Assembly (NCBI RefSeq): GCF_026240635.1
Contig: NZ_CP110848.1
Location: forward strand, 188,501-252,500
From: Trichothermofontia sichuanensis B231
GTDB taxonomy: Bacteria; Cyanobacteriota; Cyanobacteriia; B231
DNA: 64,000 nucleotides
Reading direction: 5' to 3'
The notes beneath the pieces were generated by a model. That model was not told the origin of the DNA. It worked only from the letters and a program-made list of their open reading frames with translations, and searched no databases. The translations under genes and the position numbers were made by a program. This document shows positions 1 through 64,000 of this stretch, one piece after another; position 1 is the stretch's first letter; the number at the start of each line of letters is the position of its first letter.

Positions 1-431
1 TCAAGCATATTGGCTTTGTGTTTCAGGGGTTTAATCTCTTCCCAGCCCTGACGACGTTGGAAAATGTCGAACTGGCCTTAAATTTACATGGGATTAAGGG
101 ACGACCCGCCCGCCTAGAAGCCCAACTTCTGCTCGAACAAGTGGGATTAGCCGATAAGCTCTCGCTGAAGCCACGGGATCTTTCTGGGGGGCAAAAGCAG
201 CGGGTGGCGATCGCCCGCGCCTTGGCAGGACACCCAAAGTTAATTATGGCGGATGAACCGACGGCTTCTCTTGACTCCCACAGTGGCCATGCGGTGATTA
301 AGCTGCTCCAGCAATTGGCGAAGGAACGGCAGGCAACTGTGCTGATTGTGACCCATGATCCCCGGATTATGGATGTGGCCGATCGGATTGCCTATCTGGA
401 GGATGGCCTGATTCAGCCTGGAGTTGGCTAA
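1..431 (+). CDS. ABC transporter ATP-binding protein, DevA/LolD/MacB type (5' partial)
   Basis: The reading frame is already open at the window edge, so the true start and the Walker A motif lie upstream; the GTG at 18 is internal. Visible parts are the Q-loop (GFVFQGFNLFPALT), the signature LSGGQKQRVAIARAL, Walker B with catalytic Glu (LIMADEPTASLD) and the H-loop His (VTHDPR). This order and the short tail after the H-loop fit the single-domain ATPases that pair with MacB/DevC-type permeases and energise lipoprotein, glycolipid or drug export from the plasma membrane. Its permease and adaptor partners would lie upstream and cannot be seen. DevA of heterocyst formers is one member, but nothing here proves heterocysts. 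Its 3' end overlaps the convergent epimerase gene by 65 bp. Confidence 0.87.
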   Translation, partial: KHIGFVFQGFNLFPALTTLENVELALNLHGIKGRPARLEAQLLLEQVGLADKLSLKPRDLSGGQKQRVAIARALAGHPKLIMADEPTASLDSHSGHAVIKLLQQLAKERQATVLIVTHDPRIMDVADRIAYLEDGLIQPGVG

Positions 432-1398
432 TAATATCTCGTAGGGTGGCCTCAACGCTGCGGGGCTGCCAACCCAGTTCGCGTCTGGCTTTGCTGCTAT
501 CGACCCGCACGCAGCGATCGTAGAGATAATGCACCCGTTCCCGACTCAGGGGTGGGTTCCAATTGAATAACCGGCCAATCACCTCTAACAGATTGCCGGC
601 AAGGCGCACCACGGGTTCGGGAATGTCCCTAGGGGGCGCAATTCCGGTCGCATCGCTCAGGATCGCAAACATTTCCCGCAGGGAGCAATCGCCACTCGAC
701 AGAATATAATGGGCACCGGGTTGGCCCCGTTCCCCTGCCAACAGCATTCCCCTTACCAGATCATCCACATGAACAATGCCGGTCAGACGATCGCCCCCCG
801 GCCAGAATTTGAGACGCCCCGACAGGAACAGCCGCAATACGGGGCCAAAGTGGGGGTCATCCGCACCAAAGATACCTGATGGCAGGACGCTGACCACGGG
901 TAACCCGGCTTGGGCCGCCTGATCAACGAGTTGCTGCGCCTCGTATTTGGTACGATCGTAGGCCGAGGAAAAGCCTACCTGCTGGCGCTGGAAGTCTTCA
1001 TTCACAACGCGACCCTGGGTATCCCCATAGATACCGATCGTGCTGCAATAGAGCAATTTCGGTGGTGTTGGGCGGCGACGGGCTACCGCTTCGAGGGCGG
1101 CTAACACGGCGCGGGTTCCCTCGACATTGGTCTGCGTCATCAGGGCGGCATCAACTAACCCCAGTTCAACGCAGGCGGCGGTATGGAAAACGGCATCTAC
1201 CTCAGCCATAGCGGTTTCCAGGGCGGCGCGATCGGTAATGTCACCATAGGCCAAGGAAACCGGAACATCACGCAAACGAGCAAGATTACTGGTGGGCCGT
1301 ACCCACCCCACCACGGTTGCCCCTTCGCGAACAAGGGCCTTCACCAGATGGGAACCTGTAAACCCATTGGCACCGGTGACCAGCGCAGTTTGAATCAT
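367..1398 (-). CDS. NAD-dependent epimerase/dehydratase (extended SDR)
   Basis: This is a 343-residue extended short-chain dehydrogenase/reductase. The N-terminus has the Rossmann dinucleotide motif TGANGFTGSHL (about residues 8-18), followed by an acidic GDITD segment. The catalytic Ser region reads LLYCSTIGIYG and the YxxxK pair is YDRTKYEAQ. The substrate half ends with ELGWQPRSVEATLRDII, typical of sugar-nucleotide epimerases and of HpnA/dihydroflavonol-reductase-like proteins. The cofactor is probably NAD(P); the substrate cannot be told from sequence. The last 20 or so residues (hydrophilic, Pro/Asp/Arg-rich) are encoded over the end of the opposite ABC gene and look unconserved. The gene lies 9 bp downstream of the STAS gene on the same strand, so co-transcription is likely. 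Confidence 0.86.
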   Translation of the reverse strand: MIQTALVTGANGFTGSHLVKALVREGATVVGWVRPTSNLARLRDVPVSLAYGDITDRAALETAMAEVDAVFHTAACVELGLVDAALMTQTNVEGTRAVLAALEAVARRRPTPPKLLYCSTIGIYGDTQGRVVNEDFQRQQVGFSSAYDRTKYEAQQLVDQAAQAGLPVVSVLPSGIFGADDPHFGPVLRLFLSGRLKFWPGGDRLTGIVHVDDLVRGMLLAGERGQPGAHYILSSGDCSLREMFAILSDATGIAPPRDIPEPVVRLAGNLLEVIGRLFNWNPPLSRERVHYLYDRCVRVDSSKARRELGWQPRSVEATLRDIISQLQAESGHPPDRQSDRPHP

Positions 1399-1407
1399 TG
1401 CAGGGGG

Positions 1408-1728
1408 TTATGCGTGGGCCTTTTCAAAGGCAGCACGGTTTTCGTACACCGTAAAGATACGATCGACATTAGTAATCTGAAACAGCATTTTCGTCTGGTC
1501 GTTGAGGGAGCAGAGATAGAGTTGTTTACCAGCTTCTCGAATGTGTTTATACGATCGCACCAATTCACCTAACCCCGATGAGTCGGTAAAGGTCACCCCT
1601 GAAAAGTCAATCAAAATGATCTCAATATCACTGTTGAGGCTGTCATTGATGTCTTGTCGCACCGTACCCGCACGGGCACGATCGAAGATGCCGACAGGTT
1701 CAATGACTTTTACTTTGCCTGTTTCCAT
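1408..1728 (-). CDS. STAS-domain protein (anti-sigma factor antagonist type)
   Basis: This 106-residue protein is a single STAS domain. The phospho-acceptor loop is FSGVTFTDSSGLGELV (about residues 42-57), with the conserved DSSG in which the serine is phosphorylated by RsbW/SpoIIAB-type kinases in characterised antagonists. The rest (KQLYLCSLNDQTKMLFQITNVDRIFTVYE) follows the family pattern. It probably acts in the cytoplasm in a partner-switching circuit, but no kinase or PP2C phosphatase gene is adjacent. An AAGGAG ribosome-binding sequence sits about 12 bases before the ATG. The epimerase gene follows 9 bp downstream. Confidence 0.92.
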   Translation of the reverse strand: METGKVKVIEPVGIFDRARAGTVRQDINDSLNSDIEIILIDFSGVTFTDSSGLGELVRSYKHIREAGKQLYLCSLNDQTKMLFQITNVDRIFTVYENRAAFEKAHA

Positions 1729-1888
1729 GCCGATCTATTACTCCTTAGGGCATCTAGGTGGTCCTGATGCGATCGCTCGGATGCACAATGCAAACTGGGA
1801 TCAATCATAGCGGTGAGGGAGAATTTGGGAAGGTGTGGGATTTTAGATTTTAGAGTTCAGATTTTAGATTTTATTATTTTTTCATTTT

Positions 1889-3454
1889 TTAGAGGGGAGC
1901 GGTGATCTGGCGAACAACGGTCCAGGCGGAGTAGCTAACGCCAGCGGTGCCTTCGCCAGGATGGGTGGAATCCCCCACGAGCCAGAGGCCAGAGATGGGG
2001 GTACGATTGGCAAAGCCAAAGGGGCCAAAGCTGCTGGGACGCTGGGCAATCCCCCCGACGATGCCCCGATCGCGCCCAGTATAGCGGGCAAAGGTGCGGG
2101 GGGTTGCGGCTTCGCAATGGATCAGGGTGTCGGGGGTCAGGTGGAAAAATTGGCTCAGGTGGGAGAGGGCCGTGGCCTGGTACTGGTGTTTGAGGGCGGC
2201 ATAATCGGCACAGTGCCACCACAGGTCGGGATCGGTGAAACTGGAGGCAATAATGGTAGCCTGACCAGCGGGGGCACGGCCATCGCCCGGTTGACTAACG
2301 GAGATGAAGAGAGAGTTGTTTTCGGCGATCGGGCCGTCGCGATCGTAGAGGAACTGAAGGTGGGGTGGACAGTCCAGGGGAATCGCAGCCTGATCAACCC
2401 CCAGGTACAGCACAAAGGCACCGGATGCAGGGGGCAGTTTCGCCACGCGGTGTTGGTAGTTCCGGTCTAGGGGAGACGTTAGGGAACCCTTACGACCATC
2501 GGGATGGGGATGGAGTAGCTGGAGGAGGTTTTGCACCGTGACATTGGCAACGATCGCGCCTGCATACTCAGTTCGCAAGGTGCCCGTTTTGCGATCGCGC
2601 ACAACGACACCCACGGCCCGCCCCTGCTCAGTGAGAATCTGCTCAACGGCTTGTCCCAGGTGTAATTGCCCACCCCATTGGCCCAGGGCGGTCACCAGGC
2701 GATCGCTGAGAACCTGCATACTGCCCTTGAGGTGAAAGAGGCCGTGGGGGGTTTGGGATAGCCCCAGGGCAGTGGCGGCATAGAGCAGGGCGGTTTCGTC
2801 GGCTTCCACCTGGGAGTAGAGTTTTAATTGCAGATCTAGGAACCGTTTTAACCGCCATTGATTGTCCAACCCGTACAAACGCAAGGCATCCCCCACCGTC
2901 ATCAAGGTAAAAGGAGCGGTGATGAGCGTATCGGGGCGCACGGCCTGGAGCAGTTGACCCAGGTCCCACAGGTTCCGGGGTGGCAAAATGGGGTCGCGTT
3001 CCTGGAATGCCCAACTGGCCTGAAAGAGGGTGTCGAGCAACTGCCAGAAACGCTCGCTCCCTGGGAATTGCCGTACCCGTTCCTGTTGCCACAGGCGGCG
3101 ATCGCGCCACACTGAAATCGGTTCCGCTTCCCCTGGCAGATAAACAGCACAGGCCGGATCACAGGGGCTGGCATCGGGTAAATCTACCCCTAATTCGGTA
3201 AAAATCCGGTGGTGAATCCCCCCCGGCTCCAACCCTGCCACCTGGGTAGCTCCCACATCAAAGGTAAACCCCCGCCGCCGGAAGGTAGACGCACAGCCCC
3301 CCGGCACCCAGGCTTGCTCCAGCACCTGCACCGAATACCCGCGTTTAGCCAGTAAAGCCGCCGCCGTCAATCCCCCAATCCCCGCTCCAATCACGATCGC
3401 GGTGGGACGGGGATTCCGCCCAGCCGCTGTTGAGGAGTGAGAGACAGCCGTCAT
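1889..3454 (-). CDS. crtD: Carotenoid C-3',4' desaturase CrtD (CrtI-type FAD desaturase)
   Basis: This is a 521-residue flavoprotein of the phytoene-desaturase/carotene-isomerase superfamily. The N-terminal FAD motif is VIGAGIGGLTAAALLAKRGY followed by LEQAWVPGGCAST, and the C-terminal signature is GLWLVGDSTHPGEGTAGVSYSAW. The stretch FDVGATQVAGLEPGGIHHRIF is what I associate with the cyanobacterial CrtD group, which introduces the 3',4' double bond during myxol glycoside (myxoxanthophyll) synthesis. CrtH (cis-carotene isomerase) is the main alternative and would need a tree to exclude. It stands alone: the STAS gene starts about 160 bp downstream of its stop and the divergent pentapeptide gene is upstream. 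Confidence 0.8.
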   Translation of the reverse strand: MTAVSHSSTAAGRNPRPTAIVIGAGIGGLTAAALLAKRGYSVQVLEQAWVPGGCASTFRRRGFTFDVGATQVAGLEPGGIHHRIFTELGVDLPDASPCDPACAVYLPGEAEPISVWRDRRLWQQERVRQFPGSERFWQLLDTLFQASWAFQERDPILPPRNLWDLGQLLQAVRPDTLITAPFTLMTVGDALRLYGLDNQWRLKRFLDLQLKLYSQVEADETALLYAATALGLSQTPHGLFHLKGSMQVLSDRLVTALGQWGGQLHLGQAVEQILTEQGRAVGVVVRDRKTGTLRTEYAGAIVANVTVQNLLQLLHPHPDGRKGSLTSPLDRNYQHRVAKLPPASGAFVLYLGVDQAAIPLDCPPHLQFLYDRDGPIAENNSLFISVSQPGDGRAPAGQATIIASSFTDPDLWWHCADYAALKHQYQATALSHLSQFFHLTPDTLIHCEAATPRTFARYTGRDRGIVGGIAQRPSSFGPFGFANRTPISGLWLVGDSTHPGEGTAGVSYSAWTVVRQITAPL

Positions 3455-3612
3455 AACACCTTCATATTTCTTAACGCTTCCTGTTTAACCTTATCGCAGT
3501 CCTTGCCGTTTGGGAGTAGCTTGGCACGGGCGATCGAGGCGCAGGCGATCGAGTTTGCGCCGGTTTACTCCTATGATGGACGCAGGAGAGTTATGAACAG
3601 GTAAGCCGTGCT

Positions 3613-4122
3613 ATGAGTTGTCGTCTTTGGACTGTTTGGAACCGCCTTCGGCCTTGGTTAGTCATGGCTTTGTGGGGCCTCTGTCTGTGGGCGCTCAGTC
3701 CGGCTAGCCTCACTTGGGCGGCTGATTACAACAAGGAATTTTTAGTGGGAGCGGATTTTTCCCATCAGGATTTGACCGATTCCAGCTTTACCAGTGCTAA
3801 CCTGCGCAACAGCGACCTGAGTGGCAGTAATCTTCAGGGAGTGAGCCTCTTCGGGGCCAATCTGGACAGTGCGAATCTGACCGGGGCGGATCTGCGGGCA
3901 GCCTTGATCGATAATGCCCGTTTGACGAATGCTAACCTGACCAATGCCGTTTTAGAAGGGGCTTCGGCGGCCAATGCCCGGTTTAATGGAGCCACGATCG
4001 CGGGGGCTGACTTTACTGATGTCTTGATGCGTCCGGATATGGAAGTGTACCTCTGTGGCATTGCCACGGGCACCAACCCCATCACAGGACGGCAAACCCG
4101 CGATACCCTCAATTGCGATTAA
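3613..4122 (+). CDS. Secreted/lumenal pentapeptide-repeat protein
   Basis: The protein has 169 residues. The first 36 or so form a Sec-type signal (basic MSCRLWTVWNRLRP, hydrophobic core, cleavage probably after LTWA). The mature part is a run of A(D/N)LXX pentapeptides (SANLR NSDLS GSNLQ ... GANLD SANLT GADLR) covering about residues 50-140, which fold as a right-handed quadrilateral beta-helix. The tail has two cysteines (VYLCGIA and TLNCD) that could form a disulfide. The architecture matches thylakoid-lumen pentapeptide proteins of cyanobacteria and plants, whose role is largely unknown. It is divergent from crtD, with about 160 bp between. Confidence 0.9.
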   Translation: MSCRLWTVWNRLRPWLVMALWGLCLWALSPASLTWAADYNKEFLVGADFSHQDLTDSSFTSANLRNSDLSGSNLQGVSLFGANLDSANLTGADLRAALIDNARLTNANLTNAVLEGASAANARFNGATIAGADFTDVLMRPDMEVYLCGIATGTNPITGRQTRDTLNCD

Positions 4123-4139
4123 TCATTAGGATGTCACAT

Positions 4140-4679
4140 TCAGACCGAGTTTGCCTCACCTAGATGGGTGAAAATATGGGCGACCACTTGCTGGGCTTTA
4201 CGATCCAGGGCGTCCCAATCCACTTCGCCGTCTTCATCAAGGAGATCGGTATCAATTTCAACGTGTTGGTCACGTTCGCGTAGTGTTTCGATCAGCATCT
4301 CAGGTTGAAGCACACCGAGATCGGGATAGTTGCGGAAACAAACTTGGAATTGTAATTGCCACAGATCGATACTGACCTGCCGTCCAGTCTGTTTAGAAGT
4401 CAATAGATAGCCAGGATGGGGAGTGGGGAGTTGGGCGAGGGTATGTTCAAGTGCAACCGCAGCGTCAGGTTCGGCGTGGCGTAATTGCTGCTGGAGTTCA
4501 ATCACTTGCTGTTTTTCGGCCTCGGTGGTTGCCTCTGGCCAGACAGCCCAATCTTGCCCTTGCCAGTCGATGCTTTGCTCCAGGTGTTTGCGCAAATTGT
4601 CAACGAGGCGGATTAACGCTGGCTGGAGCAGTAGATTGGCTTGTTCCCAGGCGGTCACACTAGCAAACTTCAGCACCAT
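4140..4679 (-). CDS. Conserved hypothetical protein (179 aa), coupled to adenylate cyclase
   Basis: I do not recognise this soluble, acidic 179-residue protein. There is no signal peptide or membrane span. The N-terminal half is Gln-rich and probably helical (EAEKQQVIELQQQLRHAEPDAAVALEHTLAQL). The C-terminal half has a clear pattern of Asp and Glu (VEIDTDLLDEDGEVDWDALDRKAQQVVAHIF). Its ATG lies inside the last codons of the adenylate cyclase gene (20-bp overlap), with a GAAGGGGA ribosome-binding sequence just upstream. The two are therefore probably co-transcribed and translationally coupled, and a role linked to cyclase signalling is possible but only inferred from position. Confidence 0.8.
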   Translation of the reverse strand: MVLKFASVTAWEQANLLLQPALIRLVDNLRKHLEQSIDWQGQDWAVWPEATTEAEKQQVIELQQQLRHAEPDAAVALEHTLAQLPTPHPGYLLTSKQTGRQVSIDLWQLQFQVCFRNYPDLGVLQPEMLIETLRERDQHVEIDTDLLDEDGEVDWDALDRKAQQVVAHIFTHLGEANSV

Positions 4680-6087
4680 GCTGTTTCCCCTTCAGGAAAT
4701 ACGTCATCATGTCTCCCCGACCCTTGACCTGAATCATACCGCGTTCCTCAAACACATAGGTACTCTGGAGGCGATCGTAGACGGCTTGGGTCACCTGAAT
4801 ACTGTTTACCCGGCCTTGGGATTCCATGCGACTGGCCACATTCACGGCATCGCCCCATAGGTCATAGATAAACTTTTTGATGCCAATCACGCCCGCCACT
4901 ACGGGTCCGGTATTGATGCCAATGCGCAGGTGAAAGGGTTGGCCGTCAGTCCGTTGGAATTGCCCGATCGCCTGTTGCATATCCAGGGCCATATCGGCGA
5001 CGGCTTCGGTATGGTTGGCCTGGGGCAGGGGCAGGCCACCGACGGCCATATAGGCATCCCCGATCGTCTTAATTTTTTCCAGCCCATGCTTTTCCGCCAG
5101 TTGATCAAAGGTCGAAAAGATTTGATTGAGCAAATCGACGAGATCAGTTGGTGACATTTGGCTAGCAAGGCCGCTAAAGTCCACCAGGTCAGCAAAGAGG
5201 ATGGTAGCCTCTTCAAAACGTTGCGCAATCGTCTGGGGACTTTCTTTCAACTGGGCCACGATCGTTGCTGGCAGGATATTGAGTAACAGTCGTTCCGATT
5301 TCTCCTGCTCTAGCCGGAGGGCGGCTTCGGAGGCTTTGCGGCTCTGGATTTCTGTCCACACCCGCTGGTACATTTGCTCAAAGGCGACCATGACCTCACC
5401 TAGCTCATCCCGACGATGGGTGGGCAAGGTGTGGAAATGGGCCATATATTCATCACGATTCAGGGCTTCCCCGGCCAGGATGAGATTATCCCGTAGGCGC
5501 AAAATCGGGGTAATCACAATGACACCTAGGACCACCATTGTGGTGAGGGTGACGACCAGGGAAATAATCACGACTAACCCGGTAATGCGCCCGGCAAAGG
5601 CCATCAGTTCCCGCGGGACGGAGGTGGCGTCAACTCGGAGGATGAGGGCGTGCTGGTTGTCGATCATCGCAGCGGGCCAAGCGACATCCAGGCGGGTTCC
5701 GGCGGCATTGAGTTGCCGAACTTCCTGCTGTCCTGCTTGAAAATTTGGATAGCCGAGTTCCGGCACTTCCCCAAAGGTTGCAACCGGTTGTCCCTGGCGG
5801 TCATATACGGCTGCCCCCAGTATTTCGGTGTTCTCGGTCAGGAATTTGACTTTATCAATCACCTCTGAGGTCGAGACTTCCTGCTGCATGGTGGCTCGTT
5901 TTAGAGAAGTCACTGTCGCGACCGCCACTTCCCCTAATTGCTGGAGCAGTTCGCGCTCCCGCCGGTAGTAGGAGGGGATAAAAATGATGACTTCGATCGC
6001 CACAATGCTCAAAAAAACCCAGGCCGTAATCTGCCAAGAAAGACGAGCCTTACACAGTCCCAGGAGCGTACTCAACTGACGTGACAT
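4660..6087 (-). CDS. Membrane-bound class III adenylate cyclase with HAMP domain
   Basis: In order, the 475-residue protein has a first transmembrane helix (about 17-38), a periplasmic sensor region of about 130 residues, a second helix (about 168-195, ITGLVVIISLVVTLTTMVVLGVIVI), a HAMP linker, a coiled coil (RKASEAALRLEQEKSERLLLNILP) and the catalytic domain. Metal-binding aspartates lie in TILFADLVDFSG. The ATP-selecting Lys and Asp are in KIKTIGDAYM and YDLWGDAVN, and the transition-state Asn/Arg in VNVASRMES. These residues favour ATP over GTP, hence cAMP production. The sensor domain is not one I can name. A GGTGAGGA ribosome-binding site precedes the ATG. The next gene overlaps its end by 20 bp. 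Confidence 0.92.
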   Translation of the reverse strand: MSRQLSTLLGLCKARLSWQITAWVFLSIVAIEVIIFIPSYYRRERELLQQLGEVAVATVTSLKRATMQQEVSTSEVIDKVKFLTENTEILGAAVYDRQGQPVATFGEVPELGYPNFQAGQQEVRQLNAAGTRLDVAWPAAMIDNQHALILRVDATSVPRELMAFAGRITGLVVIISLVVTLTTMVVLGVIVITPILRLRDNLILAGEALNRDEYMAHFHTLPTHRRDELGEVMVAFEQMYQRVWTEIQSRKASEAALRLEQEKSERLLLNILPATIVAQLKESPQTIAQRFEEATILFADLVDFSGLASQMSPTDLVDLLNQIFSTFDQLAEKHGLEKIKTIGDAYMAVGGLPLPQANHTEAVADMALDMQQAIGQFQRTDGQPFHLRIGINTGPVVAGVIGIKKFIYDLWGDAVNVASRMESQGRVNSIQVTQAVYDRLQSTYVFEERGMIQVKGRGDMMTYFLKGKQHGAEVC

Positions 6088-6259
6088 GGACTTTCCTCAC
6101 CAACTGTGGATGATTTCGGGGACAATTTGGGGACACCCTGGGCCAAAAGGGAAGGTAACTGTACTTTCAACATTCTGCTGGTTGGGGCATCGTTACCGCA
6201 GGGGAATCTCTTCTACTTTTTTCCGTTGTACGCTTTTCTATCCCTTCTATCTCCGTCGT

Positions 6260-6460
6260 ATGTCCTCGAATCTTCGCGAAAATCTGGGGTTTGTGGTAAA
6301 GGTGATGGTGGCTTCCACGCTGATGAGTGTGGCTATTCGGGTTTGGGGTCCGGCAGTCCCGATCGCGCCCACGTCGCTGAATGCCTTGATTTTAGTCCTT
6401 TTGCCGACTACCGTGTTGTTGATCTTGTTCGGCTGGCTGTCTCTGACGCGATCGCGCTAA
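6260..6460 (+). CDS. Small two-helix membrane protein (66 aa)
   Basis: I place the start at the ATG at 6260, because the upstream extension to 6086 has the composition of non-coding sequence and runs over the promoter side of the cyclase gene. The product, MSSNLRENLGFVVKVMV..., has two hydrophobic stretches (about residues 10-28 and 38-60, the second being ALILVLLPTTVLLILFGWLSL) and ends in a basic TRSR. This is the look of a small integral membrane protein. I do not recognise a family. A second frame (6106-6474) overlaps it, but its product is less membrane-like. Confidence is moderate because small ORFs are easily spurious. Confidence 0.55.
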   Translation: MSSNLRENLGFVVKVMVASTLMSVAIRVWGPAVPIAPTSLNALILVLLPTTVLLILFGWLSLTRSR

Positions 6461-6549
6461 GTGGCTGCCAATGACCGATGGGGCTAACCAATCCGGGTGA
6501 GCGATCGCTATGATGGTAGGCGACCGGTTGGCCACGATCATCGGTACCA

Positions 6550-7677
6550 ATGGCGATTATTTCTTCCCACACTCCTCCAGAGCGCGATCGCGATGCGACT
6601 GCCCTGCCCTATGGCCCGCCGCCACGTTCTGCCTCCAATTCTCACTCGGCCCGCCCGCATCGGGACGATTCGCTGTTGACAGCGAGTGCGGGACCTGAGG
6701 AGCAAATCAACCCAGAGGAAAGCCTGCGTCCCCAACGCCTAGCGGACTACATCGGCCAAACGGACCTAAAGCAGGTGTTGACGATCGCGATTCAAGCGGC
6801 TAAGTCGCGATCGGAGGCGTTGGATCACCTGTTGCTCTACGGTCCCCCCGGTCTGGGCAAAACGACAATGGCGATGATCCTGGCGTCGGAAATGCAGGTC
6901 AATTGCAAGCTGACGACGGCTCCGGCCCTGGAACGGCCCCGTGATATTGTCGGCCTGCTGGTCAACCTGCAACCGGGGGATGTGTTGTTTATTGACGAAA
7001 TCCACCGCTTACCACGGGTGACGGAGGAAATTCTCTATCCGGCAATGGAGGATTTTCGGGTGGATATCACGATCGGTAAGGGACAGGCAGCCCGTACTCG
7101 CTCCCTGACGCTCAAGCCGTTTACCCTGGTAGGTGCGACGACCCGTGTGGGTGCTTTGACTTCGCCCCTGCGCGATCGCTTCGGCCTGATCCAGCGGTTG
7201 CGGTTTTATGACGTTGAGGAATTGGTGGAGATTATCCTGCGCACGGCGTCGGTGTTGAATACCACTGTCACCCGCAGCGGGGCCAGTGAGATTGCCCGAC
7301 GGGCCAGGGGCACCCCCCGTATTGCCAATCGCCTCCTCAAGCGGGTCCGGGATTATGCTGAGGTGAGGCAGGTAGGTGAAATTACGGAAACAGTGGCAGC
7401 GGAGGCGCTGGAGTTATTGAATGTCGATCGCTTGGGTTTGGATTGGACCGATCGGCGTTTGCTCAGTGCCCTGATTGAACAATTCCAGGGGGGGCCAGTG
7501 GGGGTGGAAACCTTGGCGGCAGCGACGGGGGAGGATGCCCAAACGATTGAGGAGGTCTACGAACCCTATTTACTGCAAATTGGCTATCTGCAACGCACCC
7601 ATCGGGGCCGGGTTGCTACACCAAGTGCCTGGGCGCACCTAGGGTATCAACCCCCTGATCAGCAATTGTCGTTGTAA
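6550..7677 (+). CDS. ruvB: Holliday junction branch migration helicase RuvB
   Basis: This is a 375-residue AAA+ motor that drives branch migration with RuvA. Walker A is [15 protein letters not shown] and Walker B/DEIH is [13 protein letters not shown]. Sensor 1 is in [19 protein letters not shown] and sensor 2 in [20 protein letters not shown]. The C-terminal winged helix ends with [12 protein letters not shown]. The N-terminus has about 45 residues more than E. coli RuvB, a Ser/Pro/Arg-rich extension common in cyanobacterial versions. ruvA and ruvC are not nearby, so ruvB is transcribed separately, as usual in this phylum. Confidence 0.97.
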
Positions 7678-8104
7678 GCGAGGGGCGTTTTCTCTCCGCG
7701 TACCCCCTTTGCTGCGTGCCGTTAGGTGAAGTGTCGGCGCGATCGCGCGTCATAGCTATGTTTCTTTTTGGGGTTGTAGGAACGGCAGAGGGTCTGTAGA
7801 TTGCTGAGGCTCAATGCACGGCTCAATGCATACTATCGCACCCAATAGCACTTTTGACGCAAGCAGTCGAAGCGTTCCATGCTGCTGGCAAACCTCGCCG
7901 CCCGCCTGATACCTCATAGCGATCGTGACGGTCATAAAACTCCACCTTTATGAACAGATATCCTCATAAATTGTTAAAAAATATGATCAATTTCAAAGCT
8001 TGGTTGCAAGAACCGGTTGTCTAGTTGCCGAAAACCCTAGGCGTAATGGTAGGCTGACTGCCATTCGCTGGTAACAATCTAGACTGGGTTTTCTTTAAAA
8101 AACT
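7678..8104. other. Intergenic region after ruvB
   Basis: About 430 bp without a supported gene. It contains several HIP1-like GCGATCGC sites near 7740 and AT-rich sequence around 7940-8000, which probably holds the promoter of the following 56-codon gene. I see no convincing terminator, RNA gene or repeat. Confidence 0.5.
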
Positions 8105-8275
8105 ATGTACGATCGCCCTCCCCACAAACTCTCCCTTGAAGCGGCTGTCACGGCTGCCCTCGGTGCTGGAGTGGTTACTTCTTTTGCGGTTAGTCAGGGG
8201 CAACATCCCCTCTTGGCCTTGGGAATTACGGCCTTTGCAATGATAGTGGCATTAGCTGTTGATCGTTATCTCTAA
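8105..8275 (+). CDS. Small membrane protein (56 aa)
   Basis: An ATG at 8105 opens a 57-codon frame ending TAA at 8273-8275. The product begins MYDRPPHKLSLEAAVTAALG, has a long hydrophobic segment (about residues 12-50, with ALGAGVVTSFAVSQ and LLALGITAFAMIVALAVD) and ends in RYL. This pattern is coherent: a charged, Pro-containing N-terminus, two short helices linked by GQHP, and a basic end. It is much more protein-like than the opposite-strand frame. No strong ribosome-binding site is visible upstream. Function unknown; probably thylakoid or plasma membrane. Confidence 0.62.
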   Translation: MYDRPPHKLSLEAAVTAALGAGVVTSFAVSQGQHPLLALGITAFAMIVALAVDRYL

Positions 8276-8368
8276 CAGCATGAGCCTAGCACCGGCAAGA
8301 GGAGGCGCTAGTGCTGGACTCTTAATAGATCACCCAAAGGCACGACATAGATCACCCAAAGGCCCGAA

Positions 8369-8401
8369 GACACCAAGACACCAAGACACCAAGACACCAA
8401 G
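8369..8401. repeat. Short tandem repeat, 4 x 8 bp (ACACCAAG)
   Basis: Four perfect copies of an 8-bp unit ACACCAAG lie between the small membrane-protein gene and the end of thrC. They are preceded by two copies of a GATCACCCAAAGGC motif (from about 8328). Related CACCAAGG sequences occur at about 37012-37030. It is a simple-sequence array with no visible function, downstream of both flanking genes. Confidence 0.85.
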
Positions 8402-8402
8402 C

Positions 8403-9506
8403 TTAAAAACCCATCGCGGTAGCGATCGCCTTAATGTCGGGGGCGATGCCTTGGCGCATAGGGTTCTGGCAGTGTTCGATCGCCGTCGTCGGGTCTTTTA
8501 GCCCATTCCCCGTTAAAACGCATACCACGCGTGCTCCCGTAGGTACCTGATCCTTGACCTTCAGTAAGCCCGCTACTGAGGCAGCACTGGCGGGTTCGCA
8601 GAAAACGCCTTCCTGGGAGGCTAGCAACCGATAGGCCGCGAGGATCTCTGCATCGGTCACACTTTCAAACCGACCTTGGCTGGCATCCCGTGCCGCGATC
8701 GCCTTGTCCCAACTGGCAGGATTGCCAATCCGGATTGCGGTCGCGATCGTCTCCGGCTGCTCGACCACCTTGCCCGTGACTAGGGGAGCGGCCCCGACTG
8801 CTTGGAAACCCATCATGCGGGGTAAGGTCTGGCAACGTCCGGCTTGGTGATATTGCGTAAAGCCCATCCAGTAAGCGGCAATATTACCCGCATTGCCGAC
8901 AGGGATACACAGCCAATCCGGGGCATCCCCCAAGACATCTACCACCTCAAAAGCTCCGGTCTTTTGCCCTTCCAAGCGGTAGGGGTTCACCGAGTTAACT
9001 AGGGTGACAGGGTAGTGGTCTGCGATCGCCCGCACCGCCTCTAGGGCCTGATCAAAATTGCCCTGGATCGCCAAGACTTGGGCACCATAGAGCAAGGCTT
9101 GGGCCAGTTTACCTGCGGCCACATACCCGTCAGGAATCACCACAAAGGCCCGCATCCCCGCCCGTGCCGCATACGCGGCTGCCGAAGCTGACGTATTTCC
9201 CGTACTGGCGCAGACTACCGCTTCTGCTCCGGCCTCTTTGGCCTTGGAGATCGCCATTGTCATCCCCCGATCCTTGAAGCTGCCAGTCGGGTTCAGGCCG
9301 TCGTATTTCACCCAAACCTGCACCTGACGTCCAATCTGGGCTGCGATCGCGGGCGCGGGAATCAGGGGCGTATTCCCCTCACGGAGGGTAATAACAGGCG
9401 TGGTCTCCGTCAGTGGCAGATAATCACGATAGGCCGTAATTAAACCGGGCCAACCAGCGGCAGACATAGCAGGGGGAGTAGATAGGACGGTCACAGATCT
9501 CGACAT
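8403..9506 (-). CDS. thrC: Threonine synthase
   Basis: This 367-residue PLP enzyme converts O-phospho-L-homoserine to threonine. The PLP lysine lies in [14 protein letters not shown] (about residues 75-88). The phosphate-binding Asn/Ser loop is [21 protein letters not shown] and the C-terminal Gly-rich turn is [12 protein letters not shown]. Length and motifs fit the short bacterial threonine synthases. The N-terminal dozen residues may be over-called, since METs at 1 and 14 are both possible starts. The gene is monocistronic in appearance; upstream and divergent lies ubiD. Confidence 0.95.
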
Positions 9507-9773
9507 GCCAAGAGTAGAGAACTTCCATTGTAGGGGATAACTGTCAGTGAATTATCAGTCTCGGATAGACGGTGCTTGTGATAGATAGCAATTTGGTGAT
9601 TGATAGCTTGGCCATTGATATTGACAGCCGATCTGCCCTGCGATCGTCTGACCACAGAAGGCCGATCGATTCTGCTGAGCACTGGGTTGATCATTCGGCA
9701 TCGCCAGCTGGCACCGCAAGCCGGTATCGCAAGCCGGCATAATAGACAGTGGGTACTTAATAAACCTTTACCT

Positions 9774-11291
9774 ATGGCCAGAGATCTGCGGGGATTCATT
9801 CAACTGCTTGAGCAAAGGGGGCAACTGCGGCGCATTACCGCTCCTGTCAGTCCTGACCTAGAGATTGCTGAAATTGCTAACCGCGTTCTTGCCGGCGGCG
9901 GGCCAGCTCTGCTCTTTGAAAATGTTCAGGGATCCGCTTATCCTGTTGCCATTAACCTCTTGGGGACTGTCGAGCGTATCTGCTGGGCGATGAACCGGGA
10001 ACACCCCCTGGAATTGGAAGCCCTGGGACAAAAGTTGGCGATGTTGCAGCAGCTGAAACCGCCGAAGCAACTGGCCCAGGCAATCAACTTTGGTAAGGTT
10101 CTCTTCGATGTTCTCAAGGCTAAACCGGGACGCGATCGCCTACCGGCCTGTCAGCAAGTGGTCATTCAAGGGGACGACCTGGACCTGAACCAGATCCCCA
10201 TGATCCGGCCCTATCCCGGTGATGCAGGTAAAATCATTACCTTGGGCCTGGTGATTACCAAGGACTGCGAAACCGGCACTCCCAATGTTGGGGTTTACCG
10301 CCTACAACTGCAATCGAAAACCACGATGACGGTCCACTGGCTGTCGGTGCGGGGCGGGGCACGGCATTTGCGCAAAGCAGCAGAACGGGGCCAGAAGTTA
10401 GAAGTGGCGATCGCCCTAGGGGTTGATCCCCTGATTCTGATGGCTGCTGCCACTCCGATTCCCGTTGATCTGTCCGAATGGCTGTTTGCCGGTCTGTATG
10501 GCGGTTCCGGGGTCACCTTGGCCAAGTGTAAAACGGTTGATTTGGAAGTGCCCGCCGATTCCGAATTTGTCCTGGAAGGAACGATCACCCCCGGTGAAGT
10601 GCTGCCCGACGGTCCCTTTGGCGATCACATGGGTTATTACGGCGGCGTTGAAGATTCGCCCCTGATCCGCTTCCACTGCCTCACCCACCGCCAACAGCCG
10701 ATTTATCTGACTACCTTTAGTGGCCGTCCGCCCAAGGAAGAGGCGATGATGGCGATCGCCCTCAACCGCATTTACACGCCGATTCTGCGGCAACAGGTGC
10801 CGGAAATTGTGGACTTCTTCCTACCGATGGAAGCCCTGAGCTATAAGGCTGCCGTGATCGCGATCGACAAGGCCTATCCCGGTCAAGCCCGTCGCGCCGC
10901 CCTGGCCTTCTGGAGCGCCCTGCCCCAGTTTACCTACACCAAATTCGTCATTGTCGTCGATAAGGACATTAATATCCGTGATCCGCGTCAGGTGGTCTGG
11001 GCCATGACTTCCAAAGTCGATCCCGTGCGCGATGTTTTCATTCTGCCCCACACCCCCTTTGACACCCTCGACTTCGCGAGCGAACGCATTGGCCTCGGCG
11101 GTCGCATGGGCATTGATGCAACGACCAAAATTCCCCCTGAAACGGACCACCCCTGGGGTGAACCCCTGGTCTCTGATCCGGCAATGGCGGCCCAGGTCGA
11201 TCGCCGTTGGGCTGAATATGGCCTTGCTGATTTACAACTGGGAGAGGTCGATCCCAACTTGTTTGGCTATGAGATGCCCCGTAGGCAGTAA
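9774..11291 (+). CDS. ubiD: UbiD family prenylated-FMN decarboxylase
   Basis: I start it at the ATG at 9774 (MARDLRGFIQLLEQRGQLRR), the conserved N-terminus of UbiD proteins. The frame is open back to 9600 but that part is not family-like. The 505-residue product has the UbiD signature region DGPFGDHMGYYGG and the conserved IALGVDPLILMAAATPIP. UbiD uses prenylated FMN, made by UbiX, to decarboxylate aromatic acids. In cyanobacteria the UbiD homologue is thought to act on 4-hydroxy-3-polyprenylbenzoate in plastoquinone synthesis. It is convergent with ndbB (4 bp between stops), another quinone enzyme. Confidence 0.9.
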   Translation: MARDLRGFIQLLEQRGQLRRITAPVSPDLEIAEIANRVLAGGGPALLFENVQGSAYPVAINLLGTVERICWAMNREHPLELEALGQKLAMLQQLKPPKQLAQAINFGKVLFDVLKAKPGRDRLPACQQVVIQGDDLDLNQIPMIRPYPGDAGKIITLGLVITKDCETGTPNVGVYRLQLQSKTTMTVHWLSVRGGARHLRKAAERGQKLEVAIALGVDPLILMAAATPIPVDLSEWLFAGLYGGSGVTLAKCKTVDLEVPADSEFVLEGTITPGEVLPDGPFGDHMGYYGGVEDSPLIRFHCLTHRQQPIYLTTFSGRPPKEEAMMAIALNRIYTPILRQQVPEIVDFFLPMEALSYKAAVIAIDKAYPGQARRAALAFWSALPQFTYTKFVIVVDKDINIRDPRQVVWAMTSKVDPVRDVFILPHTPFDTLDFASERIGLGGRMGIDATTKIPPETDHPWGEPLVSDPAMAAQVDRRWAEYGLADLQLGEVDPNLFGYEMPRRQ

Positions 11292-11295
11292 ACCC

Positions 11296-12498
11296 CTATC
11301 GCGATAAACTCAGTAGCCAATCCGCGAGGGGACGGGTGATCCAGTTAAAGCCCACCCGCAGTTGATGTTGCCGACTGGGTAGGCGGTAGAGATAGGCCAA
11401 CCGTCGCAGGAGTAGGGCTGGCAGGCCGTCGAGTTTGAGTCCTAAGCCGGTGAGGGTGGCATTGTCAATTCCCAGGGTGAGCATTTCCCCCAGGGGGTGA
11501 TAACGGAAGGGGAGCAGGGGACGCTGGGTCAGATCGGCCCACAGGTTCCAGGCAGCGTAGTCGGCCTGCTGGATAGCAACCTGGGCTGTGCTGGGAACCG
11601 TCTGCCCCGCCGCATCATGCACAGCCGCTAAATCCCCTAGGGCCAGGATTTCGGGATGATCAACGACTTGCAGGGTTGGGTGGGTGACAATTTGGCCGTT
11701 GGCGTTGGTTTTCAGGGAGAGTTTCTGAACGACCGTCGGCACACGGGTACCCACCGTCCACAAGACCAGATCGACGGGTAGGGTATCGGTCGTATTCTTG
11801 TAGTTTAGGGAAATGTCATGGGGACCGATCGCCGCCACACTGGTTTCCAAATCTAGCCAGACTTGACGCTCACTCAGGGCACGCAGGGCCGCCTCCCGGT
11901 TAAAGGCCGGTGACGATCGCAGCACATGTTCACCTTTCTCAACCAGCCGCAAGCGACCGCGATCGCCCAGACGATCAGCCAACTTACAGGCCAATTCAAC
12001 CCCACTGTAGCCCGCCCCAACAATGGCTACACGAATACTGTCCTGCTCCCCGGCCTCCAACACCCGTAGCCGTTCCTCCAGTCGATAGGCATCGGCGAGC
12101 GTCCGAAACGGCAATGCATACTCGCTTGCGCCAGGGACACCCGTTAGCGGTGTTTCTCCCCCCAGCGCCAAGACCAGACGATCGTAGGAGAGGGTCAATC
12201 CCGATTGCAGGTTGACCTGTTGCGTGTCAAGGTTGATTGTCGTCACCGTGTCTTGCTGGAAATGGACTCCCGTCCCGGCCAACAATTCACTGAAGGGAGG
12301 AGCAATCTCCCAGGTTTCCAACTCCCCCGTCATTAACTCATAGAGTAGGGGTAGGAACACAAAGCGATCGTGCTGATCGACCAGGACAATATCAGGCTTG
12401 CCAGTTTCGGTCCAGGGGAATTGGCTGAGCCGCAAAGCCGTATAGAGGCCCGCGAAGCCACCACCCAGGATACAAATGCGGATTGGTTGTTGGGACAT
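11296..12498 (-). CDS. ndbB: NAD(P)H-quinone oxidoreductase type II, NdbB-like
   Basis: The start chosen is the ATG at 12498 (MSQQPIRICILGGGFAGLYTALRL); a GTG lies two codons upstream. The 400-residue protein has two Rossmann motifs, GGGFAGLYTALRL for FAD and VAIVGAGYSGVELACKL for NAD(P)H, and ends with the amphipathic segment typical of membrane-attached NDH-2 enzymes (RLAYLYRLPSRQHQLRVGFNWITRPL). That C-terminus closely matches what I recall of Synechocystis Slr1743 (NdbB), reported as the demethylphylloquinone reductase of vitamin K1 synthesis. A role in phylloquinone rather than bulk respiration is therefore likely. A thioesterase gene lies about 100 bp upstream on the same strand. Confidence 0.8.
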   Translation of the reverse strand: MSQQPIRICILGGGFAGLYTALRLSQFPWTETGKPDIVLVDQHDRFVFLPLLYELMTGELETWEIAPPFSELLAGTGVHFQQDTVTTINLDTQQVNLQSGLTLSYDRLVLALGGETPLTGVPGASEYALPFRTLADAYRLEERLRVLEAGEQDSIRVAIVGAGYSGVELACKLADRLGDRGRLRLVEKGEHVLRSSPAFNREAALRALSERQVWLDLETSVAAIGPHDISLNYKNTTDTLPVDLVLWTVGTRVPTVVQKLSLKTNANGQIVTHPTLQVVDHPEILALGDLAAVHDAAGQTVPSTAQVAIQQADYAAWNLWADLTQRPLLPFRYHPLGEMLTLGIDNATLTGLGLKLDGLPALLLRRLAYLYRLPSRQHQLRVGFNWITRPLADWLLSLSR

Positions 12499-12600
12499 GT
12501 TCACACGCGCCTAGGGAGCCACTTCCCCAAGCTTAGCGAAAGTTGACAACTTTCTCAGAGACCTGTTCCTTGAACTAATGCCCCCTACCACTGCGTCTGC

Positions 12601-13125
12601 TCAGGGGCGACGATGGAGACGGGCGATTTTGGTCAGGGCATCCTCAACGTTGGGGGGGAGTCGTCGCAGAATTTTGCCCCGCTCGCGATCAACCGCCACC
12701 AGCGTTACCCTAGCCGTCACATAGGTAATGGGAACAGCGTCTGCTGCCGCTGGCGGCGGTGATTGAATGCGGTAATCCCAGTGAATACGAACCCCCTCGA
12801 TGTCGTTAATGCGGGTTTGGACGATCGCCATCTCACCCATCAGCAGCGATCGGTGATACCGGATGCCCACCTCCACCACTGGCAGGTCACAGCCCATCGC
12901 CACCAAATCACTAAACTCCACCCCAATTGAGCGTAGGCACTCCACACGGGCCTCCTCCATCCAGGTCAGGTAGGAACCATGCCAAACAATACCGCCATAG
13001 TCGGTGTGGTGGGGATTCACCCGTACCGGATATTCAAACCAGCTTTCATCCACCGTGGCAAAAGCATGGGGTTGAATGGCGCGATCGGGAATGAGATCAG
13101 GAGAGGGTAAATGAGGATCAGACAC
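12601..13125 (-). CDS. Hotdog-fold acyl-CoA thioesterase (4HBT/YbgC-like)
   Basis: This 174-residue protein starts with GTG (MSDPHLPSP). The hotdog core carries the 4HBT motif RVNPHHTDYGGIVWHGSYLTWMEEAR, where the Asp (TDYGG) is the catalytic-type residue and the following WHGSYLTWMEEAR is the central helix. Substrates of the family are 4-hydroxybenzoyl-CoA, acyl-CoAs or 1,4-dihydroxy-2-naphthoyl-CoA. It is longer than the characterised cyanobacterial DHNA-CoA hydrolase, and both ends are extended. The spacing to ndbB on the same strand (about 100 bp) allows an operon, which makes a role in phylloquinone synthesis attractive but unproved. Confidence 0.85.
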   Translation of the reverse strand: MSDPHLPSPDLIPDRAIQPHAFATVDESWFEYPVRVNPHHTDYGGIVWHGSYLTWMEEARVECLRSIGVEFSDLVAMGCDLPVVEVGIRYHRSLLMGEMAIVQTRINDIEGVRIHWDYRIQSPPPAAADAVPITYVTARVTLVAVDRERGKILRRLPPNVEDALTKIARLHRRP

Positions 13126-13234
13126 TTTACAATTTGTTCCAAAACACTACATCTCTTCAAATACTGGATTCAGGGTGCCAGCGTATCCTGAATATAGGTA
13201 AAGAAACTTAGAACGCAAAGGCGAGAACAGCCGC

Positions 13235-14068
13235 ATGATTAACAAGATTTTAATCACAGTTGCCGGTACAGGGCTGTGTGAAGAGATGCTTAATATGCTG
13301 ATCGAACTTCCCAGTTTTCAGCAAGCCTCCGTGACAGTCCTGCATGTCGTTCCTCCCCAGTTTGGTGCGCGGGGAATGGCTGAGCGTTTGGAAGAAGGCG
13401 GGAAAATCCTAGCAAAGGCCGTGGAAACCCTCAAGGTAGACCCCAGCAAGATTAACCCCCGTCTTATGCAGGGTGACCCGAAAATGGTCGTGTTAGAAGT
13501 GGCCGACGAAGAAGACGCCGATTTGATTATTATGGGGTCCCGTGCGCTGGGTCGGTTGCAGTCAATTTTGCAAAACTCAGTGAGTCAGTATGTTTTCCAA
13601 CTGACCTCCCGCCCCATGCTCCTGGTTAAGGACGACATCTACGTGAAGCGGCTCAACCGTGCCCTCGTGGCCGTGGATGGTTCCCCAGCAGCTACCCAGT
13701 CTTTGAAATATGCGCTCTCCTGGCTGCGGGACATCAAGGGTGCCCAGTTGTCCCTGCTCCATGTCAATCCTCCCAGTACGGTGACTAGCCCAGACGCCGA
13801 TCCGGTATTGACCGCTGCCGCCGCTGAAGCTAAGAAGGCTGGGCTGGAACCCCGAACCTTACTGGCCTCTGGGCGGGCTGGGGAAGTGATCTGTCAAACG
13901 GCAGAGGAACTCAACGCCGATCTCCTGGTACTGGGGTCCCCCGATCGCCGACCCTCGATCGCCAAGAGCCTACCCGACCTCGATCGTCTCTTAGGCGACT
14001 CCCTCTCCGACTACGTTCGCGTTCACGCTAACTGTCCAGTGCTCTTGGTCCGTGGCACCAAGAGCTAA
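13235..14068 (+). CDS. Universal stress protein, two UspA domains in tandem
   Basis: The 277-residue protein contains two UspA folds, about 1-135 and 137-275. The first has KILITVAGTGLCEEML ... LHVV ... DADLIIMGSRALGRLQSILQNSVSQYV, whose Gly-rich loop suits nucleotide binding. The second has RALVAVDGSPAATQSLKYAL ... LHVNPP ... ADLLVLGSPDRRPSIAKSLPDLDRLLGDSLSDYV, with an inserted stretch between the loop glycine and the GDS motif. Each ends in a PMLLV/PVLLV strand. Such proteins bind ATP or AMP and act in stress survival; the specific role cannot be read here. Apparently monocistronic. Confidence 0.93.
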   Translation: MINKILITVAGTGLCEEMLNMLIELPSFQQASVTVLHVVPPQFGARGMAERLEEGGKILAKAVETLKVDPSKINPRLMQGDPKMVVLEVADEEDADLIIMGSRALGRLQSILQNSVSQYVFQLTSRPMLLVKDDIYVKRLNRALVAVDGSPAATQSLKYALSWLRDIKGAQLSLLHVNPPSTVTSPDADPVLTAAAAEAKKAGLEPRTLLASGRAGEVICQTAEELNADLLVLGSPDRRPSIAKSLPDLDRLLGDSLSDYVRVHANCPVLLVRGTKS

Positions 14069-14149
14069 TCCCCTGTGCCCTCTGTGTCTCTGTGGTTTAG
14101 GTCACCACTCAGACACGGAGCACACCAAGGAATGTCAGCACTGAGGCTT

Positions 14150-14605
14150 TCACGCTAAACTTTTGACAATTTTCAGGGACTCATCAATATGCCCCTGGAA
14201 GTTAAGCTGCGAGTTAAAGATGTGGCGGACAATGCCATTCTTATCAATCACATAGGTCACCCGACCAGGCAGCAACCCCAGGGTCGCAGGTACCCCAAAC
14301 GCTTTCCGCGCCTGATTATGGGTATCACTCAGGAGCGTAAAGGGCAGTTGGTAGCGATCGGCGAACTTGCGGTGCGAAGCCACATCATCACTGCTCACGC
14401 CAATCACCTCAGCCCCCGCCTCCTGAAAAACACTATAGCTGTCGCGAAAACCACAGGCTTCCTTCGTACAACCCGGCGTATCATCCTTGGGGTAAAAGTA
14501 TAACACCACCGTCTTTTTCCCCTGGAAATCCTTGAGACTGACCGGCTGTCCCGACGCATCGGGCAACGTGATATCCGGAGCCTTGTCGCCAACCGCGATC
14601 GCCAT
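14150..14605 (-). CDS. bcp: Peroxiredoxin of the BCP/PrxQ class
   Basis: This 151-residue thiol peroxidase reduces H2O2 and organic hydroperoxides using thioredoxin. The peroxidatic and resolving cysteines are five residues apart in YPKDDTPGCTKEACGFRDS, the hallmark of the PrxQ type with an intramolecular disulfide in one helix. The conserved GVSSDDVASHRKFADRYQLPFTLLSD follows. There is no signal peptide, so it acts in the cytosol. A GGATGGAG ribosome-binding site precedes the ATG. A repeat element separates it from hemC. Confidence 0.95.
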   Translation of the reverse strand: MAIAVGDKAPDITLPDASGQPVSLKDFQGKKTVVLYFYPKDDTPGCTKEACGFRDSYSVFQEAGAEVIGVSSDDVASHRKFADRYQLPFTLLSDTHNQARKAFGVPATLGLLPGRVTYVIDKNGIVRHIFNSQLNFQGHIDESLKIVKSLA

Positions 14606-14723
14606 TGTTCTCCATCCTTTCGACTAAATGTTGCGATATGTTACGATCTTAGCAAGCTTAGCAAGGGATATCCCGACTTTCAGTTGAACAGCCACTGAAC
14701 CGCAAACAGCAGCACTGTGGTCC

Positions 14724-14999
14724 TACAGTCTTTACCTCAATCATCAAGTACAGTTTTATCTGGCTAGAATGGGGGCCGCCCACGGGTGTGGCTCTCACCC
14801 CGTGAGAAAAGGGGGTGGGAGAAAAGGGCTGCCGCTCGGATCCCAATCCAAACCTTATAGATAGTCGTTGCAATTTAGATTCAAACAGCGCCCTCACCCC
14901 CAGCCCCTCTCCCAGCGCGGGAGAGGGGAGTGAAAAACTGTATCGTTCTTATTGGGATTGACCATAATGGTGTACTGCGTCAATTAGGTAAAGGCTGTA
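14724..14999 (+). mobile_element. Family A repeat element with nested family B (copy A1)
   Basis: The left end is TACAGTCTTTACCT and the right end AGGTAAAGGCTGTA, terminal inverted repeats with one mismatch. The interior shares TCAATCATCAAGTACAGTTT and the GC-rich CCCTCACCCC stretches with other A copies. The copy is longer than the 225-bp type because a family B unit (14856-14967) is inserted at the TTA after CCAATCCAAACC. It has no coding capacity, which suggests a non-autonomous element. It lies between bcp and hemC and downstream of hemC. Confidence 0.8.
14856..14967 (+). mobile_element. Family B repeat element (copy B1), nested in A1
   Basis: It begins TATAGATAGTCGTTGCAATTTAG and ends GGATTGACCATAA. 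The core hairpin CCCTCTCCC-AGCGC-GGGAGAGGG is followed by AGTGAAAAACTGTATCGTTCTTA, shared with the other five B copies. TA lies on both sides, consistent with a TA target duplication. Confidence 0.7.
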
Positions 15000-15061
15000 T
15001 TTTCTTGTGGTAGGGGCAGACGGTACCCTCATTCCCCCGACGATTCCTAGGTCATTGCGGG

Positions 15062-16030
15062 TTAGTGGGTCGTCCGACTAGCGGCAATAATGGCATCCAG
15101 AATGGCTTGGGCACCCTGACGACGCAAGCGTTGGCCTAACTCGATGCCGATCGCCTCTGGTTCCGTCGCCGCCCCCGTCACACTGTCCTTCACCCATTGT
15201 TGACCATCAATGCTGGCTACCAGACCCGTGAGGGTGAGTATCCCATCATTGATGCTGGTATAAACCCCGATCGGCACCTGACAGCCCCCTTCCAACTCCC
15301 GCAGGAAGGCCCGTTCTGCTAGACAGGCTTGGGTCGTGGGAAGATGCTCAATGACCTTCAGCAGGCTAAGAATGTCGGAATCATTGGCCCGGCATTCAAT
15401 CCCTAGGGCACCTTGACCAACGGCATGGAGGGAAATTTCCGGTGGTAGGGTTTGGTGAATGCGATCGTGCCAGCCCATCCGTTTCATCCCAGAAGTCGCA
15501 AGGATCAGGGCATCGTACTCACCGGCATCTAACTTAGCAAGGCGAGTATTCAAATTGCCGCGAATATCTTTAAACGCCAATTTGGGAAAATGGTGGCGCA
15601 ACTGGGCCAAACGGCGCAGGGATGAGGTGCCCACCACGGCCCCATCGGGCAGGGTTTCCAGCCGATAATTTTGATACTTTTCATGGACAACTAGCGCATC
15701 CGAGGGATCTTCCCGTTCCGTAATACACCCCAGGATCAAACCCTCAGCTAATTTAGTTTGGACATCCTTGAGGGAATGCACAGCAAAATCGGTTTCACCG
15801 TCTAAAATGCCCTGCTCTAATTCCTTCGTGAATAGCCCCTTATCGCCAATTTTTGACAGGGCCACATCCAGGATTTTATCTCCCTTTGTGCTGACTTCCT
15901 GAACCTCAAACTGTCGCTCTGGAAAATGCGTTTGGAGTTGGTCCTTCACCCAATAGGTTTGAATCAAGGCCAATTGGCTTTTCCGTGAGCCAATACGAAC
16001 CGTTCGGGCGGGACTAGCAACAGTAGACAT
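15062..16030 (-). CDS. hemC: Porphobilinogen deaminase (hydroxymethylbilane synthase)
   Basis: The start is set at the ATG at 16030 ([28 protein letters not shown]). The frame is open 16 codons upstream, but that extension is not family-like. The 322-residue enzyme joins four porphobilinogen units in haem, chlorophyll and bilin synthesis. Visible motifs are the N-terminal [10 protein letters not shown], the substrate-binding TKGDKILD and VHSLKDVQT with its catalytic Asp region, and [13 protein letters not shown]. The dipyrromethane-attachment Cys lies in [13 protein letters not shown] (about residue 245). Usual bacterial length. Confidence 0.96.
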
Positions 16031-16285
16031 GCTTTCTTGGTAGCTTTTTCTAGAACAAATGAACGCAGACAGCAACAACCCGGAGGTGGTGCAGCGGGCA
16101 ACACTGACACGGTACCCTTAACTTGTGAAAGGGCCTTGCTAAAGAGCAACGTAAATCCCAAGTTTACACTCTATCGCAGGGCTTGACCCTTTCTGCGGCG
16201 CGGCGATCGGAGTTCATAAATCTTGACATCTTGCAGGCCGTTGACGGAGAACCCAGGGACAGGCCAGTGACCTATCCCACGGGAC

Positions 16286-17206
16286 CTATCCCACGGTCTG
16301 ATGGGACTGAAGTTTTTGCCAGACCGATCGCGTCGAAACCATGTGGCGATCCAGACCCAGTTGGTGTGGCTCTAACCCCAGGGCAAGGCACACCAGTTGC
16401 GGCAGATGCAGAACCGGCAGATTTAACTTTTCGCCAATCGCGGCAGCAATTTCCGGTTGGCGCGAGTCTAGTTGCAGATGACAGAGAGGGCAAGGGGTAA
16501 CCAGACAGTCTGCCCCCGCCGCGATCGCCGCCTGAATATGTTGACCGGCCATCCTAAATGATTCGATCGTGGCATAGCTGGAAATCGGCCAGCCACAGCA
16601 CTGGGTACGTCCGCGGTAGTAAACCGGTGTCGCCCCCAGAGCGCTAAAGACTCGCTCCAGCGACGCCGGTTGCAGGGGGTCATCGTAGGGTAATTGGTCC
16701 TGTGCCCGTAGCAGGTAGCAGCCATAGAAGGCCGCACACTTGAGTCCAGAGAGCCTCCGGGTAACCCGTTGGGCCAATCGCTCAAGGCCATAATCCCCCA
16801 CCAAGGCCCACAGGAGATGCTTCACCTCCGTGCAACCGCGATAGGGGGAACAGCCTTCCTTTTGCAGAAAACCATTGACCTGCTCGATGTAGTTTGGATC
16901 AGTTTGTTGAAACCGCTTGAGCCGTTCATCCACATGGCCGATCACCCCCTGGCACGTACTGCAATGGGTCAGCAAGGGCAGATTCAGTTCCTCTGCCAGG
17001 GCCAGATTGCGAGCGTTGACGGTATCCTCCAGCAGAGTTGATTCTTCCTTGAAGGTGCCAGAACCGCAGCAAGCCGCTTGTTTCAATTCCACCAGTTCAA
17101 TCTGGAGGGCGTCGGCGAGGGCTTGGGTGGATTGGTAAAGTTCGCGGCAGGCTCCCTGGGCAACACAACCGGGGAAATAGGCATAACGGAGGGGAGCGGC
17201 AGTCAT
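16286..17206 (-). CDS. HdrB-like protein with two CCG domains
   Basis: This 306-residue cysteine-rich protein resembles subunit B of heterodisulfide reductase. Both CCG modules are complete. The first has GCVAQGAC ... [14 protein letters not shown] ... [11 protein letters not shown]. The second has [11 protein letters not shown] ... [12 protein letters not shown] ... [13 protein letters not shown]. In characterised HdrB these cysteines hold non-cubane iron-sulfur clusters. Cyanobacterial homologues (for example Synechocystis Slr0201) have been linked to the type-E succinate dehydrogenase, in which an HdrB-like subunit replaces the usual membrane anchor. No sdhA or sdhB lies in this window, so the role is inferred. 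There is no signal peptide or membrane span. Confidence 0.87.
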
Positions 17207-17426
17207 AGGTAGGTCAAGGTTATGCGATCGAGTCCGGCTAACAGTCTAACCCAGTTACCTAGCCTTAAGAATTCCTCCAGATTTCCGCCTATCTTACCAA
17301 CGCCTTGATTAAGGCGTTACCCCTGGTTCCCTAACAAATCTTTTCCCCTCACGTGAGGCGTGAGGTCAGCAGGAAGAAAGGCCATCTTCTCCTGGTTGGC
17401 TGATCAATACTTTGCCCCTCATCCCT
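17207..17426. other. Intergenic sequence between hdrB-like gene and gcvT, left part
   Basis: The whole gap from 17207 to 17912 holds no gene. This first part is the promoter side of the HdrB-like gene and otherwise shows nothing I can name. The rest is occupied by elements C1 and B2 and an A remnant, listed separately. Confidence 0.5.
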
Positions 17427-17554
17427 AAATCCCTGGCTCTCCTGAGTTTATGGTGGGGGCGCGTAGCGCCCCCACCATAAACTCAACGTTTCCGATCGTT
17501 TATTTGTAGTTGCTGATACTGTTTACCCCAAAATCCCAGAAGAGCCAAATCCCT
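17427..17554 (+). mobile_element. Family C MITE-like element (copy C1) with 8-bp target duplication
   Basis: The element itself is 17435-17546, exactly 112 bp. It starts GGCTCTCCTGAG and ends CCCAGAAGAGCC, imperfect terminal inverted repeats. It is flanked on both sides by the same 8 bp, AAATCCCT (17427-17434 and 17547-17554), a clean target-site duplication. Inside lies a 41-bp palindrome with a 19-bp perfect stem (arm GCGCCCCCACCATAAACTC) and a GTA loop. It has no coding capacity. It differs from C2 at one base only. The 8-bp duplication and GGCTCTT-type ends recall ISL3-family transposition, an inference only. Confidence 0.92.
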
Positions 17555-17579
17555 TCTCCCACAAGGGGCGAAGGGACTT

Positions 17580-17687
17580 TATAGCCATTACAATTTAGGC
17601 TGAAACAGCACCCTCACCCCCAACCCCTCTTCCAGAGCGGGAGAGGGGAGTGAAAAACTGTATCGTTCTTATTTGGATTAACCATAA
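17580..17687 (+). mobile_element. Family B repeat element (copy B2)
   Basis: It begins TATAGCCATTACAATTTAGG and ends GGATTAACCATAA, with the core CCCTCTTCC-AGAGC-GGGAGAGGG hairpin. Solitary copy, not inside an A element. Confidence 0.75.
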
Positions 17688-17766
17688 CCCTAAACCCTGG
17701 CTTGCAAGCTCTTTTTTGTCAGTCAAGCAGCCTCTCACACCCATAGCTTCCACTCTACGGTACTTT

Positions 17767-17791
17767 TTTATGATTGCGGTAAAGGCTGTAT
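17767..17791 (-). repeat. Family A terminal remnant
   Basis: The sequence TTTATGATTGCGGTAAAGGC followed by TGTAT is the reverse complement of the left end of family A. No matching second end lies within the preceding 200 bp, so it is a truncated relic. It sits about 120 bp upstream of gcvT and may overlap its promoter region. Confidence 0.65.
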
Positions 17792-17912
17792 GATTGAAGG
17801 AGGGGCTGTAGTAAGATTGTTCGCTATTTCCATTGCTAGCAAGGATCGTCTAGGAACGCGCTGAGATTGGTACGATTGAACAGTTGACCGTATTCTCCAT
17901 TGCCCTGCGATC

Positions 17913-19067
17913 GTGACAGACACCTCGTCCCACCCCCGCGCCCGGACTCCCCTATTCACTGCTATCCAGCACCTCAACGCCCGCATGACTGATTTCGCGG
18001 GGTGGGAGATGCCAATTCAGTTTCAGGGCATTACCCAGGAACACCGGGCGGTGCGTACTGCTGTGGGAATGTTTGATGTCTCCCACATGGGTAAATTTTG
18101 CCTGCGGGGGCCAGACGTCTTGACCCATCTGCAAAGCCTTGTCCCCTCTGACCTCAGCCGCTTGCAGCCAGGGCAGGGACAATATACAGTCTTACTGAAT
18201 GAACAGGCAGGGATTCTGGATGATTTGATTATTTACGATCAGGGGATGGTTGCGGGCGATCGCCAGTTTACCCTGATTGTCAATGCGGCAACGCGGGAGC
18301 GCGATCGGACCTGGATTACTACTCACCTGACTCAACCAGGCACCCAAGCCACGCAACTCCTTGATCTGACTGAAACCCATGTCCTACTGGCTGTCCAGGG
18401 TCCCCAAGCGCTCTCTACCCTTCAACCCTACGTTGTTGAAGACTTGGCCGCCATTCCTCGTTTTGGCCACTGCCAGGGAACCTTGCTGGGCGAACCGGCC
18501 TTTCTGGCTCGCACTGGATATACGGGTGAAGACGGCTTTGAGATTCTGGTGGAAGCAACGGTTGGCGTGGCCCTCTGGCAGACGCTCCTGACGGCGGGTG
18601 TCACCCCCTGTGGCCTTGGCGCACGGGATACCTTGCGCTTGGAAGCCGCAATGGCCCTCTACGGTCAAGATATCGATACCACGACAACACCGCTGGAAGC
18701 TGGGTTAGGTTGGCTTGTCCATTGGGATAAGCCAGTTGATTTTATCGGTCGATCGCGTCTCCAGGCCCAACGCCAGCAGGGTGTCACCCGTCGCTTGGTG
18801 GGCCTTGTCATGCAGGGCCGCAACATTGCCCGCCATGATTATCTGGTTTACCATCGGGATCAACTTGTGGGCAAAATCACGAGTGGCAGTTGGTCCCCCA
18901 CCCTGGAAAAGGCGATTGCCCTTGCCTATGTGCCCTCTACATTAGCTGGCATTGGCCAAGAACTGAGCGTGAGTATTCGGGGTAAACCCTGTCCTGCCAC
19001 GATCGTCAAGCGGCCTTTTTATCGATCTGCCTGCGGTCAGGTTCCGCGCACGACGCCGACGGTCTAG
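17913..19067 (+). CDS. gcvT: Aminomethyltransferase, glycine cleavage system T protein
   Basis: The 384-residue protein starts at GTG ([25 protein letters not shown]). It transfers the methylene group from the lipoyl arm of GcvH to tetrahydrofolate, which matters in photorespiratory glycine breakdown. Family motifs are [25 protein letters not shown], the folate-site [24 protein letters not shown], and the C-terminal [15 protein letters not shown]. gcvH and gcvP are not adjacent. No clear ribosome-binding site precedes the GTG, but no better start exists in frame. Confidence 0.95.
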
Positions 19068-19078
19068 TTAGCAACTGT

Positions 19079-20140
19079 TCAGGTAGCGGTTTCTGGTTTG
19101 AGGGGGTGGGACTCGCGCCAGCGATCGCCCATTGCCTTGATAAAGCCCGCACAGGGGGCAGCAATCAGTGCCCCCAGCAGGCCCCCTAACTTAGCGCCAA
19201 TCAGCAAGGCCATTAAAATCCAGACGGGGTTAAGGCCGATCGCTTCCCCCAAAATGCGCGGAACCACGACATTTTCGTTCACCTGCAGGAGTCCTTCCCC
19301 AATTAAAAAGACTTTTAAGGCCAGCCAGATATCCTGCCATGCAATCAGAGAAACCACCACCAGCAGACTTAAAGTTCCCCCGAAGGGAATGAGGGTCATC
19401 AGGCCAATCCCTAACCCGAATAAAAGGCCAAAGGGCACCTGTAGCAGCACCATGACCAAGGTCATCACCGTACCCGCGATCAAAGCCACGATCATCTGGC
19501 CAATAAAATAGTTATGGAAGGTCTGGTTGAGGGACTGTTGCAGTTCAGTCCCTAGCTTTGGAGGTAGCCAGGAGAAAAGACCTTGCCACATCCGTTCTCC
19601 ATAAAGGGCTAGGTAAAAAGCAAGAACGATCGTCAAAATGATGTTTAATACACTCCCGATCGTGTCAAAGGCTAAACTCAGCAACTGCTTAGCAAAGCGC
19701 TGCACCTGCGTAGAAATACGATCGGCTAGTTGATTGGATAACCCACTGATATCAACAGGAACATTTTGATCAATTGCCCATGCTTGTAAACTCTGGAGCT
19801 GTTGTTTGCCAGCGATAAACCAACTGGGTAAGGAAATAACTAATTCATTTAACTGCTTAATGATGAGGGGAACCAAAATCACGATCAGTATCGTTGCAAT
19901 CAAGGTTGCGGCGAGGAATACTGCAAGAACCGCGATATTTCGCCTGCCCCACCAACCTTGTAAGAACTTGATTGGATAATCTAGGAGAAAGGCGAGTAGG
20001 GTGGCAATGATCAAAATATTGGGTAGAGGCTGAAAAAAGTTGAGAACCAGCAATAAAGCCCAGCCATTTAAAGCTATCAACGGGACAGCTAGACCAATGA
20101 TCGCCCAACGGGGTAGGTTAGTAGTTACTGACATCGGCAT
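19079..20140 (-). CDS. AI-2E family (PerM-like) membrane transporter
   Basis: The 353-residue protein has seven to eight predicted transmembrane helices. Two N-terminal helices (WAIIGLAVPLIALNGWALLLVLNF, ILIIATLLAFLLDYP) are followed by a hydrophilic region (residues about 105-160). The conserved C-terminal block reads GTVMTLVMVLLQVPFGLLFGLGIGLMTLIPFGGT ... ENVVVPRILGEAIGLNPVWILMALLIGAKLGGLLGALIAAPCAG. That block defines the AI-2E family. Members include AI-2 exporters and sodium/proton antiporters, so the substrate is uncertain. Either of two Mets (residues 1 and 3) may be the start. Convergent with gcvT, with 11 bp between the stops. Confidence 0.9.
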   Translation of the reverse strand: MPMSVTTNLPRWAIIGLAVPLIALNGWALLLVLNFFQPLPNILIIATLLAFLLDYPIKFLQGWWGRRNIAVLAVFLAATLIATILIVILVPLIIKQLNELVISLPSWFIAGKQQLQSLQAWAIDQNVPVDISGLSNQLADRISTQVQRFAKQLLSLAFDTIGSVLNIILTIVLAFYLALYGERMWQGLFSWLPPKLGTELQQSLNQTFHNYFIGQMIVALIAGTVMTLVMVLLQVPFGLLFGLGIGLMTLIPFGGTLSLLVVVSLIAWQDIWLALKVFLIGEGLLQVNENVVVPRILGEAIGLNPVWILMALLIGAKLGGLLGALIAAPCAGFIKAMGDRWRESHPLKPETAT

Positions 20141-20232
20141 TGCAAGTGTCGATAAGAGTCTGAAAAGTCTGAAAATAATCCAACGAATAATCTGAGGAGG
20201 TCCAGATTGCTGTCATACTTCCTAGATGCTTG

Positions 20233-21027
20233 CTAGCTCGATCGCTTCAGGGCTGCGATCGGGTTAAGCCAGTGGGATATCACCTGCTTCATTTGATTAA
20301 AATCTCGATGGATTTCCTGGTTTAGCCATTGCCCTAGGGCGTCCAGAGGTGAATAGGCTTTCCCAACCTTCCAGGTGAGATTTTGGCCAAGGGGAGTGAG
20401 GTGATTTCCGGGTAAGACTTGCATCGTCACCATCTGGGGAAAGCGGGCCAGCAAGACCGAGGCTAAGGTGTCTGTTTGATCAATATCATCGTTACGAAAA
20501 CGAATGAGCAGATTGCGGCGAATACCATACTGTTGAGCAACGATTTGGGTCATTGCGGCTGGTGAGGGCGTAAATTCAACCTCCTTAAGCAAGGTCGGCT
20601 CGATCAAGCCAGAAAGCTGGTCCATCAAGGGGATTGAGCGTCGCACCGGATAGTTATTATAGGAAATAAAGATGTTCCCTGCCCGCTCCACGGCATGATG
20701 ACTGCTGAGCAAAAGGTGTAACTTGCAACCCATACTATGCCCAATCCCATAAATGGGCAGATAGTAGGGAAGATTTCCCCGATCACGGAGGCGCTCCAAA
20801 GCACGCTCAAAACTGAGTAAAACCGCATCGGCGATCGCCGCGTGGTCTAAGGTATTCACAAACGGCGTGGCAATGACCACATAGCGTTGGTGGTAAAGTG
20901 CCTCCAAAAATAACCGATAGGTCACGTGGGGAATGGCTGCCACAAAGGCTCCCCCCAGAAAGTGAATAATCCCGATGGGATGCTTCGGTGCGAGCACCCA
21001 GTTGCCCCGGATCTCCTGCCAGTCCAT
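20233..21027 (-). CDS. DUF1350 family protein (alpha/beta-hydrolase-like)
   Basis: The 264-residue protein belongs to the DUF1350 family of cyanobacteria and plastids. The N-terminal WQEIRGNWVLAPKHPIGIIHFLGGAFVAAIPHVTYRLFLEAL is diagnostic. The nucleophile-elbow-like motif GIGHSMGCKLHLLL suggests an alpha/beta-hydrolase fold with Ser at the G-x-S-x-G position. No signal peptide is present. Enzymatic activity and substrate are unknown. A GAGAGGAG ribosome-binding sequence precedes the ATG. Confidence 0.88.
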   Translation of the reverse strand: MDWQEIRGNWVLAPKHPIGIIHFLGGAFVAAIPHVTYRLFLEALYHQRYVVIATPFVNTLDHAAIADAVLLSFERALERLRDRGNLPYYLPIYGIGHSMGCKLHLLLSSHHAVERAGNIFISYNNYPVRRSIPLMDQLSGLIEPTLLKEVEFTPSPAAMTQIVAQQYGIRRNLLIRFRNDDIDQTDTLASVLLARFPQMVTMQVLPGNHLTPLGQNLTWKVGKAYSPLDALGQWLNQEIHRDFNQMKQVISHWLNPIAALKRSS

Positions 21028-21260
21028 ACATCTCCTCTCAAGTTTGCTAGCCTCCTAGCGATTCCCCTATTATGACGTGATTCACCTCAGCCCCAAGCCC
21101 TACCCCTGGTTGCCAGCGATCGAGCCTACGACTCCAACTCATGTTGGGTTGACTTGACGTGGCCCCCTTTCTACTCTGAAGTGACAATAGATGCAGCAAG
21201 ATCCACAGACAGAAGCTTAATTTAAGCCAGTGGTGGAGGAAGTAGCGGAGGGTATCGGGT

Positions 21261-22259
21261 ATGCCGTTCAAAACCTGGGTAGTTAGATTCATTGCAATCC
21301 TATTCTTTTTCTCATCCTTGACAATCACTATCCTGATTGGCAAGGCCCACCAATCTGCCCCAGTCGCCACCAAGGATGCCGTCGTGGTTGCCCAAGCCGC
21401 CCTGACGGGGGGAAAAATTGTTGCCGAGACGTTTGAATTTGGTTCCCTCAGCCCTGCGCCCACAATGTCACCCTCCGGGACCCCACCCCAAATCCAACCC
21501 CTACCTGCCAATACTTCCCCCTTCAGCCGCCATGCCAAGCTCCTGCGCCCAACGCCAACCCAGCCCGTGAACCGACCCAATCACGACTCGGCCAACCAAC
21601 CCACTCAACCCCCACCCGCAACAGCAACCCATGCGCTTGCTGCCTATGCCCCCAAGCAGGCCGTTGCCCTCGCCCATCCCACCAATTATGGTGAGCGGAT
21701 GCGAGTCGATGTCTATGGTAAACCCGTCCATAACGCCCTGTTAGTCGTTCTCCACGAAACCGTCGGTTCAGCCGCCAGTGCCGTGAGTTTTTTCCAAACG
21801 CCCCACTACAAAGATGCAGAGCAGGCCAGTTACCACACCCTGATTGATCGGGAGGGCACCATTGTGTACATCGTACCGCCAGAAAAACGCGCCTATGGGG
21901 CCGGCAATTCCGTCTTTGAAGGTCCTAACGGCCCCGAAGCCGTGATCACCAAAATTGGCTTACCTGCTTCTGTCAATAACTTCGCCTACCACATTGCCCT
22001 GGAAACCCCCCCAGACGGCTTCCATAATGGAGCCAGCCACAGCGGTTATACCGACGCCCAATACCAATCCCTAGCCTGGTTAGTGGCCCAAACCGGTGTC
22101 CCCCTTGATCGCATCACCACCCACGCCGCCGTCGATCGCTCCGGGGAACGCCAAGACCCCCGCAGCTTCGATCGCGATCGCTTCCTCACCCAATGGCAGT
22201 TCTATACCCGCCAACTGGCGAGTGCAATGTCTCCTAATTCGGGGTCCAACGGGATCTGA
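21261..22259 (+). CDS. N-acetylmuramoyl-L-alanine amidase (amidase_2 type), exported
   Basis: The 332-residue protein begins with an export signal or anchor (MPFKTWVVRFIAILFFFSSLTITILIG). A Pro/Thr-rich linker (about 65-135) follows, then a type-2 amidase domain (about 145-320). Zinc-ligand positions are the His in LLVVLHETVGS, the His in ITTHAAVDRSGERQDPRSFD and the Asp or His nearby. ASYHTLIDREGTIVYIVPPEKRAYGAG and AYHIALETPP are family-typical. It would cleave the amide between N-acetylmuramic acid and L-alanine in the periplasm. A GGAGGG ribosome-binding site precedes the ATG. The apc operon starts about 240 bp downstream. Confidence 0.9.
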   Translation: MPFKTWVVRFIAILFFFSSLTITILIGKAHQSAPVATKDAVVVAQAALTGGKIVAETFEFGSLSPAPTMSPSGTPPQIQPLPANTSPFSRHAKLLRPTPTQPVNRPNHDSANQPTQPPPATATHALAAYAPKQAVALAHPTNYGERMRVDVYGKPVHNALLVVLHETVGSAASAVSFFQTPHYKDAEQASYHTLIDREGTIVYIVPPEKRAYGAGNSVFEGPNGPEAVITKIGLPASVNNFAYHIALETPPDGFHNGASHSGYTDAQYQSLAWLVAQTGVPLDRITTHAAVDRSGERQDPRSFDRDRFLTQWQFYTRQLASAMSPNSGSNGI

Positions 22260-22497
22260 AACTGAGAAACAATGTTAAAAACTATTAAGGAAAACCAAAG
22301 ACTGTCAACTAAATGCTTCAAAATAATTGCGGACGCTAGCAGCTTGACGCAAGCATTTTGGCCTAGCTTCCAGTTTGCGGACACGGCGATCTCCTCCAGG
22401 TATAGCAGCGGTCTTAGCCCCTAAGCTGGTACGGAGAGCGCTCAGTCTGTAACCTTCCTTTACCTGGCTATCTGGCTTTCTAAAGAGGAATCCATAA

Positions 22498-22983
22498 ATG
22501 AGTATTGTCACAAAAGCAATTGTGAATGCGGATGCTGAAGCCCGTTACCTCAGCCCTGGCGAATTGGACCGGATTAAGGCATTTGTCGCGGGGGGTGAGC
22601 GCCGTCTTCGCATTGCCCAAACCCTGTCTGAATCGCGTGAGCGCATCGTCAAGCAAGCTGGAGATCAACTCTTCCAGAAGCGCCCCGATGTGGTTTCCCC
22701 TGGTGGTAATGCCTACGGCGAAGAAATGACCGCTACCTGCCTGCGTGACCTAGACTACTACCTGCGGCTGGTCACCTACGGCATTGTTGCCGGTGATGTC
22801 ACCCCGATTGAGGAAATCGGTGTGGTAGGTGTGCGCGAAATGTACAAGTCCCTAGGCACCCCGATTGAAGCCGTGGCTGAAGGTGTGCGGGCTGCCAAGG
22901 GCGTTGCCACGTCCCTGTTGTCGGCTGAAGATGCGCAGGAAGCGGCTGCCTACTTTGACTATGTGATTGGCGCATTGCAGTAG
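22498..22983 (+). CDS. apcA: Allophycocyanin alpha subunit
   Basis: This 161-residue phycobiliprotein of the phycobilisome core binds one phycocyanobilin at the Cys in [15 protein letters not shown] (about residue 81). The start [23 protein letters not shown] and the end [14 protein letters not shown] are canonical. It pairs with ApcB into (alpha-beta)3 trimers. An AGAGGAA ribosome-binding sequence lies just upstream. apcE, which precedes apcA in many cyanobacteria, is not here; an amidase gene is. The roughly 240 bp before the gene should carry the operon promoter. Confidence 0.98.
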
Positions 22984-23064
22984 ACGCTGCTGGATGCGAA
23001 CCCAATTGCGATTGATAACCTAAACCCACACTGAGACTGGTAACAATCATAAGGATTTAATTCT

Positions 23065-23550
23065 ATGCAAGACGCAATTACCGCTGTCATCAACTCCGCT
23101 GACGTTCAGGGCAAGTACCTGGATGCTGCTGCTCTTGATAAGCTGAAGGCTTACTTCCAAACGGGTGAACTGCGGGTTCGGGCTGCGACCACCATCAGCG
23201 CTAATGCAGCGACGATCGTGAAGGAAGCAGTGGCCAAGTCCCTGCTGTACTCCGATGTCACCCGTCCCGGTGGCAACATGTACACCACTCGTCGTTATGC
23301 TGCTTGTATTCGCGACCTCGACTACTATCTCCGCTATGCCACCTATGCTATGCTGGCGGGCGACCCCTCTATTCTCGATGAGCGGGTACTGAATGGTCTC
23401 AAGGAAACCTACAACTCCTTGGGGGTTCCCATTTCCTCGACGATCCAAGCGATTCAGGCAATCAAGGAAGTGACTGCCAGCTTGGTGGGTCCCGATGCGG
23501 GTAAAGAAATGGGTGTATACCTCGACTACATCTGCTCGGGCCTGAGCTAG
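23065..23550 (+). CDS. apcB: Allophycocyanin beta subunit
   Basis: The 161-residue partner of ApcA has its chromophore Cys in [22 protein letters not shown]. The conserved methyl-accepting Asn is the N of [10 protein letters not shown] (about residue 71). It begins [20 protein letters not shown], as in other species. It lies 81 bp after apcA, with AAGGAT as ribosome-binding sequence, so it is in the same operon. After the stop comes a small hairpin (AGCCC-TGATT-GGGCT, near 23560) that could modulate read-through to apcC. Confidence 0.98.
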
Positions 23551-23833
23551 GCTCTGAGTAGCCCTGATTGGGCTGATGACCTGGGGGGCGGGGAGTGAGT
23601 GCTAGCCTGCTAAAGGCTGGTCTGTAGGATCGGTTTTGGCAGTTTAGGATTGACTCTCAACTCCCAGGTTTTGCACGATTAGCGATTAAGATTGCGCGAT
23701 CGCCGACTATTCCCATAGCAAATTGCTATCAATTCTCACGACGGAGCGCGGAGTTACCCCTTCATTCTCCAAGTTTCGAGTGGATGATTTTATTAGCCCA
23801 TCTTATTTGCCCATCGATAGGAGCTATCTCGCC

Positions 23834-24037
23834 ATGCGCATGTTCAAAATCACGGCTTGTGTCCCCAGCCAAACCCGTATCCGGACCCAACGGGAGCTTC
23901 AGAATACCTATTTTACCAAGTTGGTCCCCTTCGATAATTGGTTCAGTGAGCAACAGCGAATCATGAAGATGGGTGGCCGTATTAAAAAGGTTGAGCTAGC
24001 TACTGGTAAGCCGGGTACTAATACAGGATTGTTGTAG
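23834..24037 (+). CDS. apcC: Allophycocyanin core linker LC (7.8 kDa)
   Basis: I use the ATG at 23834 because the product MRMFKITACVPSQTRIRTQR...GTNTGLL then has the standard 67 residues of ApcC, and TAGGAG lies 10 bases upstream. The open frame back to 23723 is not coding-like. The protein is a CpcD-type linker that caps the allophycocyanin discs in the phycobilisome core. The 283-bp spacer after apcB is long, so apcC may be made from a processed or attenuated transcript or have its own promoter. Confidence 0.97.
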   Translation: MRMFKITACVPSQTRIRTQRELQNTYFTKLVPFDNWFSEQQRIMKMGGRIKKVELATGKPGTNTGLL

Positions 24038-24187
24038 GGTTTGGGACAGAGTCGAGAATGCCCGCAGTGAGTGGGGCATCCCGAATCTGGATGATCATCT
24101 TGGGAAGCAGAGTAGATTTACAGGGTAGATTTACACTGCTTCTTGTTTAGTCTTTTTGGCAGTCTTTTGGGCAGTCTTTTTTTTGCA

Positions 24188-24315
24188 TGTTTTGCGGCTC
24201 TTCTAAGATTTGGGTGTAAACAGTATAAGCGACTACTAATAAACGCTCTTAAATGTTGAGTTTATGGTAGGAGCGCGTAGCGCCCCCACCATAAACCCAG
24301 AAGAACCGTTTTGCA
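24188..24315 (-). mobile_element. Family C MITE-like element (copy C3)
   Basis: The element is 24196-24307, again exactly 112 bp but inverted relative to C1 and C2. It begins GGCTCTTCTAAG and ends CCCAGAAGAACC. The flanks share GTTTTGC (24189-24195 and 24308-24314), a partly decayed target duplication. Its inner hairpin has several mismatches, so it is older than C1 and C2. It lies downstream of apcC, where the hairpin could protect or terminate the apc mRNA. Confidence 0.85.
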
Positions 24316-24363
24316 GGGGGTCTCCTGGAAGGGAGCCGGTGGTTGCTAGTGGCTTGTTCTACG

Positions 24364-24924
24364 TCATTGCGACTCAGTGTCAAGGGTTTGCAGTTGAGAT
24401 TCAAGCATGGCTAACAGTTCACTGAGGGCAGTGTGAACTGATTCGTGGGTATATTCATCGTCGGGGTGGGCCGGTTGGCCCGGTTTTTGGAAAAAAGGCC
24501 GTTCATCATAAAGCTGGCCCCAATGCATATCCACCTGTCGGACAAATTCATGCAGTAGGGAAGGCTGCTGGACAATCGTTGTGAGCAGTTTACGTAGGGC
24601 AAGGAGGGGCGTATCCAGGTTTTGGCTCAGGTGCGACTCGGTTCTAATCCAGGTCCGCAGGGTAGCCTTCATCGCACCGGAAGAGTCGGGCAGGTGGCGA
24701 TCGATAAACAGGCGAATCTCTGCTTCGGCTTGGAGGGGGCGAGGGATCGGGGATGCTCCTTTGAGGAAGCTGCCTCCTTCCTGGGCAATCACATCGACGA
24801 TCGCAAACGCGCGACCAGTCCGAATTTCCCGCTCTAGGTCTGACCACGACGGCTCGTTAGCACTGGCATTCGATGAGGGGCTTCCCGATGGACTGCTGTC
24901 TGACGAAGATACATCCGGTGACAT
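24364..24924 (-). CDS. Hypothetical protein (186 aa)
   Basis: I do not recognise this protein. The first 25 residues are a Ser/Pro-rich, probably disordered tail (MSPDVSSSDSSPSGSPSSNA). The rest looks soluble and helical, with EREIRTGRAFAIVDVIAQEGGSFLKGASPIPRPLQ and a long helix-rich C-terminus. There is no signal peptide or membrane span. It is 51 bp upstream of no same-strand partner but follows the DUF3181 gene on the same strand, so a three-gene unit (25562 down to 24364) is possible. Confidence 0.75.
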   Translation of the reverse strand: MSPDVSSSDSSPSGSPSSNASANEPSWSDLEREIRTGRAFAIVDVIAQEGGSFLKGASPIPRPLQAEAEIRLFIDRHLPDSSGAMKATLRTWIRTESHLSQNLDTPLLALRKLLTTIVQQPSLLHEFVRQVDMHWGQLYDERPFFQKPGQPAHPDDEYTHESVHTALSELLAMLESQLQTLDTESQ

Positions 24925-24975
24925 GGGACAGGGGCTTCCCTACTGAGAGACAATACCGATTAGAGACGACGCAGC

Positions 24976-25284
24976 TTAGAGACGACGGATAAAGTCTTCT
25001 AATAAATCTACCAGGGTTACTTGGCACTGCATGGGTAGTAGATCAATGAGAGGGATCTCGCGGCGACCCCCACCCAGTTTAATCGGAATCGATTGTAAGA
25101 TTTCCTGGATGCGATCGGGATCTACCTTGCCCTCAACCACCATTGGGTAAAGGCGTTCGGCGAGGAGGGTGTGGAGGTGGGCATTGGCAAGATACAAATG
25201 CCACTTGGCAATATCCATATAGATGTTATCGCCAATTTCTGCGGCTAGGGTTTCAACAACTTCGGTGGGGTTGGACGTTGCCAT
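24976..25284 (-). CDS. DUF3181 family protein
   Basis: The 102-residue protein belongs to a small cyanobacterial family of unknown function (DUF3181). The characteristic sequence is EIGDNIYMDIAKWHLYLANAHLHTLLAERLYPMV, followed by the conserved IPIKLGGGRREIPLIDLLPMQCQ. It is soluble and helical. It is 11 bp downstream of the next gene on the same strand, so these two are probably one transcript. Confidence 0.87.
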   Translation of the reverse strand: MATSNPTEVVETLAAEIGDNIYMDIAKWHLYLANAHLHTLLAERLYPMVVEGKVDPDRIQEILQSIPIKLGGGRREIPLIDLLPMQCQVTLVDLLEDFIRRL

Positions 25285-25295
25285 TCGTTTTTCCT

Positions 25296-25562
25296 CTAGG
25301 GGCGTTCTTCCTCAGGGTGAGTGGTCGGGGAATAGTCGGCGATCGCAAAAATATAGATGGCATGACTGAGCAGAGCCACCAGCCAGATTCCCGTTACCTG
25401 TATCGCCCACACATCAGCCCTTTGATACAAGGTTTCGACAAACCAGAGGGCTGAGTTACTGGCGGCAAAGACGGCAACATGTAGGGCAAAGTTCATGCGA
25501 TCGTCAAGGCGGCGGTAAGCAGGGTCACGGCGATCGGGTTTACGGGGCCAACGGGGCGGCAT
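25296..25562 (-). CDS. Small two-helix membrane protein (88 aa)
   Basis: The N-terminus is strongly basic (MPPRWPRKPDRRDPAYRRLDDRM). Two hydrophobic helices follow: MNFALHVAVFAASNSALWFVE and WAIQVTGIWLVALLSHAIYIFAIA. The tail is acidic (TTHPEEERP). This is the 2TM-type architecture found in many small cyanobacterial membrane proteins, of unknown role. Gene order and an 11-bp gap link it to the DUF3181 gene. Confidence 0.82.
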   Translation of the reverse strand: MPPRWPRKPDRRDPAYRRLDDRMNFALHVAVFAASNSALWFVETLYQRADVWAIQVTGIWLVALLSHAIYIFAIADYSPTTHPEEERP

Positions 25563-25764
25563 AGGAACACTCGCAATAACAGGTTAGCAGTAACAGGTTA
25601 GTCGTTCGTTGGGTAAGACGGGACTATGCCCAGTGTACGGGATTTGTGAAGAACTGACAGAGCTATAACGCAGCCCTCAGCAGGGTAATAGACGCCTAGT
25701 TTCAAACTGCACCCCGGTAATTTTGCCAATGGGAAGGGAGCGCCGCCTCTGTCCCAGGTAAAGA

Positions 25765-26316
25765 TCAGGCTGGTACTGCGATCGTCTCTGGCAGGTACCC
25801 CAAGGTTTGTAGGGTGGTGATCACCTTTGCCAGACTTTCGGTCAAGGTTTCCTGATCCGTTCGACACTCCACTTCTGGGTGTAGGGGAGCTTCATAGGGA
25901 TCATCAATGCCCGTAAATGCCTTGATCTCCCCCGCCCTTGCCTTTTGGTAAAGACCTTTGACATCCCGTTGTTCACAGACTGGCAACGGGGCATTGACAT
26001 AAACTTCCACAAAGTTGCCAATCCGCTGGCGTACCTCGTCTCGAATATCGCGATAGGGAGAAATTGCCGACACTAACACAATCACCCCATGCCGAGTTAA
26101 CAGATGAGCAACAAAACCAATCCGGCGGATATTTTCATCCCGATCCGCCTTGCTAAACCCTAGCCCTTTCGTGAGGTTTTGGCGCACAATATCGCCATCA
26201 AGAATCTCAAAGGGGATCCCCTGCTCTTGCAGCCAATCGGCTAGGGCATGACTAATCGTTGTTTTACCAGCCCCACTCAAACCCGTGAACCAAACGGTCA
26301 CACCTTTGTGTCCCAT
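25765..26316 (-). CDS. cysC: Adenylylsulfate (APS) kinase
   Basis: I start it at the ATG at 26316 (MGHKGVTVWFTGLSGAGKTT), which has a GGAG about 12 bases upstream and agrees with cyanobacterial CysC; the frame is open to 26370. The 183-residue enzyme phosphorylates APS to PAPS in sulfate assimilation. The P-loop is GLSGAGKTTIS. The APS-site motifs are LDGDIVRQNLTKGLGFSKADRDENIRRIGFV and the lid region VKGLYQKARAGEIKAFTGIDDPYE. It lies apart from other cys genes. Confidence 0.95.
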   Translation of the reverse strand: MGHKGVTVWFTGLSGAGKTTISHALADWLQEQGIPFEILDGDIVRQNLTKGLGFSKADRDENIRRIGFVAHLLTRHGVIVLVSAISPYRDIRDEVRQRIGNFVEVYVNAPLPVCEQRDVKGLYQKARAGEIKAFTGIDDPYEAPLHPEVECRTDQETLTESLAKVITTLQTLGYLPETIAVPA

Positions 26317-26461
26317 GCTCACTATTTCTCCATTTGCCATTTGCCAGTATGTTGCCAATGTATTTATCAACGACTGCCCAATCGCTGCAATTGTATGTCC
26401 TAGCCGTTAACTTTTCATTGCACGACTTCCTTAAACCTATCATAAAAGTCGTCATAAATGT

Positions 26462-26752
26462 TACAGCCTTTACCGCAATCATAAAGTACAGTTTTACAGA
26501 GGTAGGATGGGGGCAGTCCACTGGTGCGGCCCTCACCCAAGTGGAGAGAAGGGGTTGGGGAATGAGGGCAACCAGTAGGATCCAGATCCAAACCTTAACT
26601 GTGTACTGATTGGCTCTCCTGAGTTTATGGTGGGGGCGCGTAGCGTCCCCACCATAAACTCAACGTTTCCGATCGTTTATTTGTAGTTGCTGATACTGTT
26701 TACCCCAAAATCCCAGAAGAGCCTACTGATTTAAATTAGCTAGAGGCTATAT
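26462..26752 (+). mobile_element. Family A element (copy A2) split by insertion of C2
   Basis: The left end is TACAGCCTTTACC followed by GCAATCATAAAGTACAGTTTTAC. The interior runs to CCAAACCTTAACTGTGTACTGATT (ends 26611). After C2, the right end resumes at 26724 as TACTGATT-TAAATTAGCTAGAGGCTATAT, which lines up with the intact right end of A3. Without C2 and one duplicated 8-mer, A2 would be a continuous A element. This orders the insertions: A2 first, C2 later. Confidence 0.85.
26604..26731 (+). mobile_element. Family C MITE-like element (copy C2) with 8-bp target duplication
   Basis: The element is 26612-26723, 112 bp. It is flanked by the perfect duplication TACTGATT (26604-26611 and 26724-26731). 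Ends are GGCTCTCCTGAG and CCCAGAAGAGCC. It differs from C1 at a single position (a T for a C in the inner hairpin loop-side arm), so it has moved recently. Orientation is as C1. Confidence 0.92.
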
Positions 26753-26778
26753 TCAGTTTTGGAACTGGATTAGGAAGC

Positions 26779-26883
26779 ATGGTCAATCCAAATAAGAACG
26801 ATACAGTTTTTCACTTCCCTCTCCCGCTCTGGGAGAGGAGCTGGGGGTGAGGGGGCTGTTTCAGCCTAAATTGCAATAACTAT
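26779..26883 (-). mobile_element. Family B repeat element (copy B3)
   Basis: Inverted copy: begins ATGGTCAATCCAAATAAGAAC and ends AATTGCAATAACTAT. The core GAGAGG hairpin is present. It is close to the right end of A2 but not inside it. Confidence 0.75.
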
Positions 26884-26913
26884 CTCTAGCTTTATATAGC
26901 ACGCAGATCTTTC

Positions 26914-26954
26914 GAGTTTATAGTTGAGACTTGTTGCATCTCCACCATAAACTC
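26914..26954. repeat. Relic of the family C hairpin
   Basis: The sequence has arms GAGTTTAT and ATAAACTC at the ends of a 41-bp stretch, the same length as the C hairpin. The right half keeps CTCCACCATAAACTC, while the left half is eroded. It lies just downstream of glgB and is probably a decayed C-type hairpin. Confidence 0.55.
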
Positions 26955-26994
26955 ACGATTTTGGATATTTTAAGAATTGGTCGATCTGGCTCGC

Positions 26995-29301
26995 CTAAGC
27001 AGGAGCGGCTGCTCCCTCAACTGTGCCATAGGCGGCGGTTTTGTGTACATCTAGCTTAAGAATGATGGTGGCGAGGGGAGGAAGACATAGATCTAATGAG
27101 TAGGGGCGGTTATGGAAAGTCCATTCATCCGTCCATTTTCCCCCCAAATTGCCCATATTACTGCCGCCATACTTGCGGGCATCACTATTGAGTAATTCCG
27201 TATAAAACCCACGCTCAGGAACACCAATCCGGTAGTGGGAATGGGGCTGAGGGGTAAAATTGCAAACCGTAATAATGCACTCACCTGTCGTTGCCGATCG
27301 CCGCAAGAATGAGATCACACTGTGACGATTATCACTACAATCAATCCACTCAAATCCCCCTTGTCCTGAGTCCTGATCGTAAAGGGCTGGCTCCTGGCGA
27401 TAGAGATGATTTAGATCGCTGACAAATGCCTTCAGTTTTTGGTGTGGTTCATATTGCAGCAAATGCCATTCTAAATCACCCCAGACATTCCACTCACCCC
27501 ACTGACCAAACTCCATACTCATAAACAGCATCTTTTTACCAGGATGGGTGAACATATAAGCATATAAACACCGTAAGTTAGCAAACTTTTGCCATTCATC
27601 TCCTGGTACTTTACCTAACATATTACTCTTGCCGTGGACTACCTCATCGTGGGAGAAGGCCAACATGTAGTTTTCGTGGTGGTGGTACCACATGCTGAAG
27701 GTGACATTATTCTGGTGAAATTGGCGGAACCAGGGGTCCATTGCAAAGTAGTCCAGGATATCGTGCATCCAGCCCATATCCCACTTGAGATTGAAGCCCA
27801 ACCCTCCCACATAGGTGGGCCAGGACACCATCGGCCATGCTGTAGATTCTTCGGCGATCGATAAAATGCCTGGATAGTAGCTAAAAATTAGATGATTAAA
27901 CTGCCGAATAAAATCTGTTGCTTCGAGATTTTCGCGCCCGCCATACTGGTTAGGAATCCATTCTCCCTCCCGACGGTTATAGTCCAGGTATAGCATTGAG
28001 GCCACCGCATCCACCCGAATGCCATCAATGTGATACTTATCGAACCAGAATAGGGCATTGGCTACTAGGAAATTGCGCACCTCATGACGGCCATAGTTGA
28101 AAACCAGGGTACCCCATTCCTTATGCTCGCCTAGACGGGGATCGGCATGTTCATACAGGTGAGTCCCATCAAAATAGGCCAAGCCATGACCATCTTTGGG
28201 AAAGTGACCGGGTACCCAATCAACAATGACGCCAATCCCATGCTGGTGACATTGATCGACAAAATACATGAAATCCTGCGGTGTGCCATAGCGAGAGGTG
28301 ACTGCATAGTATCCGGTCACCTGGTAACCCCAAGAGCCATCAAAGGGATGTTCAGCAATAGGCAGTAGTTCAATATGGGTAAACCCCAATTCCTGGACAT
28401 AGGGTATCAATTTTTCTGCCAGTTCTCGATAGGTGAGAAAGCGGGCACCCGGCTTTAGATCCGCAACGAGTACAACGGGTGCCTCTGTTCCATCAGGATA
28501 CACATAGGGTTCTGCTGAAGAGGCGTGTAACCAGGACCCTAAATGCACTTCATAGACAGAAATCGGTTGAGTTAGGGGATCGGTGTTGCGTCGCCTTTCT
28601 AACCAGGCCTGATCCTGCCAGCAGTAGCTATCTAAATCAGTAACAATGGATGCCGTTTTCGGGCGTACTTCCTGTTGAAAGCCATAGGGATCAGATTTTT
28701 CGTAAATATGACCCTCACTATTTTTAATCTCGTACTTATAGCAATCTCCTGGCTTGAGGTCCGGGATAAATAATTCCCAAACTCCATTGCCGCGTCGCTG
28801 CATTTGGTGTTTGCGGCCATCCCATTGATTAAAATCACCGATAACTGAAACATTTTTGGCATTTGGTGCCCAAACAGCAAAATAAACCCCTTTAACCCCG
28901 TTAACCGTACTAGGGTGGGCACCCAGTTTTTCATAAATGCGGTGGTGATTACCTTGTCCAAAGAGGTAAAGATCAAAATCCGTCAGATGGGGCGATCGAA
29001 AAGCGTAGGGATCATAGATATAGCGATCGTGGCCATTTTCCCGTACCCGCAGTTGGTAATTTTTGAGTTCTGCAATCGGTAGCTGACATTCAAAAAAGTG
29101 CGGGTCATGCACCGACTGCATGGCAAATTCCTGCCGTTCCTCTGGCAACACCACCCAAGCCGCACTGGCATTCGGTAAATAGGCCCGCACCACCCAGATT
29201 TTCTGACCCTGAACCTCAATCGCATGGGGACCTAGCACGGCAAAAGGATCTTGATGTTGGTTCCGAATGAGGCGATCGATTTGTTCAGTTGCGAGGGTCA
29301 T
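26995..29301 (-). CDS. glgB: 1,4-alpha-glucan branching enzyme
   Basis: The 768-residue GH13 enzyme introduces alpha-1,6 branches into glycogen, the main carbon store. Domains in order: N-terminal CBM48-like modules (about 1-240, with [26 protein letters not shown]), the (beta/alpha)8 catalytic barrel (about 260-610) and a C-terminal beta domain. The nucleophile Asp is in [15 protein letters not shown], the acid/base Glu in [10 protein letters not shown], and the transition-state Asp in [14 protein letters not shown]. Full length. Its downstream side is crowded with repeat elements (A2, C2, B3). Confidence 0.97.
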
Positions 29302-29517
29302 AGCTCGGTAGCTCCGAAGAAGCGAACAGGTTTGAGGGGATAGACAATAGGGAATAGGGAATAGACAATAGAAGAGCAGCGCTAGAGACTTGCTGTACTG
29401 ATTAATTCTGGGAGATGCTGGGCGATAAGAAGATTAATCAAGAAGGATTGTAAATGGCAATTTGTAAGCTTTTATAACTGTCTACGGGGCCGTTTTCTGT
29501 CCCTGATTACCAATCCC
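29302..29517. other. glgB upstream region / end of pentapeptide gene
   Basis: About 216 bp between two same-strand genes. It holds an imperfect GGGAATAGACAATAGA repeat at about 29340-29370 and AT-rich sequence near 29450, likely the glgB promoter. No gene seen. Confidence 0.45.
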
Positions 29518-30669
29518 TTACCTATCAGGGAAAAGGGCACCGCGATCGCGTAAGGATTGTTCACTCTCAAGCGTGAGGCCAGGATTGTGACCAAAAATGG
29601 CCTGCTTGACATTGGCATGGCTCAGATGGGTACTGCTGAGGTTAGCTTCCTGGAGGTTGGCGCCTTCGAGATCAGCTCCACTGAGGGTGGCAAGGGCAAG
29701 GCTGGCCCGATGCAGATCGCTATGACGCAGATCGGCATTGCTGAGGTAGGTACCGCTCAAATCAGCGCCACTAAGCTTAGCATCGCGCAAACTGGCTTCA
29801 CTAAGATCGGCGTCACTGAGGTCGGCCCCACGTAGGTTGACGCGATCAAGATTCGCACCGCTGAGATCAATGCCGCTAAGGTTAGTTCCCCGCAGGTTAC
29901 CCCCCGCAAAATCCCGCATCAAATCTAGATCAGCTAACCGAGCCAGATCGGGCAGGCGATCGCTCTCGGCAGCCATGATCGCATCAATCACGGGTTGGAT
30001 CGTTTGCAGGCTAGCCTCTACGGGGGAGGGGACGAGGGTCGTCGCAACAGGCTGATCTGGCCTATAGGTCACTTCCGCCTGACTCAGATAGGGATAAAAC
30101 CGGGGTTCAACCAAAGTCCAGACCAGTTTCCGCTCAAGAACCGCATGTTTGTTGGGACTAATATCATGCCGCCAGAGGCCCTCGGCATCGGTGAGGTGAA
30201 TATCAGGGGCCGACACCGTAAAGGTAATCAGGACGCGGCAATCCCGCGAGTGGGGATGAAGTTGCCCCAGGGAAAGGGCGGCGATCGTGCCATTGAGCAC
30301 CGTAAAGTCTGCCCTGGACACCAGCCGCCATTCATAGGTTTGCGGACCGTCGATAACTTGCCGCACCACAATCGGCATGTCAGCATCAGCCGCGATCGTC
30401 AGCGCCGGGGATAGCTCACCGTCCTCAACCTCCAAAGTCAACATACCGCCAGTGAGACCAAATTGCGCCCGATGATCAGCCTGAACTTCCCAGTGGTAGC
30501 CAAACTGCAAGGTAAGCTGTAGGTCCAGGGTAGACAAAGCAGCCGGATCTAAGCTAGCGGCTAAGGAGCCTGCATCTGCCAAGGGGACTGCCGCTAGGTT
30601 CATGGCCAAGTAATCGGGATAGCGATTTTTAACGGCAATCTGGGGCGTGGCTGGAGAGAATGGGGACAT
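29518..30669 (-). CDS. Pentapeptide-repeat protein with N-terminal beta-rich domain
   Basis: The 383-residue protein has two parts. The N-terminal about 250 residues form a domain rich in beta-strand patterns (LDLQLTLQFGYHWEVQADHRAQFGLTGGMLTLEVEDGELSP) that I cannot assign. The C-terminal part (about 250-365) is a run of about twenty pentapeptides (GGNLR GTNLS GIDLS GANLD RVNLR GADLS DADLS). There is no signal peptide, so it is probably cytoplasmic. The second half of the repeat ends with NVKQAIFGHNPGLT. Role unknown; the repeat suggests a protein-binding surface. Confidence 0.86.
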   Translation of the reverse strand: MSPFSPATPQIAVKNRYPDYLAMNLAAVPLADAGSLAASLDPAALSTLDLQLTLQFGYHWEVQADHRAQFGLTGGMLTLEVEDGELSPALTIAADADMPIVVRQVIDGPQTYEWRLVSRADFTVLNGTIAALSLGQLHPHSRDCRVLITFTVSAPDIHLTDAEGLWRHDISPNKHAVLERKLVWTLVEPRFYPYLSQAEVTYRPDQPVATTLVPSPVEASLQTIQPVIDAIMAAESDRLPDLARLADLDLMRDFAGGNLRGTNLSGIDLSGANLDRVNLRGADLSDADLSEASLRDAKLSGADLSGTYLSNADLRHSDLHRASLALATLSGADLEGANLQEANLSSTHLSHANVKQAIFGHNPGLTLESEQSLRDRGALFPDR

Positions 30670-30861
30670 TACAACAGCGAATCATGAACAGGTTAGGACA
30701 CACACAGTTCACTTTAGAGCATTTTCCTGAGGAATAAGCACCACGCCCCTTTTCCGCCCCCTAGGCGCTACTCGGCCTGTCCCTAGTGAGCATTGTGTCA
30801 GACCTAGGACCATTGTGAATTTATAATCAAACTCAGTCCACTTAGTGATCCCATACCTGCC

Positions 30862-31236
30862 ATGCTCCTCAAGTCCACCACTCGACATGTCCACATCAAT
30901 GCGGCTGAAGTCCACGACAATGAATTAGTGCCCAGCGACACGGTCCTTACCCTGAACGTTGACCCCGATAACGAATTCAACTGGACAGATGCGGCTTTAC
31001 AAAAGGTCTATCGCAAGTTTGACCAGCTAGTGGATGCCTATGCAGGACAGGATCTGACCGACTACAACCTGCGACGCATTGGTTCCGATCTAGAACACTT
31101 CATTCGCGCCCTCCTGCAACAGGGGGAAATCTCCTATAACCTCGACTGCCGCGTCCTTAACTACAGCATGGGCTTGCCCCAAGTCGTGTCGGATGGGGGA
31201 ACTGGCAACTCAGCCCAAACCCCTGAAGTGGCTTAA
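30862..31236 (+). CDS. ndhM: NAD(P)H-quinone oxidoreductase subunit M
   Basis: This is the 124-residue NdhM, an oxygenic-photosynthesis-specific subunit of the NDH-1 (photosynthetic complex I) hydrophilic arm, involved in cyclic electron flow and respiration. [17 protein letters not shown], the [27 protein letters not shown] block and [19 protein letters not shown] are diagnostic. The C-terminal 12 residues ([13 protein letters not shown]) are non-conserved. The stop overlaps the stop of the convergent murF by 4 bp. Confidence 0.95.
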
Positions 31237-32633
31237 GCGGGGGGCACCGCTGCCGGAAACCAGGTTCTTACTTGATCAACCACCTGATCCAGCGCCACTG
31301 CCCGTGACGCCTTGAATAAGAGGCGATCGCCCGGTTGGATCAAATCCTTAAGACGGTTGAGCAAGGCTGACGCATCGGCAAACACCTCAGGCACAAGGGG
31401 AGCCGCACCCGCCACCAAGGCTGCGGCTTCCGGGGGATCAGCTAGGACTAGACAGTGGTCTAAGTTGAGCTGCCGAACCACCTCCCCCACCTGTCGGTGC
31501 AGAGGCAAAGACCACTGGCCTAACTCGCGCATGGTTCCCAAGACTGCGATCCGGCGCTGTCCCGGAGTTTGAGCCAACAGATGCAGGGCCGCCACCATTG
31601 ACTCGACCCCAGCATTATACGTCTCATCCAGTAAAACAATATCCGGCTCCAGGTAATAGCGTTGTGCCCGTCCTCCCGGTAGTTCCACCTGCAACCCCGC
31701 TTGCAGGGGAGACAAATCCAAGCCAAGGGCATGGGCAACTGCAAGGGCCGCTAAATAGTTCAGCGCCTGGTGCTGACCCGGTAGGGGGACTGGGAATTCC
31801 ATCCCCTGTAGCTTGAGGGTATGGTTTGCGGTCAATTCCGCCCGAAAATTGCCATTGGTTAGACCATAGCTCAGGACTGGGCCAGACCAAACGGTGGCAG
31901 CCGTTGCCATGAGGCGAGGGTTATCAGCATTCAGAATCGCCATCCCATCTGGTGGTAACGTGCTGAGGAGTTCACATTTAGCGTCGGCGATCGCCTGCTC
32001 CGATCCCAGCCGTTCAATATGGGCCATCCCGACATTCGTAATGACCGCAATATCCGGGTGCGCAATCTTCCCCAGACAGGCAATTTCCCCAGCCCCCCGC
32101 ATCCCCATTTCGATCACAGCATAGGCGTGGTCTGGTCCCAATTGCAGCAAAGTTTTAGGAACCCCAACCTCGTTATTGTAATTAGCCTGAGACTTGAGAA
32201 CAGAGCGACCAGCCTCCGTGCCCACCGCCTGCAACACCGCCGCAATGAACTCCTTAGTCGTCGTTTTACCCACCGATCCTGTGACAGCGATCACTGGAAT
32301 TTGCCACTGCATACGCCACCATTGAGCTAAAGACTGGTACGCTTGCAGGGTGTCTTCAACCCGCAGCAACGGCACTTGGGTCTGGGGCAGCGGTGGGAGG
32401 CAAGCAGTGGTGGCCACGATCGCGGTCACTGCTCCCCGCTCCAGCGCGAGGGGGACAAACTGATGGCCATCAAAGGTTTCGCCCTGAAGGGCCACAAACA
32501 CCTGACCAGGCTGGAGAGTGCGCGTGTCAGTGGAAATTCCCGTGATGCCAATCGCTTGAGCGGCGCCTAAATCAGGCGCAGGAGACAGCTTGAGGGCTGT
32601 GAAGAGCTGCGTCAGGGAAACAAAGCCAACCAT
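31233..32633 (-). CDS. murF: UDP-N-acetylmuramoyl-tripeptide-D-alanyl-D-alanine ligase
   Basis: The 466-residue ligase adds D-Ala-D-Ala to the UDP-MurNAc tripeptide in peptidoglycan synthesis. Key parts are the P-loop [13 protein letters not shown], the Mur-ligase [30 protein letters not shown], and [17 protein letters not shown]. The N-terminal substrate domain begins [15 protein letters not shown] and contains [21 protein letters not shown]. An AAGGTGA ribosome-binding sequence precedes the ATG. Not part of a dcw cluster here. Confidence 0.96.
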
Positions 32634-32977
32634 ACTGTCACCTTAAGAACAATCAGCAGAAAGGACAAGGGAGCTTAAGATCATGGAATACTGCAATTAC
32701 ACGTAATCTTCACGAATAAATGCCTGTTAGGTTCATTATCTTTACGGTTGCTTCATAAGGAAAGGGGGAAGTTTACTGAAAGTAGACAATAATAAAGACT
32801 AGAAGTTGAAGTCGGCTTGTGGGCACCTTGTATCTATCCCTGTGATAGCGTTTGATCAGAGCGATTGTTCAGATTGATACAGTGTCAAACGAGCAGACTA
32901 CTGGCCACGGCATTGACTCTTAAGACGTTCGTTGAAGTTAGATATAACAGAGAGATTCAGTTGTGGCTAACATGTGG

Positions 32978-32996
32978 CTAACAATAATATTGTTAG
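32978..32996. promoter_or_regulatory. Perfect dyad CTAACAATAATATTGTTAG
   Basis: A 19-bp palindrome with 8-bp arms (CTAACAAT/ATTGTTAG) around AAT. It is AT-rich and preceded by a tandem GTGGCTAACAT repeat. This is a candidate operator or RNA hairpin; no downstream T tract makes a terminator unlikely. Confidence 0.45.
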
Positions 32997-33323
32997 TCAG
33001 GACATGATTGTCTCTGTATCTAGCTAAAGGGCATAGTTTGCTTCAATCCCGATCTAATCGAGGTCTAGGAGGTCTAGGTCTGTTCAGAGTGGAATATCTC
33101 TGTCTGAGCATATCTGTCTGAGAAGTATCTTCTGAGAAGTATCTAAAGCCAAGGAGTAGCCAAGGAGTTAAAGCCAAGGAGTGCTAGGTTGGGGGTTTGA
33201 CTCATGCTATTATCTTTTAGTTTGCGCTTGTCGTGAAAGTAGCCAGTCAGATCAAGAGACTCTCTGTTAGAGTAAAATATGCACAATTCATCCGTATCAT
33301 CCGTAATTTTCGATCTATGAGTG

Positions 33324-33343
33324 TAGCTTCTTAAGAGAAGCTA
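33324..33343. promoter_or_regulatory. Hairpin TAGCTTCT-TAAG-AGAAGCTA
   Basis: Perfect 8-bp stem with a TAAG tetraloop, 234 bp before the GTG start of the unknown gene. It has no U tract after it. It could be part of a structured 5' leader or an operator. Confidence 0.4.
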
Positions 33344-33514
33344 AGAGTTTATACGTAGTGGCTACTGGGAAGCGGTTATACTAGAGGAGGAAGGGGAGAG
33401 TGAAAGGGTATTCAGATTGCCCAGTCATCTGAAGGTTATTGGGTTTCGTTGAGGACCCGACCCTGAGAGGGGTGGCATCATCGTGTCTGCATCGTGGAGC
33501 ATAGCCAGTTCAAT

Positions 33515-33548
33515 CATGATATTGACGTAAACATGATATTGACGTAAA
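33515..33548. repeat. Tandem repeat, 2 x 17 bp (CATGATATTGACGTAAA)
   Basis: Two perfect consecutive 17-bp units end 28 bp before the GTG start of the unknown gene. The unit contains TTGACG, a -35-like hexamer, and the array borders the ribosome-binding region GGAGCG. The duplication may bear on expression of the downstream gene. Confidence 0.8.
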
Positions 33549-33576
33549 GGCGAAGGCGTAGGAGCGTTTAACCCAA

Positions 33577-34866
33577 GTGGCTACCTTGTTTGAACAACAC
33601 TATCGACAAACAACAGTGGATGAGCAAAAGCTATATGATCATTTGCTCTACTGGTCACAATTGGAATCGCCCGCTCGCCTGATTGAACGGTTTCGGGGGT
33701 TATTCTTGGGCAATGGGAATTACCCTGACATGGAAGTTTCAGCCGCTTTGGAGCGCATTGTGGGTTCGCGGGAGGCAAGTGAACGGTTTCACTTCATTCT
33801 CAACCGTTGCTGCCACATTCTGATCAACCGTTGGCAGATGCAGCCCCAGCATTTTGCGGCGATTCCGGAACTGATTGCCCTGTTTGAGCAGCCGCCGGTG
33901 ACTGGACGGGCTGGTTTGTATCGATCGCGCTCGGCTCGCCGCCTACGGGAACTTATCCAGCAGTTTCTGCAAAGTGAGCAATATGCCACGCTGAAGCGAT
34001 TAGCGCGGGTCATGAGTCAGGCAGTCGAAGCCAGAAATGGTAGTCGATCGCTGGGGTCGTTGATCCAGCGGTATCCTTATCTCTATCGCCACTGCCTGTT
34101 GAGTGAAGACAGTTCCTACGAGCAGCAGCAAGTCGTTGATAAGCTTGAGCAGCAGCGGCAACGGCAATTTGAGGTGGATTTATCCAAGTATGTGACGTAC
34201 CAGATCCTGCGGGCACAAAAGAGTCGGCAGGCGGGGAATGCGGCGACGGCCTCGCCAATTATTCGACCGGTGACGAATCCGACGCTGCTTAACGATCGGG
34301 AGTTGTATCTGGCGCTAAAACAATTTGTTGGTCGCGTGGATAGTGGCTATAGCTACCAGGAGATGGCTCGTCATTTTGCCAATCATAGTGCCAAGCTTCA
34401 GACCTATCGGGCGTTTAAGGAAGACTTTTATCGCTACATTACCTCCTCGATCGCGGCGGAGTATGGCAAGCGTCAATTTTATAACCAGCTTTACGGCTAT
34501 CTGCAAAATACGCTGCCCCAGAGCGACTCGCAACGCCCTAGCGACTTCCTGGTGGTGCGCACCTGTAGCCAGCTTTTGAACTTTCTGGTGGTTGAAAGTG
34601 CGAATCAACCCCAACACTACGTGTTTGTGGACTTGTTATCCAACCTGGGGCCTGCTGCCACCACGGGCCTGCTGCTGAAAATTGTCCTAGTCTGTCGCAA
34701 GGTCAAGCCTTACCTGGAAAAGCGTTTCTCGATTCTCTTTAACCACTACGAGGACTTCGATAACGATGCGGTTCAGTGGTTGGTGAAGGCGTTGGAAAAT
34801 ATGAACCTCGCCCTAACGACGAATTTTGGTGCGATCGACCTCTCCTTGATCAAGCGGATTGTCTAG
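33577..34866 (+). CDS. Conserved hypothetical protein (429 aa), GTG start
   Basis: I do not recognise a family. The 429-residue protein is soluble, rich in Gln, Arg and aromatic residues, and predicted largely helical (FEQHYRQTTVDEQKLYDHLLYWSQLES, FHFILNRCCHILINRWQ, SEQYATLKRLARVMSQAVEARNGSRSL). The middle (about 195-240) is less ordered. The C-terminal third contains SDFLVVRTCSQLLNFLVVESANQPQHYVFVDLLSNLGP and ends ALTTNFGAIDLSLIKRIV. The start is GTG with GGAG 14 bases upstream. It resembles conserved cyanobacterial proteins of unknown function, and the ordered composition supports a real gene. It is preceded by an exceptionally long intergenic region. Confidence 0.85.
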   Translation: MATLFEQHYRQTTVDEQKLYDHLLYWSQLESPARLIERFRGLFLGNGNYPDMEVSAALERIVGSREASERFHFILNRCCHILINRWQMQPQHFAAIPELIALFEQPPVTGRAGLYRSRSARRLRELIQQFLQSEQYATLKRLARVMSQAVEARNGSRSLGSLIQRYPYLYRHCLLSEDSSYEQQQVVDKLEQQRQRQFEVDLSKYVTYQILRAQKSRQAGNAATASPIIRPVTNPTLLNDRELYLALKQFVGRVDSGYSYQEMARHFANHSAKLQTYRAFKEDFYRYITSSIAAEYGKRQFYNQLYGYLQNTLPQSDSQRPSDFLVVRTCSQLLNFLVVESANQPQHYVFVDLLSNLGPAATTGLLLKIVLVCRKVKPYLEKRFSILFNHYEDFDNDAVQWLVKALENMNLALTTNFGAIDLSLIKRIV

Positions 34867-35319
34867 GCCCTGATCGGAGTCGGAGTGAGTCTTGAGTGCT
34901 CAGGCTGGGGAATAAATTCTGCCCTAGATGGGGGGGTATTTAAGGACCCTAAGCTCCTGGGGCCTTACGTCCAACCCCACCCGAGGGCGATCCGGCGGCG
35001 ATCGTTGAGGTCACGAATATGTCACGAAAATTTGAAAATCTCGGTCAATTTTCTTAGGCAGTGTCCCGCCTTTTTGCTCAAGCTGGAAGGTAGGAAGATG
35101 CGTTGACAGCTTTGGGTCATGATGCTATCGAAGAAACCTCCCGGTGCACCCGTTGGGCAGCCGTTGCCTCATTGGTTTGCTTGTCATGAGCAAAATTGTG
35201 GTCAGGCTAGTGCGGCGGTTGCGTCCCTAGGGAATCCTAGGGGAGGGGGTAGCTTACCCATGCTCAGGCGTTTTCAATTTGGGGTTGGGAACACCAATTA
35301 TTAAATGGAGAATCGCTCT
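34867..35319. other. Intergenic region before acetolactate synthase gene
   Basis: About 450 bp, no supported gene. It contains a perfect hairpin CCCTAGG-GAAT-CCTAGGG (35225-35242) followed by GGGAGGGGG, and TCACGAATATGTCACGAAAA (about 35010-35030). The last 20 bp carry the GGAG ribosome-binding sequence of the next gene. A regulatory leader is possible. Confidence 0.5.
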
Positions 35320-36957
35320 ATGAATACTGCTGAGTTGCTTGTGCGTTGTTTGGAAAATGAAGGTGTTGAGTATATTTTTGGCCTGCCGGGGGAAGAAAAC
35401 CTGCAAGTCTTGGAGGCGATCGAACAATCCTCAATTCAGTTTATAACAACCCGCCACGAACAGGGGGCGGCTTTTATGGCTGATGTCTACGGTCGGCTGA
35501 CAGGGAAGGCGGGGGTGTGCCTTTCGACCTTGGGACCGGGGGCAACCAATCTCATGACGGGGGTAGCGGATGCCAATTTAGATGGGGCACCGTTGGTAGC
35601 CATTACGGGGCAGGTGGGGACTGATCGGATGCACATTGAGTCCCACCAGTATTTGGATCTGGTGGCCATGTTTAGCCCTGTCACCAAGTGGAATGCCCAG
35701 ATTGTGCGCCCCAGTATTACGCCAGAGGTGGTGCGACGGGCTTTTAAGCGAGCACAGACAGAGAAGCCGGGGGCTGTCCACATTGACCTGCCGGAAAATA
35801 TTGCCGCGATGCCAGCCACTGGTGAACCGCTCAGACGGGATGAACTGGAAAAAACCTATGCAGCCTACCAGAGTATTAATCGGGCCGCCCAACTGATTTG
35901 TCATGCTCAAAATCCCTTGATTTTGGTAGGCAACGGGGCAATTCGTGCCCATGCCAGCGAAGCACTCACTGAGTTTGCAACCCGTTTGCATATTCCGGTA
36001 GCCAATACGTTTATGGGCAAGGGAGTTATTCCCTATACCCACCCTTTGTCCCTGTGGACCGTCGGGCTACAACAGCGGGACTATATCAACTGTTCGTTTG
36101 ATCAGACGGATCTGGTGATTGCGGTGGGCTATGACCTGATCGAATACTCGCCCAAGCGCTGGAATCCCAATGGGGATATTCCGATTATCCACATTGGTGC
36201 TACCCATGCTGAAATTGACAGTAGCTATATTCCGCAGGTGGAAATTGTGGGGGATATTTCCGATTCCCTGGTCGAGCTATCCCGACGGGCCGATCGCAGT
36301 GGCAAACCTGAACCCGTGGGGCTGCGGCTGCGCAATGATATCCGGGCAGACTATGAGCAGTATGCCAATGATGAGGGCTTTCCCATCAAGCCTCAGAAAC
36401 TGATTTATGACCTGCGGCAAGTGATGGGGCCGGAAGACATTGTGATTTCTGATGTGGGGGCACACAAAATGTGGATGGCCCGTCACTACCACTGTGATAT
36501 GCCCAATACCTGTTTGATTTCCAATGGCTTTGCAGCAATGGGCATCGCTATTCCTGGCGCGATCGCAGCTAAACTGGTGTACCCCAAACGTAAGGTGGTA
36601 GCGGTTACGGGAGACGGGGGCTTCATGATGAACTGCCAGGAACTCGAAACGGCACTGCGGGTGGGGACAGCCTTTGTAACCCTCGTTTTCAACGATGGTG
36701 GCTATGGGTTGATCGAGTGGAAGCAGCAGAACCAGTTTGGCAAATCCACCTTTGTTAAGTTTGGCAACCCGGACTTTGTGCGGTTGGCAGAAAGTATGGG
36801 TCTTAAGGGCTATCGCGTTGAAGCGGTGACAGAGTTAGTCCCCATTCTGAAAACAGCCCTGGCGCAGGAGGTACCAGCGGTGATTGATTGCCCGGTGGAT
36901 TACCGCGAAAATCTGCTGTTCTCGCAAAAGTACGGTGATTTAAGTTGTGCGATTTAG
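35320..36957 (+). CDS. ilvB: Acetolactate synthase-type TPP enzyme (large subunit)
   Basis: The start is the ATG at 35320 (MNTAELLVRCLENEGVEYIFGLPGEENLQ), with GGAG nine bases upstream; an in-frame ATG at 35305 is unlikely. The 545-residue enzyme condenses two pyruvates to 2-acetolactate for valine and leucine synthesis or acetoin formation. The TPP-activating Glu is in TTRHEQGAAFMADVYG and the TPP/Mg motif is GDGGFMMNCQELETALRVG. It closely resembles what I recall of Synechocystis Sll1981. The regulatory small subunit is not adjacent, which fits the unregulated or catabolic type, but ilvB/alsS cannot be separated without a tree. Confidence 0.86.
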   Translation: MNTAELLVRCLENEGVEYIFGLPGEENLQVLEAIEQSSIQFITTRHEQGAAFMADVYGRLTGKAGVCLSTLGPGATNLMTGVADANLDGAPLVAITGQVGTDRMHIESHQYLDLVAMFSPVTKWNAQIVRPSITPEVVRRAFKRAQTEKPGAVHIDLPENIAAMPATGEPLRRDELEKTYAAYQSINRAAQLICHAQNPLILVGNGAIRAHASEALTEFATRLHIPVANTFMGKGVIPYTHPLSLWTVGLQQRDYINCSFDQTDLVIAVGYDLIEYSPKRWNPNGDIPIIHIGATHAEIDSSYIPQVEIVGDISDSLVELSRRADRSGKPEPVGLRLRNDIRADYEQYANDEGFPIKPQKLIYDLRQVMGPEDIVISDVGAHKMWMARHYHCDMPNTCLISNGFAAMGIAIPGAIAAKLVYPKRKVVAVTGDGGFMMNCQELETALRVGTAFVTLVFNDGGYGLIEWKQQNQFGKSTFVKFGNPDFVRLAESMGLKGYRVEAVTELVPILKTALAQEVPAVIDCPVDYRENLLFSQKYGDLSCAI

Positions 36958-37012
36958 CAGGTGCGATTTAGCTGATGGGATGCAGGATGCATTAGGTGGG
37001 TAAACCACAAAG

Positions 37013-37049
37013 GCACCAAGGTCACCAAGGTCCATACAGATCTTGGTGC
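37013..37049. repeat. Inverted repeat GCACCAAG ... CTTGGTGC
   Basis: Arms at 37013-37020 and 37042-37049, loop 21 nt. It overlaps a CACCAAGG tandem. It follows the acetolactate synthase gene and could stall transcription, but no U tract follows. Confidence 0.45.
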
Positions 37050-37116
37050 TACCTTAGTGTCGGGGTGTCTGGGTGGTTCCTAATCGGGATTGGGGTTAGG
37101 CGATGAGGCAGTGTCT

Positions 37117-37135
37117 GTTAAATAAAGCTTAAACA
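37117..37135 (+). promoter_or_regulatory. Pho-box-like repeat upstream of ppk
   Basis: GTTAAATA and CTTAAACA are separated by AAG, giving an 11-bp period; CTTAAGTA (37143) and CTTAATAA (37161) follow with other spacing. The known cyanobacterial SphR/PhoB site is 8-bp YTTAAYYW units at 11-bp intervals. Only two units keep that spacing and the first has G at position 1. It lies 120 bp upstream of a phosphate-metabolism gene. Candidate only. Confidence 0.4.
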
Positions 37136-37254
37136 TTACGTGCTTAAGTAGCCTCAATGCCTTAATAACGACAGATCAATAGCAGATCTACGGGGACAAA
37201 CAAAACGCTGATCCCACAAGTCAGGGCTGCTGCCATTGTATAGTGATCTCAATC

Positions 37255-39405
37255 ATGTCTAAAACGAAAAAAGCCGCGATCGCGAATAAACTTACCCAGG
37301 CTGAATATTTATTGAATCGGGAATTGAGTTGGCTGGAGTTCAATTGCCGAGTGTTACATGAAGCAAAGGATGAACGCAACCCGCTCCTGGAACGCCTAAA
37401 ATTTACGGCGATTTTTAGTGCGAACCTCGACGAATTTTTTATGGTTCGTGTTTCTGGCCTCATGGAACAAGTGGATGCAGATGTACGCAAGCTAACCCCA
37501 GATGGCCGATCGCCGCAACAGCAGTTAGATGAGATCCACGATCGGCTCAGCCAAACTGTAACTGAACAACATCGCTATTTTGAGCAAGAGTTACGGCAGA
37601 AATTGACTGAGTTTGGGGTGTATCTGCTCAACTATATTGATCTCAATCAGGAGCAGCGGGGCTATCTACGTCACTTTTTTGAAGAGCGAGTATTCCCGGT
37701 CCTGACGCCGCTGGCGGTTGATCCAGCCCACCCTTTTCCTCGCTTGTCGAATTTAAGTTTGAATTTGCTGGTGGTTGTGCAAGATCCGGAAACCCAGAAG
37801 GAGCGGATCGCACGGGTTAAAGTGCCCAATACGTTACCTCGGTTTATTAGCTTTCCTCCAGCCTTACAACAGCATGGGGCGGATTGTGTTTGGGTTGGTG
37901 TTCCCTTGGAGCAGGTGATTGCCCATAACCTGGAATTTCTATTTCCAGGAATGAACATTCAGGAGTATTATGTCTTCCGCATTACCCGCGATGCTGATTT
38001 CCCGGTTCAGGAGGATGAAGCGGATGATTTATTGTTGGCGATAGAACAGGAAATTAGCAAGCGACGCTTAGCCGGGTTTGTGGTGCGTTTAGAGGTACAG
38101 GCTGCGATGCCAGAGCACCTCAGAGCTGGATTAATGCATGAATTAAAGGTGGGAGAGCAAAGTGTTTATCCTGTGGAAGGATTGCTCAATCTCAAGGACC
38201 TAATGTACTTTCTCTCCTTGCCCCTGCCAGAGTTGAAAGATCCCCCGTGGACACCCGTTGTTCCCCCTCGACTGAAACGGTTTACGGAGTTAGAAAGTAG
38301 TCACGACTCCCTTAGCCCAGAGGATACAGAGGAATTTTTTGCTCTGATTCGCGAGGGCGATATTCTCGTTCACCATCCTTACGAATCTTTTGCGGCATCG
38401 GTGCAGCAATTCCTGGTTTGCGCAGCCTATGATCCCCACGTTTTGGCAATTAAAATGACCCTCTATCGCACATCAGGGGATTCGCCGATCGTGCAGGCCC
38501 TGATTGCTGCTGCTGAAAATGGCAAACAGGTGGCTGCCCTGGTTGAGTTAAAGGCCCGCTTTGATGAGGAAAATAACATTAACTGGGCACGGCAGTTAGA
38601 GAATACCGGCGTGCATGTGGTATACGGTGTGGTTGGTCTGAAAACCCACACTAAGACTATGCTCGTTGTACGGCAGGAAAGCGATCAGATCCGTCGCTAT
38701 GTTCATATTGGTACGGGAAATTACAACCCGAAAACGGCAAAGCTCTACACGGATTTAGGCTTACTCAGTTGTCGCGAGGAATTAGGGGCCGACCTAACGG
38801 ATTTATTCAACTACCTCACCGGCTATTCCCGGCAGCAAAGCTATCGTCAATTACTGGTTGCCCCGGTGAATATGCGCGCTCGCATGTTGGCCTTCATTCA
38901 GCGGGAGATTGATCACGCCCAGCAGGGGCGAACGGGCCGTATCATTGCCAAGATGAACTCCCTAGTGGACCCGATCATGATTGCTAAACTCTATGAAGCC
39001 TCCCAAATGGGTGTCGAAATTGATCTCATTATTCGGGGGATTTGTTGTCTACGTCCCGGCTTGCCAGAGGTAAGCGATCGCATTCGGGTGGTGAGCATTG
39101 TTGGGCGTTATCTAGAACACTCACGAATTTTCTATTTTGAGAACAATGGCGATCGCGAAGTCTATATTGGGAGTGCCGACTGGATGCCCCGTAACCTCGA
39201 TCGCCGGGTAGAGGCGATTACGCCGATCGCCGATCCGGCTCTTGCTACCCAACTGATTGATCTACTGCATCTCATGCTGGCCGACAATCGCCTTGCCTGG
39301 GATTTGCAACCCGATGGTACCTACATCCAACGCCGTCCCCAACCTGGCGAACCCGAACGTAACTCCCAAACCCAACTGATGGAGCAAGCACGCCAAAACC
39401 TGTAG
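37255..39405 (+). CDS. ppk1: Polyphosphate kinase 1
   Basis: The start is the ATG at 37255 (MSKTKKAAIANKLTQAEYLLNRELSWLEFN); a GTG four codons upstream is possible. The 716-residue enzyme makes polyphosphate from ATP. N-terminal, head and two catalytic C-terminal domains are all present. The phosphorylated His is in VVYGVVGLKTHTKTMLVVR and the ATP site includes RYVHIGTGNYNPKTAKLYTD. The second conserved His is near RYLEHSRIFYFENNGDREVYIGSADWMPRNLDRRVE. A Pho-box-like motif lies upstream. Polyphosphate is a phosphate and energy store in cyanobacteria. Confidence 0.96.
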   Translation: MSKTKKAAIANKLTQAEYLLNRELSWLEFNCRVLHEAKDERNPLLERLKFTAIFSANLDEFFMVRVSGLMEQVDADVRKLTPDGRSPQQQLDEIHDRLSQTVTEQHRYFEQELRQKLTEFGVYLLNYIDLNQEQRGYLRHFFEERVFPVLTPLAVDPAHPFPRLSNLSLNLLVVVQDPETQKERIARVKVPNTLPRFISFPPALQQHGADCVWVGVPLEQVIAHNLEFLFPGMNIQEYYVFRITRDADFPVQEDEADDLLLAIEQEISKRRLAGFVVRLEVQAAMPEHLRAGLMHELKVGEQSVYPVEGLLNLKDLMYFLSLPLPELKDPPWTPVVPPRLKRFTELESSHDSLSPEDTEEFFALIREGDILVHHPYESFAASVQQFLVCAAYDPHVLAIKMTLYRTSGDSPIVQALIAAAENGKQVAALVELKARFDEENNINWARQLENTGVHVVYGVVGLKTHTKTMLVVRQESDQIRRYVHIGTGNYNPKTAKLYTDLGLLSCREELGADLTDLFNYLTGYSRQQSYRQLLVAPVNMRARMLAFIQREIDHAQQGRTGRIIAKMNSLVDPIMIAKLYEASQMGVEIDLIIRGICCLRPGLPEVSDRIRVVSIVGRYLEHSRIFYFENNGDREVYIGSADWMPRNLDRRVEAITPIADPALATQLIDLLHLMLADNRLAWDLQPDGTYIQRRPQPGEPERNSQTQLMEQARQNL

Positions 39406-39542
39406 GGGCGGTTTTTAGCACCCTCCTCGCTGCCAACCAGTATCTTCTGTAACCCTGCTCCATTCCTGCTCCATCGGAGATCCTCCCCCCCTCGGCCTTT
39501 GCCCTTATCCGTTCCCACCGCGTCTGCGCAGGAGCATCGTCC

Positions 39543-41036
39543 ATGCAGATTGAACTTGTTGACATTACTAAACGCTTTGGCCCCGTCCTTGCCAACGATC
39601 GCGTTTCCCTCACCGTCGCTGCCGGGAGTATCTGCGGTTTGCTCGGGGAAAATGGTGCGGGCAAAAGTACGCTGGTTAAAGTCCTCAGTGGCTTCGTTCG
39701 CCGCGATGGGGGTGAAATTCGATTAAACGGGCGAACCGTGGACATTCGCTCCCCGGCTGATGCGATCGCCCAAGGCATTGGCATGTTGCACCAGGATCCC
39801 CTGGACTTTCCCCCCCTATCCGTCCTGGAAAACTTTTGCCTGGGACAACCAGGACCTTGGATCGTATCCCGCCGTGCCGCACGTACCCAGTTACGAACCC
39901 TTGCCGACTCCCTGGGGTTTACCCTCGACCCCGATCGCTCCGTTGCCAGCTTAACCGTCGGAGAACGACAGCAACTCGAACTCCTGCGCCTCCTAGCCCT
40001 AGGCGTCCAAACCCTGATCCTGGACGAACCCACCACCGGTATCTCCGCCAGCCAAAAGCAGGCATTATTTGCCGCCATCCAAGCACTAGCCAAAACAGGG
40101 CGATCGCTGATCCTGGTCTCCCACAAGCTAGAGGATGTCCAGCAACTTTGCCACACGATCACGGTCATGCGCCAGGGGCGGGTCGTTGGCTCCCGGACCC
40201 TGCCCTGCGCCACGGCGGAACTGGTGACCCTGATGTTTGGACACGAACTAGCCCCCCCCAGTCCCAAGTCGATGCCTGAGCGAACATCTAGCCAACCAAT
40301 GCTGGCGTTAAAGAACCTGATCTGGCAGGCCCCTCCCTTATCGCTGCGAATTGACGACTTACAGGTGCAACCGGGGGAAGTGATCGGGTTGGCAGGGCTA
40401 GAGGGCAGTGGTCAGCGATCGCTCTTACTCCTATGTGCTGGACTATTGGCGGCCCAGGCAGGAACCCTGTGGGTAAATGGGGTTGACCTCACCCATCGTC
40501 CTTACGGGGTCTATCAGCACGCGGGTGTTGGCTTCCTCCCCGCCGACCGCCTGAAGGAAGGCTTAATTGCGGGCCTCACCATCCAACAACATGTAGCGGT
40601 GCGGGCAGCCACTCGACAATGGTTTGTGAATTGGCGACAGGCGTTCATAGCGGCCCAAGACGCGATCACCCGGTTCAATATTCGCGGACGCCCCAATACC
40701 CGGGTGGAAACCCTCTCCGGCGGCAACCAACAGCGTACCCAATTGGCCCTGTTACCCACGCCCTTAAACCTATTGCTGATGGAACACCCAACCCGTGGTC
40801 TCGATATAGAGTCCTCCCTCTGGGTGTGGCAGCAATTGTTGGCCCGCTGTCAGACCGGAACAGCCATTGTATTCACGTCATCGGATCTAGATGAAATTGT
40901 CCAGTACAGCGATCGCATCCTCGTCTTCAGTGGCGGGCAAGTGTCGGCTCCCCTGAACACCGCTGAAGTCACGATCGCCACCCTGGGTCGCCTGATTGGC
41001 GGGCAGTTCACCCTTCCTTCAGAAGTCGCGTTCTAG
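39543..41036 (+). CDS. Two-domain ABC ATPase, sugar/nucleoside (RbsA/BmpA) type, orphan
   Basis: The 497-residue protein has two fused ATPase domains. The first is complete: Walker A GLLGENGAGKSTLV, Q-loop HQDPLDFP, signature SLTVGERQQLELLRLL (weak), Walker B TLILDEPTTGIS and LVSHKLED. The second has GLAGLEGSGQRSLLLL (no canonical Lys-Ser/Thr), a signature LSGGNQQRTQLALL and a Walker B region LLLMEHPTRGLDIES in which His replaces the usual Glu after MEH. Such degenerate second halves are normal in the RbsA and nucleoside-type transporters. No permease or substrate-binding gene is adjacent, so it is an orphan whose partners must be elsewhere. Confidence 0.9.
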   Translation: MQIELVDITKRFGPVLANDRVSLTVAAGSICGLLGENGAGKSTLVKVLSGFVRRDGGEIRLNGRTVDIRSPADAIAQGIGMLHQDPLDFPPLSVLENFCLGQPGPWIVSRRAARTQLRTLADSLGFTLDPDRSVASLTVGERQQLELLRLLALGVQTLILDEPTTGISASQKQALFAAIQALAKTGRSLILVSHKLEDVQQLCHTITVMRQGRVVGSRTLPCATAELVTLMFGHELAPPSPKSMPERTSSQPMLALKNLIWQAPPLSLRIDDLQVQPGEVIGLAGLEGSGQRSLLLLCAGLLAAQAGTLWVNGVDLTHRPYGVYQHAGVGFLPADRLKEGLIAGLTIQQHVAVRAATRQWFVNWRQAFIAAQDAITRFNIRGRPNTRVETLSGGNQQRTQLALLPTPLNLLLMEHPTRGLDIESSLWVWQQLLARCQTGTAIVFTSSDLDEIVQYSDRILVFSGGQVSAPLNTAEVTIATLGRLIGGQFTLPSEVAF

Positions 41037-41051
41037 GTATAAGCGTTCTAG

Positions 41052-41276
41052 ATACAGCCTTTACCTCAATCATAAAGTACAGATTTATCTAGGTAGGATG
41101 GGGGTAGCCCCCTGGGGTGACCCTCACCCTAAATGCCTCTCCCAGAGCGCGAGAGGGACTTAAAAATCCGGCCCCCTTCGCCCTTTTTGGGAGAAGGGGT
41201 TGGGGGATAAGGGCTGTCGATCGGATCAAGATCCAAACCTTAATGGTGTACTGAGTAAATTAGGTAAAGGCTGTAT
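41052..41276 (+). mobile_element. Family A element, intact copy (A3)
   Basis: Perfect 15-bp terminal inverted repeats: ATACAGCCTTTACCT at 41052-41066 and its reverse complement AGGTAAAGGCTGTAT at 41262-41276. Total length is 225 bp. The TA within each end fits TA target duplication, as for Tc1/IS630-type transposition. The inside carries hairpins (CCTCTCCCAGAGCGCGAGAGG, CCCTTCGCCCTTTTTGGGAGAAGGGG). No ORF. This is the reference copy for the family. Confidence 0.9.
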
Positions 41277-41309
41277 AAAGTCAGAAGGGTCAACCTTAAG
41301 GGGTTAGCC

Positions 41310-42920
41310 TTAACTTAATTGCACCACTTTTTGGTTGGCCAGCAAAACCTGATGGGTCAATAAATCCTCGACCGTTATCCGGAGAAAGCGCTTGTCATCA
41401 ACCCAGAATTGGACCTTGATGCGATCGCTGCCGGGAAAACCAGGAGGATCGAGGCGTGCGATTGTACGGGCGCCCTCGCGATCGTTGAGCGGTTGTACGG
41501 AACGGCTTTGCCCCGTACTTTTGGTCACCAGGCGATCGCCCTCAAAATACACCTCGGTACTCCCCCGATCGGACCCCAATTCTCCAATAATTAACTCCAA
41601 ACTCGGCTGCTGTTCGACCGAGGCTCCCAGCACTAACTCCACCGGGTCGGGCATGGGGTAGGCTTGACCAACGGGGATCAAGGGATGCCAGTCGTGGCAA
41701 TTTTTGCGCCGATTCCAGTAACGGATACCATAGCTATGGTAGAGGAAATCCTTAACCTCAATCCCCTGGTTGAGTTGTAAGGCCCCAGTTGCGATCGCCG
41801 TTAAGGGTTTGTGGGCTTGCAGCTTATCTGCGGTGAAATAGGTCTGTGCCCAGGTTTGGACCGCTGGCATTTGGGCGGTCCCCCCAACCAATAGCACCGC
41901 ATCAATATCTGTTGCTTCGATGCCCTGGCGGCGGGCCTGTTGCAATACCTGGGTCATCGCGTCATCCAGCCGTTGGAAGAATTGGTTAGCCTGCAAGATC
42001 GCCTCTAGTTGAGAGCGATCGAGACTCAACTCATAGCTATCCAGTGTGGCCTCATCAAAAAATACTTCCGTTGCCTGGGTTTGGTGAGACAACCGAATTT
42101 TTAAGCGCTCTGCCAAGCGGGTTACCAGGGGTGAAGCACTCACCCCCAGCGTCTCGACAAAATGATCCACCAGCCAGTGGTCAATATCCACCCCCCCCAG
42201 CGTTAACCCCGCCTTCGCCAGTACTCGCGCCAGCCGAGGCCGTTGGCCGGACGCTTGCGCTAGGTTACGATCGCCCCACTTGAGAATAAACCCCAAGGGT
42301 TTGCGTTCCAGTTGCCCCCCCAGTTGCCCCCCTAGGTCCAGGCGCACCAGCGACAGGTCACAGGTTCCCCCGCCCAAGTCCAAGACCAGTAGCAATTGGC
42401 GATCGGTAATGCCATAGCCCAGGGCCGCCGCCGTCGGTTCATCCAGTAATTGGACTTGGGGAATACTCAAGGTTTGGCACACCTGGCCCAGCCAGTGACG
42501 ATAGGCTTCAAAACTATCCACTGGTACCGTCAAGACCAGGGCATCCACTTCTGTCGGGGTCATCTGGCGCAGGGTTGTCACCACCCGTTCCAGGAACCAT
42601 TGCCCCACCTGTTCAAACGAAATCACCCGATCGTCTAATTCCGGCAAAAACCCCTGTACGGGTGTCCCTATCCCCCGCTTAAAGTTCCGGAAAAAGCGCG
42701 GGTCATTATTGAGGTCTAACCCCCGATCACGCACCGGCTGGCCGACGATCGTCTTTCCCTGGGCCGCATCCTCCACATACAGCAGGCTGGGGATTACGGG
42801 CGGATTTTCCCCTTGGCGTAGACTCAGTTCATCGAGATCGAGCACTTCTGGTTGTTGGGTGACCGGGTTCCAGCGGGCTAGGACAGTGTTACTTGTACCG
42901 AAGTCGATCGCGTAGGTCAT
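41310..42920 (-). CDS. Hsp70-family (DnaK-like) protein
   Basis: The 536-residue protein has an actin/Hsp70 ATPase. Phosphate 1 is YAIDFGTSNTVLARWN. Phosphate 2 is LVLDLGGGTCDLSLVRLD, with LDEPTAAALGYG before it. The adenosine motif is AVLLVGGTAQMPAVQTW. The substrate-binding part is short and lacks the DnaK lid. It is the Slr0086-like type of Hsp70 homologue, distinct from the DnaK chaperones. Client unknown, cytosolic. The divergent histidine kinase begins about 420 bp away. Confidence 0.88.
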   Translation of the reverse strand: MTYAIDFGTSNTVLARWNPVTQQPEVLDLDELSLRQGENPPVIPSLLYVEDAAQGKTIVGQPVRDRGLDLNNDPRFFRNFKRGIGTPVQGFLPELDDRVISFEQVGQWFLERVVTTLRQMTPTEVDALVLTVPVDSFEAYRHWLGQVCQTLSIPQVQLLDEPTAAALGYGITDRQLLLVLDLGGGTCDLSLVRLDLGGQLGGQLERKPLGFILKWGDRNLAQASGQRPRLARVLAKAGLTLGGVDIDHWLVDHFVETLGVSASPLVTRLAERLKIRLSHQTQATEVFFDEATLDSYELSLDRSQLEAILQANQFFQRLDDAMTQVLQQARRQGIEATDIDAVLLVGGTAQMPAVQTWAQTYFTADKLQAHKPLTAIATGALQLNQGIEVKDFLYHSYGIRYWNRRKNCHDWHPLIPVGQAYPMPDPVELVLGASVEQQPSLELIIGELGSDRGSTEVYFEGDRLVTKSTGQSRSVQPLNDREGARTIARLDPPGFPGSDRIKVQFWVDDKRFLRITVEDLLTHQVLLANQKVVQLS

Positions 42921-43330
42921 GGTGCAAACAAGGCGTATGCCAATTATGCCAATAAGAAGGATGCCAATTAAGGAGTATGCCTAATGACGCGTGTGCCAAT
43001 AAACAGTGGGTTGCCAGTCGGTTTCGTCGCTGGAGCGATGAGCCATGCGCACGGACTGTTCAAAACCCAGTATAAGTACCCCTGCCAATGGAGGGCCAGA
43101 TCGGTCGCCTTTCTCCGAACTTGAGAGAAGGGGTTAGGGGATGAGGCTCTTTAGTTTAACGACACCCCCTCTTGGGAAAGTCAGTGAGTCCCCTACCGGG
43201 GGAATCCCAGCGCCTGCTAGTATCCGGGTAATGATAGGGGAACGGCGATCGCCCCAAACAAGTACGGCTTTACGACTGTTACTGATGCCGCCTAGCCCGA
43301 TACACTCAAAAACAGATAGGCAGACTGTGT
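42921..43330. other. Intergenic between Hsp70-like gene and histidine kinase
   Basis: About 410 bp. Around 43080-43140 there is a short stretch related to family A (CTTTCTCC...GAGAAGGGGTTAGGGGATGAGG), a partial element. The ATG at 43141 sits in that relic, which argues against it being the kinase start. The rest should hold two divergent promoters. Confidence 0.5.
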
Positions 43331-43338
43331 GGGAGAGG
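43331..43338 (+). promoter_or_regulatory. Ribosome-binding site deciding the GTG start
   Basis: GGGAGAGG with six bases to the GTG at 43345. It is the only strong site near the 5' end of the kinase gene and supports this start over the ATG at 43141 or 43285. Confidence 0.65.
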
Positions 43339-43344
43339 CAAACC

Positions 43345-45036
43345 GTGCCCCAATGGTTTCTACCAACCTTAAGTGATATCGTTGCCGGGGGCGAATGGGC
43401 AATGGCAGGCACCCTATGGCCACAAAGCATGCACCCGGCCATGGCCACCGCCGATGCTGCTCCCTTCCCTGGGATCGCACCGATCACCCAGCAAGTCCGG
43501 GAAGCTCACCAGCGCGCTGAACGGGAATGGCACGCTGCGATCGCCGCCCTCAACCAGTTACTCACCCTAACGGCTGCACCGGCTGGGGTGTGTCAGGGTC
43601 TCATCATCTTTGGCCCCTTACCCCTCCTGGCCGATCCCAGCCTGACCCAACACTATCAAACCTGGCTGTTGACCACAGAGACCTACCAGCACCCTTCCCA
43701 TCGAACTCTGCTCCCTGCTTCCGAGCACACGGGAAGTCACCCCACGAACAGCACCTGTGGCGCCCAGACGCTCGATCCTCACCTCCTGCCCTTACTAGCA
43801 GATGATCCGCAACTACAGGAGCCGTTTTGCCTTGCCCTGACCCCTCACTTTAGCCTGGTCATGGTCTTACGTCGCACCCGTCACCCCCTGCGCGAAACGG
43901 AACCGGGCCACAGTGGGGCCAACCTTCACCTACCCGCATTTCTGTTTTCCTTTGACCCTGCCGTCGTTGCGCAAGCTTGGCAGAGTCTCCACGATCGCCT
44001 TTGTGTCTCGGCCCCGGATCACCTGTCCCCAATGGTTGCGAGCATCCGGCAGTTTGCGCCCGTGGCCCCCGACTACCGCACGGTGACGCAATTTACCCAA
44101 CTGCTGCTGCATTATTTGCCCCAACCCCAACTCGGCCAGCCCTATGCGGTCCGATCCCAGCCCGCTGCCAAGTCCAACGTGCGGCGGCAGCGGGCTAAGT
44201 TCCACACGCCGATCGGAACCTCGCCTACTGCCCCCCCTACCCGTACCGAGAACCGCACTAATGCTGATGTCACCTTGCTCCAGGCCCTCGCCCATGAAGT
44301 GCGAACGCCCCTAGCCACGATCCGGACTTTTGTGCGATCGTTGCTGCGTCGCCGTGACCTGGCACCAGAAGTCCGCCAACGTCTGGAGACAATTGACCAC
44401 GAATGTACTGAGCAAATCGATCGCTTTGGATTAATTTTCCAGGCAGTTGAAATGGAAACACGGCCTGTGGAAGCAGTCCCCATGTGTCTGACCCCTACTT
44501 CCCTGGGAGAAGTCTTTCAGGAATGTATCCCGCGCTGGCAGAAACAGGCCAACCGCCGCAATCTCAAACTCCAGGTTGACTTGCCAGAAGCCATGCCTAC
44601 TGTGGTCAGCAATCCGGCCCTCCTGGATCAGGCCCTCACCAGTTTGGTCGATCGCTTTACCCGCAGCTTGCCCGCTGGCAGTTATATCCAGGTGCAGGTG
44701 ACGTTGGCGGGTGCCCAACTCAAGTTGCAATTACAATCCTCTAGAAGTCAGGGCCAGTGCTCAGGCCCAGTAGCACGAGAGACCGAGGGCAGTTCCGCAC
44801 GATCGATCGGTCAAATTCTCATGTTCCAACCAGACACCGGTAGCCTGAGCCTGAATCTCAGTGTAGCCAAAAACCTCTTCCAGGCTTTGGGTGGACGCCT
44901 GATTGTGCGCCAACGGCCTGAGCAGGGCGAAATCTTAACCGTCTTTCTTCCCCTGGATGAGCATAAACCAGCCCCTGGCAACGAGGAGATTACATTGCCC
45001 CTCACTGCCAATGCTGGGCAAACGTGGATCGTCTAA
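43345..45036 (+). CDS. Histidine kinase with intact phospho-His domain but degenerate ATPase
   Basis: I start it at the GTG at 43345 (PQWFLPTLSDIVAGGEWAM), which has GGGAGAGG six bases upstream; the frame is open to 43141 but begins in repeat DNA. The 563-residue protein has an N-terminal sensor region (about 1-325, with no recognised PAS or GAF). A HisKA domain carries the phospho-acceptor His in LLQALAHEVRTPLATIRTF. The C-terminal ATPase lacks the Asn residues of the N box (here LTSLVDRFTRSLP) and the DxGxG and GTGLG loops (here DTGSLSLNLSVAKN). It keeps LGGRLIVRQRPEQGEILTVFLPL. It therefore may not autophosphorylate. Cytosolic; no response regulator next to it. Confidence 0.8.
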   Translation: MPQWFLPTLSDIVAGGEWAMAGTLWPQSMHPAMATADAAPFPGIAPITQQVREAHQRAEREWHAAIAALNQLLTLTAAPAGVCQGLIIFGPLPLLADPSLTQHYQTWLLTTETYQHPSHRTLLPASEHTGSHPTNSTCGAQTLDPHLLPLLADDPQLQEPFCLALTPHFSLVMVLRRTRHPLRETEPGHSGANLHLPAFLFSFDPAVVAQAWQSLHDRLCVSAPDHLSPMVASIRQFAPVAPDYRTVTQFTQLLLHYLPQPQLGQPYAVRSQPAAKSNVRRQRAKFHTPIGTSPTAPPTRTENRTNADVTLLQALAHEVRTPLATIRTFVRSLLRRRDLAPEVRQRLETIDHECTEQIDRFGLIFQAVEMETRPVEAVPMCLTPTSLGEVFQECIPRWQKQANRRNLKLQVDLPEAMPTVVSNPALLDQALTSLVDRFTRSLPAGSYIQVQVTLAGAQLKLQLQSSRSQGQCSGPVARETEGSSARSIGQILMFQPDTGSLSLNLSVAKNLFQALGGRLIVRQRPEQGEILTVFLPLDEHKPAPGNEEITLPLTANAGQTWIV

Positions 45037-45127
45037 TCGGGACAGGCGTGTCCCTTGGCACCAATGTCAATTTTTGTTACAATTAAGGCTACCAATCTTT
45101 AGTGGCTAATTTGTTTCGAGGTTTTCA

Positions 45128-45307
45128 ATGCCCTATACGACTGACGAAGGTGGACGTTTGAACAATTTTGCGATCGAACCCAAGGTATACCAAGCCCAGG
45201 AACCAACCCAAGCTGAAAAACGCAACTATCTAATTCTGGGCGCGATCGCAGTGGCCTTTGTAGGCTTCCTGGTGTACGTTGCCTTCGCCGTGTCCCAAGT
45301 GAGTTAG
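45128..45307 (+). CDS. psb34: Photosystem II assembly protein Psb34
   Basis: A 59-residue protein, MPYTTDEGGRLNNFAIEPKV..., with an N-terminal soluble stretch and one transmembrane helix (YLILGAIAVAFVGFLVYVAFAV). It matches the Psb34 family (Synechocystis Ssl1498), which binds the RC47 assembly intermediate of photosystem II at the CP47 side. In known members the conserved N-terminus is MPYTT-EGGRLNNFA-EP. The stop is TAG at 45305-45307. Small and easily missed; the downstream VOC gene is in the same direction. Confidence 0.9.
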   Translation: MPYTTDEGGRLNNFAIEPKVYQAQEPTQAEKRNYLILGAIAVAFVGFLVYVAFAVSQVS

Positions 45308-45429
45308 TGCAGCCTATACTAGGTACCCAACAGTAGGACACAATGGGTGACGCTACAGCGCCTCAGGTTGAGCTAAATCCTTCTATGTTTGCCAATCGCT
45401 ACTCCCGCCCCTTGCAGGGGCGCTTGTCC

Positions 45430-45435
45430 AGGAGG
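45430..45435 (+). promoter_or_regulatory. Strong ribosome-binding site before a TTG start
   Basis: AGGAGG five bases upstream of the TTG at 45441. It fixes the start of the VOC gene at a rare codon; there is no ATG that would give a complete VOC fold. Confidence 0.8.
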
Positions 45436-45440
45436 TTACC

Positions 45441-45869
45441 TTGGGTCAAGCGCTGTTTCATCTAGCTTTTCCGATCACAGATGTAGAACAGGCCAAGGCT
45501 TTTTACGTTGCAGGGCTGGGCTGCGAGTTAGGTCGTGTCAATGACAAGGCGATCATTTTGAACCTGTATGGTCATCAGTTGGTGGGTCATGTCACCCAAG
45601 AGCCTCTGCCGGTGCAACAGGGGATCTATCCGCGCCACTTTGGCCTAGTCTTTAGTGAAGAGGCTGATTGGGAAGCGCTCCTCGCGAGGGCACAAGCGAA
45701 CGGCCTCGACTTTTACCAACCCCCCAAATATCGCTTTCCCGGTACGGTGTTGGCGCACCGAACGTTTTTCCTTTGCGATCCCTTCGCTAATTTGTTGGAA
45801 TTTAAATATTACGCTCACCCGGAAGCTGTGTTTGGGGCACACGAGCAGACAGCGATCGGCGATCGCTAA
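45441..45869 (+). CDS. VOC superfamily (glyoxalase-like) protein
   Basis: The 142-residue protein starts at TTG with AGGAGG in front. Two beta-alpha-beta-beta-beta modules are visible: LFHLAFPITDVEQAKAFYVAGLGCELGRVNDK and FGLVFSEEADWEALLARAQANGLDFYQPP. Metal-ligand-like residues are His in LFHLAF, His in YPRHFGLVF and Glu in NLLEFKYY. The segment FLCDPFANLLEFKYYAHPE is typical of glyoxalase/bleomycin-resistance/dioxygenase proteins that are lactoylglutathione-lyase-like. Reaction unknown. Its 3' end runs into a tandem repeat. Confidence 0.88.
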   Translation: MGQALFHLAFPITDVEQAKAFYVAGLGCELGRVNDKAIILNLYGHQLVGHVTQEPLPVQQGIYPRHFGLVFSEEADWEALLARAQANGLDFYQPPKYRFPGTVLAHRTFFLCDPFANLLEFKYYAHPEAVFGAHEQTAIGDR

Positions 45870-45908
45870 TAGCAACATCGCTAATAGCAACATCGCCAAT
45901 AGCAACAC
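45864..45908. repeat. Tandem repeat, 3 x 15 bp (CGCTAATAGCAACAT)
   Basis: Three copies; the third has a CC for CT and ends CAC. The first unit contains the stop codon (TAA) of the VOC gene. The 15-bp period would preserve the frame, so copy-number change need not extend the protein. It separates the ends of two convergent genes. Confidence 0.85.
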
Positions 45909-45916
45909 TGGCTGAC

Positions 45917-46579
45917 TCATGATTGCCTATGATTGCCTAAATCATGATTATCTGCATTCTGCCTGCGTGAAACCTGCTTGCGTGAATTGTGATCAAGAGG
46001 CCGACTCAAGGCAGACGTGACGGCTACGAGGACAGTGGGATCACTGACCATCCAGGCATGGCCGAGAACAGGAACTTTGATTTCGGTCCCAATCGGTAGG
46101 GAGGAACTGCTAGCTGGTAAGATCATCAGGTCCAGTGGTGTCCAAATTGAGGTGAATTGGACCTGGTTGAGTTGGTCTAACTGGTGATTGAGATCCCTTA
46201 AAAAAGGGCTATTGGGTCGCATTTGTTCACACCCCACATTCCCGCAGAGGTAGGCCATCAGGCTGCCATGATGCGGGGACGAGATGGTGATGAAGCGATC
46301 AACCCGTGCTAACCCCCCTAACTTTTGCAGGTAATAGCGACAGACAATCCCCCCCATACTGAATCCCACCAAATCGATCGCGTGCGATCGGCCAAAGGTA
46401 CGCTTTACGTAGCAATCCACTTGCCGTGCCAGTTCATCGAGGCCCACATCCCCATTATTGGGACTCAGGGAGATGGCATGAACTTCCCAGCCTCGTGCCT
46501 CTAGGTGGGTGCGCATCCGCTGAAAAATCTTAGCGGTATCGTTAATCCCATGAATCAGTAGGACAGGATTGCGTTCCAT
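45917..46579 (-). CDS. Alpha/beta-fold lipase/esterase (EstA-like)
   Basis: The 220-residue protein has the HG oxyanion-hole motif in VLLIHGINDTAKIF, the nucleophile elbow GFSMGGIVCRYYL (Ser), and FITISSPHHGSLMAYL. The catalytic Asp and His candidates are in the C-terminal half (ALSRPLDHNSR and VLGHAWMVSD). It resembles LipA/EstA lipases without a signal peptide, so it is probably cytosolic and acts on esters of unknown identity. A tandem 11-bp repeat covers the region directly upstream of its ATG. Confidence 0.85.
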   Translation of the reverse strand: MERNPVLLIHGINDTAKIFQRMRTHLEARGWEVHAISLSPNNGDVGLDELARQVDCYVKRTFGRSHAIDLVGFSMGGIVCRYYLQKLGGLARVDRFITISSPHHGSLMAYLCGNVGCEQMRPNSPFLRDLNHQLDQLNQVQFTSIWTPLDLMILPASSSSLPIGTEIKVPVLGHAWMVSDPTVLVAVTSALSRPLDHNSRKQVSRRQNADNHDLGNHRQS

Positions 46580-46611
46580 TAGTGGTCTATTAGTGGTCTA
46601 TTAGTGGTCTC
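46579..46611. repeat. Tandem repeat, 3 x 11 bp (ATTAGTGGTCT)
   Basis: Three perfect units. The first base overlaps the ATG of the lipase gene on the opposite strand. It therefore occupies the ribosome-binding region of that gene, where no usual site is seen. Confidence 0.85.
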
Positions 46612-46705
46612 TCCACGCCATTGGCGATCAGGATTTTAAGGCCCAAATCATCACAACCAAATCGTCACAAGTTTATGCGATAACCTGTGACTATCCTGTA
46701 ACGAT

Positions 46706-46767
46706 GTTGATCATGCCCTGTTAAGGGATGAATGGGGTTGATCATGCCCTGTTAAGGGATGAATGGG
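46706..46767. repeat. Tandem repeat, 2 x 31 bp
   Basis: Two perfect 31-bp units beginning GTTGATCATGCCCTGTTAAG. Each contains the palindrome TGATCA. It lies upstream of the lipase gene and next to the left end of element A4. Confidence 0.85.
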
Positions 46768-46821
46768 TGGAGACAAGGGGCAGCTATGCAACTGTCCCAG
46801 ACCCTATCACGAACGCCTACC

Positions 46822-47172
46822 TACAGCCTCTGCCTCACGCATAACGTACAGTTTGACCGGGGTAGGATGGGGGCACCCCCCTAGTGCGACCTTCACCCTC
46901 AATCCCTCTCCTAGAGCGGGAGAGCAAGGGGCTTGCAAATTCGGCACCCCTCTGCCACCTCCCCCCGTAAACGGGGGCTAGGAGATGAGGGCTGCCGGTA
47001 GGATCCAGATCCAAACCTTAACCATGTACTACTTATAGCTATTACAATTTAGGCTGAAACAGCCCCCTCACCCCCAGCCCCTCTCCCAGAGCGGGAGAGG
47101 GGAGTGAAAAACTGTATCGTTCTTATTTGGATTGACCATAACCGTGTACTAAGTCAATTGGATAAAGACTAT
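46822..47172 (+). mobile_element. Family A/B composite element (copy A4)
   Basis: The left end is TACAGCCTCTGCCTCACGCATAACGTACAG (diverged) and the right end GGATAAAGACTATA. A complete B unit (47034-47141) is embedded. Sequence after B (CCGTGTACTAAGTCAATTGG) repeats part of that before B (CCATGTACTAC), so the copy is a mosaic, perhaps by recombination between a plain A and an A with B. Total about 351 bp. It sits downstream of tkt. Confidence 0.75.
47034..47141 (+). mobile_element. Family B repeat element (copy B4), inside A4
   Basis: Begins TATAGCTATTACAATTTAGG and ends GGATTGACCATAA. Nearly identical to B1, B2 and B6 in the core. Confidence 0.75.
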
Positions 47173-47176
47173 AACA

Positions 47177-47213
47177 AACGCCTGAATCTTCTCTTGTCAA
47201 CGATCCAGGCGTT
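47177..47213 (-). terminator. Possible hairpin after tkt
   Basis: Arms AACGCCTG (47177-47184) and CAGGCGTT (47206-47213), 21-nt loop. On the minus strand it lies 26 bp after the tkt stop. The T tract is weak, so function as a terminator is uncertain. Confidence 0.4.
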
Positions 47214-47238
47214 AATCAGGTTTGTATGGGACAAAGGG

Positions 47239-49245
47239 TTAACTGAGCAGGGCCTTGGCCTTGGCCACTACATTGTCCACCGTGAAGCCAAATTTTTCCA
47301 TGCAGACATTGCCCGGAGCCGAGGCACCAAAGCGATCGATGCCAATCACCGCACCGGCATCGCCCACATACCGACACCAGCCAAAGGTCGATCCTGCTTC
47401 AACCGCCAGCCGTCGAGTCACCGCCTTGGGCAAAACGGATTCCTTGTAGTTGGCATCCTGCTCGTCAAACAGTTCCCAACAGGGCATGGACACAACCCGC
47501 ACCTTGGTGCCCGCAGACCGCAGTTGCTCAGCCGCCTGCACACACAGATGCAGTTCACTGCCCGTGCCAATCAGAATCAGGTCGGGAGTCCCCTCACTAT
47601 CCGAGATAATATAGGCCCCGCGCCCCGTACCGTCGATCGAGGTCTCATCGTAGTTGGGCAGGTTCTGCCGCGACAGGGCAATCACCGTGGGCCGGTGACG
47701 ATTAGCCACTGCGACCTTATAAGCTCCAGAGGTTTCATTCCCATCCGCGGGACGAATGACCAGCATATTGGGGATAACCCGCAGGGAGGCGAGCGTTTCC
47801 ACCGGTTGGTGGGTCGGACCGTCTTCCCCTAAGCCAATCGAATCGTGGGTCATCACATAAATGACGCCGATTTGCGAGAGGGCCGCTAAGCGCATCGCCG
47901 CCCGCATGTAGTCGGCAAAGACCAAGAAGGTGGCGCAGTAGGGAATCAGGCCGGAGTTGTGCAGGGCAATGCCATTGCAAATCGCCCCCATCCCGTGTTC
48001 GCGCACGCCAAAGCGCAGATTACGGTTACCATACTGGCCCTTCTGGAAGTCGCCAGAGACCTTCAGTTCCGTCAGGTTAGAGTGGGTCAAGTCCGCGGAA
48101 CCCCCGATCAGTTCCGGTAGGACCGGGGCCAGCGCATTCAGGGTAATTTCTGAGTGCTTGCGGGTGGCGATCGCCTTATCGGCACTCGTATACCGCGGTA
48201 GGGCTTGCTCCCAACCATCGGGTAGGGTTCCCGCCAGCATCCGTTCAAATTCCTCGGCTGCCTCAGGATACTTGGTACGATAAGTGGCCAGGGTTTCCTG
48301 CCATTCCGCTTCCAGGCTGGCTCCGCGCTCGACCGCCTTGCGCATGTGGTTCAGCACATCGGCGGGAATCTCAAAGGGAGCATACGACCAGCCCAAATTT
48401 TCACGGGTTGCCTTAACCTCATCCTCACCCAGCGGCGCACCGTGGACACCCGCAGTGTTCGCCTTGCGGGGCGAACCGTAGCCGATGGTGGTTGTTACCT
48501 TAATCAGGGAGGGTTTATCGGTTACCGCCTTGGCGGCTGCGATCGCGTCGGCAATCGCCTTCAGATCCGTATTCCCATTCGGTACATGCTGGACATGCCA
48601 CCCGTAGGCTTCAAATCGCTTGCCCACATCTTCCGTAAAGGCAATGTCCGTCGAACCATCGATCGAAATATGGTTGTCGTCATACAGAGCGATCAGCTTG
48701 CCGAGACCCAAGTGACCTGCGAGAGAGCAGGCTTCACCCGACACCCCTTCCATATTGCAGCCATCCCCCAGGATGACATAGGTGTAGTGATCCACCAGGG
48801 TGCAATCCGGCTGGTTAAACCGGGCCGCCAGGTGGGCCTCCGCCATTGCTAGACCGACCGCATTGGCAATCCCTTGGCCCAGGGGACCAGTGGTGACTTC
48901 AACACCAGGGGTTTCAAAATTTTCCGGGTGGCCGGGGGTTGCTGACCCCCACTGGCGGAATTGCTTGATATCCTCCAAGCTCACACTGTCATAACCCGTC
49001 AAGTGCAGCAGGGCATACTGCAACATACAGCCATGCCCGGCAGAGAGGACAAACCGATCGCGGTTAAACCAACGGGGATTTTTGGGATTAAACCGCAGAA
49101 ATTGGTCCCACAGGACAAAAGCCATCGGTGCCGCACCCATCGGCAGGCCAGGGTGACCCGATTTAGCCTTTTCAACCGCATCGATCGCCAGAAAGCGAAT
49201 CGCATTAATACAAAGTTCTTCCAGAGATTGGGAGGCAACAACCAT
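47239..49245 (-). CDS. tkt: Transketolase
   Basis: The 668-residue TPP enzyme of the Calvin cycle and pentose phosphate pathway. TPP-binding [33 protein letters not shown], the substrate His region [20 protein letters not shown], and [25 protein letters not shown] are canonical. Full length with all three domains. Same strand as fabF and acpP; the acpP-fabF-tkt order is seen in other cyanobacteria. It has a 166-bp gap to fabF, so it may have its own promoter. Confidence 0.97.
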
Positions 49246-49411
49246 AATGATCTACTGTGCGAGGGTTAAGGACAGCACAAATGTGCATCAGTCAACAACA
49301 AACAAGCGCTACAGGAGCGCCATCACGAGCCGTTCTCAATTCTCTCCACCATTACCATTGACGGGGATCAGCAAGCAAGAAACGGGATAACACGGGATAG
49401 CACGGAACTCC

Positions 49412-50665
49412 CTAGGCTTGATATTTCCGAAAGGCAAGGGTCACATTATGACCCCCAAAGCCAAAGGAGTTGGACAGGGCAACATTGACCGTTTGCGCCC
49501 GGGCTTGACCCGCCACATAATCCAGATCACAGGCGGGGTCGGGATTTTCCAGGTTAATGGTAGGGGGAATCATATCCTCCGCGATCGCCATCACCGTTGC
49601 CACCGCCTCAATCCCCCCCGACCCGCCGAGCAAGTGGCCCGTCATGGATTTAGTCGAACTGACCGCAATGCGATAGGCATGATCCCCCAATGCCCGTTTA
49701 ATCGCCGCTGTCTCCGTCGAATCATTGGCAGGGGTACTGGTGCCGTGGGCATTGATGTAGTCCACATCCGTAGCCGCTAGCCCGGCATCCTTGAGGGCCA
49801 ACTGCATCGCCCGCGTGGCCCCTTCCCCCGTGGGCGAGGGTGCAGTCATGTGGTAGGCATCACAGGTCATGCCATAGCCCACAATTTCAGCATAGATACG
49901 AGCACCCCGCGCCCGGGCATGTTCCAGTTCTTCTAACAACAACACCCCAGCCCCTTCCCCCATCACAAAACCATCGCGATCGCGATCGAAGGGCCGACAG
50001 GCATGGGCTGGATCGTCGTTACGAGTAGACAGGGCACGGGCCGCGGCAAACCCCGCCACCGACAGTGGGGTAATTGCCGCTTCGGCTCCACCCCCCAACA
50101 TGGCCTGGGCATAGCCGTGTTGCACTAGCCGGAAGGCATCGCCAATTGAATTGGATCCGGCGGCACAGGCGGTGACCGCACAGGAATTCGGTCCCTTTGC
50201 CCCCACATGAATGGCCGTTAGACCCGCAGCCATATTACCGATCATCATCGGCACCATAAAGGGACTACAGCGCCCCGGCCCCTTGGTGAGGTTAATTTCC
50301 TGCTGGTCTTCCATCACCTTGATACCGCCCACGCCTGTCCCAATCACCACGCCCACCTGTTCAGCATTCAGGTTGTTGATGACAAATTGCGCATCGGCCA
50401 AGGCTTGCTGACTTGCCGCCACCGCAAACTGGGCAAAGCGATCCATGCGTTTAGCATCTTTGGGGTCCATAAAGTCATGCGGGTCAAAACCCTTGACCTC
50501 CCCCGCAATGCGACAGGCATGGCGCGCCGGATCAAATCGGGTAATCGGACCAATGCCGTTCCGCCCCGTGCATAAGCCCTCCCAGTACTCAGCCAGAGTA
50601 TTACCGAGGGGAGTGATTGCGCCCAGACCAGTAATAACAACGCGCTTTAGCTCCGAACTTGCCAT
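49412..50665 (-). CDS. fabF: 3-oxoacyl-ACP synthase II
   Basis: The 417-residue condensing enzyme elongates acyl-ACP with malonyl-ACP in fatty acid synthesis. The Cys-His-His triad is in [31 protein letters not shown] and [15 protein letters not shown]. Full-length thiolase fold, starting [15 protein letters not shown] and ending [17 protein letters not shown]. It lies 92 bp downstream of acpP, consistent with one operon. Confidence 0.97.
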
Positions 50666-50757
50666 GAATACACAAAAAGGTAGAGGACAGTAAGGGGAAC
50701 AGGCAGGGCCTAACTTAACTGGATGGTACCCACACTTGAGCTTGAAACCGAGGCTGT

Positions 50758-51003
50758 TTAGGCAGCAACTTTGTTGCGGATATAGTCTACCGCTGCCTGT
50801 ACAGTGGCGATATTTTCCGCATCTTCATCGGGAATTTCGACTTCAAACTCTTCTTCGAGGGCCATGACCAATTCCACGGTATCTAGGGAATCAGCACCCA
50901 AATCGTTGGCAAAACTGGCTTCCGGGGTCACTTCTGCTGTGTCCTTACTCAATTGCTCTGCGACAATTTTTTGGACTTTGGCGAAAATCTCATCTTCACT
51001 CAT
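50758..51003 (-). CDS. acpP: Acyl carrier protein
   Basis: The 81-residue ACP carries the phosphopantetheine on the Ser in [23 protein letters not shown]. The helix II sequence is canonical and the length normal. It is the first gene of acpP-fabF, 92 bp before fabF. Confidence 0.97.
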
Positions 51004-51629
51004 GACAATTCCTCAACCCAAGTACAGAAACTCTTCCAAAAGGATGTATTGACAAGCACCCTTCATCTTAGCGGAAAGTGTACCGCTACAGATGTTGTCC
51101 GACTGAATCTGCTCAATCTGGTCGATCGCGGTCCTCCAAGCCCCGATTGCATACGCGATTGCATACGCATCGCGCTTGGAATTGATCGCCAACGCGGCGA
51201 TCCAGGGGCGATCGGTTGACAACCCATACCCTACTGAGGTAGCTGCCAACCCAGGGTTGATCTGGCCTTCGCTAGCCAGGGAAACGGTCAGAGAGCGTTG
51301 GTGTTGGAGGGGAGGGTCCCTGGGCAGAACGCTCACGTTAGAAAACGTAGGCACCGGAACATCCTGGAACGGCACTGCCACACTCCAGGGAAAAACGTTC
51401 ACAGGGGAAAATGGGGGCACGGGCGATCGCGGCTAGGAGAAAACCCCAGCCCTCACAGCCGTTGTCCTGAACAGGGGATCAGTGCCTGACCACCTTAAGC
51501 ATGGCATGAACGTTGATTAAAGGTTGGCGATAAACAGAAAAGTTAAACTTTGCGTGGATCGGTTGGGCAAAAGACTGATGGCAAAAGACTTGTATTTAGC
51601 GGTTGGCTGTTTGTGACCTGGCGGCGGGC
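51004..51629. other. Intergenic region upstream of acpP
   Basis: About 626 bp without a supported gene. Two overlapping frames (51013-51420 minus and 51176-51436 plus) have no family likeness. The sequence contains two GTTAGAAAACG/GTTCACAG-like GC-rich repeats (near 51330-51410) and the acpP promoter should be here. psaC, which is next to acpP in some cyanobacteria, is not present. Confidence 0.45.
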
Positions 51630-52091
51630 CTAGGTAAGGGGACTGAGTGCGCCATCCAGTTGGGCGCTTAGCTCCGGCAAGCTGCCGGCTCGCTGCTCAT
51701 AACAAACCGGCGGTGGCGGTTCAGGTTGGAACTGAATTAACTTAAATTCACAACTTTGTCCTGGCCCGATGCCCAAAACGAAGACTTCTTGTTCTGGGTT
51801 GTGACCGTTCAGGATGCCGATAATTTCGCGTAGCTGGTTGTTGACCTGCTCATTAAGGGTGGCGATCGCCTGACGGCGGCAGAAGACGAGGTGGGGTGTG
51901 GGTTCAAAATCAATCCCGATCGTGTCCTTCTCAGTGCCTTGTTCTAGATACAAAGCCCAATTCAGAGCAGCGAGCGTCTGCTGATGGTTACGCACAAACG
52001 TTTCCAATTGTTTAACCCAGGCTTTTTTCTCCGGGGGATTTCCCGGCAACGACCCGCTGCTAATGGCAGGTTCTGCATCCCAACTCATCAT
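51630..52091 (-). CDS. Conserved hypothetical protein (153 aa)
   Basis: No family recognised. The central part has an amphipathic helical pattern (WVKQLETFVRNHQQTLAALNWALYLEQ) and a beta-strand-rich section (TIGIDFEPTPHLVFCRRQAIATLNEQVNNQLREIIGIL). The C-terminus is Pro-rich then DGALSPLT. No signal or membrane span. It starts with two consecutive ATG codons, with GAGG 10 bases upstream. Probably cytosolic. Confidence 0.76.
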   Translation of the reverse strand: MMSWDAEPAISSGSLPGNPPEKKAWVKQLETFVRNHQQTLAALNWALYLEQGTEKDTIGIDFEPTPHLVFCRRQAIATLNEQVNNQLREIIGILNGHNPEQEVFVLGIGPGQSCEFKLIQFQPEPPPPVCYEQRAGSLPELSAQLDGALSPLT

Positions 52092-52335
52092 CCGAGGGTA
52101 TCCTCAATTGTTTAGGTTACTTGCATCCTCTGCTCTAGTCTACTGAGTTTAGGAGCCGTTAGACCCTGCTCAACCCCTGCGCAACGCGCAGACCGGCTAG
52201 GGGGGAGTGTGGATATTGAAATCAAAGGTGTTGAGAGGCCAGTGTTGAGATGAAGATTTTCAGGGATACATGGGCATTTCGCCGATCTGCTTGTAGGCTA
52301 GCAGTGTGTAGCTTCCGCCGGAGGATACAGAAGCA

Positions 52336-52665
52336 ATGAAGGCACCATTCTGGATTTTAGTCATCGTGTTCAGTCTGATGGGTTGGAGCTATCCGGTACT
52401 GGCCCAGGCGAATAGCCCACACCTTAATCGTGACACTGAACAACCGACGGAGACGGATACGCCAATGGGGTCAGCGGCTGATTTGCGGGTGTACGATGCT
52501 GATTTATCCACGATCGATCTGGCGATATCGCGACCCCTCACTGATCTGAGCCTACCGAGTCAAGCTGAATCATCCACCGTCAGTCCCAGCCAACCGAATA
52601 ATTCGTTGATCTGGCTGCCTAACAACGAAGCCCCCAGCGATCGCCTGCACTTCAGTGGATCGTAG
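52336..52665 (+). CDS. Small secreted protein (109 aa)
   Basis: The N-terminus is a clear signal peptide: MKAPFWILVIVFSLMGWSYPVLAQA, with a likely cleavage after LAQA or AQA. The mature 84 residues are acidic and hydrophilic with many Ser, Thr and Asp (NRDTEQPTETDTPMGSAADLRVYDADLSTIDLAISRPLTDLSLPS) and no recognised domain. GGAGG lies 12 bases before the ATG. Exported to the periplasm or thylakoid lumen; function unknown. Confidence 0.72.
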   Translation: MKAPFWILVIVFSLMGWSYPVLAQANSPHLNRDTEQPTETDTPMGSAADLRVYDADLSTIDLAISRPLTDLSLPSQAESSTVSPSQPNNSLIWLPNNEAPSDRLHFSGS

Positions 52666-52707
52666 CCCTAGCGGTTAAGACCATTCCCAGCAGATTCAGA
52701 GAAGGCG

Positions 52708-53160
52708 ATGCAGAGCATGTTGCACAAGGTTTGGCAGTGGCTGCAACACCGGTGGCAGGGGTTGCAACGATGGCTAGGGCGTCGCCCTGCATTTGAGAGG
52801 GCTGAGGCTCAAGCGCCCCCGCCAAGGCCAACCCGATCGGATGCGGAATACGAGGCATTATTTTTGCCACTACTGGAGAATCCAGCGTTGACTTCCGGGC
52901 GCTTTAAGGCATGGCTGATCAGCAAAAACGTGCTCGAAGAGGAATTAACGGCCTGGTTACATCGCTTTGGCGATCGTTTGCAACAGGCCCCTGATCAGTA
53001 TCAGGTGCTAGCCCAGCGGCTGATGCAGTTTGGCACGATCGTGAATGGCCCGACGGCCCATGTTGCCTTGAAGCTCGGCCAGTCCCTCTATGTTCCTCCG
53101 CCCGCGCCAACTGCTGGAGAGGGGGACGTGATTGAGGCTGTATTTCGAGAAGAGCGGTAA
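52708..53160 (+). CDS. Hypothetical protein (150 aa)
   Basis: I do not recognise it. The N-terminus is Trp- and Arg-rich (MQSMLHKVWQWLQHRWQGLQRWLGRRP), perhaps an amphipathic membrane-associated helix. The rest is hydrophilic with EALFLPLLENPALTSGRFKAWLISKNVLEEELTAWLHRFGDRLQQ and a Pro-rich end. GAAGG is upstream of the first ATG; the second ATG at 52717 is also possible. It precedes rpmI by about 70 bp, possibly co-transcribed. Confidence 0.74.
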   Translation: MQSMLHKVWQWLQHRWQGLQRWLGRRPAFERAEAQAPPPRPTRSDAEYEALFLPLLENPALTSGRFKAWLISKNVLEEELTAWLHRFGDRLQQAPDQYQVLAQRLMQFGTIVNGPTAHVALKLGQSLYVPPPAPTAGEGDVIEAVFREER

Positions 53161-53233
53161 GGGAAGGGACAGACTTGCACAAACGCCCTTATCTACAGTA
53201 GGATTGTAGACTGTGCTGAATTGGAGCAGTCTG

Positions 53234-53431
53234 ATGCCCAAACTCAAAACTCGCAGGGCGGCAGCAAAACGTTTCCAGGCAACTGGAAGCGGCAAAATTG
53301 CTCGCCGTAAAGCCAACCGCAACCACCTGTTACAGAAGAAAAGTGCTGCCCGCAAGCGTCGCCTCGGTAACTTGGCCTTGGTGGATGCAACCAATGAAGA
53401 GAATGTACGTTTGATGCTGCCCTATTTGTAG
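53234..53431 (+). CDS. rpmI: 50S ribosomal protein L35
   Basis: Start at the ATG at 53234 ([33 protein letters not shown]), with GGAG upstream; the frame is open seven codons earlier. The 65-residue basic protein has the L35 pattern KxTxxKRFxxTGxGKxxRxxA. Followed by rplT, as in most bacteria. infC is not next to it. Confidence 0.97.
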
Positions 53432-53515
53432 GGATCGATGCATGAGGGGCGATCGGGGGTACGGAGCAATTTACGGAGCAATTTATTAATATCAAGGTAT
53501 TAGGTAATATCAACT

Positions 53516-53866
53516 ATGACACGGGTTAAACGCGGCAATGTTGCCCGCAAACGGCGTAAGAAAATTCTGAAGCTGGCGAAGGGGTTTCGTGGATCCCACT
53601 CAAAGTTATTCCGCACAGCTAATCAGCAGGTAATGAAGGCATTGCGCAATGCCTATCGCGATCGTCGCCGTCGTAAGCGGGATTTTCGTCGCCTCTGGAT
53701 TGCCCGGATCAACGCGGCGGCGCGTCAGCATGGTATGAGCTATAGCCAACTGATCGGTAATCTGAAGAAGGTGGATGTGCAACTCAATCGCAAGATGTTA
53801 GCTGAGTTGGCTGTACTTGATCCAGCCAGTTTTGAAAAGATCGTCGCGGTTGCCAGTCAGGGATAG
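53516..53866 (+). CDS. rplT: 50S ribosomal protein L20
   Basis: The 116-residue basic protein has the L20 sequence [42 protein letters not shown]. It binds 23S rRNA early in assembly and is full length. Located 85 bp after rpmI. An autoregulatory leader is known in other bacteria; I cannot identify one here. Confidence 0.97.
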
Positions 53867-53879
53867 GGGCTGGAGAGGC

Positions 53880-54076
53880 TAAGATCCCAACCCTTTCCCC
53901 CATTTGGGCGAAGGGGAGTGGGATTGGCAAGTCCCTCTCCCGCCAAGTCCCTCTCCCGCTTTGGGAGAGGGATCGAGGGTGAAGCTTGCACCCGTGGGCT
54001 ACTCCCAGCCTACCCAGGTAACGCTGGACTTTATGATTGGGGTAACTGGACTTTATGATTGGGGTAAAGGCTGTAT
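53880..54076 (-). mobile_element. Family A remnant with internal duplication (copy A7)
   Basis: Inverted A copy lacking the outer end on its left side. It ends GGGGTAAAGGCTGTAT, the reverse complement of the A left end. Within it a 22-bp unit (CTGGACTTTATGATTGGGGT + AA) is tandemly duplicated at 54024-54045 and 54046-54067. The hairpin CCCTCTCCC-GCTTT-GGGAGAGGG also appears twice in part. Confidence 0.7.
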
Positions 54077-54116
54077 CATCCCGCTGATTGTTTATGGCCA
54101 GGGTTCCTTGGGAGGT

Positions 54117-55691
54117 TCATTGGCGTGACGATTCGCCCCCCCCGGCGGCTAACTCCTGGGTGTAGGTAGGCATTTGACCAGAAGTCAGGCGCTGCCAGTA
54201 ATCCTTGAGATCGGCAGCAACTTCGTTCGAGAGGACATAGCAGCCGATCAGATTAGGAAAGGCCATGCCGAGTAGCATCAGGTCACTGAAGTCAATAATG
54301 ACAGATAGGCTGGCCAGACAGCCCAAAAAGACGCAGAGAATATAGATGACTTTGTAAATAAGGGTACTACCGTGCCCAAATAGGTAGGCCCAAGTCTGGA
54401 TACCGTAATAGCTCCAAGAGATAATCGTCGAAAAGGCGAACAGAGAAACTGCCAGGCTTAAAATTATGGGGAACCAGCTAATGACGGTGGTGGAAAATGC
54501 CTGGGCGGTTAACTCAACTCCTTGCAATTCGGTTTCTTGATAGACGCCCGTTAGAATAATCACGATCGCGGTCATATTGCAAATGACGATCGTGTCAATA
54601 AAGGGTTCTAACAGGGCAATCATGCCTTCCCGGATCGGTTCGTCGGTCCGGGCTGCGGAGTGGGCGATCGCTGCGGAACCAATCCCGGCCTCATTGGAGA
54701 AGGAACTGCGGCGAATTCCCTGGACCATAACGCCGATTAAGCCACCTGCTACTGCCGTTGGTGCAAAGGCTTCGCGAAAGATGGTGACGATCGCGGCGGG
54801 GATTTGGGTCGCATTGGCCAGCAGGACCACTAGGCAAGCGCCAATGTAGATCACCGCCATTGCCGGCACTAACTTTTCGGCCACAGCCCCAATGCGACGA
54901 ATGCCACCAATAATCACAACTCCGGCTAGGGCAGCTAGGATCAGGCCAAAGAGCCAATTAGGTAAACCGGGAATCAGACGCGCCAGGGCGGCATACGCTT
55001 GATTCGCCTGAAACATATTGGCGCCTCCCAGGCTGGCTGCTAGCCCCAGCAAACAGAAGAGAACCGCTAAGCCCTGTCCCAACGGACGCAGACCGCGATC
55101 GCGGAATCCTTGGGTAAGGTAGTACATAGGGCCGCCCAGAATCGTGCCATCCGGGAGAACATGGCGATACTTAACGGCGAGGGTACATTCGATAAACTTA
55201 CTGCTCATCCCCAAAAAGCCCGCGACTGTCAGCCAGAACATGGCACCGGGTCCTCCCAATTGGATCGCAACCGCCACGCCAGCGATATTCCCTAACCCGA
55301 CTGTGCCAGAGAGGGCTGTCGCTAATGCCTGGAAATGGGACACTTCCCCGGCATCATTGGGGTCGTCGAAATCACCGCGCAGGATCGCGATCGCATGTTT
55401 AAAGCCGCGCAGATTGATGAAGCCCAAGCGTAGCGTAAAAAATAGGGCAGCCAGAATTAACCAAAGAACAATGAAGGGAAATCCATTAGCACCCCCGATC
55501 GGGAAAAAAAGAATTTGGGCAAAAAAGTTGACGATCGGGACGAAGAAGGCATCCACTCCGCTGGGGGCTGTTTCCGCCTGTGCCCAAACTGGCGTTGTAA
55601 TCCCTATGAGGATCAACAGTGAACCGATGAGGATAAGGGCTAGCTGCTTGCCAATAATCAGCGTTTTTAGGCGACGAATCACAGTAGTCAT
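54117..55691 (-). CDS. AGCS-family sodium:amino acid symporter
   Basis: The 524-residue protein has about 11 membrane helices. The motif TALSGTVGLGNIAGVAVAIQLGGPGAMFWLTVAGFLGMSSKFIECTLAVKYR is the AGCS signature. The N-terminal region (about residues 1-55) has a hydrophobic stretch with VWAQA, perhaps a signal sequence. It would import alanine or glycine with sodium. The C-terminal tail is hydrophilic. Flanked by repeats on both sides; no neighbouring partner gene. Confidence 0.94.
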   Translation of the reverse strand: MTTVIRRLKTLIIGKQLALILIGSLLILIGITTPVWAQAETAPSGVDAFFVPIVNFFAQILFFPIGGANGFPFIVLWLILAALFFTLRLGFINLRGFKHAIAILRGDFDDPNDAGEVSHFQALATALSGTVGLGNIAGVAVAIQLGGPGAMFWLTVAGFLGMSSKFIECTLAVKYRHVLPDGTILGGPMYYLTQGFRDRGLRPLGQGLAVLFCLLGLAASLGGANMFQANQAYAALARLIPGLPNWLFGLILAALAGVVIIGGIRRIGAVAEKLVPAMAVIYIGACLVVLLANATQIPAAIVTIFREAFAPTAVAGGLIGVMVQGIRRSSFSNEAGIGSAAIAHSAARTDEPIREGMIALLEPFIDTIVICNMTAIVIILTGVYQETELQGVELTAQAFSTTVISWFPIILSLAVSLFAFSTIISWSYYGIQTWAYLFGHGSTLIYKVIYILCVFLGCLASLSVIIDFSDLMLLGMAFPNLIGCYVLSNEVAADLKDYWQRLTSGQMPTYTQELAAGGGESSRQ

Positions 55692-55907
55692 AGAATTCCG
55701 GCATACACTGATTTAGTGTATACCCAATCCAACCTATCCCAAAAATAGGACTGAGAGGAGGACTGCTTGAACCATCATGCTCAGGGTAATCATTTGCTAA
55801 GTGTACCGGCTCTAGGCAGGCCGAGGTCGAGCACTGAATCCTGACTCTGAACAGCAGTCTCATACCGTGCCTCCCCACAGATAGTTATTTCAGATTAGAA
55901 AGAGATG

Positions 55908-55983
55908 CCTAAGCCCCTCGCCCGCGCTGGGAGAGGGGCTGGGGGTGAGGGTGCCGTTTCAGCCTAAATTGCAATGACTATAC
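55908..55983 (-). mobile_element. Family B remnant (copy B5)
   Basis: Inverted, truncated B: the hairpin CCCGCGCTGGGAGAGGGGCTGG and TTTCAGCCTAAATTGCAATGACTATA remain, while the TTATGGTC end is missing. Confidence 0.65.
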
Positions 55984-55999
55984 CCGGCAAAACCCGACT

Positions 56000-56028
56000 A
56001 AAAAAGGGGGGCAGTACCTACCCCCCTT
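56000..56028 (-). terminator. Rho-independent terminator of ppsA
   Basis: On the minus strand an 8-bp stem AAGGGGGG/CCCCCCTT with a nine-base loop is directly followed by a T run (complement of AAAAAA at 56000-56005). It lies about 55 bp after the ppsA stop. The clearest terminator in the window. Confidence 0.88.
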
Positions 56029-56081
56029 GAGATTTATCCTACAGCGAAGTCTCTGCGAACCTGGATACCTTTTAAGGGTGA

Positions 56082-58565
56082 CTACTTCACCTGGGCCACA
56101 TCCATCACTGTATCCATCAAGCCGCTATCCGGCGACTCCACCTTGGCGATATCCAGGATTGTCTTGAGCACGGAATCCGGGTTCAGACTCATGGAGTCAA
56201 TGCCTTCTGCCACCAGGAAGCGGGCAAATTCCGGATAGTCACTGGGGGCTTGACCGCAGATGCCGATCTTGCGGTTGTACTTCTTGGCCGCTTTGAGGGC
56301 AATCTGCACCATGCGCTTGACAGCCGTATTGCGCTCATCAAACAGGTGGGCCACCAAGGCCGAGTCACGATCGAGACCCAAGGTTAACTGGGTCAGGTCA
56401 TTAGAGCCGATCGAGAAGCCATCAAAGACTTCAGCAAATTCATCGGCATTGATGACATTGCTGGGCAGTTCGCACATCACATACACTTGCAGGCCATTTT
56501 CGCCCCGCTTCAGCCCATGCTTGGCCATTTCCGCCAACACCCGCCGACCTTCCTCTGGGGTGCGGCAGAAGGGAATCATCGGGATCACATTAGCCAGCCC
56601 CATTTCGTCACGGACCCGCTTCATCGCCAGACATTCTAGGGCAAAGGCATCGCGATAGCGCTCATCGTAATACCGCGAGGCACCCCGCCAGCCAATCATT
56701 GGGTTTTCTTCCTCTGGCTCGAACTCCCGACCACCCAGCAGACTGGCATACTCGTTGCTCTTGAAGTCGGACATACGGACGATCACCGGCTTGGGATAGA
56801 AAGCGGCCCCGATCGTCCCAATTCCCTGGGCCAGCTTGTCAACAAAGTACTGGGGCTTGTCCTCATAGAGAGCCGTCAGTTCTGCAATCTTGGCTTTGGC
56901 ATACTGATCCTTCAGTTCATCGAACTTGACCAAGGCCAACGGGTGAACCTGAATATGGTTGGCAATGATGAATTCCAACCGGGCCAGCCCAACGCCATCA
57001 TTGGGGATCATGGACAGACTAAAGGCTTCTTCCGGGTTACCCACATTCATCATGATCTGGGTACGAGTTTCCGGCACGTTGTCCAGGGGTGTTTCTTCCA
57101 CCTCAAACTTGAGCAGCCCTTCGTAGACCTTGCCTTCATCCCCTTCGCAACAAGAGATCGTGACATCTTGGCCCGTCTTGACATCCGTCGTTGCCGTACC
57201 GCAACCGACGATCGCTGGAATCCCCATCTCACGGGCAATAATCGCCGCGTGGCAGGTGCGTCCGCCCTGGTCGGTCACGATCGCGCTGGCCTGCTTCATA
57301 ATCGGTTCCCAATCCGGGTCAGTCCGGGTGGTGATCAGAACCTCACCCGGCTTGAAGACATCAATCTCATTGACACTCATGATCACCCGCGCCTTGCCCT
57401 GACCGATCGCTTCACCGACACTACGGCCACTGGTCAGTACGTTCGAGTGCTCCAGCAAGTGATAGGACCGCAAGACGCTCTGGTTCTTCTGGGACTGTAC
57501 CGTTTCCGGGCGAGCTTGAACGATGAACAGTTCACCCGTCACCCCATCCTTAGCCCATTCAATATCCATTGGGGTGGGCGTCCCGCGCACGGTGGAGTAG
57601 TGCTGCTCAATTTGGCAGGCCCATTTGGCCAATTGCAAAATTTCATCGTCGTTGATGGCATAGCAATTCCGCTCTGCTGGGGGAACCGCCACATTCTTGG
57701 TATGCTTGGTGCCACCTTCGTCGTAGATCATTTTGATCTCTTTCGTGCCCAAGCGCTTCGAGAGAATGGGCCGGAAGCCTTCTTGCAGCGTCGGTTTGAA
57801 GACAAGGAACTCATCCGGGTTGACCGCCCCCTGCACCACATTTTCACCCAAACCGTAGGCAGCCGTAATCAACACCGCGTTGCGGAAGCCCGTTTCCGTG
57901 TCAATTGAGAAGATGACCCCGGAAGAAGCTAAGTCAGAGCGGACCATCTTTTGTACCCCCACCGACAGGGCAACTTCAAAGTGGTCGAAGCCCTTGATCG
58001 TGCGGTAGGAAATGGCGCGATCAGTGAACAGGGAGGCAAAGCACTTGTGGCAGGATTCCAACACTGCCTTCGCACCGTGGACGTTCAGGTAGGTTTCCTG
58101 TTGACCGGCAAAGCTAGCATCGGGCAAATCTTCCGCCGTGGCACTGGAGCGCACGGCCACATCCGTGTTCTTGCCATAGCGATCACACATCCGGGCATAG
58201 GCTTGCACGATCGCGTCTTCCAGGGGTTTCGGGAACGGGGTTTGCCGAATCAGTTGACGGGCTTGTTTGCCGTGTTCGCGCAGGTTTTGGACATTTTCCA
58301 CATCCAGATCGGCAAAGATCCGGCGCAGTTCATCCTCAATCCCGGCTTCTTGAATGAAATAACGGAACGCGTAGGCCGTCGTGGCAAACCCATCAGGGAC
58401 ATTGACCCCCTTGGGAGTCAACTGCTGAATCATTTCACCCAACGAGGCATTTTTGCCCCCCACCTGCGGAATATCCGCAATACCCACTTCCTGAAACCAG
58501 AGGATCAGAGCGGTGTCTTTCGAGGCAGGGCTGGTTGAGGTTTCGCGAGAAGGTGTTTGAACCAT
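56082..58565 (-). CDS. ppsA: Phosphoenolpyruvate synthase
   Basis: Start is the ATG at 58565 (MVQTPSRETSTSPASKDTALILW), with GGAG seven bases upstream. The 827-residue enzyme converts pyruvate, ATP and water to PEP, AMP and phosphate. The catalytic His is in DQGGRTCHAAIIAREMGIPAIVGCG. The N-terminal ATP-grasp domain carries VRSSATAEDLPDASFAGQQETYLN, and the C-terminal PEP/pyruvate domain has MCELPSNVINADEFAEVFDGFSIGSNDLTQLTLG and ICGQAPSDYPEFARFL. Full length. Confidence 0.96.
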   Translation of the reverse strand: MVQTPSRETSTSPASKDTALILWFQEVGIADIPQVGGKNASLGEMIQQLTPKGVNVPDGFATTAYAFRYFIQEAGIEDELRRIFADLDVENVQNLREHGKQARQLIRQTPFPKPLEDAIVQAYARMCDRYGKNTDVAVRSSATAEDLPDASFAGQQETYLNVHGAKAVLESCHKCFASLFTDRAISYRTIKGFDHFEVALSVGVQKMVRSDLASSGVIFSIDTETGFRNAVLITAAYGLGENVVQGAVNPDEFLVFKPTLQEGFRPILSKRLGTKEIKMIYDEGGTKHTKNVAVPPAERNCYAINDDEILQLAKWACQIEQHYSTVRGTPTPMDIEWAKDGVTGELFIVQARPETVQSQKNQSVLRSYHLLEHSNVLTSGRSVGEAIGQGKARVIMSVNEIDVFKPGEVLITTRTDPDWEPIMKQASAIVTDQGGRTCHAAIIAREMGIPAIVGCGTATTDVKTGQDVTISCCEGDEGKVYEGLLKFEVEETPLDNVPETRTQIMMNVGNPEEAFSLSMIPNDGVGLARLEFIIANHIQVHPLALVKFDELKDQYAKAKIAELTALYEDKPQYFVDKLAQGIGTIGAAFYPKPVIVRMSDFKSNEYASLLGGREFEPEEENPMIGWRGASRYYDERYRDAFALECLAMKRVRDEMGLANVIPMIPFCRTPEEGRRVLAEMAKHGLKRGENGLQVYVMCELPSNVINADEFAEVFDGFSIGSNDLTQLTLGLDRDSALVAHLFDERNTAVKRMVQIALKAAKKYNRKIGICGQAPSDYPEFARFLVAEGIDSMSLNPDSVLKTILDIAKVESPDSGLMDTVMDVAQVK

Positions 58566-59136
58566 AACAGTTCTCCAAATTCTATCTGTCTGCAAGGATC
58601 TGTCTAAGTGTTTACGCGATCTAGTGAGAATTTACAGGAAGCATACAAAGTCTTCAAATCCTTTCAAATCCTGGAAATACACATCCAATCCTGGAATTAC
58701 ACCATGAGACAGTTGTTTCAACTACGCATTTCCATTTCCTGATCATGACCCTAGTTATCATCAGGAATCAGGAGCTACAGTGGCTGACTTCCTGCACTGT
58801 GATGCTGACATAATATTGCCATAGAGATAGGGGAGTAAATCTGAAAAATTCCTTATAAACGGTCTTTTGATTTTGTTTATAATGCTGCTCAAATCAGCAC
58901 AGCAGCCGCTATTTGGGGGAGCTAGACTGATGGGGAAGTGCGATCGCTGGCCCAGCTTGCTTATATTGCAGTCAACAAAGTATAATATTTCTGCTGGATA
59001 GCTCTGCACCCAATTGTCCCCTTCAGGTTTTCTAGGTTTTTACGGATACACTCCCGTATAGTTGCGCTGGTAGTTGCACTGGACAGAACTCAAAAGACTG
59101 TAACTCAATTGTAGGTCAGGCGATCGCTGGACCACT
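58566..59136. other. Intergenic region upstream of ppsA
   Basis: About 570 bp, AT-rich for this window, with no supported gene. The frame 58761-59009 is not protein-like. It includes repeated CAAATCCTTTCAAATCCTGG sequence (58650-58690), an ATTCC-AATCC cluster, and probably the ppsA promoter. The rest lies downstream of the VOC gene and may contain its terminator region. Confidence 0.45.
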
Positions 59137-59583
59137 TCATGAGGCCGGCCCGATGGGATCATCCGCAGGGGGGCGGTAGCGTCGTCTCTCTGCCAGGCAG
59201 TCACTCAGGTCATTGGCCAATTCCAGCAAATTCCCGTCCGGGTCACGACAGTAGATCGAAAGCAACATGCCTCGTGCGCCTGGTCGCTTCAGAGGGCCTT
59301 CGATCACCCGTACCCCATAGTGGTTCAGCCGCTGCATCAGTTGCGGGATCGGCACCGATGTAATCAGGCACAAATTCGCAGACCCCGGTACCGGTTGTAG
59401 GGCACGTAGGGGATGGGCACGGTCGTGTGGGTGCAGGGTGATGTGCTGCGATCCGAAGACGAGGGTTTGGTGATCGGGGCTAGCGGTCATCAGGGTCATC
59501 CCCAAGACCTGCGTATAAAACGTACAGACGGCGTTGAGGTCTCGTACGGTTAAAACTAGATGATCTAGCCGCTCAATGTTCAC
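59137..59583 (-). CDS. VOC superfamily (glyoxalase/fosfomycin-type) protein
   Basis: I start it at the GTG at 59583 (NIERLDHLVLTVRDLNAVCTFYTQVLGM), which has GAGG seven bases upstream; a TTG at 59637 would add 18 residues and overlap pcyA by 17 bp. The 148-residue protein has the tandem beta-alpha-beta-beta-beta fold with His in RLDHLVLTV, the conserved FGSQHITLHPHD, and the metal Glu in GNLLELANDLSD. YCRDPDGNLLELAND is typical of glyoxalase/dioxygenase-type VOC proteins. Substrate unknown. Its position 37 bp after pcyA on the same strand suggests one transcript. Confidence 0.87.
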   Translation of the reverse strand: MNIERLDHLVLTVRDLNAVCTFYTQVLGMTLMTASPDHQTLVFGSQHITLHPHDRAHPLRALQPVPGSANLCLITSVPIPQLMQRLNHYGVRVIEGPLKRPGARGMLLSIYCRDPDGNLLELANDLSDCLAERRRYRPPADDPIGPAS

Positions 59584-59620
59584 AGGATGCCTCGCCAGGA
59601 AGCTGATGGAATTGGAGACG

Positions 59621-60421
59621 CTAGGTGATCGTGTCAAAGAGAACCGTGGTCATATAGCGATCGGCCCACTCAGTTCCGAAGGCTTTCTCCAAGACTCGTC
59701 GAGTTTTATCATTTTGCAACTGTTGGGTACAGTAGCGGTGTTGACCAGCCAGAATGATCTCGCGCTGGGCTGGGGGAACGGGTTGGGCGGCGATTGCCTG
59801 TTGGCAATGAATATGCAAAAAGGTCCTGACCCGCTGGAGGAACTGTTCCTCTTCGGCGGCATCCATAGGCCGGATGATCAGACAGAAATGAGAAAAAATG
59901 GTGCCCCAATCCGGCAAGGTTCGGGTTTGGGCAAAGGTAATAGGTGGCAACTGGCCTAACGCGGTTTGGTAATCTGCCGGCAGTTGGTGATCGGCCCCGA
60001 CGGGAGACAAGTCGGCGATCGCCATACTGATCTGACTGCGGCCTCCCACCAGATCGGCGCCAAACATCGGCAAATCGTAGTCAGGGCGGGGGAACATGAC
60101 ACAATGGAGGATGTCGAGATTCGCCCCGACCTTAGCCAGTTCTAGGTGCAGCTTGCGAAACTGGGGGGTTTGGTAGCAGCGATTGTCGATCGTCAGTTTT
60201 TCGCCCTCCATGCGGCCTTCTATATAGCCAAACTCTGCCGGTAGGGGGTAGGGTGACAAGTCCAGGTATTGCTGCCACGCCGACTCAATACAGTCCGCTA
60301 AACCCTGGATCAGGGGATGCATCTGGGCACGGAGGGAACCGGAATGCTGGCGCTGGGAAGACAGCGTGCGATCGTCGGCAGCGGTGGGGGCCGAAGTGGA
60401 GGTAGGTGGCGTGGAAGTCAT
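59621..60421 (-). CDS. pcyA: Phycocyanobilin:ferredoxin oxidoreductase
   Basis: The 266-residue bilin reductase converts biliverdin to phycocyanobilin, the chromophore of allophycocyanin and phycocyanin. Catalytic residues lie in [11 protein letters not shown] (Glu), QFRKLHLEL (His) and [18 protein letters not shown] (Asp). The first 33 or so residues are a Ser/Thr/Ala-rich tail not seen in shorter homologues. It links directly to the apcABC genes in this window, although not clustered with them. Confidence 0.96.
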
Positions 60422-60519
60422 ACCCTTCGCTATAAAATTCAGTCAGGGGTGCTGGTATTTTAGTGTATTTGCTATCTCACGGCTCAACATACCTCACATC
60501 TACTACCAGGGCATCAGTA

Positions 60520-61728
60520 ATGGCAGCAACACTCTTGGCCGATCGCTATGAGGTCCTCCGTCAACTTGGCCAGCAGCCAGGACGCCGTACCCTTCTTGCC
60601 TATGATTCCCAAACCCAGCAGCAGGTAGTGATCAAGCTCATTGCGCTGGCGCAGCAGCTAGAGGGTGATGCCCTACGTTTGTTTCAACGGGAGGCGGAAA
60701 CCCTCAAGACTCTCGCCCACCCCGCTATTCCCCAATATATCGACTACTTTGAGATGAATTCCCGGGCAGGCCGGGGGTTAGCTCTTGTGCAGACCTATAT
60801 GCAGGGGAAGTCGTTGGAGGAATATGTCAATAGTGGTCGCATATTTAGCGAAACGGAAGTGAAGGCGATCGCTAGGGCTGTACTGACCATTTTGGTGTAC
60901 CTCCATAGCCAGGAGCCACCGGTTATTCACCGGGATATTAAACCGGGTAACATTTTAGTGGGAACTTCACCTCAAGGGGAAACCGGACGGATTTATCTCG
61001 TTGATTTTGGTTCGGTGAAAAGCTTTAGCGATAATGAGGAAACCAATTCCTTTACGGTCGTGGGAACCTATGGCTATATGCCGCCTGAACAGTTTAGTGG
61101 TCGTGCCATTCCAGCGTCGGATTTGTATAGTTTAGGAGCCACCTTATTAACTTTGCTGACGGGCACTCATCCTTCCAGCCTACCGCAACGGGGAATGCGG
61201 ATCGATGTGCAGCAAATTCCCAATTTAAGTTTGGAGTTGGGGGAGTGGCTGAGTCGTTTAACAGAGCCGAATTTGGCCCGTCGATTTACCTCCGCTCAGG
61301 AAGCCCTGGTGGCCCTGGATGTGCCCCTGCCCAGTGCTCCCCCTGTACCCAAGGCGGTGGCCCAGCCGGTGGATAGTAAAATCCAATATCTGCGGCAAGG
61401 GGAAACGCTGGAGTTAGTGATTCCGTCTTCCTTAGGTAAAACACGCTTGGAAATTACGGCCCAGCAGATTTCCCTGAGTAAACAGATGTTTGGTCTACGG
61501 TACAGTCGTCCGAAGACGGCACGGCGGCGGGATATTGAGCAGATTGAATATATTAAACCGACCTACACTGAGAGTCAGGGAGCAGCAGTAGAGCCGGAAA
61601 TTATCATCCATGCCAAGGATCAACAGTTTGAGTTGGGTGGGGGACAATTAACGGAGGCAGAATTGGATTGGTTAGCCTATGAACTGTGTGATGTCCTGAA
61701 GTTGCCGATCACCCGTCGTCATGCCTAG
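60520..61728 (+). CDS. Serine/threonine protein kinase with C-terminal non-kinase domain
   Basis: The start is the ATG at 60520 (MAATLLADRYEVLRQLGQQPGRRTLLAYDSQ). The 402-residue Hanks-type kinase has a glycine-poor P-loop, the catalytic Lys in QQVVIKLIALAQQL, HRD-type VIHRDIKPGNILV and DFG in YLVDFGSVKSF, then VGTYGYMPPEQFSG. The C-terminal about 120 residues (IQYLRQGETLELVIPSSLGKTRLEITAQQISLS ... ELGGGQLTEAELDWLAYELCDVLKL) form a beta-rich domain that looks PH-like. No membrane span, so cytosolic. Substrates unknown. It is divergent from pcyA, with only about 100 bp between starts. Confidence 0.9.
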   Translation: MAATLLADRYEVLRQLGQQPGRRTLLAYDSQTQQQVVIKLIALAQQLEGDALRLFQREAETLKTLAHPAIPQYIDYFEMNSRAGRGLALVQTYMQGKSLEEYVNSGRIFSETEVKAIARAVLTILVYLHSQEPPVIHRDIKPGNILVGTSPQGETGRIYLVDFGSVKSFSDNEETNSFTVVGTYGYMPPEQFSGRAIPASDLYSLGATLLTLLTGTHPSSLPQRGMRIDVQQIPNLSLELGEWLSRLTEPNLARRFTSAQEALVALDVPLPSAPPVPKAVAQPVDSKIQYLRQGETLELVIPSSLGKTRLEITAQQISLSKQMFGLRYSRPKTARRRDIEQIEYIKPTYTESQGAAVEPEIIIHAKDQQFELGGGQLTEAELDWLAYELCDVLKLPITRRHA

Positions 61729-61853
61729 GTAAGATCTACAAGATGCATCTGACTTGTACGACTCTGACCCTAAATCCCTCTCCCGTTCTGGCAGAGGGAC
61801 TTGAAAATTCGGCGTACCTGGGTGTCTTAAGTACTGAAAAACAGATGGCTTCA
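61729..61853. repeat. Family A internal fragment
   Basis: Sequence around 61760-61815 (CGACTCTGACCCTAAATCCC, GGCAGAGGGACTTGAAAATTCGGC) matches the inside of A3 and A4 but neither end is present. A relic next to the complete B6. Confidence 0.55.
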
Positions 61854-61961
61854 TATAGTTATTGCAATTTAGGCTGAAACGGCACCCTCACCCCCAGCCC
61901 CTCTCCCGCTCTGGGAGAGGGGAGTGAAAAACTGTATCGTTCTCATTTGGATTGACTATAA
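61854..61961 (+). mobile_element. Family B repeat element (copy B6)
   Basis: Begins TATAGTTATTGCAATTTAGG and ends GGATTGACTATAA. The ends pair as TATAGT.../...ACTATA, the best example of the family's imperfect inverted ends. Core hairpin CCCTCTCCCGCTCTGGGAGAGGGG intact. Confidence 0.78.
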
Positions 61962-61986
61962 ATTGTCCTCAATTGGTGTGTAGTCC

Positions 61987-62301
61987 ATGTTCGCGATCGC
62001 TTCCTTACTGATCTCTAGCTACGGTTGTTGCCTGCTGAATCTACCGACGATCGCGCCGGCGATCGCACCGTTAACGTTACCACCGCCGGAAGAGGTGCCA
62101 GAGGAAGTCCTACGCACGGAAATGATTACCGATGTGCGATCGCCGCTTACCGGAGAACCCATGAGCGCCGCCGATTATGCCGAATTCGAGGCCCAACAGC
62201 AGGAAAATCCCCATCCCGAACTCAGTCTCCCCTCGCAAGCCCGACATATTATCTTCCTCCTCCAACTACGGCAGGCCCTGCGATCGATCTTGCCTTTTTA
62301 G
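61987..62301 (+). CDS. Small exported conserved protein (104 aa)
   Basis: The N-terminus is hydrophobic (MFAIASLLISSYGCCLLNLPTIAPAIAPLTLPPP), a probable signal peptide. The mature part has VPEEVLRTEMITDVRSPLTGEPMSAADYAEFEAQ, a pattern I know from a conserved cyanobacterial family, then RHIIFLLQLRQALRSILPF. Function unknown; probably periplasmic or lumenal. It is 26 bp after element B6, which may therefore lie in its 5' region. Confidence 0.77.
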   Translation: MFAIASLLISSYGCCLLNLPTIAPAIAPLTLPPPEEVPEEVLRTEMITDVRSPLTGEPMSAADYAEFEAQQQENPHPELSLPSQARHIIFLLQLRQALRSILPF

Positions 62302-62370
62302 CACTTTTAGGAGGGATTTGGAATCCTATCAGTTGGCTCATGTCTATCTTTCAATGGAATCTTTCCCTAC

Positions 62371-63297
62371 TTACGCCTGTGCAAACCAGTCGATGAGGGC
62401 TTGATTCACGGCATCGGGACATTCGTCATATAAACAATGCCCCACCGCCCCAAAGGTTTGTAGGGTTAACTGGGGAGACAGGGGCAACCACTGACGGGCT
62501 AACTTCAGGGGCACCACCCGATCGTGCTCTCCCCACAACAGCAAGGTAGGGCGGCTGAGTTGGGGCAACAGGGTTTGCAAACGAGGACTATAGTCCGATT
62601 GCGTGCTGGAACGGACGAGCCAACAAAATGCACGGGCAACACCCCGATCGCGCAGGGGGGTGGTATAAATGTCCAACACGGTGGCATCCACACGACTGGG
62701 GTCATGGTAGGCCATCTGGAGGCCAGACCGGATAAAACTAGGACGGCGGATCATCTGGAAGAGGGGTTTGAGCAACACCGGTGAGGCAAATATCCCTTCG
62801 ATCGCCCCCACCAGCGGGACTGCCCAGGGGGGCAGGGCCTCCTGACGGGCTGCCGGCAGGGTGAACAGGGCCAGCGATCGCACCATTTCCGGCTGGGTAA
62901 CCGCTGTCGCCACTGCCACCAGGGCACCGAGGGAATGCCCCACCAGGAATACGGGCTGGCCGATCCAAGTTTGCCAGAACTCATAGACCTGCGTCGCCCA
63001 CAGATCCACACCATAGGCGGTTGCAGCTTTGCTGGAAGCCCCAAACCCCAAAAAATCCAGAGCATAGACCGGATGGGTTTGGGCGATCGCGGGCAGGTTA
63101 GAGCGCCATTGACCGATCGCCGCACCAAAGCCATGTAAAAACAGGACCGGTACCGCATTCGCCGTCGGTCTGGCTGGACGCAGAAACGTATACCGAACTC
63201 GCCACCCGCGCCAGAGCCAATCCCGTTGGTAGCCGAGGGGCGGGGGAGTCAGACCAACGCCTCCAGAGAAAGAGGTTTCGCATGCTGTCATCGTCAT
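62371..63297 (-). CDS. Alpha/beta hydrolase
   Basis: The 308-residue protein has the oxyanion HGFGAAIGQW, the nucleophile GHSLGALVAVATAV (Ser), the Asp in LLWGEHDRVVPLKLARQW and the His in GAVGHCLYDECPDAVNQALIDWF. This catalytic arrangement is complete. It resembles haloalkane dehalogenase/epoxide hydrolase-like and chlorophyll-related alpha/beta hydrolases of cyanobacteria. Substrate unknown. The two METs at the start are ambiguous (MTMTACETS). Confidence 0.88.
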   Translation of the reverse strand: MTMTACETSFSGGVGLTPPPLGYQRDWLWRGWRVRYTFLRPARPTANAVPVLFLHGFGAAIGQWRSNLPAIAQTHPVYALDFLGFGASSKAATAYGVDLWATQVYEFWQTWIGQPVFLVGHSLGALVAVATAVTQPEMVRSLALFTLPAARQEALPPWAVPLVGAIEGIFASPVLLKPLFQMIRRPSFIRSGLQMAYHDPSRVDATVLDIYTTPLRDRGVARAFCWLVRSSTQSDYSPRLQTLLPQLSRPTLLLWGEHDRVVPLKLARQWLPLSPQLTLQTFGAVGHCLYDECPDAVNQALIDWFAQA

Positions 63298-63474
63298 ACT
63301 ATCAATGCTATATCAATGCTCACTAATCCCGGTTATGCCGAAATCTCAGCTATGCCGATGTTGTGCAGCTACGGGGCAGAGCATTGCGATTTGACCATTG
63401 CCCCCTGGTTGACTGACAAAGCTTTTCGCCTTTTACGAGGGGAGAGGAGAGAGAATAGAGGAGAGAGAATAGAG
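63298..63474. other. Intergenic region before element A5
   Basis: No gene seen. It contains CTATCAATGCTATATCAATGCTCA (63300-63320, 10-bp direct repeats) and a GAGAGAATAGAG/GAGAGAATAGAG tandem (63450-63475) directly before A5. Confidence 0.45.
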
Positions 63475-63697
63475 ATACAGCCTTGACCTAATTTACTCAG
63501 TACACCGTTAAGGTTTGGATCTGGATCCGACCAGCAGCCCTCATCCCCCAACCCCTTCTCCCAAGTGGGGAGAAGGGGAGCCGGATTTGCCAGTCCCTCT
63601 CCCGCTCTGGGAGAGGGATTTAGGGTGAGGGCCGCACCCGCGGGTTGCACCCATTCTACCCGGGTAAAACTGTACTTTATGATTGAGGTAAAGGCTG
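63475..63697 (-). mobile_element. Family A element, near-intact inverted copy (A5)
   Basis: It starts ATACAGCCTTGACCTAATTTACTC and ends TTTATGATTGAGGTAAAGGCTG, the reverse orientation of A3. Length about 223 bp. The outermost TAT at the right is replaced by GAG. It carries the CCCTCTCCCGCTCTGGGAGAGGG hairpin. It lies between an alpha/beta hydrolase gene and an EAL-domain gene. Confidence 0.85.
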
Positions 63698-63794
63698 GAG
63701 TCACTCAGTTGCCCTCACTTCTCACTGCTCTATCCTCACTTCTAAATTAAGGGTGAGGACTGCAAAAGTGGGGCTGCATCTGCTATCGGGTGCC

Positions 63795-64000
63795 TTATGC
63801 CTCTAGTTCTAGCAGGTGAGGGGGAACCGTGACCAGGGATTCAAAGGCAGGCTTGGCGAAATAGAAGCCTTGGAAAAGGTGAATCCCCATTGCCCGTAGG
63901 GTCTGCAATTCGGCCTGACTCTCAACGCCCTCGGCAATGACATCACAGGCAATTTCTCGGCAAACGTGCATAATCCCAAGGACGATCGCTCGTCGCACCT
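63795..64000 (-). CDS. EAL-domain cyclic-di-GMP phosphodiesterase, C-terminal end (partial)
   Basis: Only the last 68 or so residues are in the window; the gene continues past 64000. The C-terminal EAL pattern DVIAEGVESQAELQTLRAMGIHLFQGFYFAKP is clear. EGVE corresponds to the catalytic-loop Glu region and QGFYFAKP to the end of the barrel. It would hydrolyse c-di-GMP or bind it as a receptor. N-terminal domains cannot be seen. Confidence 0.85.
   Translation of the reverse strand, partial: VRRAIVLGIMHVCREIACDVIAEGVESQAELQTLRAMGIHLFQGFYFAKPAFESLVTVPPHLLELEA

Follow-up and report, generated by a model that had tools for sequence, protein, structure and literature searches.

Three copies of a 112-bp repeat, each flanked by a short direct duplication, lie in a 64-kb stretch of the chromosome of Trichothermofontia sichuanensis B231, and raise the question of what kind of element they are, what moved them and what has altered them since. 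The host is a thermophilic cyanobacterium from a hot spring with one circular chromosome of 4,436,989 bp and 53.9% GC (PMC10172474). The stretch analysed, hereafter the window (G000:C1:188501-252500, on the single contig of 4,436,989 bp of host genome G000), also has a GC content of 53.9%. As argued below, the repeat is very probably a non-autonomous MITE of the ISL3 family that spread in trans and was later altered by loop inversion and by recombination between copies.

Three copies in the window

A preliminary description had placed the copies at 17435-17546, 24196-24307 and 26612-26723, at exactly 112 bp each, with two perfect 8-bp duplications and one of 7 bp; coordinates, lengths and duplications were all confirmed. 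The annotated features are as follows.

17435..17546, + strand: MITE copy 1, subfamily A, 112 bp, loop GTA, 100% identical to five copies elsewhere in the genome
17427..17434, no strand: copy 1 target duplication (left), 8 bp, AAATCCCT, from sequence
17547..17554, no strand: copy 1 target duplication (right), 8 bp, AAATCCCT, from sequence
17443..17485, + strand: copy 1 hairpin, 20-bp stem and 3-nt loop, starting inside the terminal repeat
17497..17546, - strand: copy 1 far end, homologous to the ISL3 left end, from alignment
24196..24307, - strand: MITE copy 2, older, divergent and inverted, ~83% identical to copy 1
24189..24195, no strand: copy 2 target duplication (left), 7 bp, GTTTTGC, exact repeat
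24308..24314, no strand: copy 2 target duplication (right), 7 bp, GTTTTGC, exact repeat
24257..24299, - strand: copy 2 hairpin, loop TAC, imperfect stem
26612..26723, + strand: MITE copy 3 of subfamily A, differing from copy 1 by one substitution
26604..26611, no strand: copy 3 target duplication (left), 8 bp, TACTGATT, from sequence
26724..26731, no strand: copy 3 target duplication (right), 8 bp, TACTGATT, from sequence
26620..26662, + strand: copy 3 hairpin, loop GTA

Two other details needed correction. The first and second copies had been said to differ at one base; such a pair does exist, but it is formed by the copies at 17435 and 26612, whereas the 24196 copy is the inverted, divergent one, with a left end that reads GGCTCTTCTAAG. 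The hairpin, previously given a 19-bp stem, measures 20 bp with a 3-nt loop. It is confined to one end of the element, the opposite end being a different sequence.

The element has the ends GGCTCTYCTGAG / GGYTCTTCTGGG and carries no transposase gene, and with terminal inverted repeats and a length below ~600 bp it falls within the usual bounds of a MITE. A GGTTCTTCTGGG match at window position 57482 was considered as a further family copy and discarded as a chance match, having neither the hairpin nor the partner end. Another repeat family, ~107 bp long and bounded by TATGGTCAATCCAAATAAGAACGA / TATAGTCATTGCAATTTAGGCTGA, is also present in the window (14861-14967, 17581-17687, 26779-26888, 47034-47140 and 61854-61960). 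One copy of this second family sits at a TA dinucleotide inside an ISL3-type element in L130, suggesting that the ~107-bp family is an IS630/Tc1-like MITE.

Copy number, target duplications and insertion sites

The genome contains 286 occurrences of the end motif GGYTCTYCTGRG but only 2 of the reversed control pattern, so the three window copies are not a product of chance. Two exact 21-base hairpin-end patterns were found at 57 and 57 places genome-wide, giving at least 114 copies with an intact hairpin-side end. Two main recent subfamilies, A and B, stand out, with 29 and 45 copies, respectively, that are identical outside the loop. The 112-bp MITE had no match in plasmid and phage collections. 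Beside the 112-bp copies, four longer elements (L115:1001-1396, L130:1001-1217, L140:1001-1210, L151:1001-1366) end in the same sequences, are flanked by near-perfect 8-bp duplications and enclose further genomic repeats, which makes them nested or captured DNA. At L012:1501-1770, one young and one old family copy lie in opposite orientation at most 30 bp apart.

A perfect 8-bp duplication flanks 75 of the 99 young A/B-type 112-bp copies, the remainder having an exact 7-bp duplication (2), a near match (3) or none (19). In a partial set of 88 copies of 88-114 bp, 63 perfect 8-bp duplications represented 63 distinct sequences, L007 adding a 64th, and the target sequences were A+T-rich (66%). 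A target duplication of fixed length that differs at each site is one of the features expected of a MITE. Insertion was mostly intergenic: an ORF of at least 100 aa is interrupted at 10 of 67 insertion sites, compared with 78% of random window positions. Some copies nonetheless split genes, as became apparent when the two flanks of an insert were searched separately. In a DUF3137 gene, the part before the insert matches profile positions 2-26 and the part after it 45-139; in a DDE_Tnp_1 transposase gene, the corresponding matches cover positions 31-113 and 149-200. For Uma2, just one side of the insert matches the profile, and a copy in a LemA gene is located immediately before the domain. Paralogous copies, target duplications and split genes, as read from the sequence, support movement of the family, and the many copies identical outside the loop, together with the gene-splitting insertions, support the earlier claim that transposition was recent.

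One alternative is a REP/ERIC-like palindrome that was spread by an unrelated mechanism and is retained because it serves the host, for instance in transcription termination, mRNA stability or nucleoid binding. Such a role would be compatible with the strength of the hairpin (z about -8), the intergenic bias and the maintenance of stem pairing through compensatory changes. REP/ERIC-type repeats, however, are short palindromes without target duplications, unlike the 75 of 99 young copies described above; in addition, the ends of the present element match those of ISL3, and some of its copies split genes. No T-run follows the hairpin, and no Rfam match was found in the 64-kb stretch. We consider this explanation very unlikely.

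Relationship to ISL3 elements

An autonomous ISL3 insertion sequence encodes a DDE transposase (PF01610 / NF033550), for which 112 bp leaves no room; the element is an ISL3 derivative and not an IS. The outer ~45 bp at the far end of the MITE align with ISL3 left ends, including that of the resident locus L031, and the alignment has GGCTCTTCTGGG-TTTTGGTGTAAAC.GTATA in common over ~45 bp. GGCTCTT-like terminal repeats and 8-bp duplications are likewise found both in the MITE and in complete ISL3 elements. Contigs of Phormidium (L044) and Lyngbya (L045) carry complete 1248-bp ISL3 elements with duplications GAGTTTGG and CACAGCAG, genome G032 has complete elements of about 1.23 kb with GGCTCTCCTGAG ends and 8-bp duplications, and G007 has ISL3 elements with GGCTCTCTGGG ends and duplications of 8 bp and, once, 7 bp. 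The preliminary description had guessed at an ISL3-type transposase and proposed a search for a transposase gene bordered by the ends of the element. Such genes, with GGCTCTTCTGGG/GGCTCTCCTGAG ends and 8-bp duplications, are present in other cyanobacteria and lend the guess support; in the host, the search finds only the remnant L031. Because the ends are homologous over ~45 bp with ISL3 left ends, an origin from ISL3 with mobilisation in trans is the natural inference.

A second cyanobacterium, G007, which belongs to another family, carries 112-bp copies built in the same way, with no more than 82% identity, several of them with target duplications, along with an intact 384-aa ISL3 transposase that is 61-72% identical to the resident remnant. 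Across 291 genomes of the class, a covariance-model search returned no strong members outside G000 and G007; G020 contributed a single decayed copy. Weaker matches came mostly from taxa f23 and f24, and 12 of the 13 loci inspected were rejected as unrelated GC-rich hairpins without the ends. Genomes of f23 and f24 contain many recurring long perfect hairpins with cores GGCGGCGC..GCGCCGCC, which are unrelated to the MITE.

The route that we favor would run as follows. One side of the element would have kept about 45 bp of the ISL3 left end, and on the other side an ISL3-type terminal repeat would have been turned into one arm of the 20-bp-stem hairpin. Acting in trans, a DDE transposase of the ISL3 family would have recognised the two GGCTCTYCTGRG-like ends, and copies would have inserted mostly into intergenic DNA, generating target duplications of 8 bp and sometimes 7 bp. 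Through such insertions the family would have reached 100+ copies, with two main recent subfamilies; the sole ISL3 transposase gene of the genome is today a truncated remnant that itself contains a MITE.

Alternatively, the MITE could have been mobilised by an intact transposase that belongs to a different family and is encoded in this genome, the ISL3-like ends being coincidental. The genome indeed has no intact ISL3 transposase, yet its young copies are nearly identical. Coincidence, however, would have to account for homology to the ISL3 left end that extends over ~45 bp, beyond the terminal repeat, and for a duplication length (8, occasionally 7) that equals that of ISL3 elements in relatives, which makes this proposal highly improbable.

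The resident ISL3 transposase

The sole ISL3 transposase (PF01610) of the genome lies at 3,638,855-3,639,560, in locus L031, and scores above the cut-off for PF01610 and below it for NF033550. Its left end, GGCTCTTCTGGGTTTTTGGTGTAAA, directly follows a MITE-type hairpin (L031:939-988). A 112-bp MITE with the duplication TGACTTAT (L031:1762-1873) cuts the gene, and no ISL3 coding sequence was found beyond this insert. The remnant has no parental right end to which the hairpin side of the MITE could be assigned. A search of the single-chromosome assembly turned up no intact ISL3 transposase that might have driven the recent burst. Since the resident transposase is both truncated and interrupted by a MITE copy, current mobility is doubtful, and without an outside supply of transposase the family is probably immobile at present.

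At L031:1490-1530 the transposase lies in two frames, with the break near an A-run. A plain frameshift is not the preferred explanation, since the Phormidium/Lyngbya relatives L043-L045 have a frame break after codon 150, at the same place as L031; the G007 transposase in L051 is in one frame. The lineage of L031 and L043-L045 may use a programmed frameshift.

Loop alleles and stem covariation

Within subfamily B, the loop reads TAC in 27 of the copies that are otherwise identical and GTA in 18; the corresponding numbers in subfamily A are 23 and 6. Both loop orientations are also present in the older divergent copies, and copies in G007 have the loops TCA and TGA. Because GTA is the reverse complement of TAC, inversion of the loop is a simpler account of the difference than three substitutions. 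The number of independent flips could be lowered by gene conversion, if hairpins have passed between A and B in this way. A further qualification comes from the assembly, a Nanopore/DNBSEQ hybrid (PMC10172474): short-read polishing can shift alleles between repeats, so that repeats may have been homogenised and loop alleles scrambled.

Two-sided compensatory changes were found at 8 of 20 stem pairs, a number reached by 0 of 500 shuffles; this shuffle control is inflated by the relatedness of the sequences, though sliding controls also fell well below. Template switching at hairpins can yield both loop inversions and compensatory changes (PMC8794818), and small inversions at hairpins are known from chloroplast DNA (PMC12371153, a review). 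Because one such process can produce both, the covariation is not taken here to prove selection on an RNA. The loop alleles point to inversion of the hairpin after insertion, which would most simply occur through template switching when the palindrome is replicated. Two 59-bp palindromes (L182:1001-1059 and L155), in which the hairpin end faces itself and target duplications are absent, are compatible with template switching at the hairpin. One possible extension, which we put forward tentatively and regard as somewhat less probable than its negation, is that the hairpin flips often in the living cell through replication template switching; each copy would then be a natural reporter, and the covariation a by-product of one arm rewriting the other.

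Probable recombination between copies

Subfamilies A and B are told apart by seven diagnostic sites, and six copies are block chimeras of the two (L030, L097, L126, L135, L160 and L180). Target duplications are absent in all six, compared with 10 of 84 pure copies (Fisher p = 1.3e-5, with L180 included, whose flanks agree at 5 of 8 bases and could represent a duplication that has mutated). Since gene conversion would not remove duplications, the chimeras look like crossovers that joined the flanks of different copies; homologous recombination between inserted copies would have exchanged their flanks. It is also conceivable that the duplications were lost through gene conversion combined with independent point mutation, without crossing-over, and the lack of any reciprocal flank pair among the 19 duplication-less copies speaks for this. 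Conversion alone, however, would leave duplications intact, and exact or near duplications are kept by 74 of the 84 pure copies and by none of the chimeras; we judge this alternative unlikely. Under crossing-over, the absence of reciprocal partners fits deletions better than inversions, as a deletion between direct copies leaves one product only.

Comparison with known systems and implications

This kind of element is already known, as a 187-nt MITE of Microcystis aeruginosa PCC 7806 is a direct precedent, with GGCTCTTCG ends, 8-nt repeats, assignment to ISL3 transposases and new insertions between strains (PMC11448079). The two share imperfect ISL3-type ends (starting with GGCTCTTCG in Microcystis), 8-nt direct repeats, a stem-loop, dozens of identical copies and a mostly intergenic distribution with some insertions in genes. 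They differ in length (187 nt versus 112) and copy number (~33 versus 100+), and Microcystis has ISL3 transposase genes with matching ends, whereas only a remnant is present here. With the 1248-bp ISL3 insertion sequences of Phormidium and Lyngbya, the MITE shares the terminal sequence, a subterminal box GGTGTAAA..TGTATA and the 8-bp duplications; those elements encode a transposase, whereas the MITE has no gene and has a hairpin. Nezha (Zhou et al. 2008, as cited in PMC10969869) is an active cyanobacterial MITE that is alike by that description, and no kinship is claimed. As in chloroplast hairpin inversions (PMC12371153) and template-switch loop inversions (PMC8794818), the loop is reverse-complemented between arms that stay complementary, but here this recurs among the many copies of a single bacterial transposable element. 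To these systems the present family adds the scale of its burst next to a resident transposase that is dead, loop alleles that differ by inversion, and an association of chimerism with the loss of duplications.

A family of 100+ copies in a thermophile whose ISL3 transposase is broken and itself bears a MITE is a case in which the parasite appears to outlive its engine. Its near-identical copies form a clean natural dataset, where loop orientation varies and almost all else is constant, and a missing duplication flags those copies at which the chromosome has recombined. Should flips turn out to be frequent, hairpin covariation in repeated DNA should not count as proof of RNA function.

What the first reader, a model, noticed from the sequence alone, without database searches (positions are those of the whole stretch)
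41052..41276. Family A: 225-bp element with perfect 15-bp terminal inverted repeats
ATACAGCCTTTACCT and AGGTAAAGGCTGTAT are exact reverse complements at the ends of a 225-bp non-coding unit. At least five more full or partial copies lie at 14724, 26462, 46822, 63475 and 53880. Ends with TA suggest Tc1/IS630-type non-autonomous elements. The hairpins inside (CCCTCTCCC...GGGAGAGGG) may affect transcripts.
Basis: partly seen in the sequence, partly recalled or inferred. Interest (0 to 1): 0.68.

Follow-up and report, generated by a model that had tools for sequence, protein, structure and literature searches.

The report
IS630-type MITE with borrowed double-hairpin core
This is a small, non-coding jumping-DNA element present in at least about 140 copies in the hot-spring cyanobacterium Trichothermofontia sichuanensis; its ends show it was moved by a Tc1/IS630-type transposase (now only seen broken in this genome), and its middle is a two-hairpin cassette that turns up with quite different ends in about half of the cyanobacterial genomes sampled and whose hairpins have repeatedly flipped around.

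Summary
The 225-bp unit at 41052 is one of at least ~140 copies in a 4,436,989-bp chromosome, identified by its exact size as Trichothermofontia sichuanensis B231. Its ends read TACAGCCTTTACC-N11-GTACA, framed by TA. The TA is a target duplication: 61 of 76 two-ended copies have TA at both ends, the target is symmetric (AGA-TA-WCT), and the window's own copy at 63475 has unoccupied paralogous sites with a single TA. Degraded IS630 elements in the same genome, and related IS630s in other cyanobacteria, carry the same two-part terminal motif at the same spacing, so this is an IS630/Tc1-type MITE. Copies are ~10% diverged and no intact transposase of the type was found, so it is probably no longer moving. 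The ~94-bp interior is not IS630-derived: it occurs in 192 of 390 cyanobacterial genomes, often inside other termini (commonly GGGTGCATCCCA). And each hairpin has been inverted in place, separately and apparently repeatedly (16 and 17 of 62 copies), as predicted for inter-strand template switching. There is no covariation signal for RNA-structure selection.

The parts
41053..41275 (+). Reference full-length copy (TA...TA); 223 bp with both TA, element proper 41055-41273
   Evidence: intergenic between the ORFs 39543-41036 (+) and 41310-42920 (-)
41053..41081 (+). Left terminal repeat: outer block TACAGCCTTTACCT and inner block GTACA (positions 25-29)
   Evidence: same two blocks at the same spacing at both ends of the MITE and of IS630 elements
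41247..41275 (-). Right terminal repeat TACAGCCTTTACCTAATTTACTCAGTACA (read on the minus strand)
41120..41215 (+). Double-hairpin core (about 94 bp) shared with about half of sampled Cyanobacteriia genomes
   Evidence: 192 of 390 genomes, hits mostly confined to about query 45-165
41135..41157 (+). Hairpin H1 (family consensus CCCTCTCCC-AGAGC-GGGAGAGGG), found in both orientations among copies
41173..41200 (+). Hairpin H2 (family consensus CCCCTTCTCCC-CACTT-GGGAGAAGGGG), found in both orientations among copies
14724..15000 (+). Family A copy split by a nested copy of a second repeat (family B, about 14858-14966)
   Evidence: compared with intact A sequence CCTTAATGG, the B insertion is flanked by TA on both sides
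26462..26752 (+). Family A copy split by a nested ISL3-like MITE (family C, TACTGAT repeated at both edges)
46822..47174 (+). Family A copy with a nested family B repeat near its right end
53886..54076 (-). Truncated family A copy, left half only
17767..17791 (-). Isolated family A terminus (25 bp)
61722..61818 (+). Internal family A-like fragment (model positions 34-125), no ends
63475..63699 (-). Full family A copy lying inside another dispersed repeat; paralogous empty sites carry a single TA (right TA of this copy mutated to GA)

Best explanation
[quoted passage not shown] Its transposase, supplied in trans by an IS630-family insertion sequence, recognised a two-part end (TACAGCCTTTACC outside, GTACA at positions 25-29 inside), cut the element out and inserted it at TA dinucleotides, duplicating the TA. 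The interior is a cargo and not a remnant of a transposase gene: a double-hairpin cassette that occurs inside several unrelated small elements in cyanobacteria. In this genome it probably came in with the left edge of a GGGTGCATCCCA-type element. The family spread long ago to at least ~140 sites, mostly intergenic, and is probably inactive now. Within resident copies each hairpin has been inverted in place many times, most likely by inter-strand template switching during replication. Shown: the ends, the TA duplication, the copy number, the termini shared with IS630, the wide distribution of the core, and the in-place inversions. Inferred: mobilisation in trans, present inactivity, the order of capture, and the inversion mechanism (about 0.6 for template switching). 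The confidence given is for the IS630-type MITE identity.
For: Copy number: (140 left ends, 108 right ends, 76 copies with both). TA ends in 61 of 76, symmetric target AGA-TA-WCT, no longer duplication. Empty sites with a single TA for the window copy 63475, and a gapless empty site for the copy at 4210452 inside an ISL3-like MITE. IS630 lineage 1 (about 1031 bp, DDE_3, ends TACAGCCTTTCCC and TACAGCATTTCCT plus GTACA at 25-29). Lineage 2 remnants with TACAGCCTTTACC ends. Among 30 relatives of lineage 2 in other cyanobacteria, those carrying this end motif are the closest ones (58% identity or more), e.g. G035 TACAGCCTTTACCT...CAGTACG and a 1037-bp G239 element with both ends. Core in 192 of 390 genomes, generally without these ends. 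Core inside other termini. Left-edge similarity to the GGGTGCA type (12.0/21 against 5.5 shuffled). Hairpin inversions, independent of each other (p=1.0); 11 and 10 changes on a tree built without the hairpins. Divergence from consensus 10%.
Against: No intact transposase with matching ends was found in this genome: every lineage 1 copy covering that point shares an in-frame TGA, and lineage 2 is truncated. MITE ends differ from the less decayed lineage at position 11 (A against C). Fifteen of 76 two-ended copies lack TA at one side, attributed here to mutation. The tree for the inversions is weakly resolved (26 of 54 inner branches open), and gene conversion among copies could spread an inversion. 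The right edge of the cassette does not match the GGGTGCA type.
Confidence: 0.9

Rival explanations
1. A functional chromosomal repeat (terminator, attenuator or small RNA) kept by selection, with the inverted repeats serving structure and not transposition.
For: The consensus folds far better than shuffles as a single strand (z -7.2), and copies are nearly all intergenic (58 of 62).
Against: No covariation above shuffles in the stems. No bias to convergent gene pairs (11 convergent, 15 divergent, 31 tandem). TA duplication and ends shared with IS630 elements.
Confidence: 0.05
2. A REP/BIME-like element moved by a Y1 (HUH) transposase that recognises the hairpins.
For: Paired hairpins in many copies; the core alone is widespread.
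Against: TA target duplication and DDE-type ends; no GTAG/CGTC tag seen at the hairpin feet in the alignment.
Confidence: 0.03
3. The hairpin inversions arise by ectopic gene conversion from hairpins lying in the opposite orientation elsewhere in the genome and not by local template switching.
For: Many similar hairpins exist, including in family B, which also shows both loop orientations. In other genomes H1 and H2 loops of one copy are identical or reverse complements more often than expected (4 and 6 of 56, p 0.0016 and 0.0002).
Against: Conversion tracts would have to be limited to about 23-27 bp. Arm mismatches flip together with the loop (13 of 13 and 2 of 2, p 0.0095), as in one local event, although a converted whole hairpin would look the same.
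Confidence: 0.25
4. Family A is a plain internal-deletion derivative of a local IS630 element.
For: Shared terminal blocks of about 29 bp.
Against: Beyond the ends no similarity to either IS630 lineage was seen; the interior is the pan-cyanobacterial cassette.
Confidence: 0.07

Closest known systems
ISY100 (ISTcSa), Synechocystis IS630/Tc1-mariner element (PMC2170065)
   Same: Cyanobacterial IS630 family, insertion almost only at TA with TA duplication, 24-bp imperfect terminal repeats bound by a two-HTH transposase domain; 30 bp of each end suffice for transposition, close to the about 29 bp conserved here.
   Different: ISY100 is autonomous and active; family A has no transposase gene and a different interior. 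End sequences could not be compared letter by letter.
Lineage 1 and lineage 2 IS630 elements of the same genome (for example G000 2971290-2972320 and 1960450)
   Same: Outer block TACAGCCTTTmCC and inner GTAC(A/G) at positions 25-29; lineage 2 has the identical outer block.
   Different: About 1 kb (lineage 1) with a broken transposase gene; no double-hairpin core.
GGGTGCATCCCA...TGGGATGCACCC small elements of other cyanobacteria (for example Kaiparowitsia, Vasconcelosia, Petrachloros)
   Same: The same double-hairpin core and a similar left edge.
   Different: Different terminal repeats, so presumably a different transposase.
Nezha and other bacterial MITEs such as Correia and Chunjie (review PMC10969869)
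   Same: Short, non-coding, terminal inverted repeats, many mostly intergenic copies with decayed members.

Membership tests
IS630/Tc1-mariner-type MITE | Terminal inverted repeats matching IS630-family elements | tested here: met
IS630/Tc1-mariner-type MITE | TA target with TA duplication | tested here: met
   61 of 76 copies TA/TA; paralogous empty sites
IS630/Tc1-mariner-type MITE | Short, dispersed, multi-copy, mostly intergenic, no transposase gene | tested here: met
IS630/Tc1-mariner-type MITE | Mobilised in trans by a related transposase | not testable with these tools
   needs a transposition assay; no intact transposase of the type found in the genome
Internal-deletion derivative of a local IS630 | Interior derived from the parent IS | tested here: not met
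   similarity limited to the termini; interior is the widespread cassette
REP/BIME (GTAG- or CGTC-tagged palindromes) | Conserved tetranucleotide tag at the foot of the hairpin | tested here: not met
   no such tag at the feet of H1 or H2 in the 30-copy alignment, by reading
Nezha (cyanobacterial MITE) | Nezha terminal repeats | not tested
   the sequence was not in the papers available here
Structured RNA or terminator element | Compensatory changes in the stems | tested here: not met
   covariation score 0.038 against 0.035 shuffled, 134 of 500 shuffles as high

The most novel reading that the evidence does not exclude
The ~94-bp double-hairpin cassette is a selfish unit in its own right. 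It moves between unrelated small transposable elements across cyanobacteria by a hairpin- or replication-dependent route and re-uses whatever transposase ends it lands in; its hairpin inversions and H1-H2 loop exchanges are traces of that route.
Probability: 0.2. Interest if true: 0.75.

Novelty: new variant of a known kind. Interest (0 to 1): 0.5.

Why it matters
As an IS630-type MITE family this is ordinary, though abundant and now well anchored (ends, target, empty sites, parent IS type). Its interior is less ordinary: one cassette under several different sets of ends in about half of sampled cyanobacterial genomes suggests that small elements exchange cargo, which raises the question of how. 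The copies are also a natural record of hairpin inversion. A study of rRNA genes (PMC8794818) named compensatory change with loop inversion as the strongest support for inter-strand template switching but found it extremely rare there; here each hairpin is inverted in about a quarter of copies, with arm mismatches flipping along. That makes the mechanism directly testable in a bacterium.

Tried and rejected
Order-level comparison gave only the window's own genome, so there were no sister-strain empty sites. An exact scan of named genomes for the left end gave nothing (the window's own genome may be left out there). In a check of six other genomes the full end motif was found once, at the end of a short G038 contig; contamination cannot be excluded, so it is not used as evidence of spread. 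No phage record matched, and only the core matched five cyanobacterial plasmids. Selection on hairpin pairing was considered and rejected. Convergent-gene (terminator) preference was considered and rejected. A first motif script for the core timed out and was replaced by BLAST. Literature searches with the core sequence found nothing relevant, which does not prove it undescribed, since most subscription papers are missing.

Full report
Observation. The 15-bp perfect terminal repeats are at the stated coordinates, and all five further places hold copies or fragments, three of them split by other nested repeats. The window lies in a single 4,436,989-bp contig, exactly the chromosome size published for Trichothermofontia sichuanensis B231 (PMC10172474). 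The terminal 13-mer with at most one mismatch occurs 334 times against 11 for the reversed pattern. A profile search of 334 kb fetched around such hits found 187 elements or fragments, 140 with a left end, 108 with a right end and 76 with both.

Ends and target. Of 76 two-ended copies, 61 begin with TA and end with TA. Outside the TA the flanks prefer A at -3 (41/76) and G at -2 (30/76) on the left, and mirror-image C at +2 (30/76) and T at +3 (34/76) on the right, with no longer direct duplication. Joining the flanks of each copy with a single TA and searching the fetched DNA gave paralogous empty sites. The window copy at 63475 lies in another dispersed repeat whose unoccupied copy near 703322 reads GAGATAGTCAC with one TA; its own right TA has mutated to GA. 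The copy at 4210452 lies inside an ISL3-like MITE with many gapless empty paralogs, where the TA itself is variable.

Transposase relatives. The genome holds several copies of an IS630 element of about 1031 bp (DDE_3 and IS630 helix-turn-helix domains) with ends TACAGCCTTTCCC-N11-GTACA and TACAGCATTTCCT-N11-GTACA. The MITE ends are TACAGCCTTTACC-N11-GTACA on both sides: the same blocks at the same spacing. A second, 34%-identical lineage survives as a remnant at 1960450 whose end has the identical outer block (TACAGCCTTTACC...GTACG), and another remnant at 4201104 ends GACAGCCTTTACC...AGTACA. Among 30 relatives of lineage 2 from other cyanobacteria, elements with this end motif are the closest ones, including G035 with the identical outer block and a 1037-bp G239 element with both ends. 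All lineage 1 copies covering the site share one in-frame TGA, and at least three also carry a frameshift. Family A copies average 10% from their consensus, and the closest pair differs by 5%. I infer that the family is old and probably immobile today. ISY100 shows that a cyanobacterial IS630 transposase acts on about 30 bp of each end and inserts at TA (PMC2170065).

The interior. In a class-wide sample, 192 of 390 genomes (87 of 160 genera) match the MITE, but nearly all listed matches are confined to about positions 45-165, the double-hairpin core, with the best at 94% identity. The end motif was absent from five of six genomes checked and found once in the sixth, at a contig edge. In 63 flanked core copies from other genomes, 29 have GGGTGCATCCCA-like repeats on both sides and 43 on at least one; others have further, different flanks. 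The 21 bp left of the core in family A match the GGGTGCA type (mean 12.0/21 against 5.5 shuffled; copies without that terminus 6.0 against 4.9), while the right side does not. So family A looks like a chimera: IS630-type ends around a cassette, probably taken up with one edge of another small element. The order of events is inferred. In named genomes an exact pattern for the core hit only cyanobacteria (22 stretches).

Hairpin inversion. Oriented by the element's ends, the H1 loop reads AGAGC in 30 copies and its exact reverse complement GCTCT in 15; the H2 loop reads CACTT in 18 and AAGTG in 10 (57 full copies). Changing AGAGC to GCTCT by point mutation needs all five bases to change, against about 10% divergence overall. 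With 62 copies scored for both, H1 is inverted in 16 and H2 in 17, with no association between them (p=1.0), so hairpins flip one at a time. Where H2 has the common arm mismatch, it sits on the left with the forward loop (13 of 13) and on the right with the inverted loop (2 of 2; p=0.0095), so arms and loop turn together. On a tree built without the hairpin columns the H1 state needs 11 changes for 14 inverted copies and H2 10 for 11, consistent with recurrence, although the tree is weakly resolved. In other genomes, H1 and H2 loops within one copy are identical (4 of 56) or reverse complements (6 of 56) more often than shuffles (p 0.0016, 0.0002), hinting at exchange between the two hairpins; related copies in that set are not fully independent. 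A study of rRNA and microRNA hairpins (PMC8794818) describes loop inversion as a product of inter-strand template switching and found it very rare in rRNA genes.

No sign of RNA function. The stems are 93.3% paired, but covariation equals shuffles (0.038 against 0.035). Of 62 copies with enough flank, 58 are intergenic, with 11 convergent, 15 divergent and 31 tandem contexts where both neighbours could be called. The strong single-strand fold (z -7.2) follows from the inverted repeats.

Verdict. The unexpected parts are the shared cassette and the recurrent hairpin inversion.

Noticed in passing
window 17580, 47034, 61854 (+), 55964 (-); nested at about 14858-14966 and 47034-47140: A second repeat family (B; TATAGTCATTGCAATTTAGGCTG...GGATTGACCATA), about 110 bp, single hairpin, inserted within family A copies, apparently also flanked by TA; its hairpin loop also occurs in both orientations.
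   Followed up: partly
window 26608-26722 and 17535; many G000 paralogs: A third family (C) of about 112 bp with ISL3-like ends (GGCTCTTCTGGG / GGCTCTCCTGAG), which serves as an empty-site reference for a family A insertion.
   Followed up: partly
G000 2971290-2972320, 4283211-4284240, 3397405-3398419, 2989290 onward (L061, L065, L064, L063): Near-identical IS630 copies all share the same in-frame TGA in the transposase, so they multiplied while carrying it: either helped in trans or read through.
   Followed up: no
L283, L291, L294, L295 (Leptolyngbyaceae MP9P1.79), L131 and L151 (G304, matching Kovacikia minuta): The core also sits in still other flanks (for example GTTTTTGTGGAGGTGCTGG...GTCCGAACTATTG, and a TTAACC...GGTTAATAAC type), suggesting at least four kinds of carrier.
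   Followed up: partly
L304, L148, L123: Within one core copy the H1 and H2 loops are exact reverse complements of each other (CTCAT/ATGAG, AGGGC/GCCCT, AGAAC/GTTCT).
   Followed up: partly
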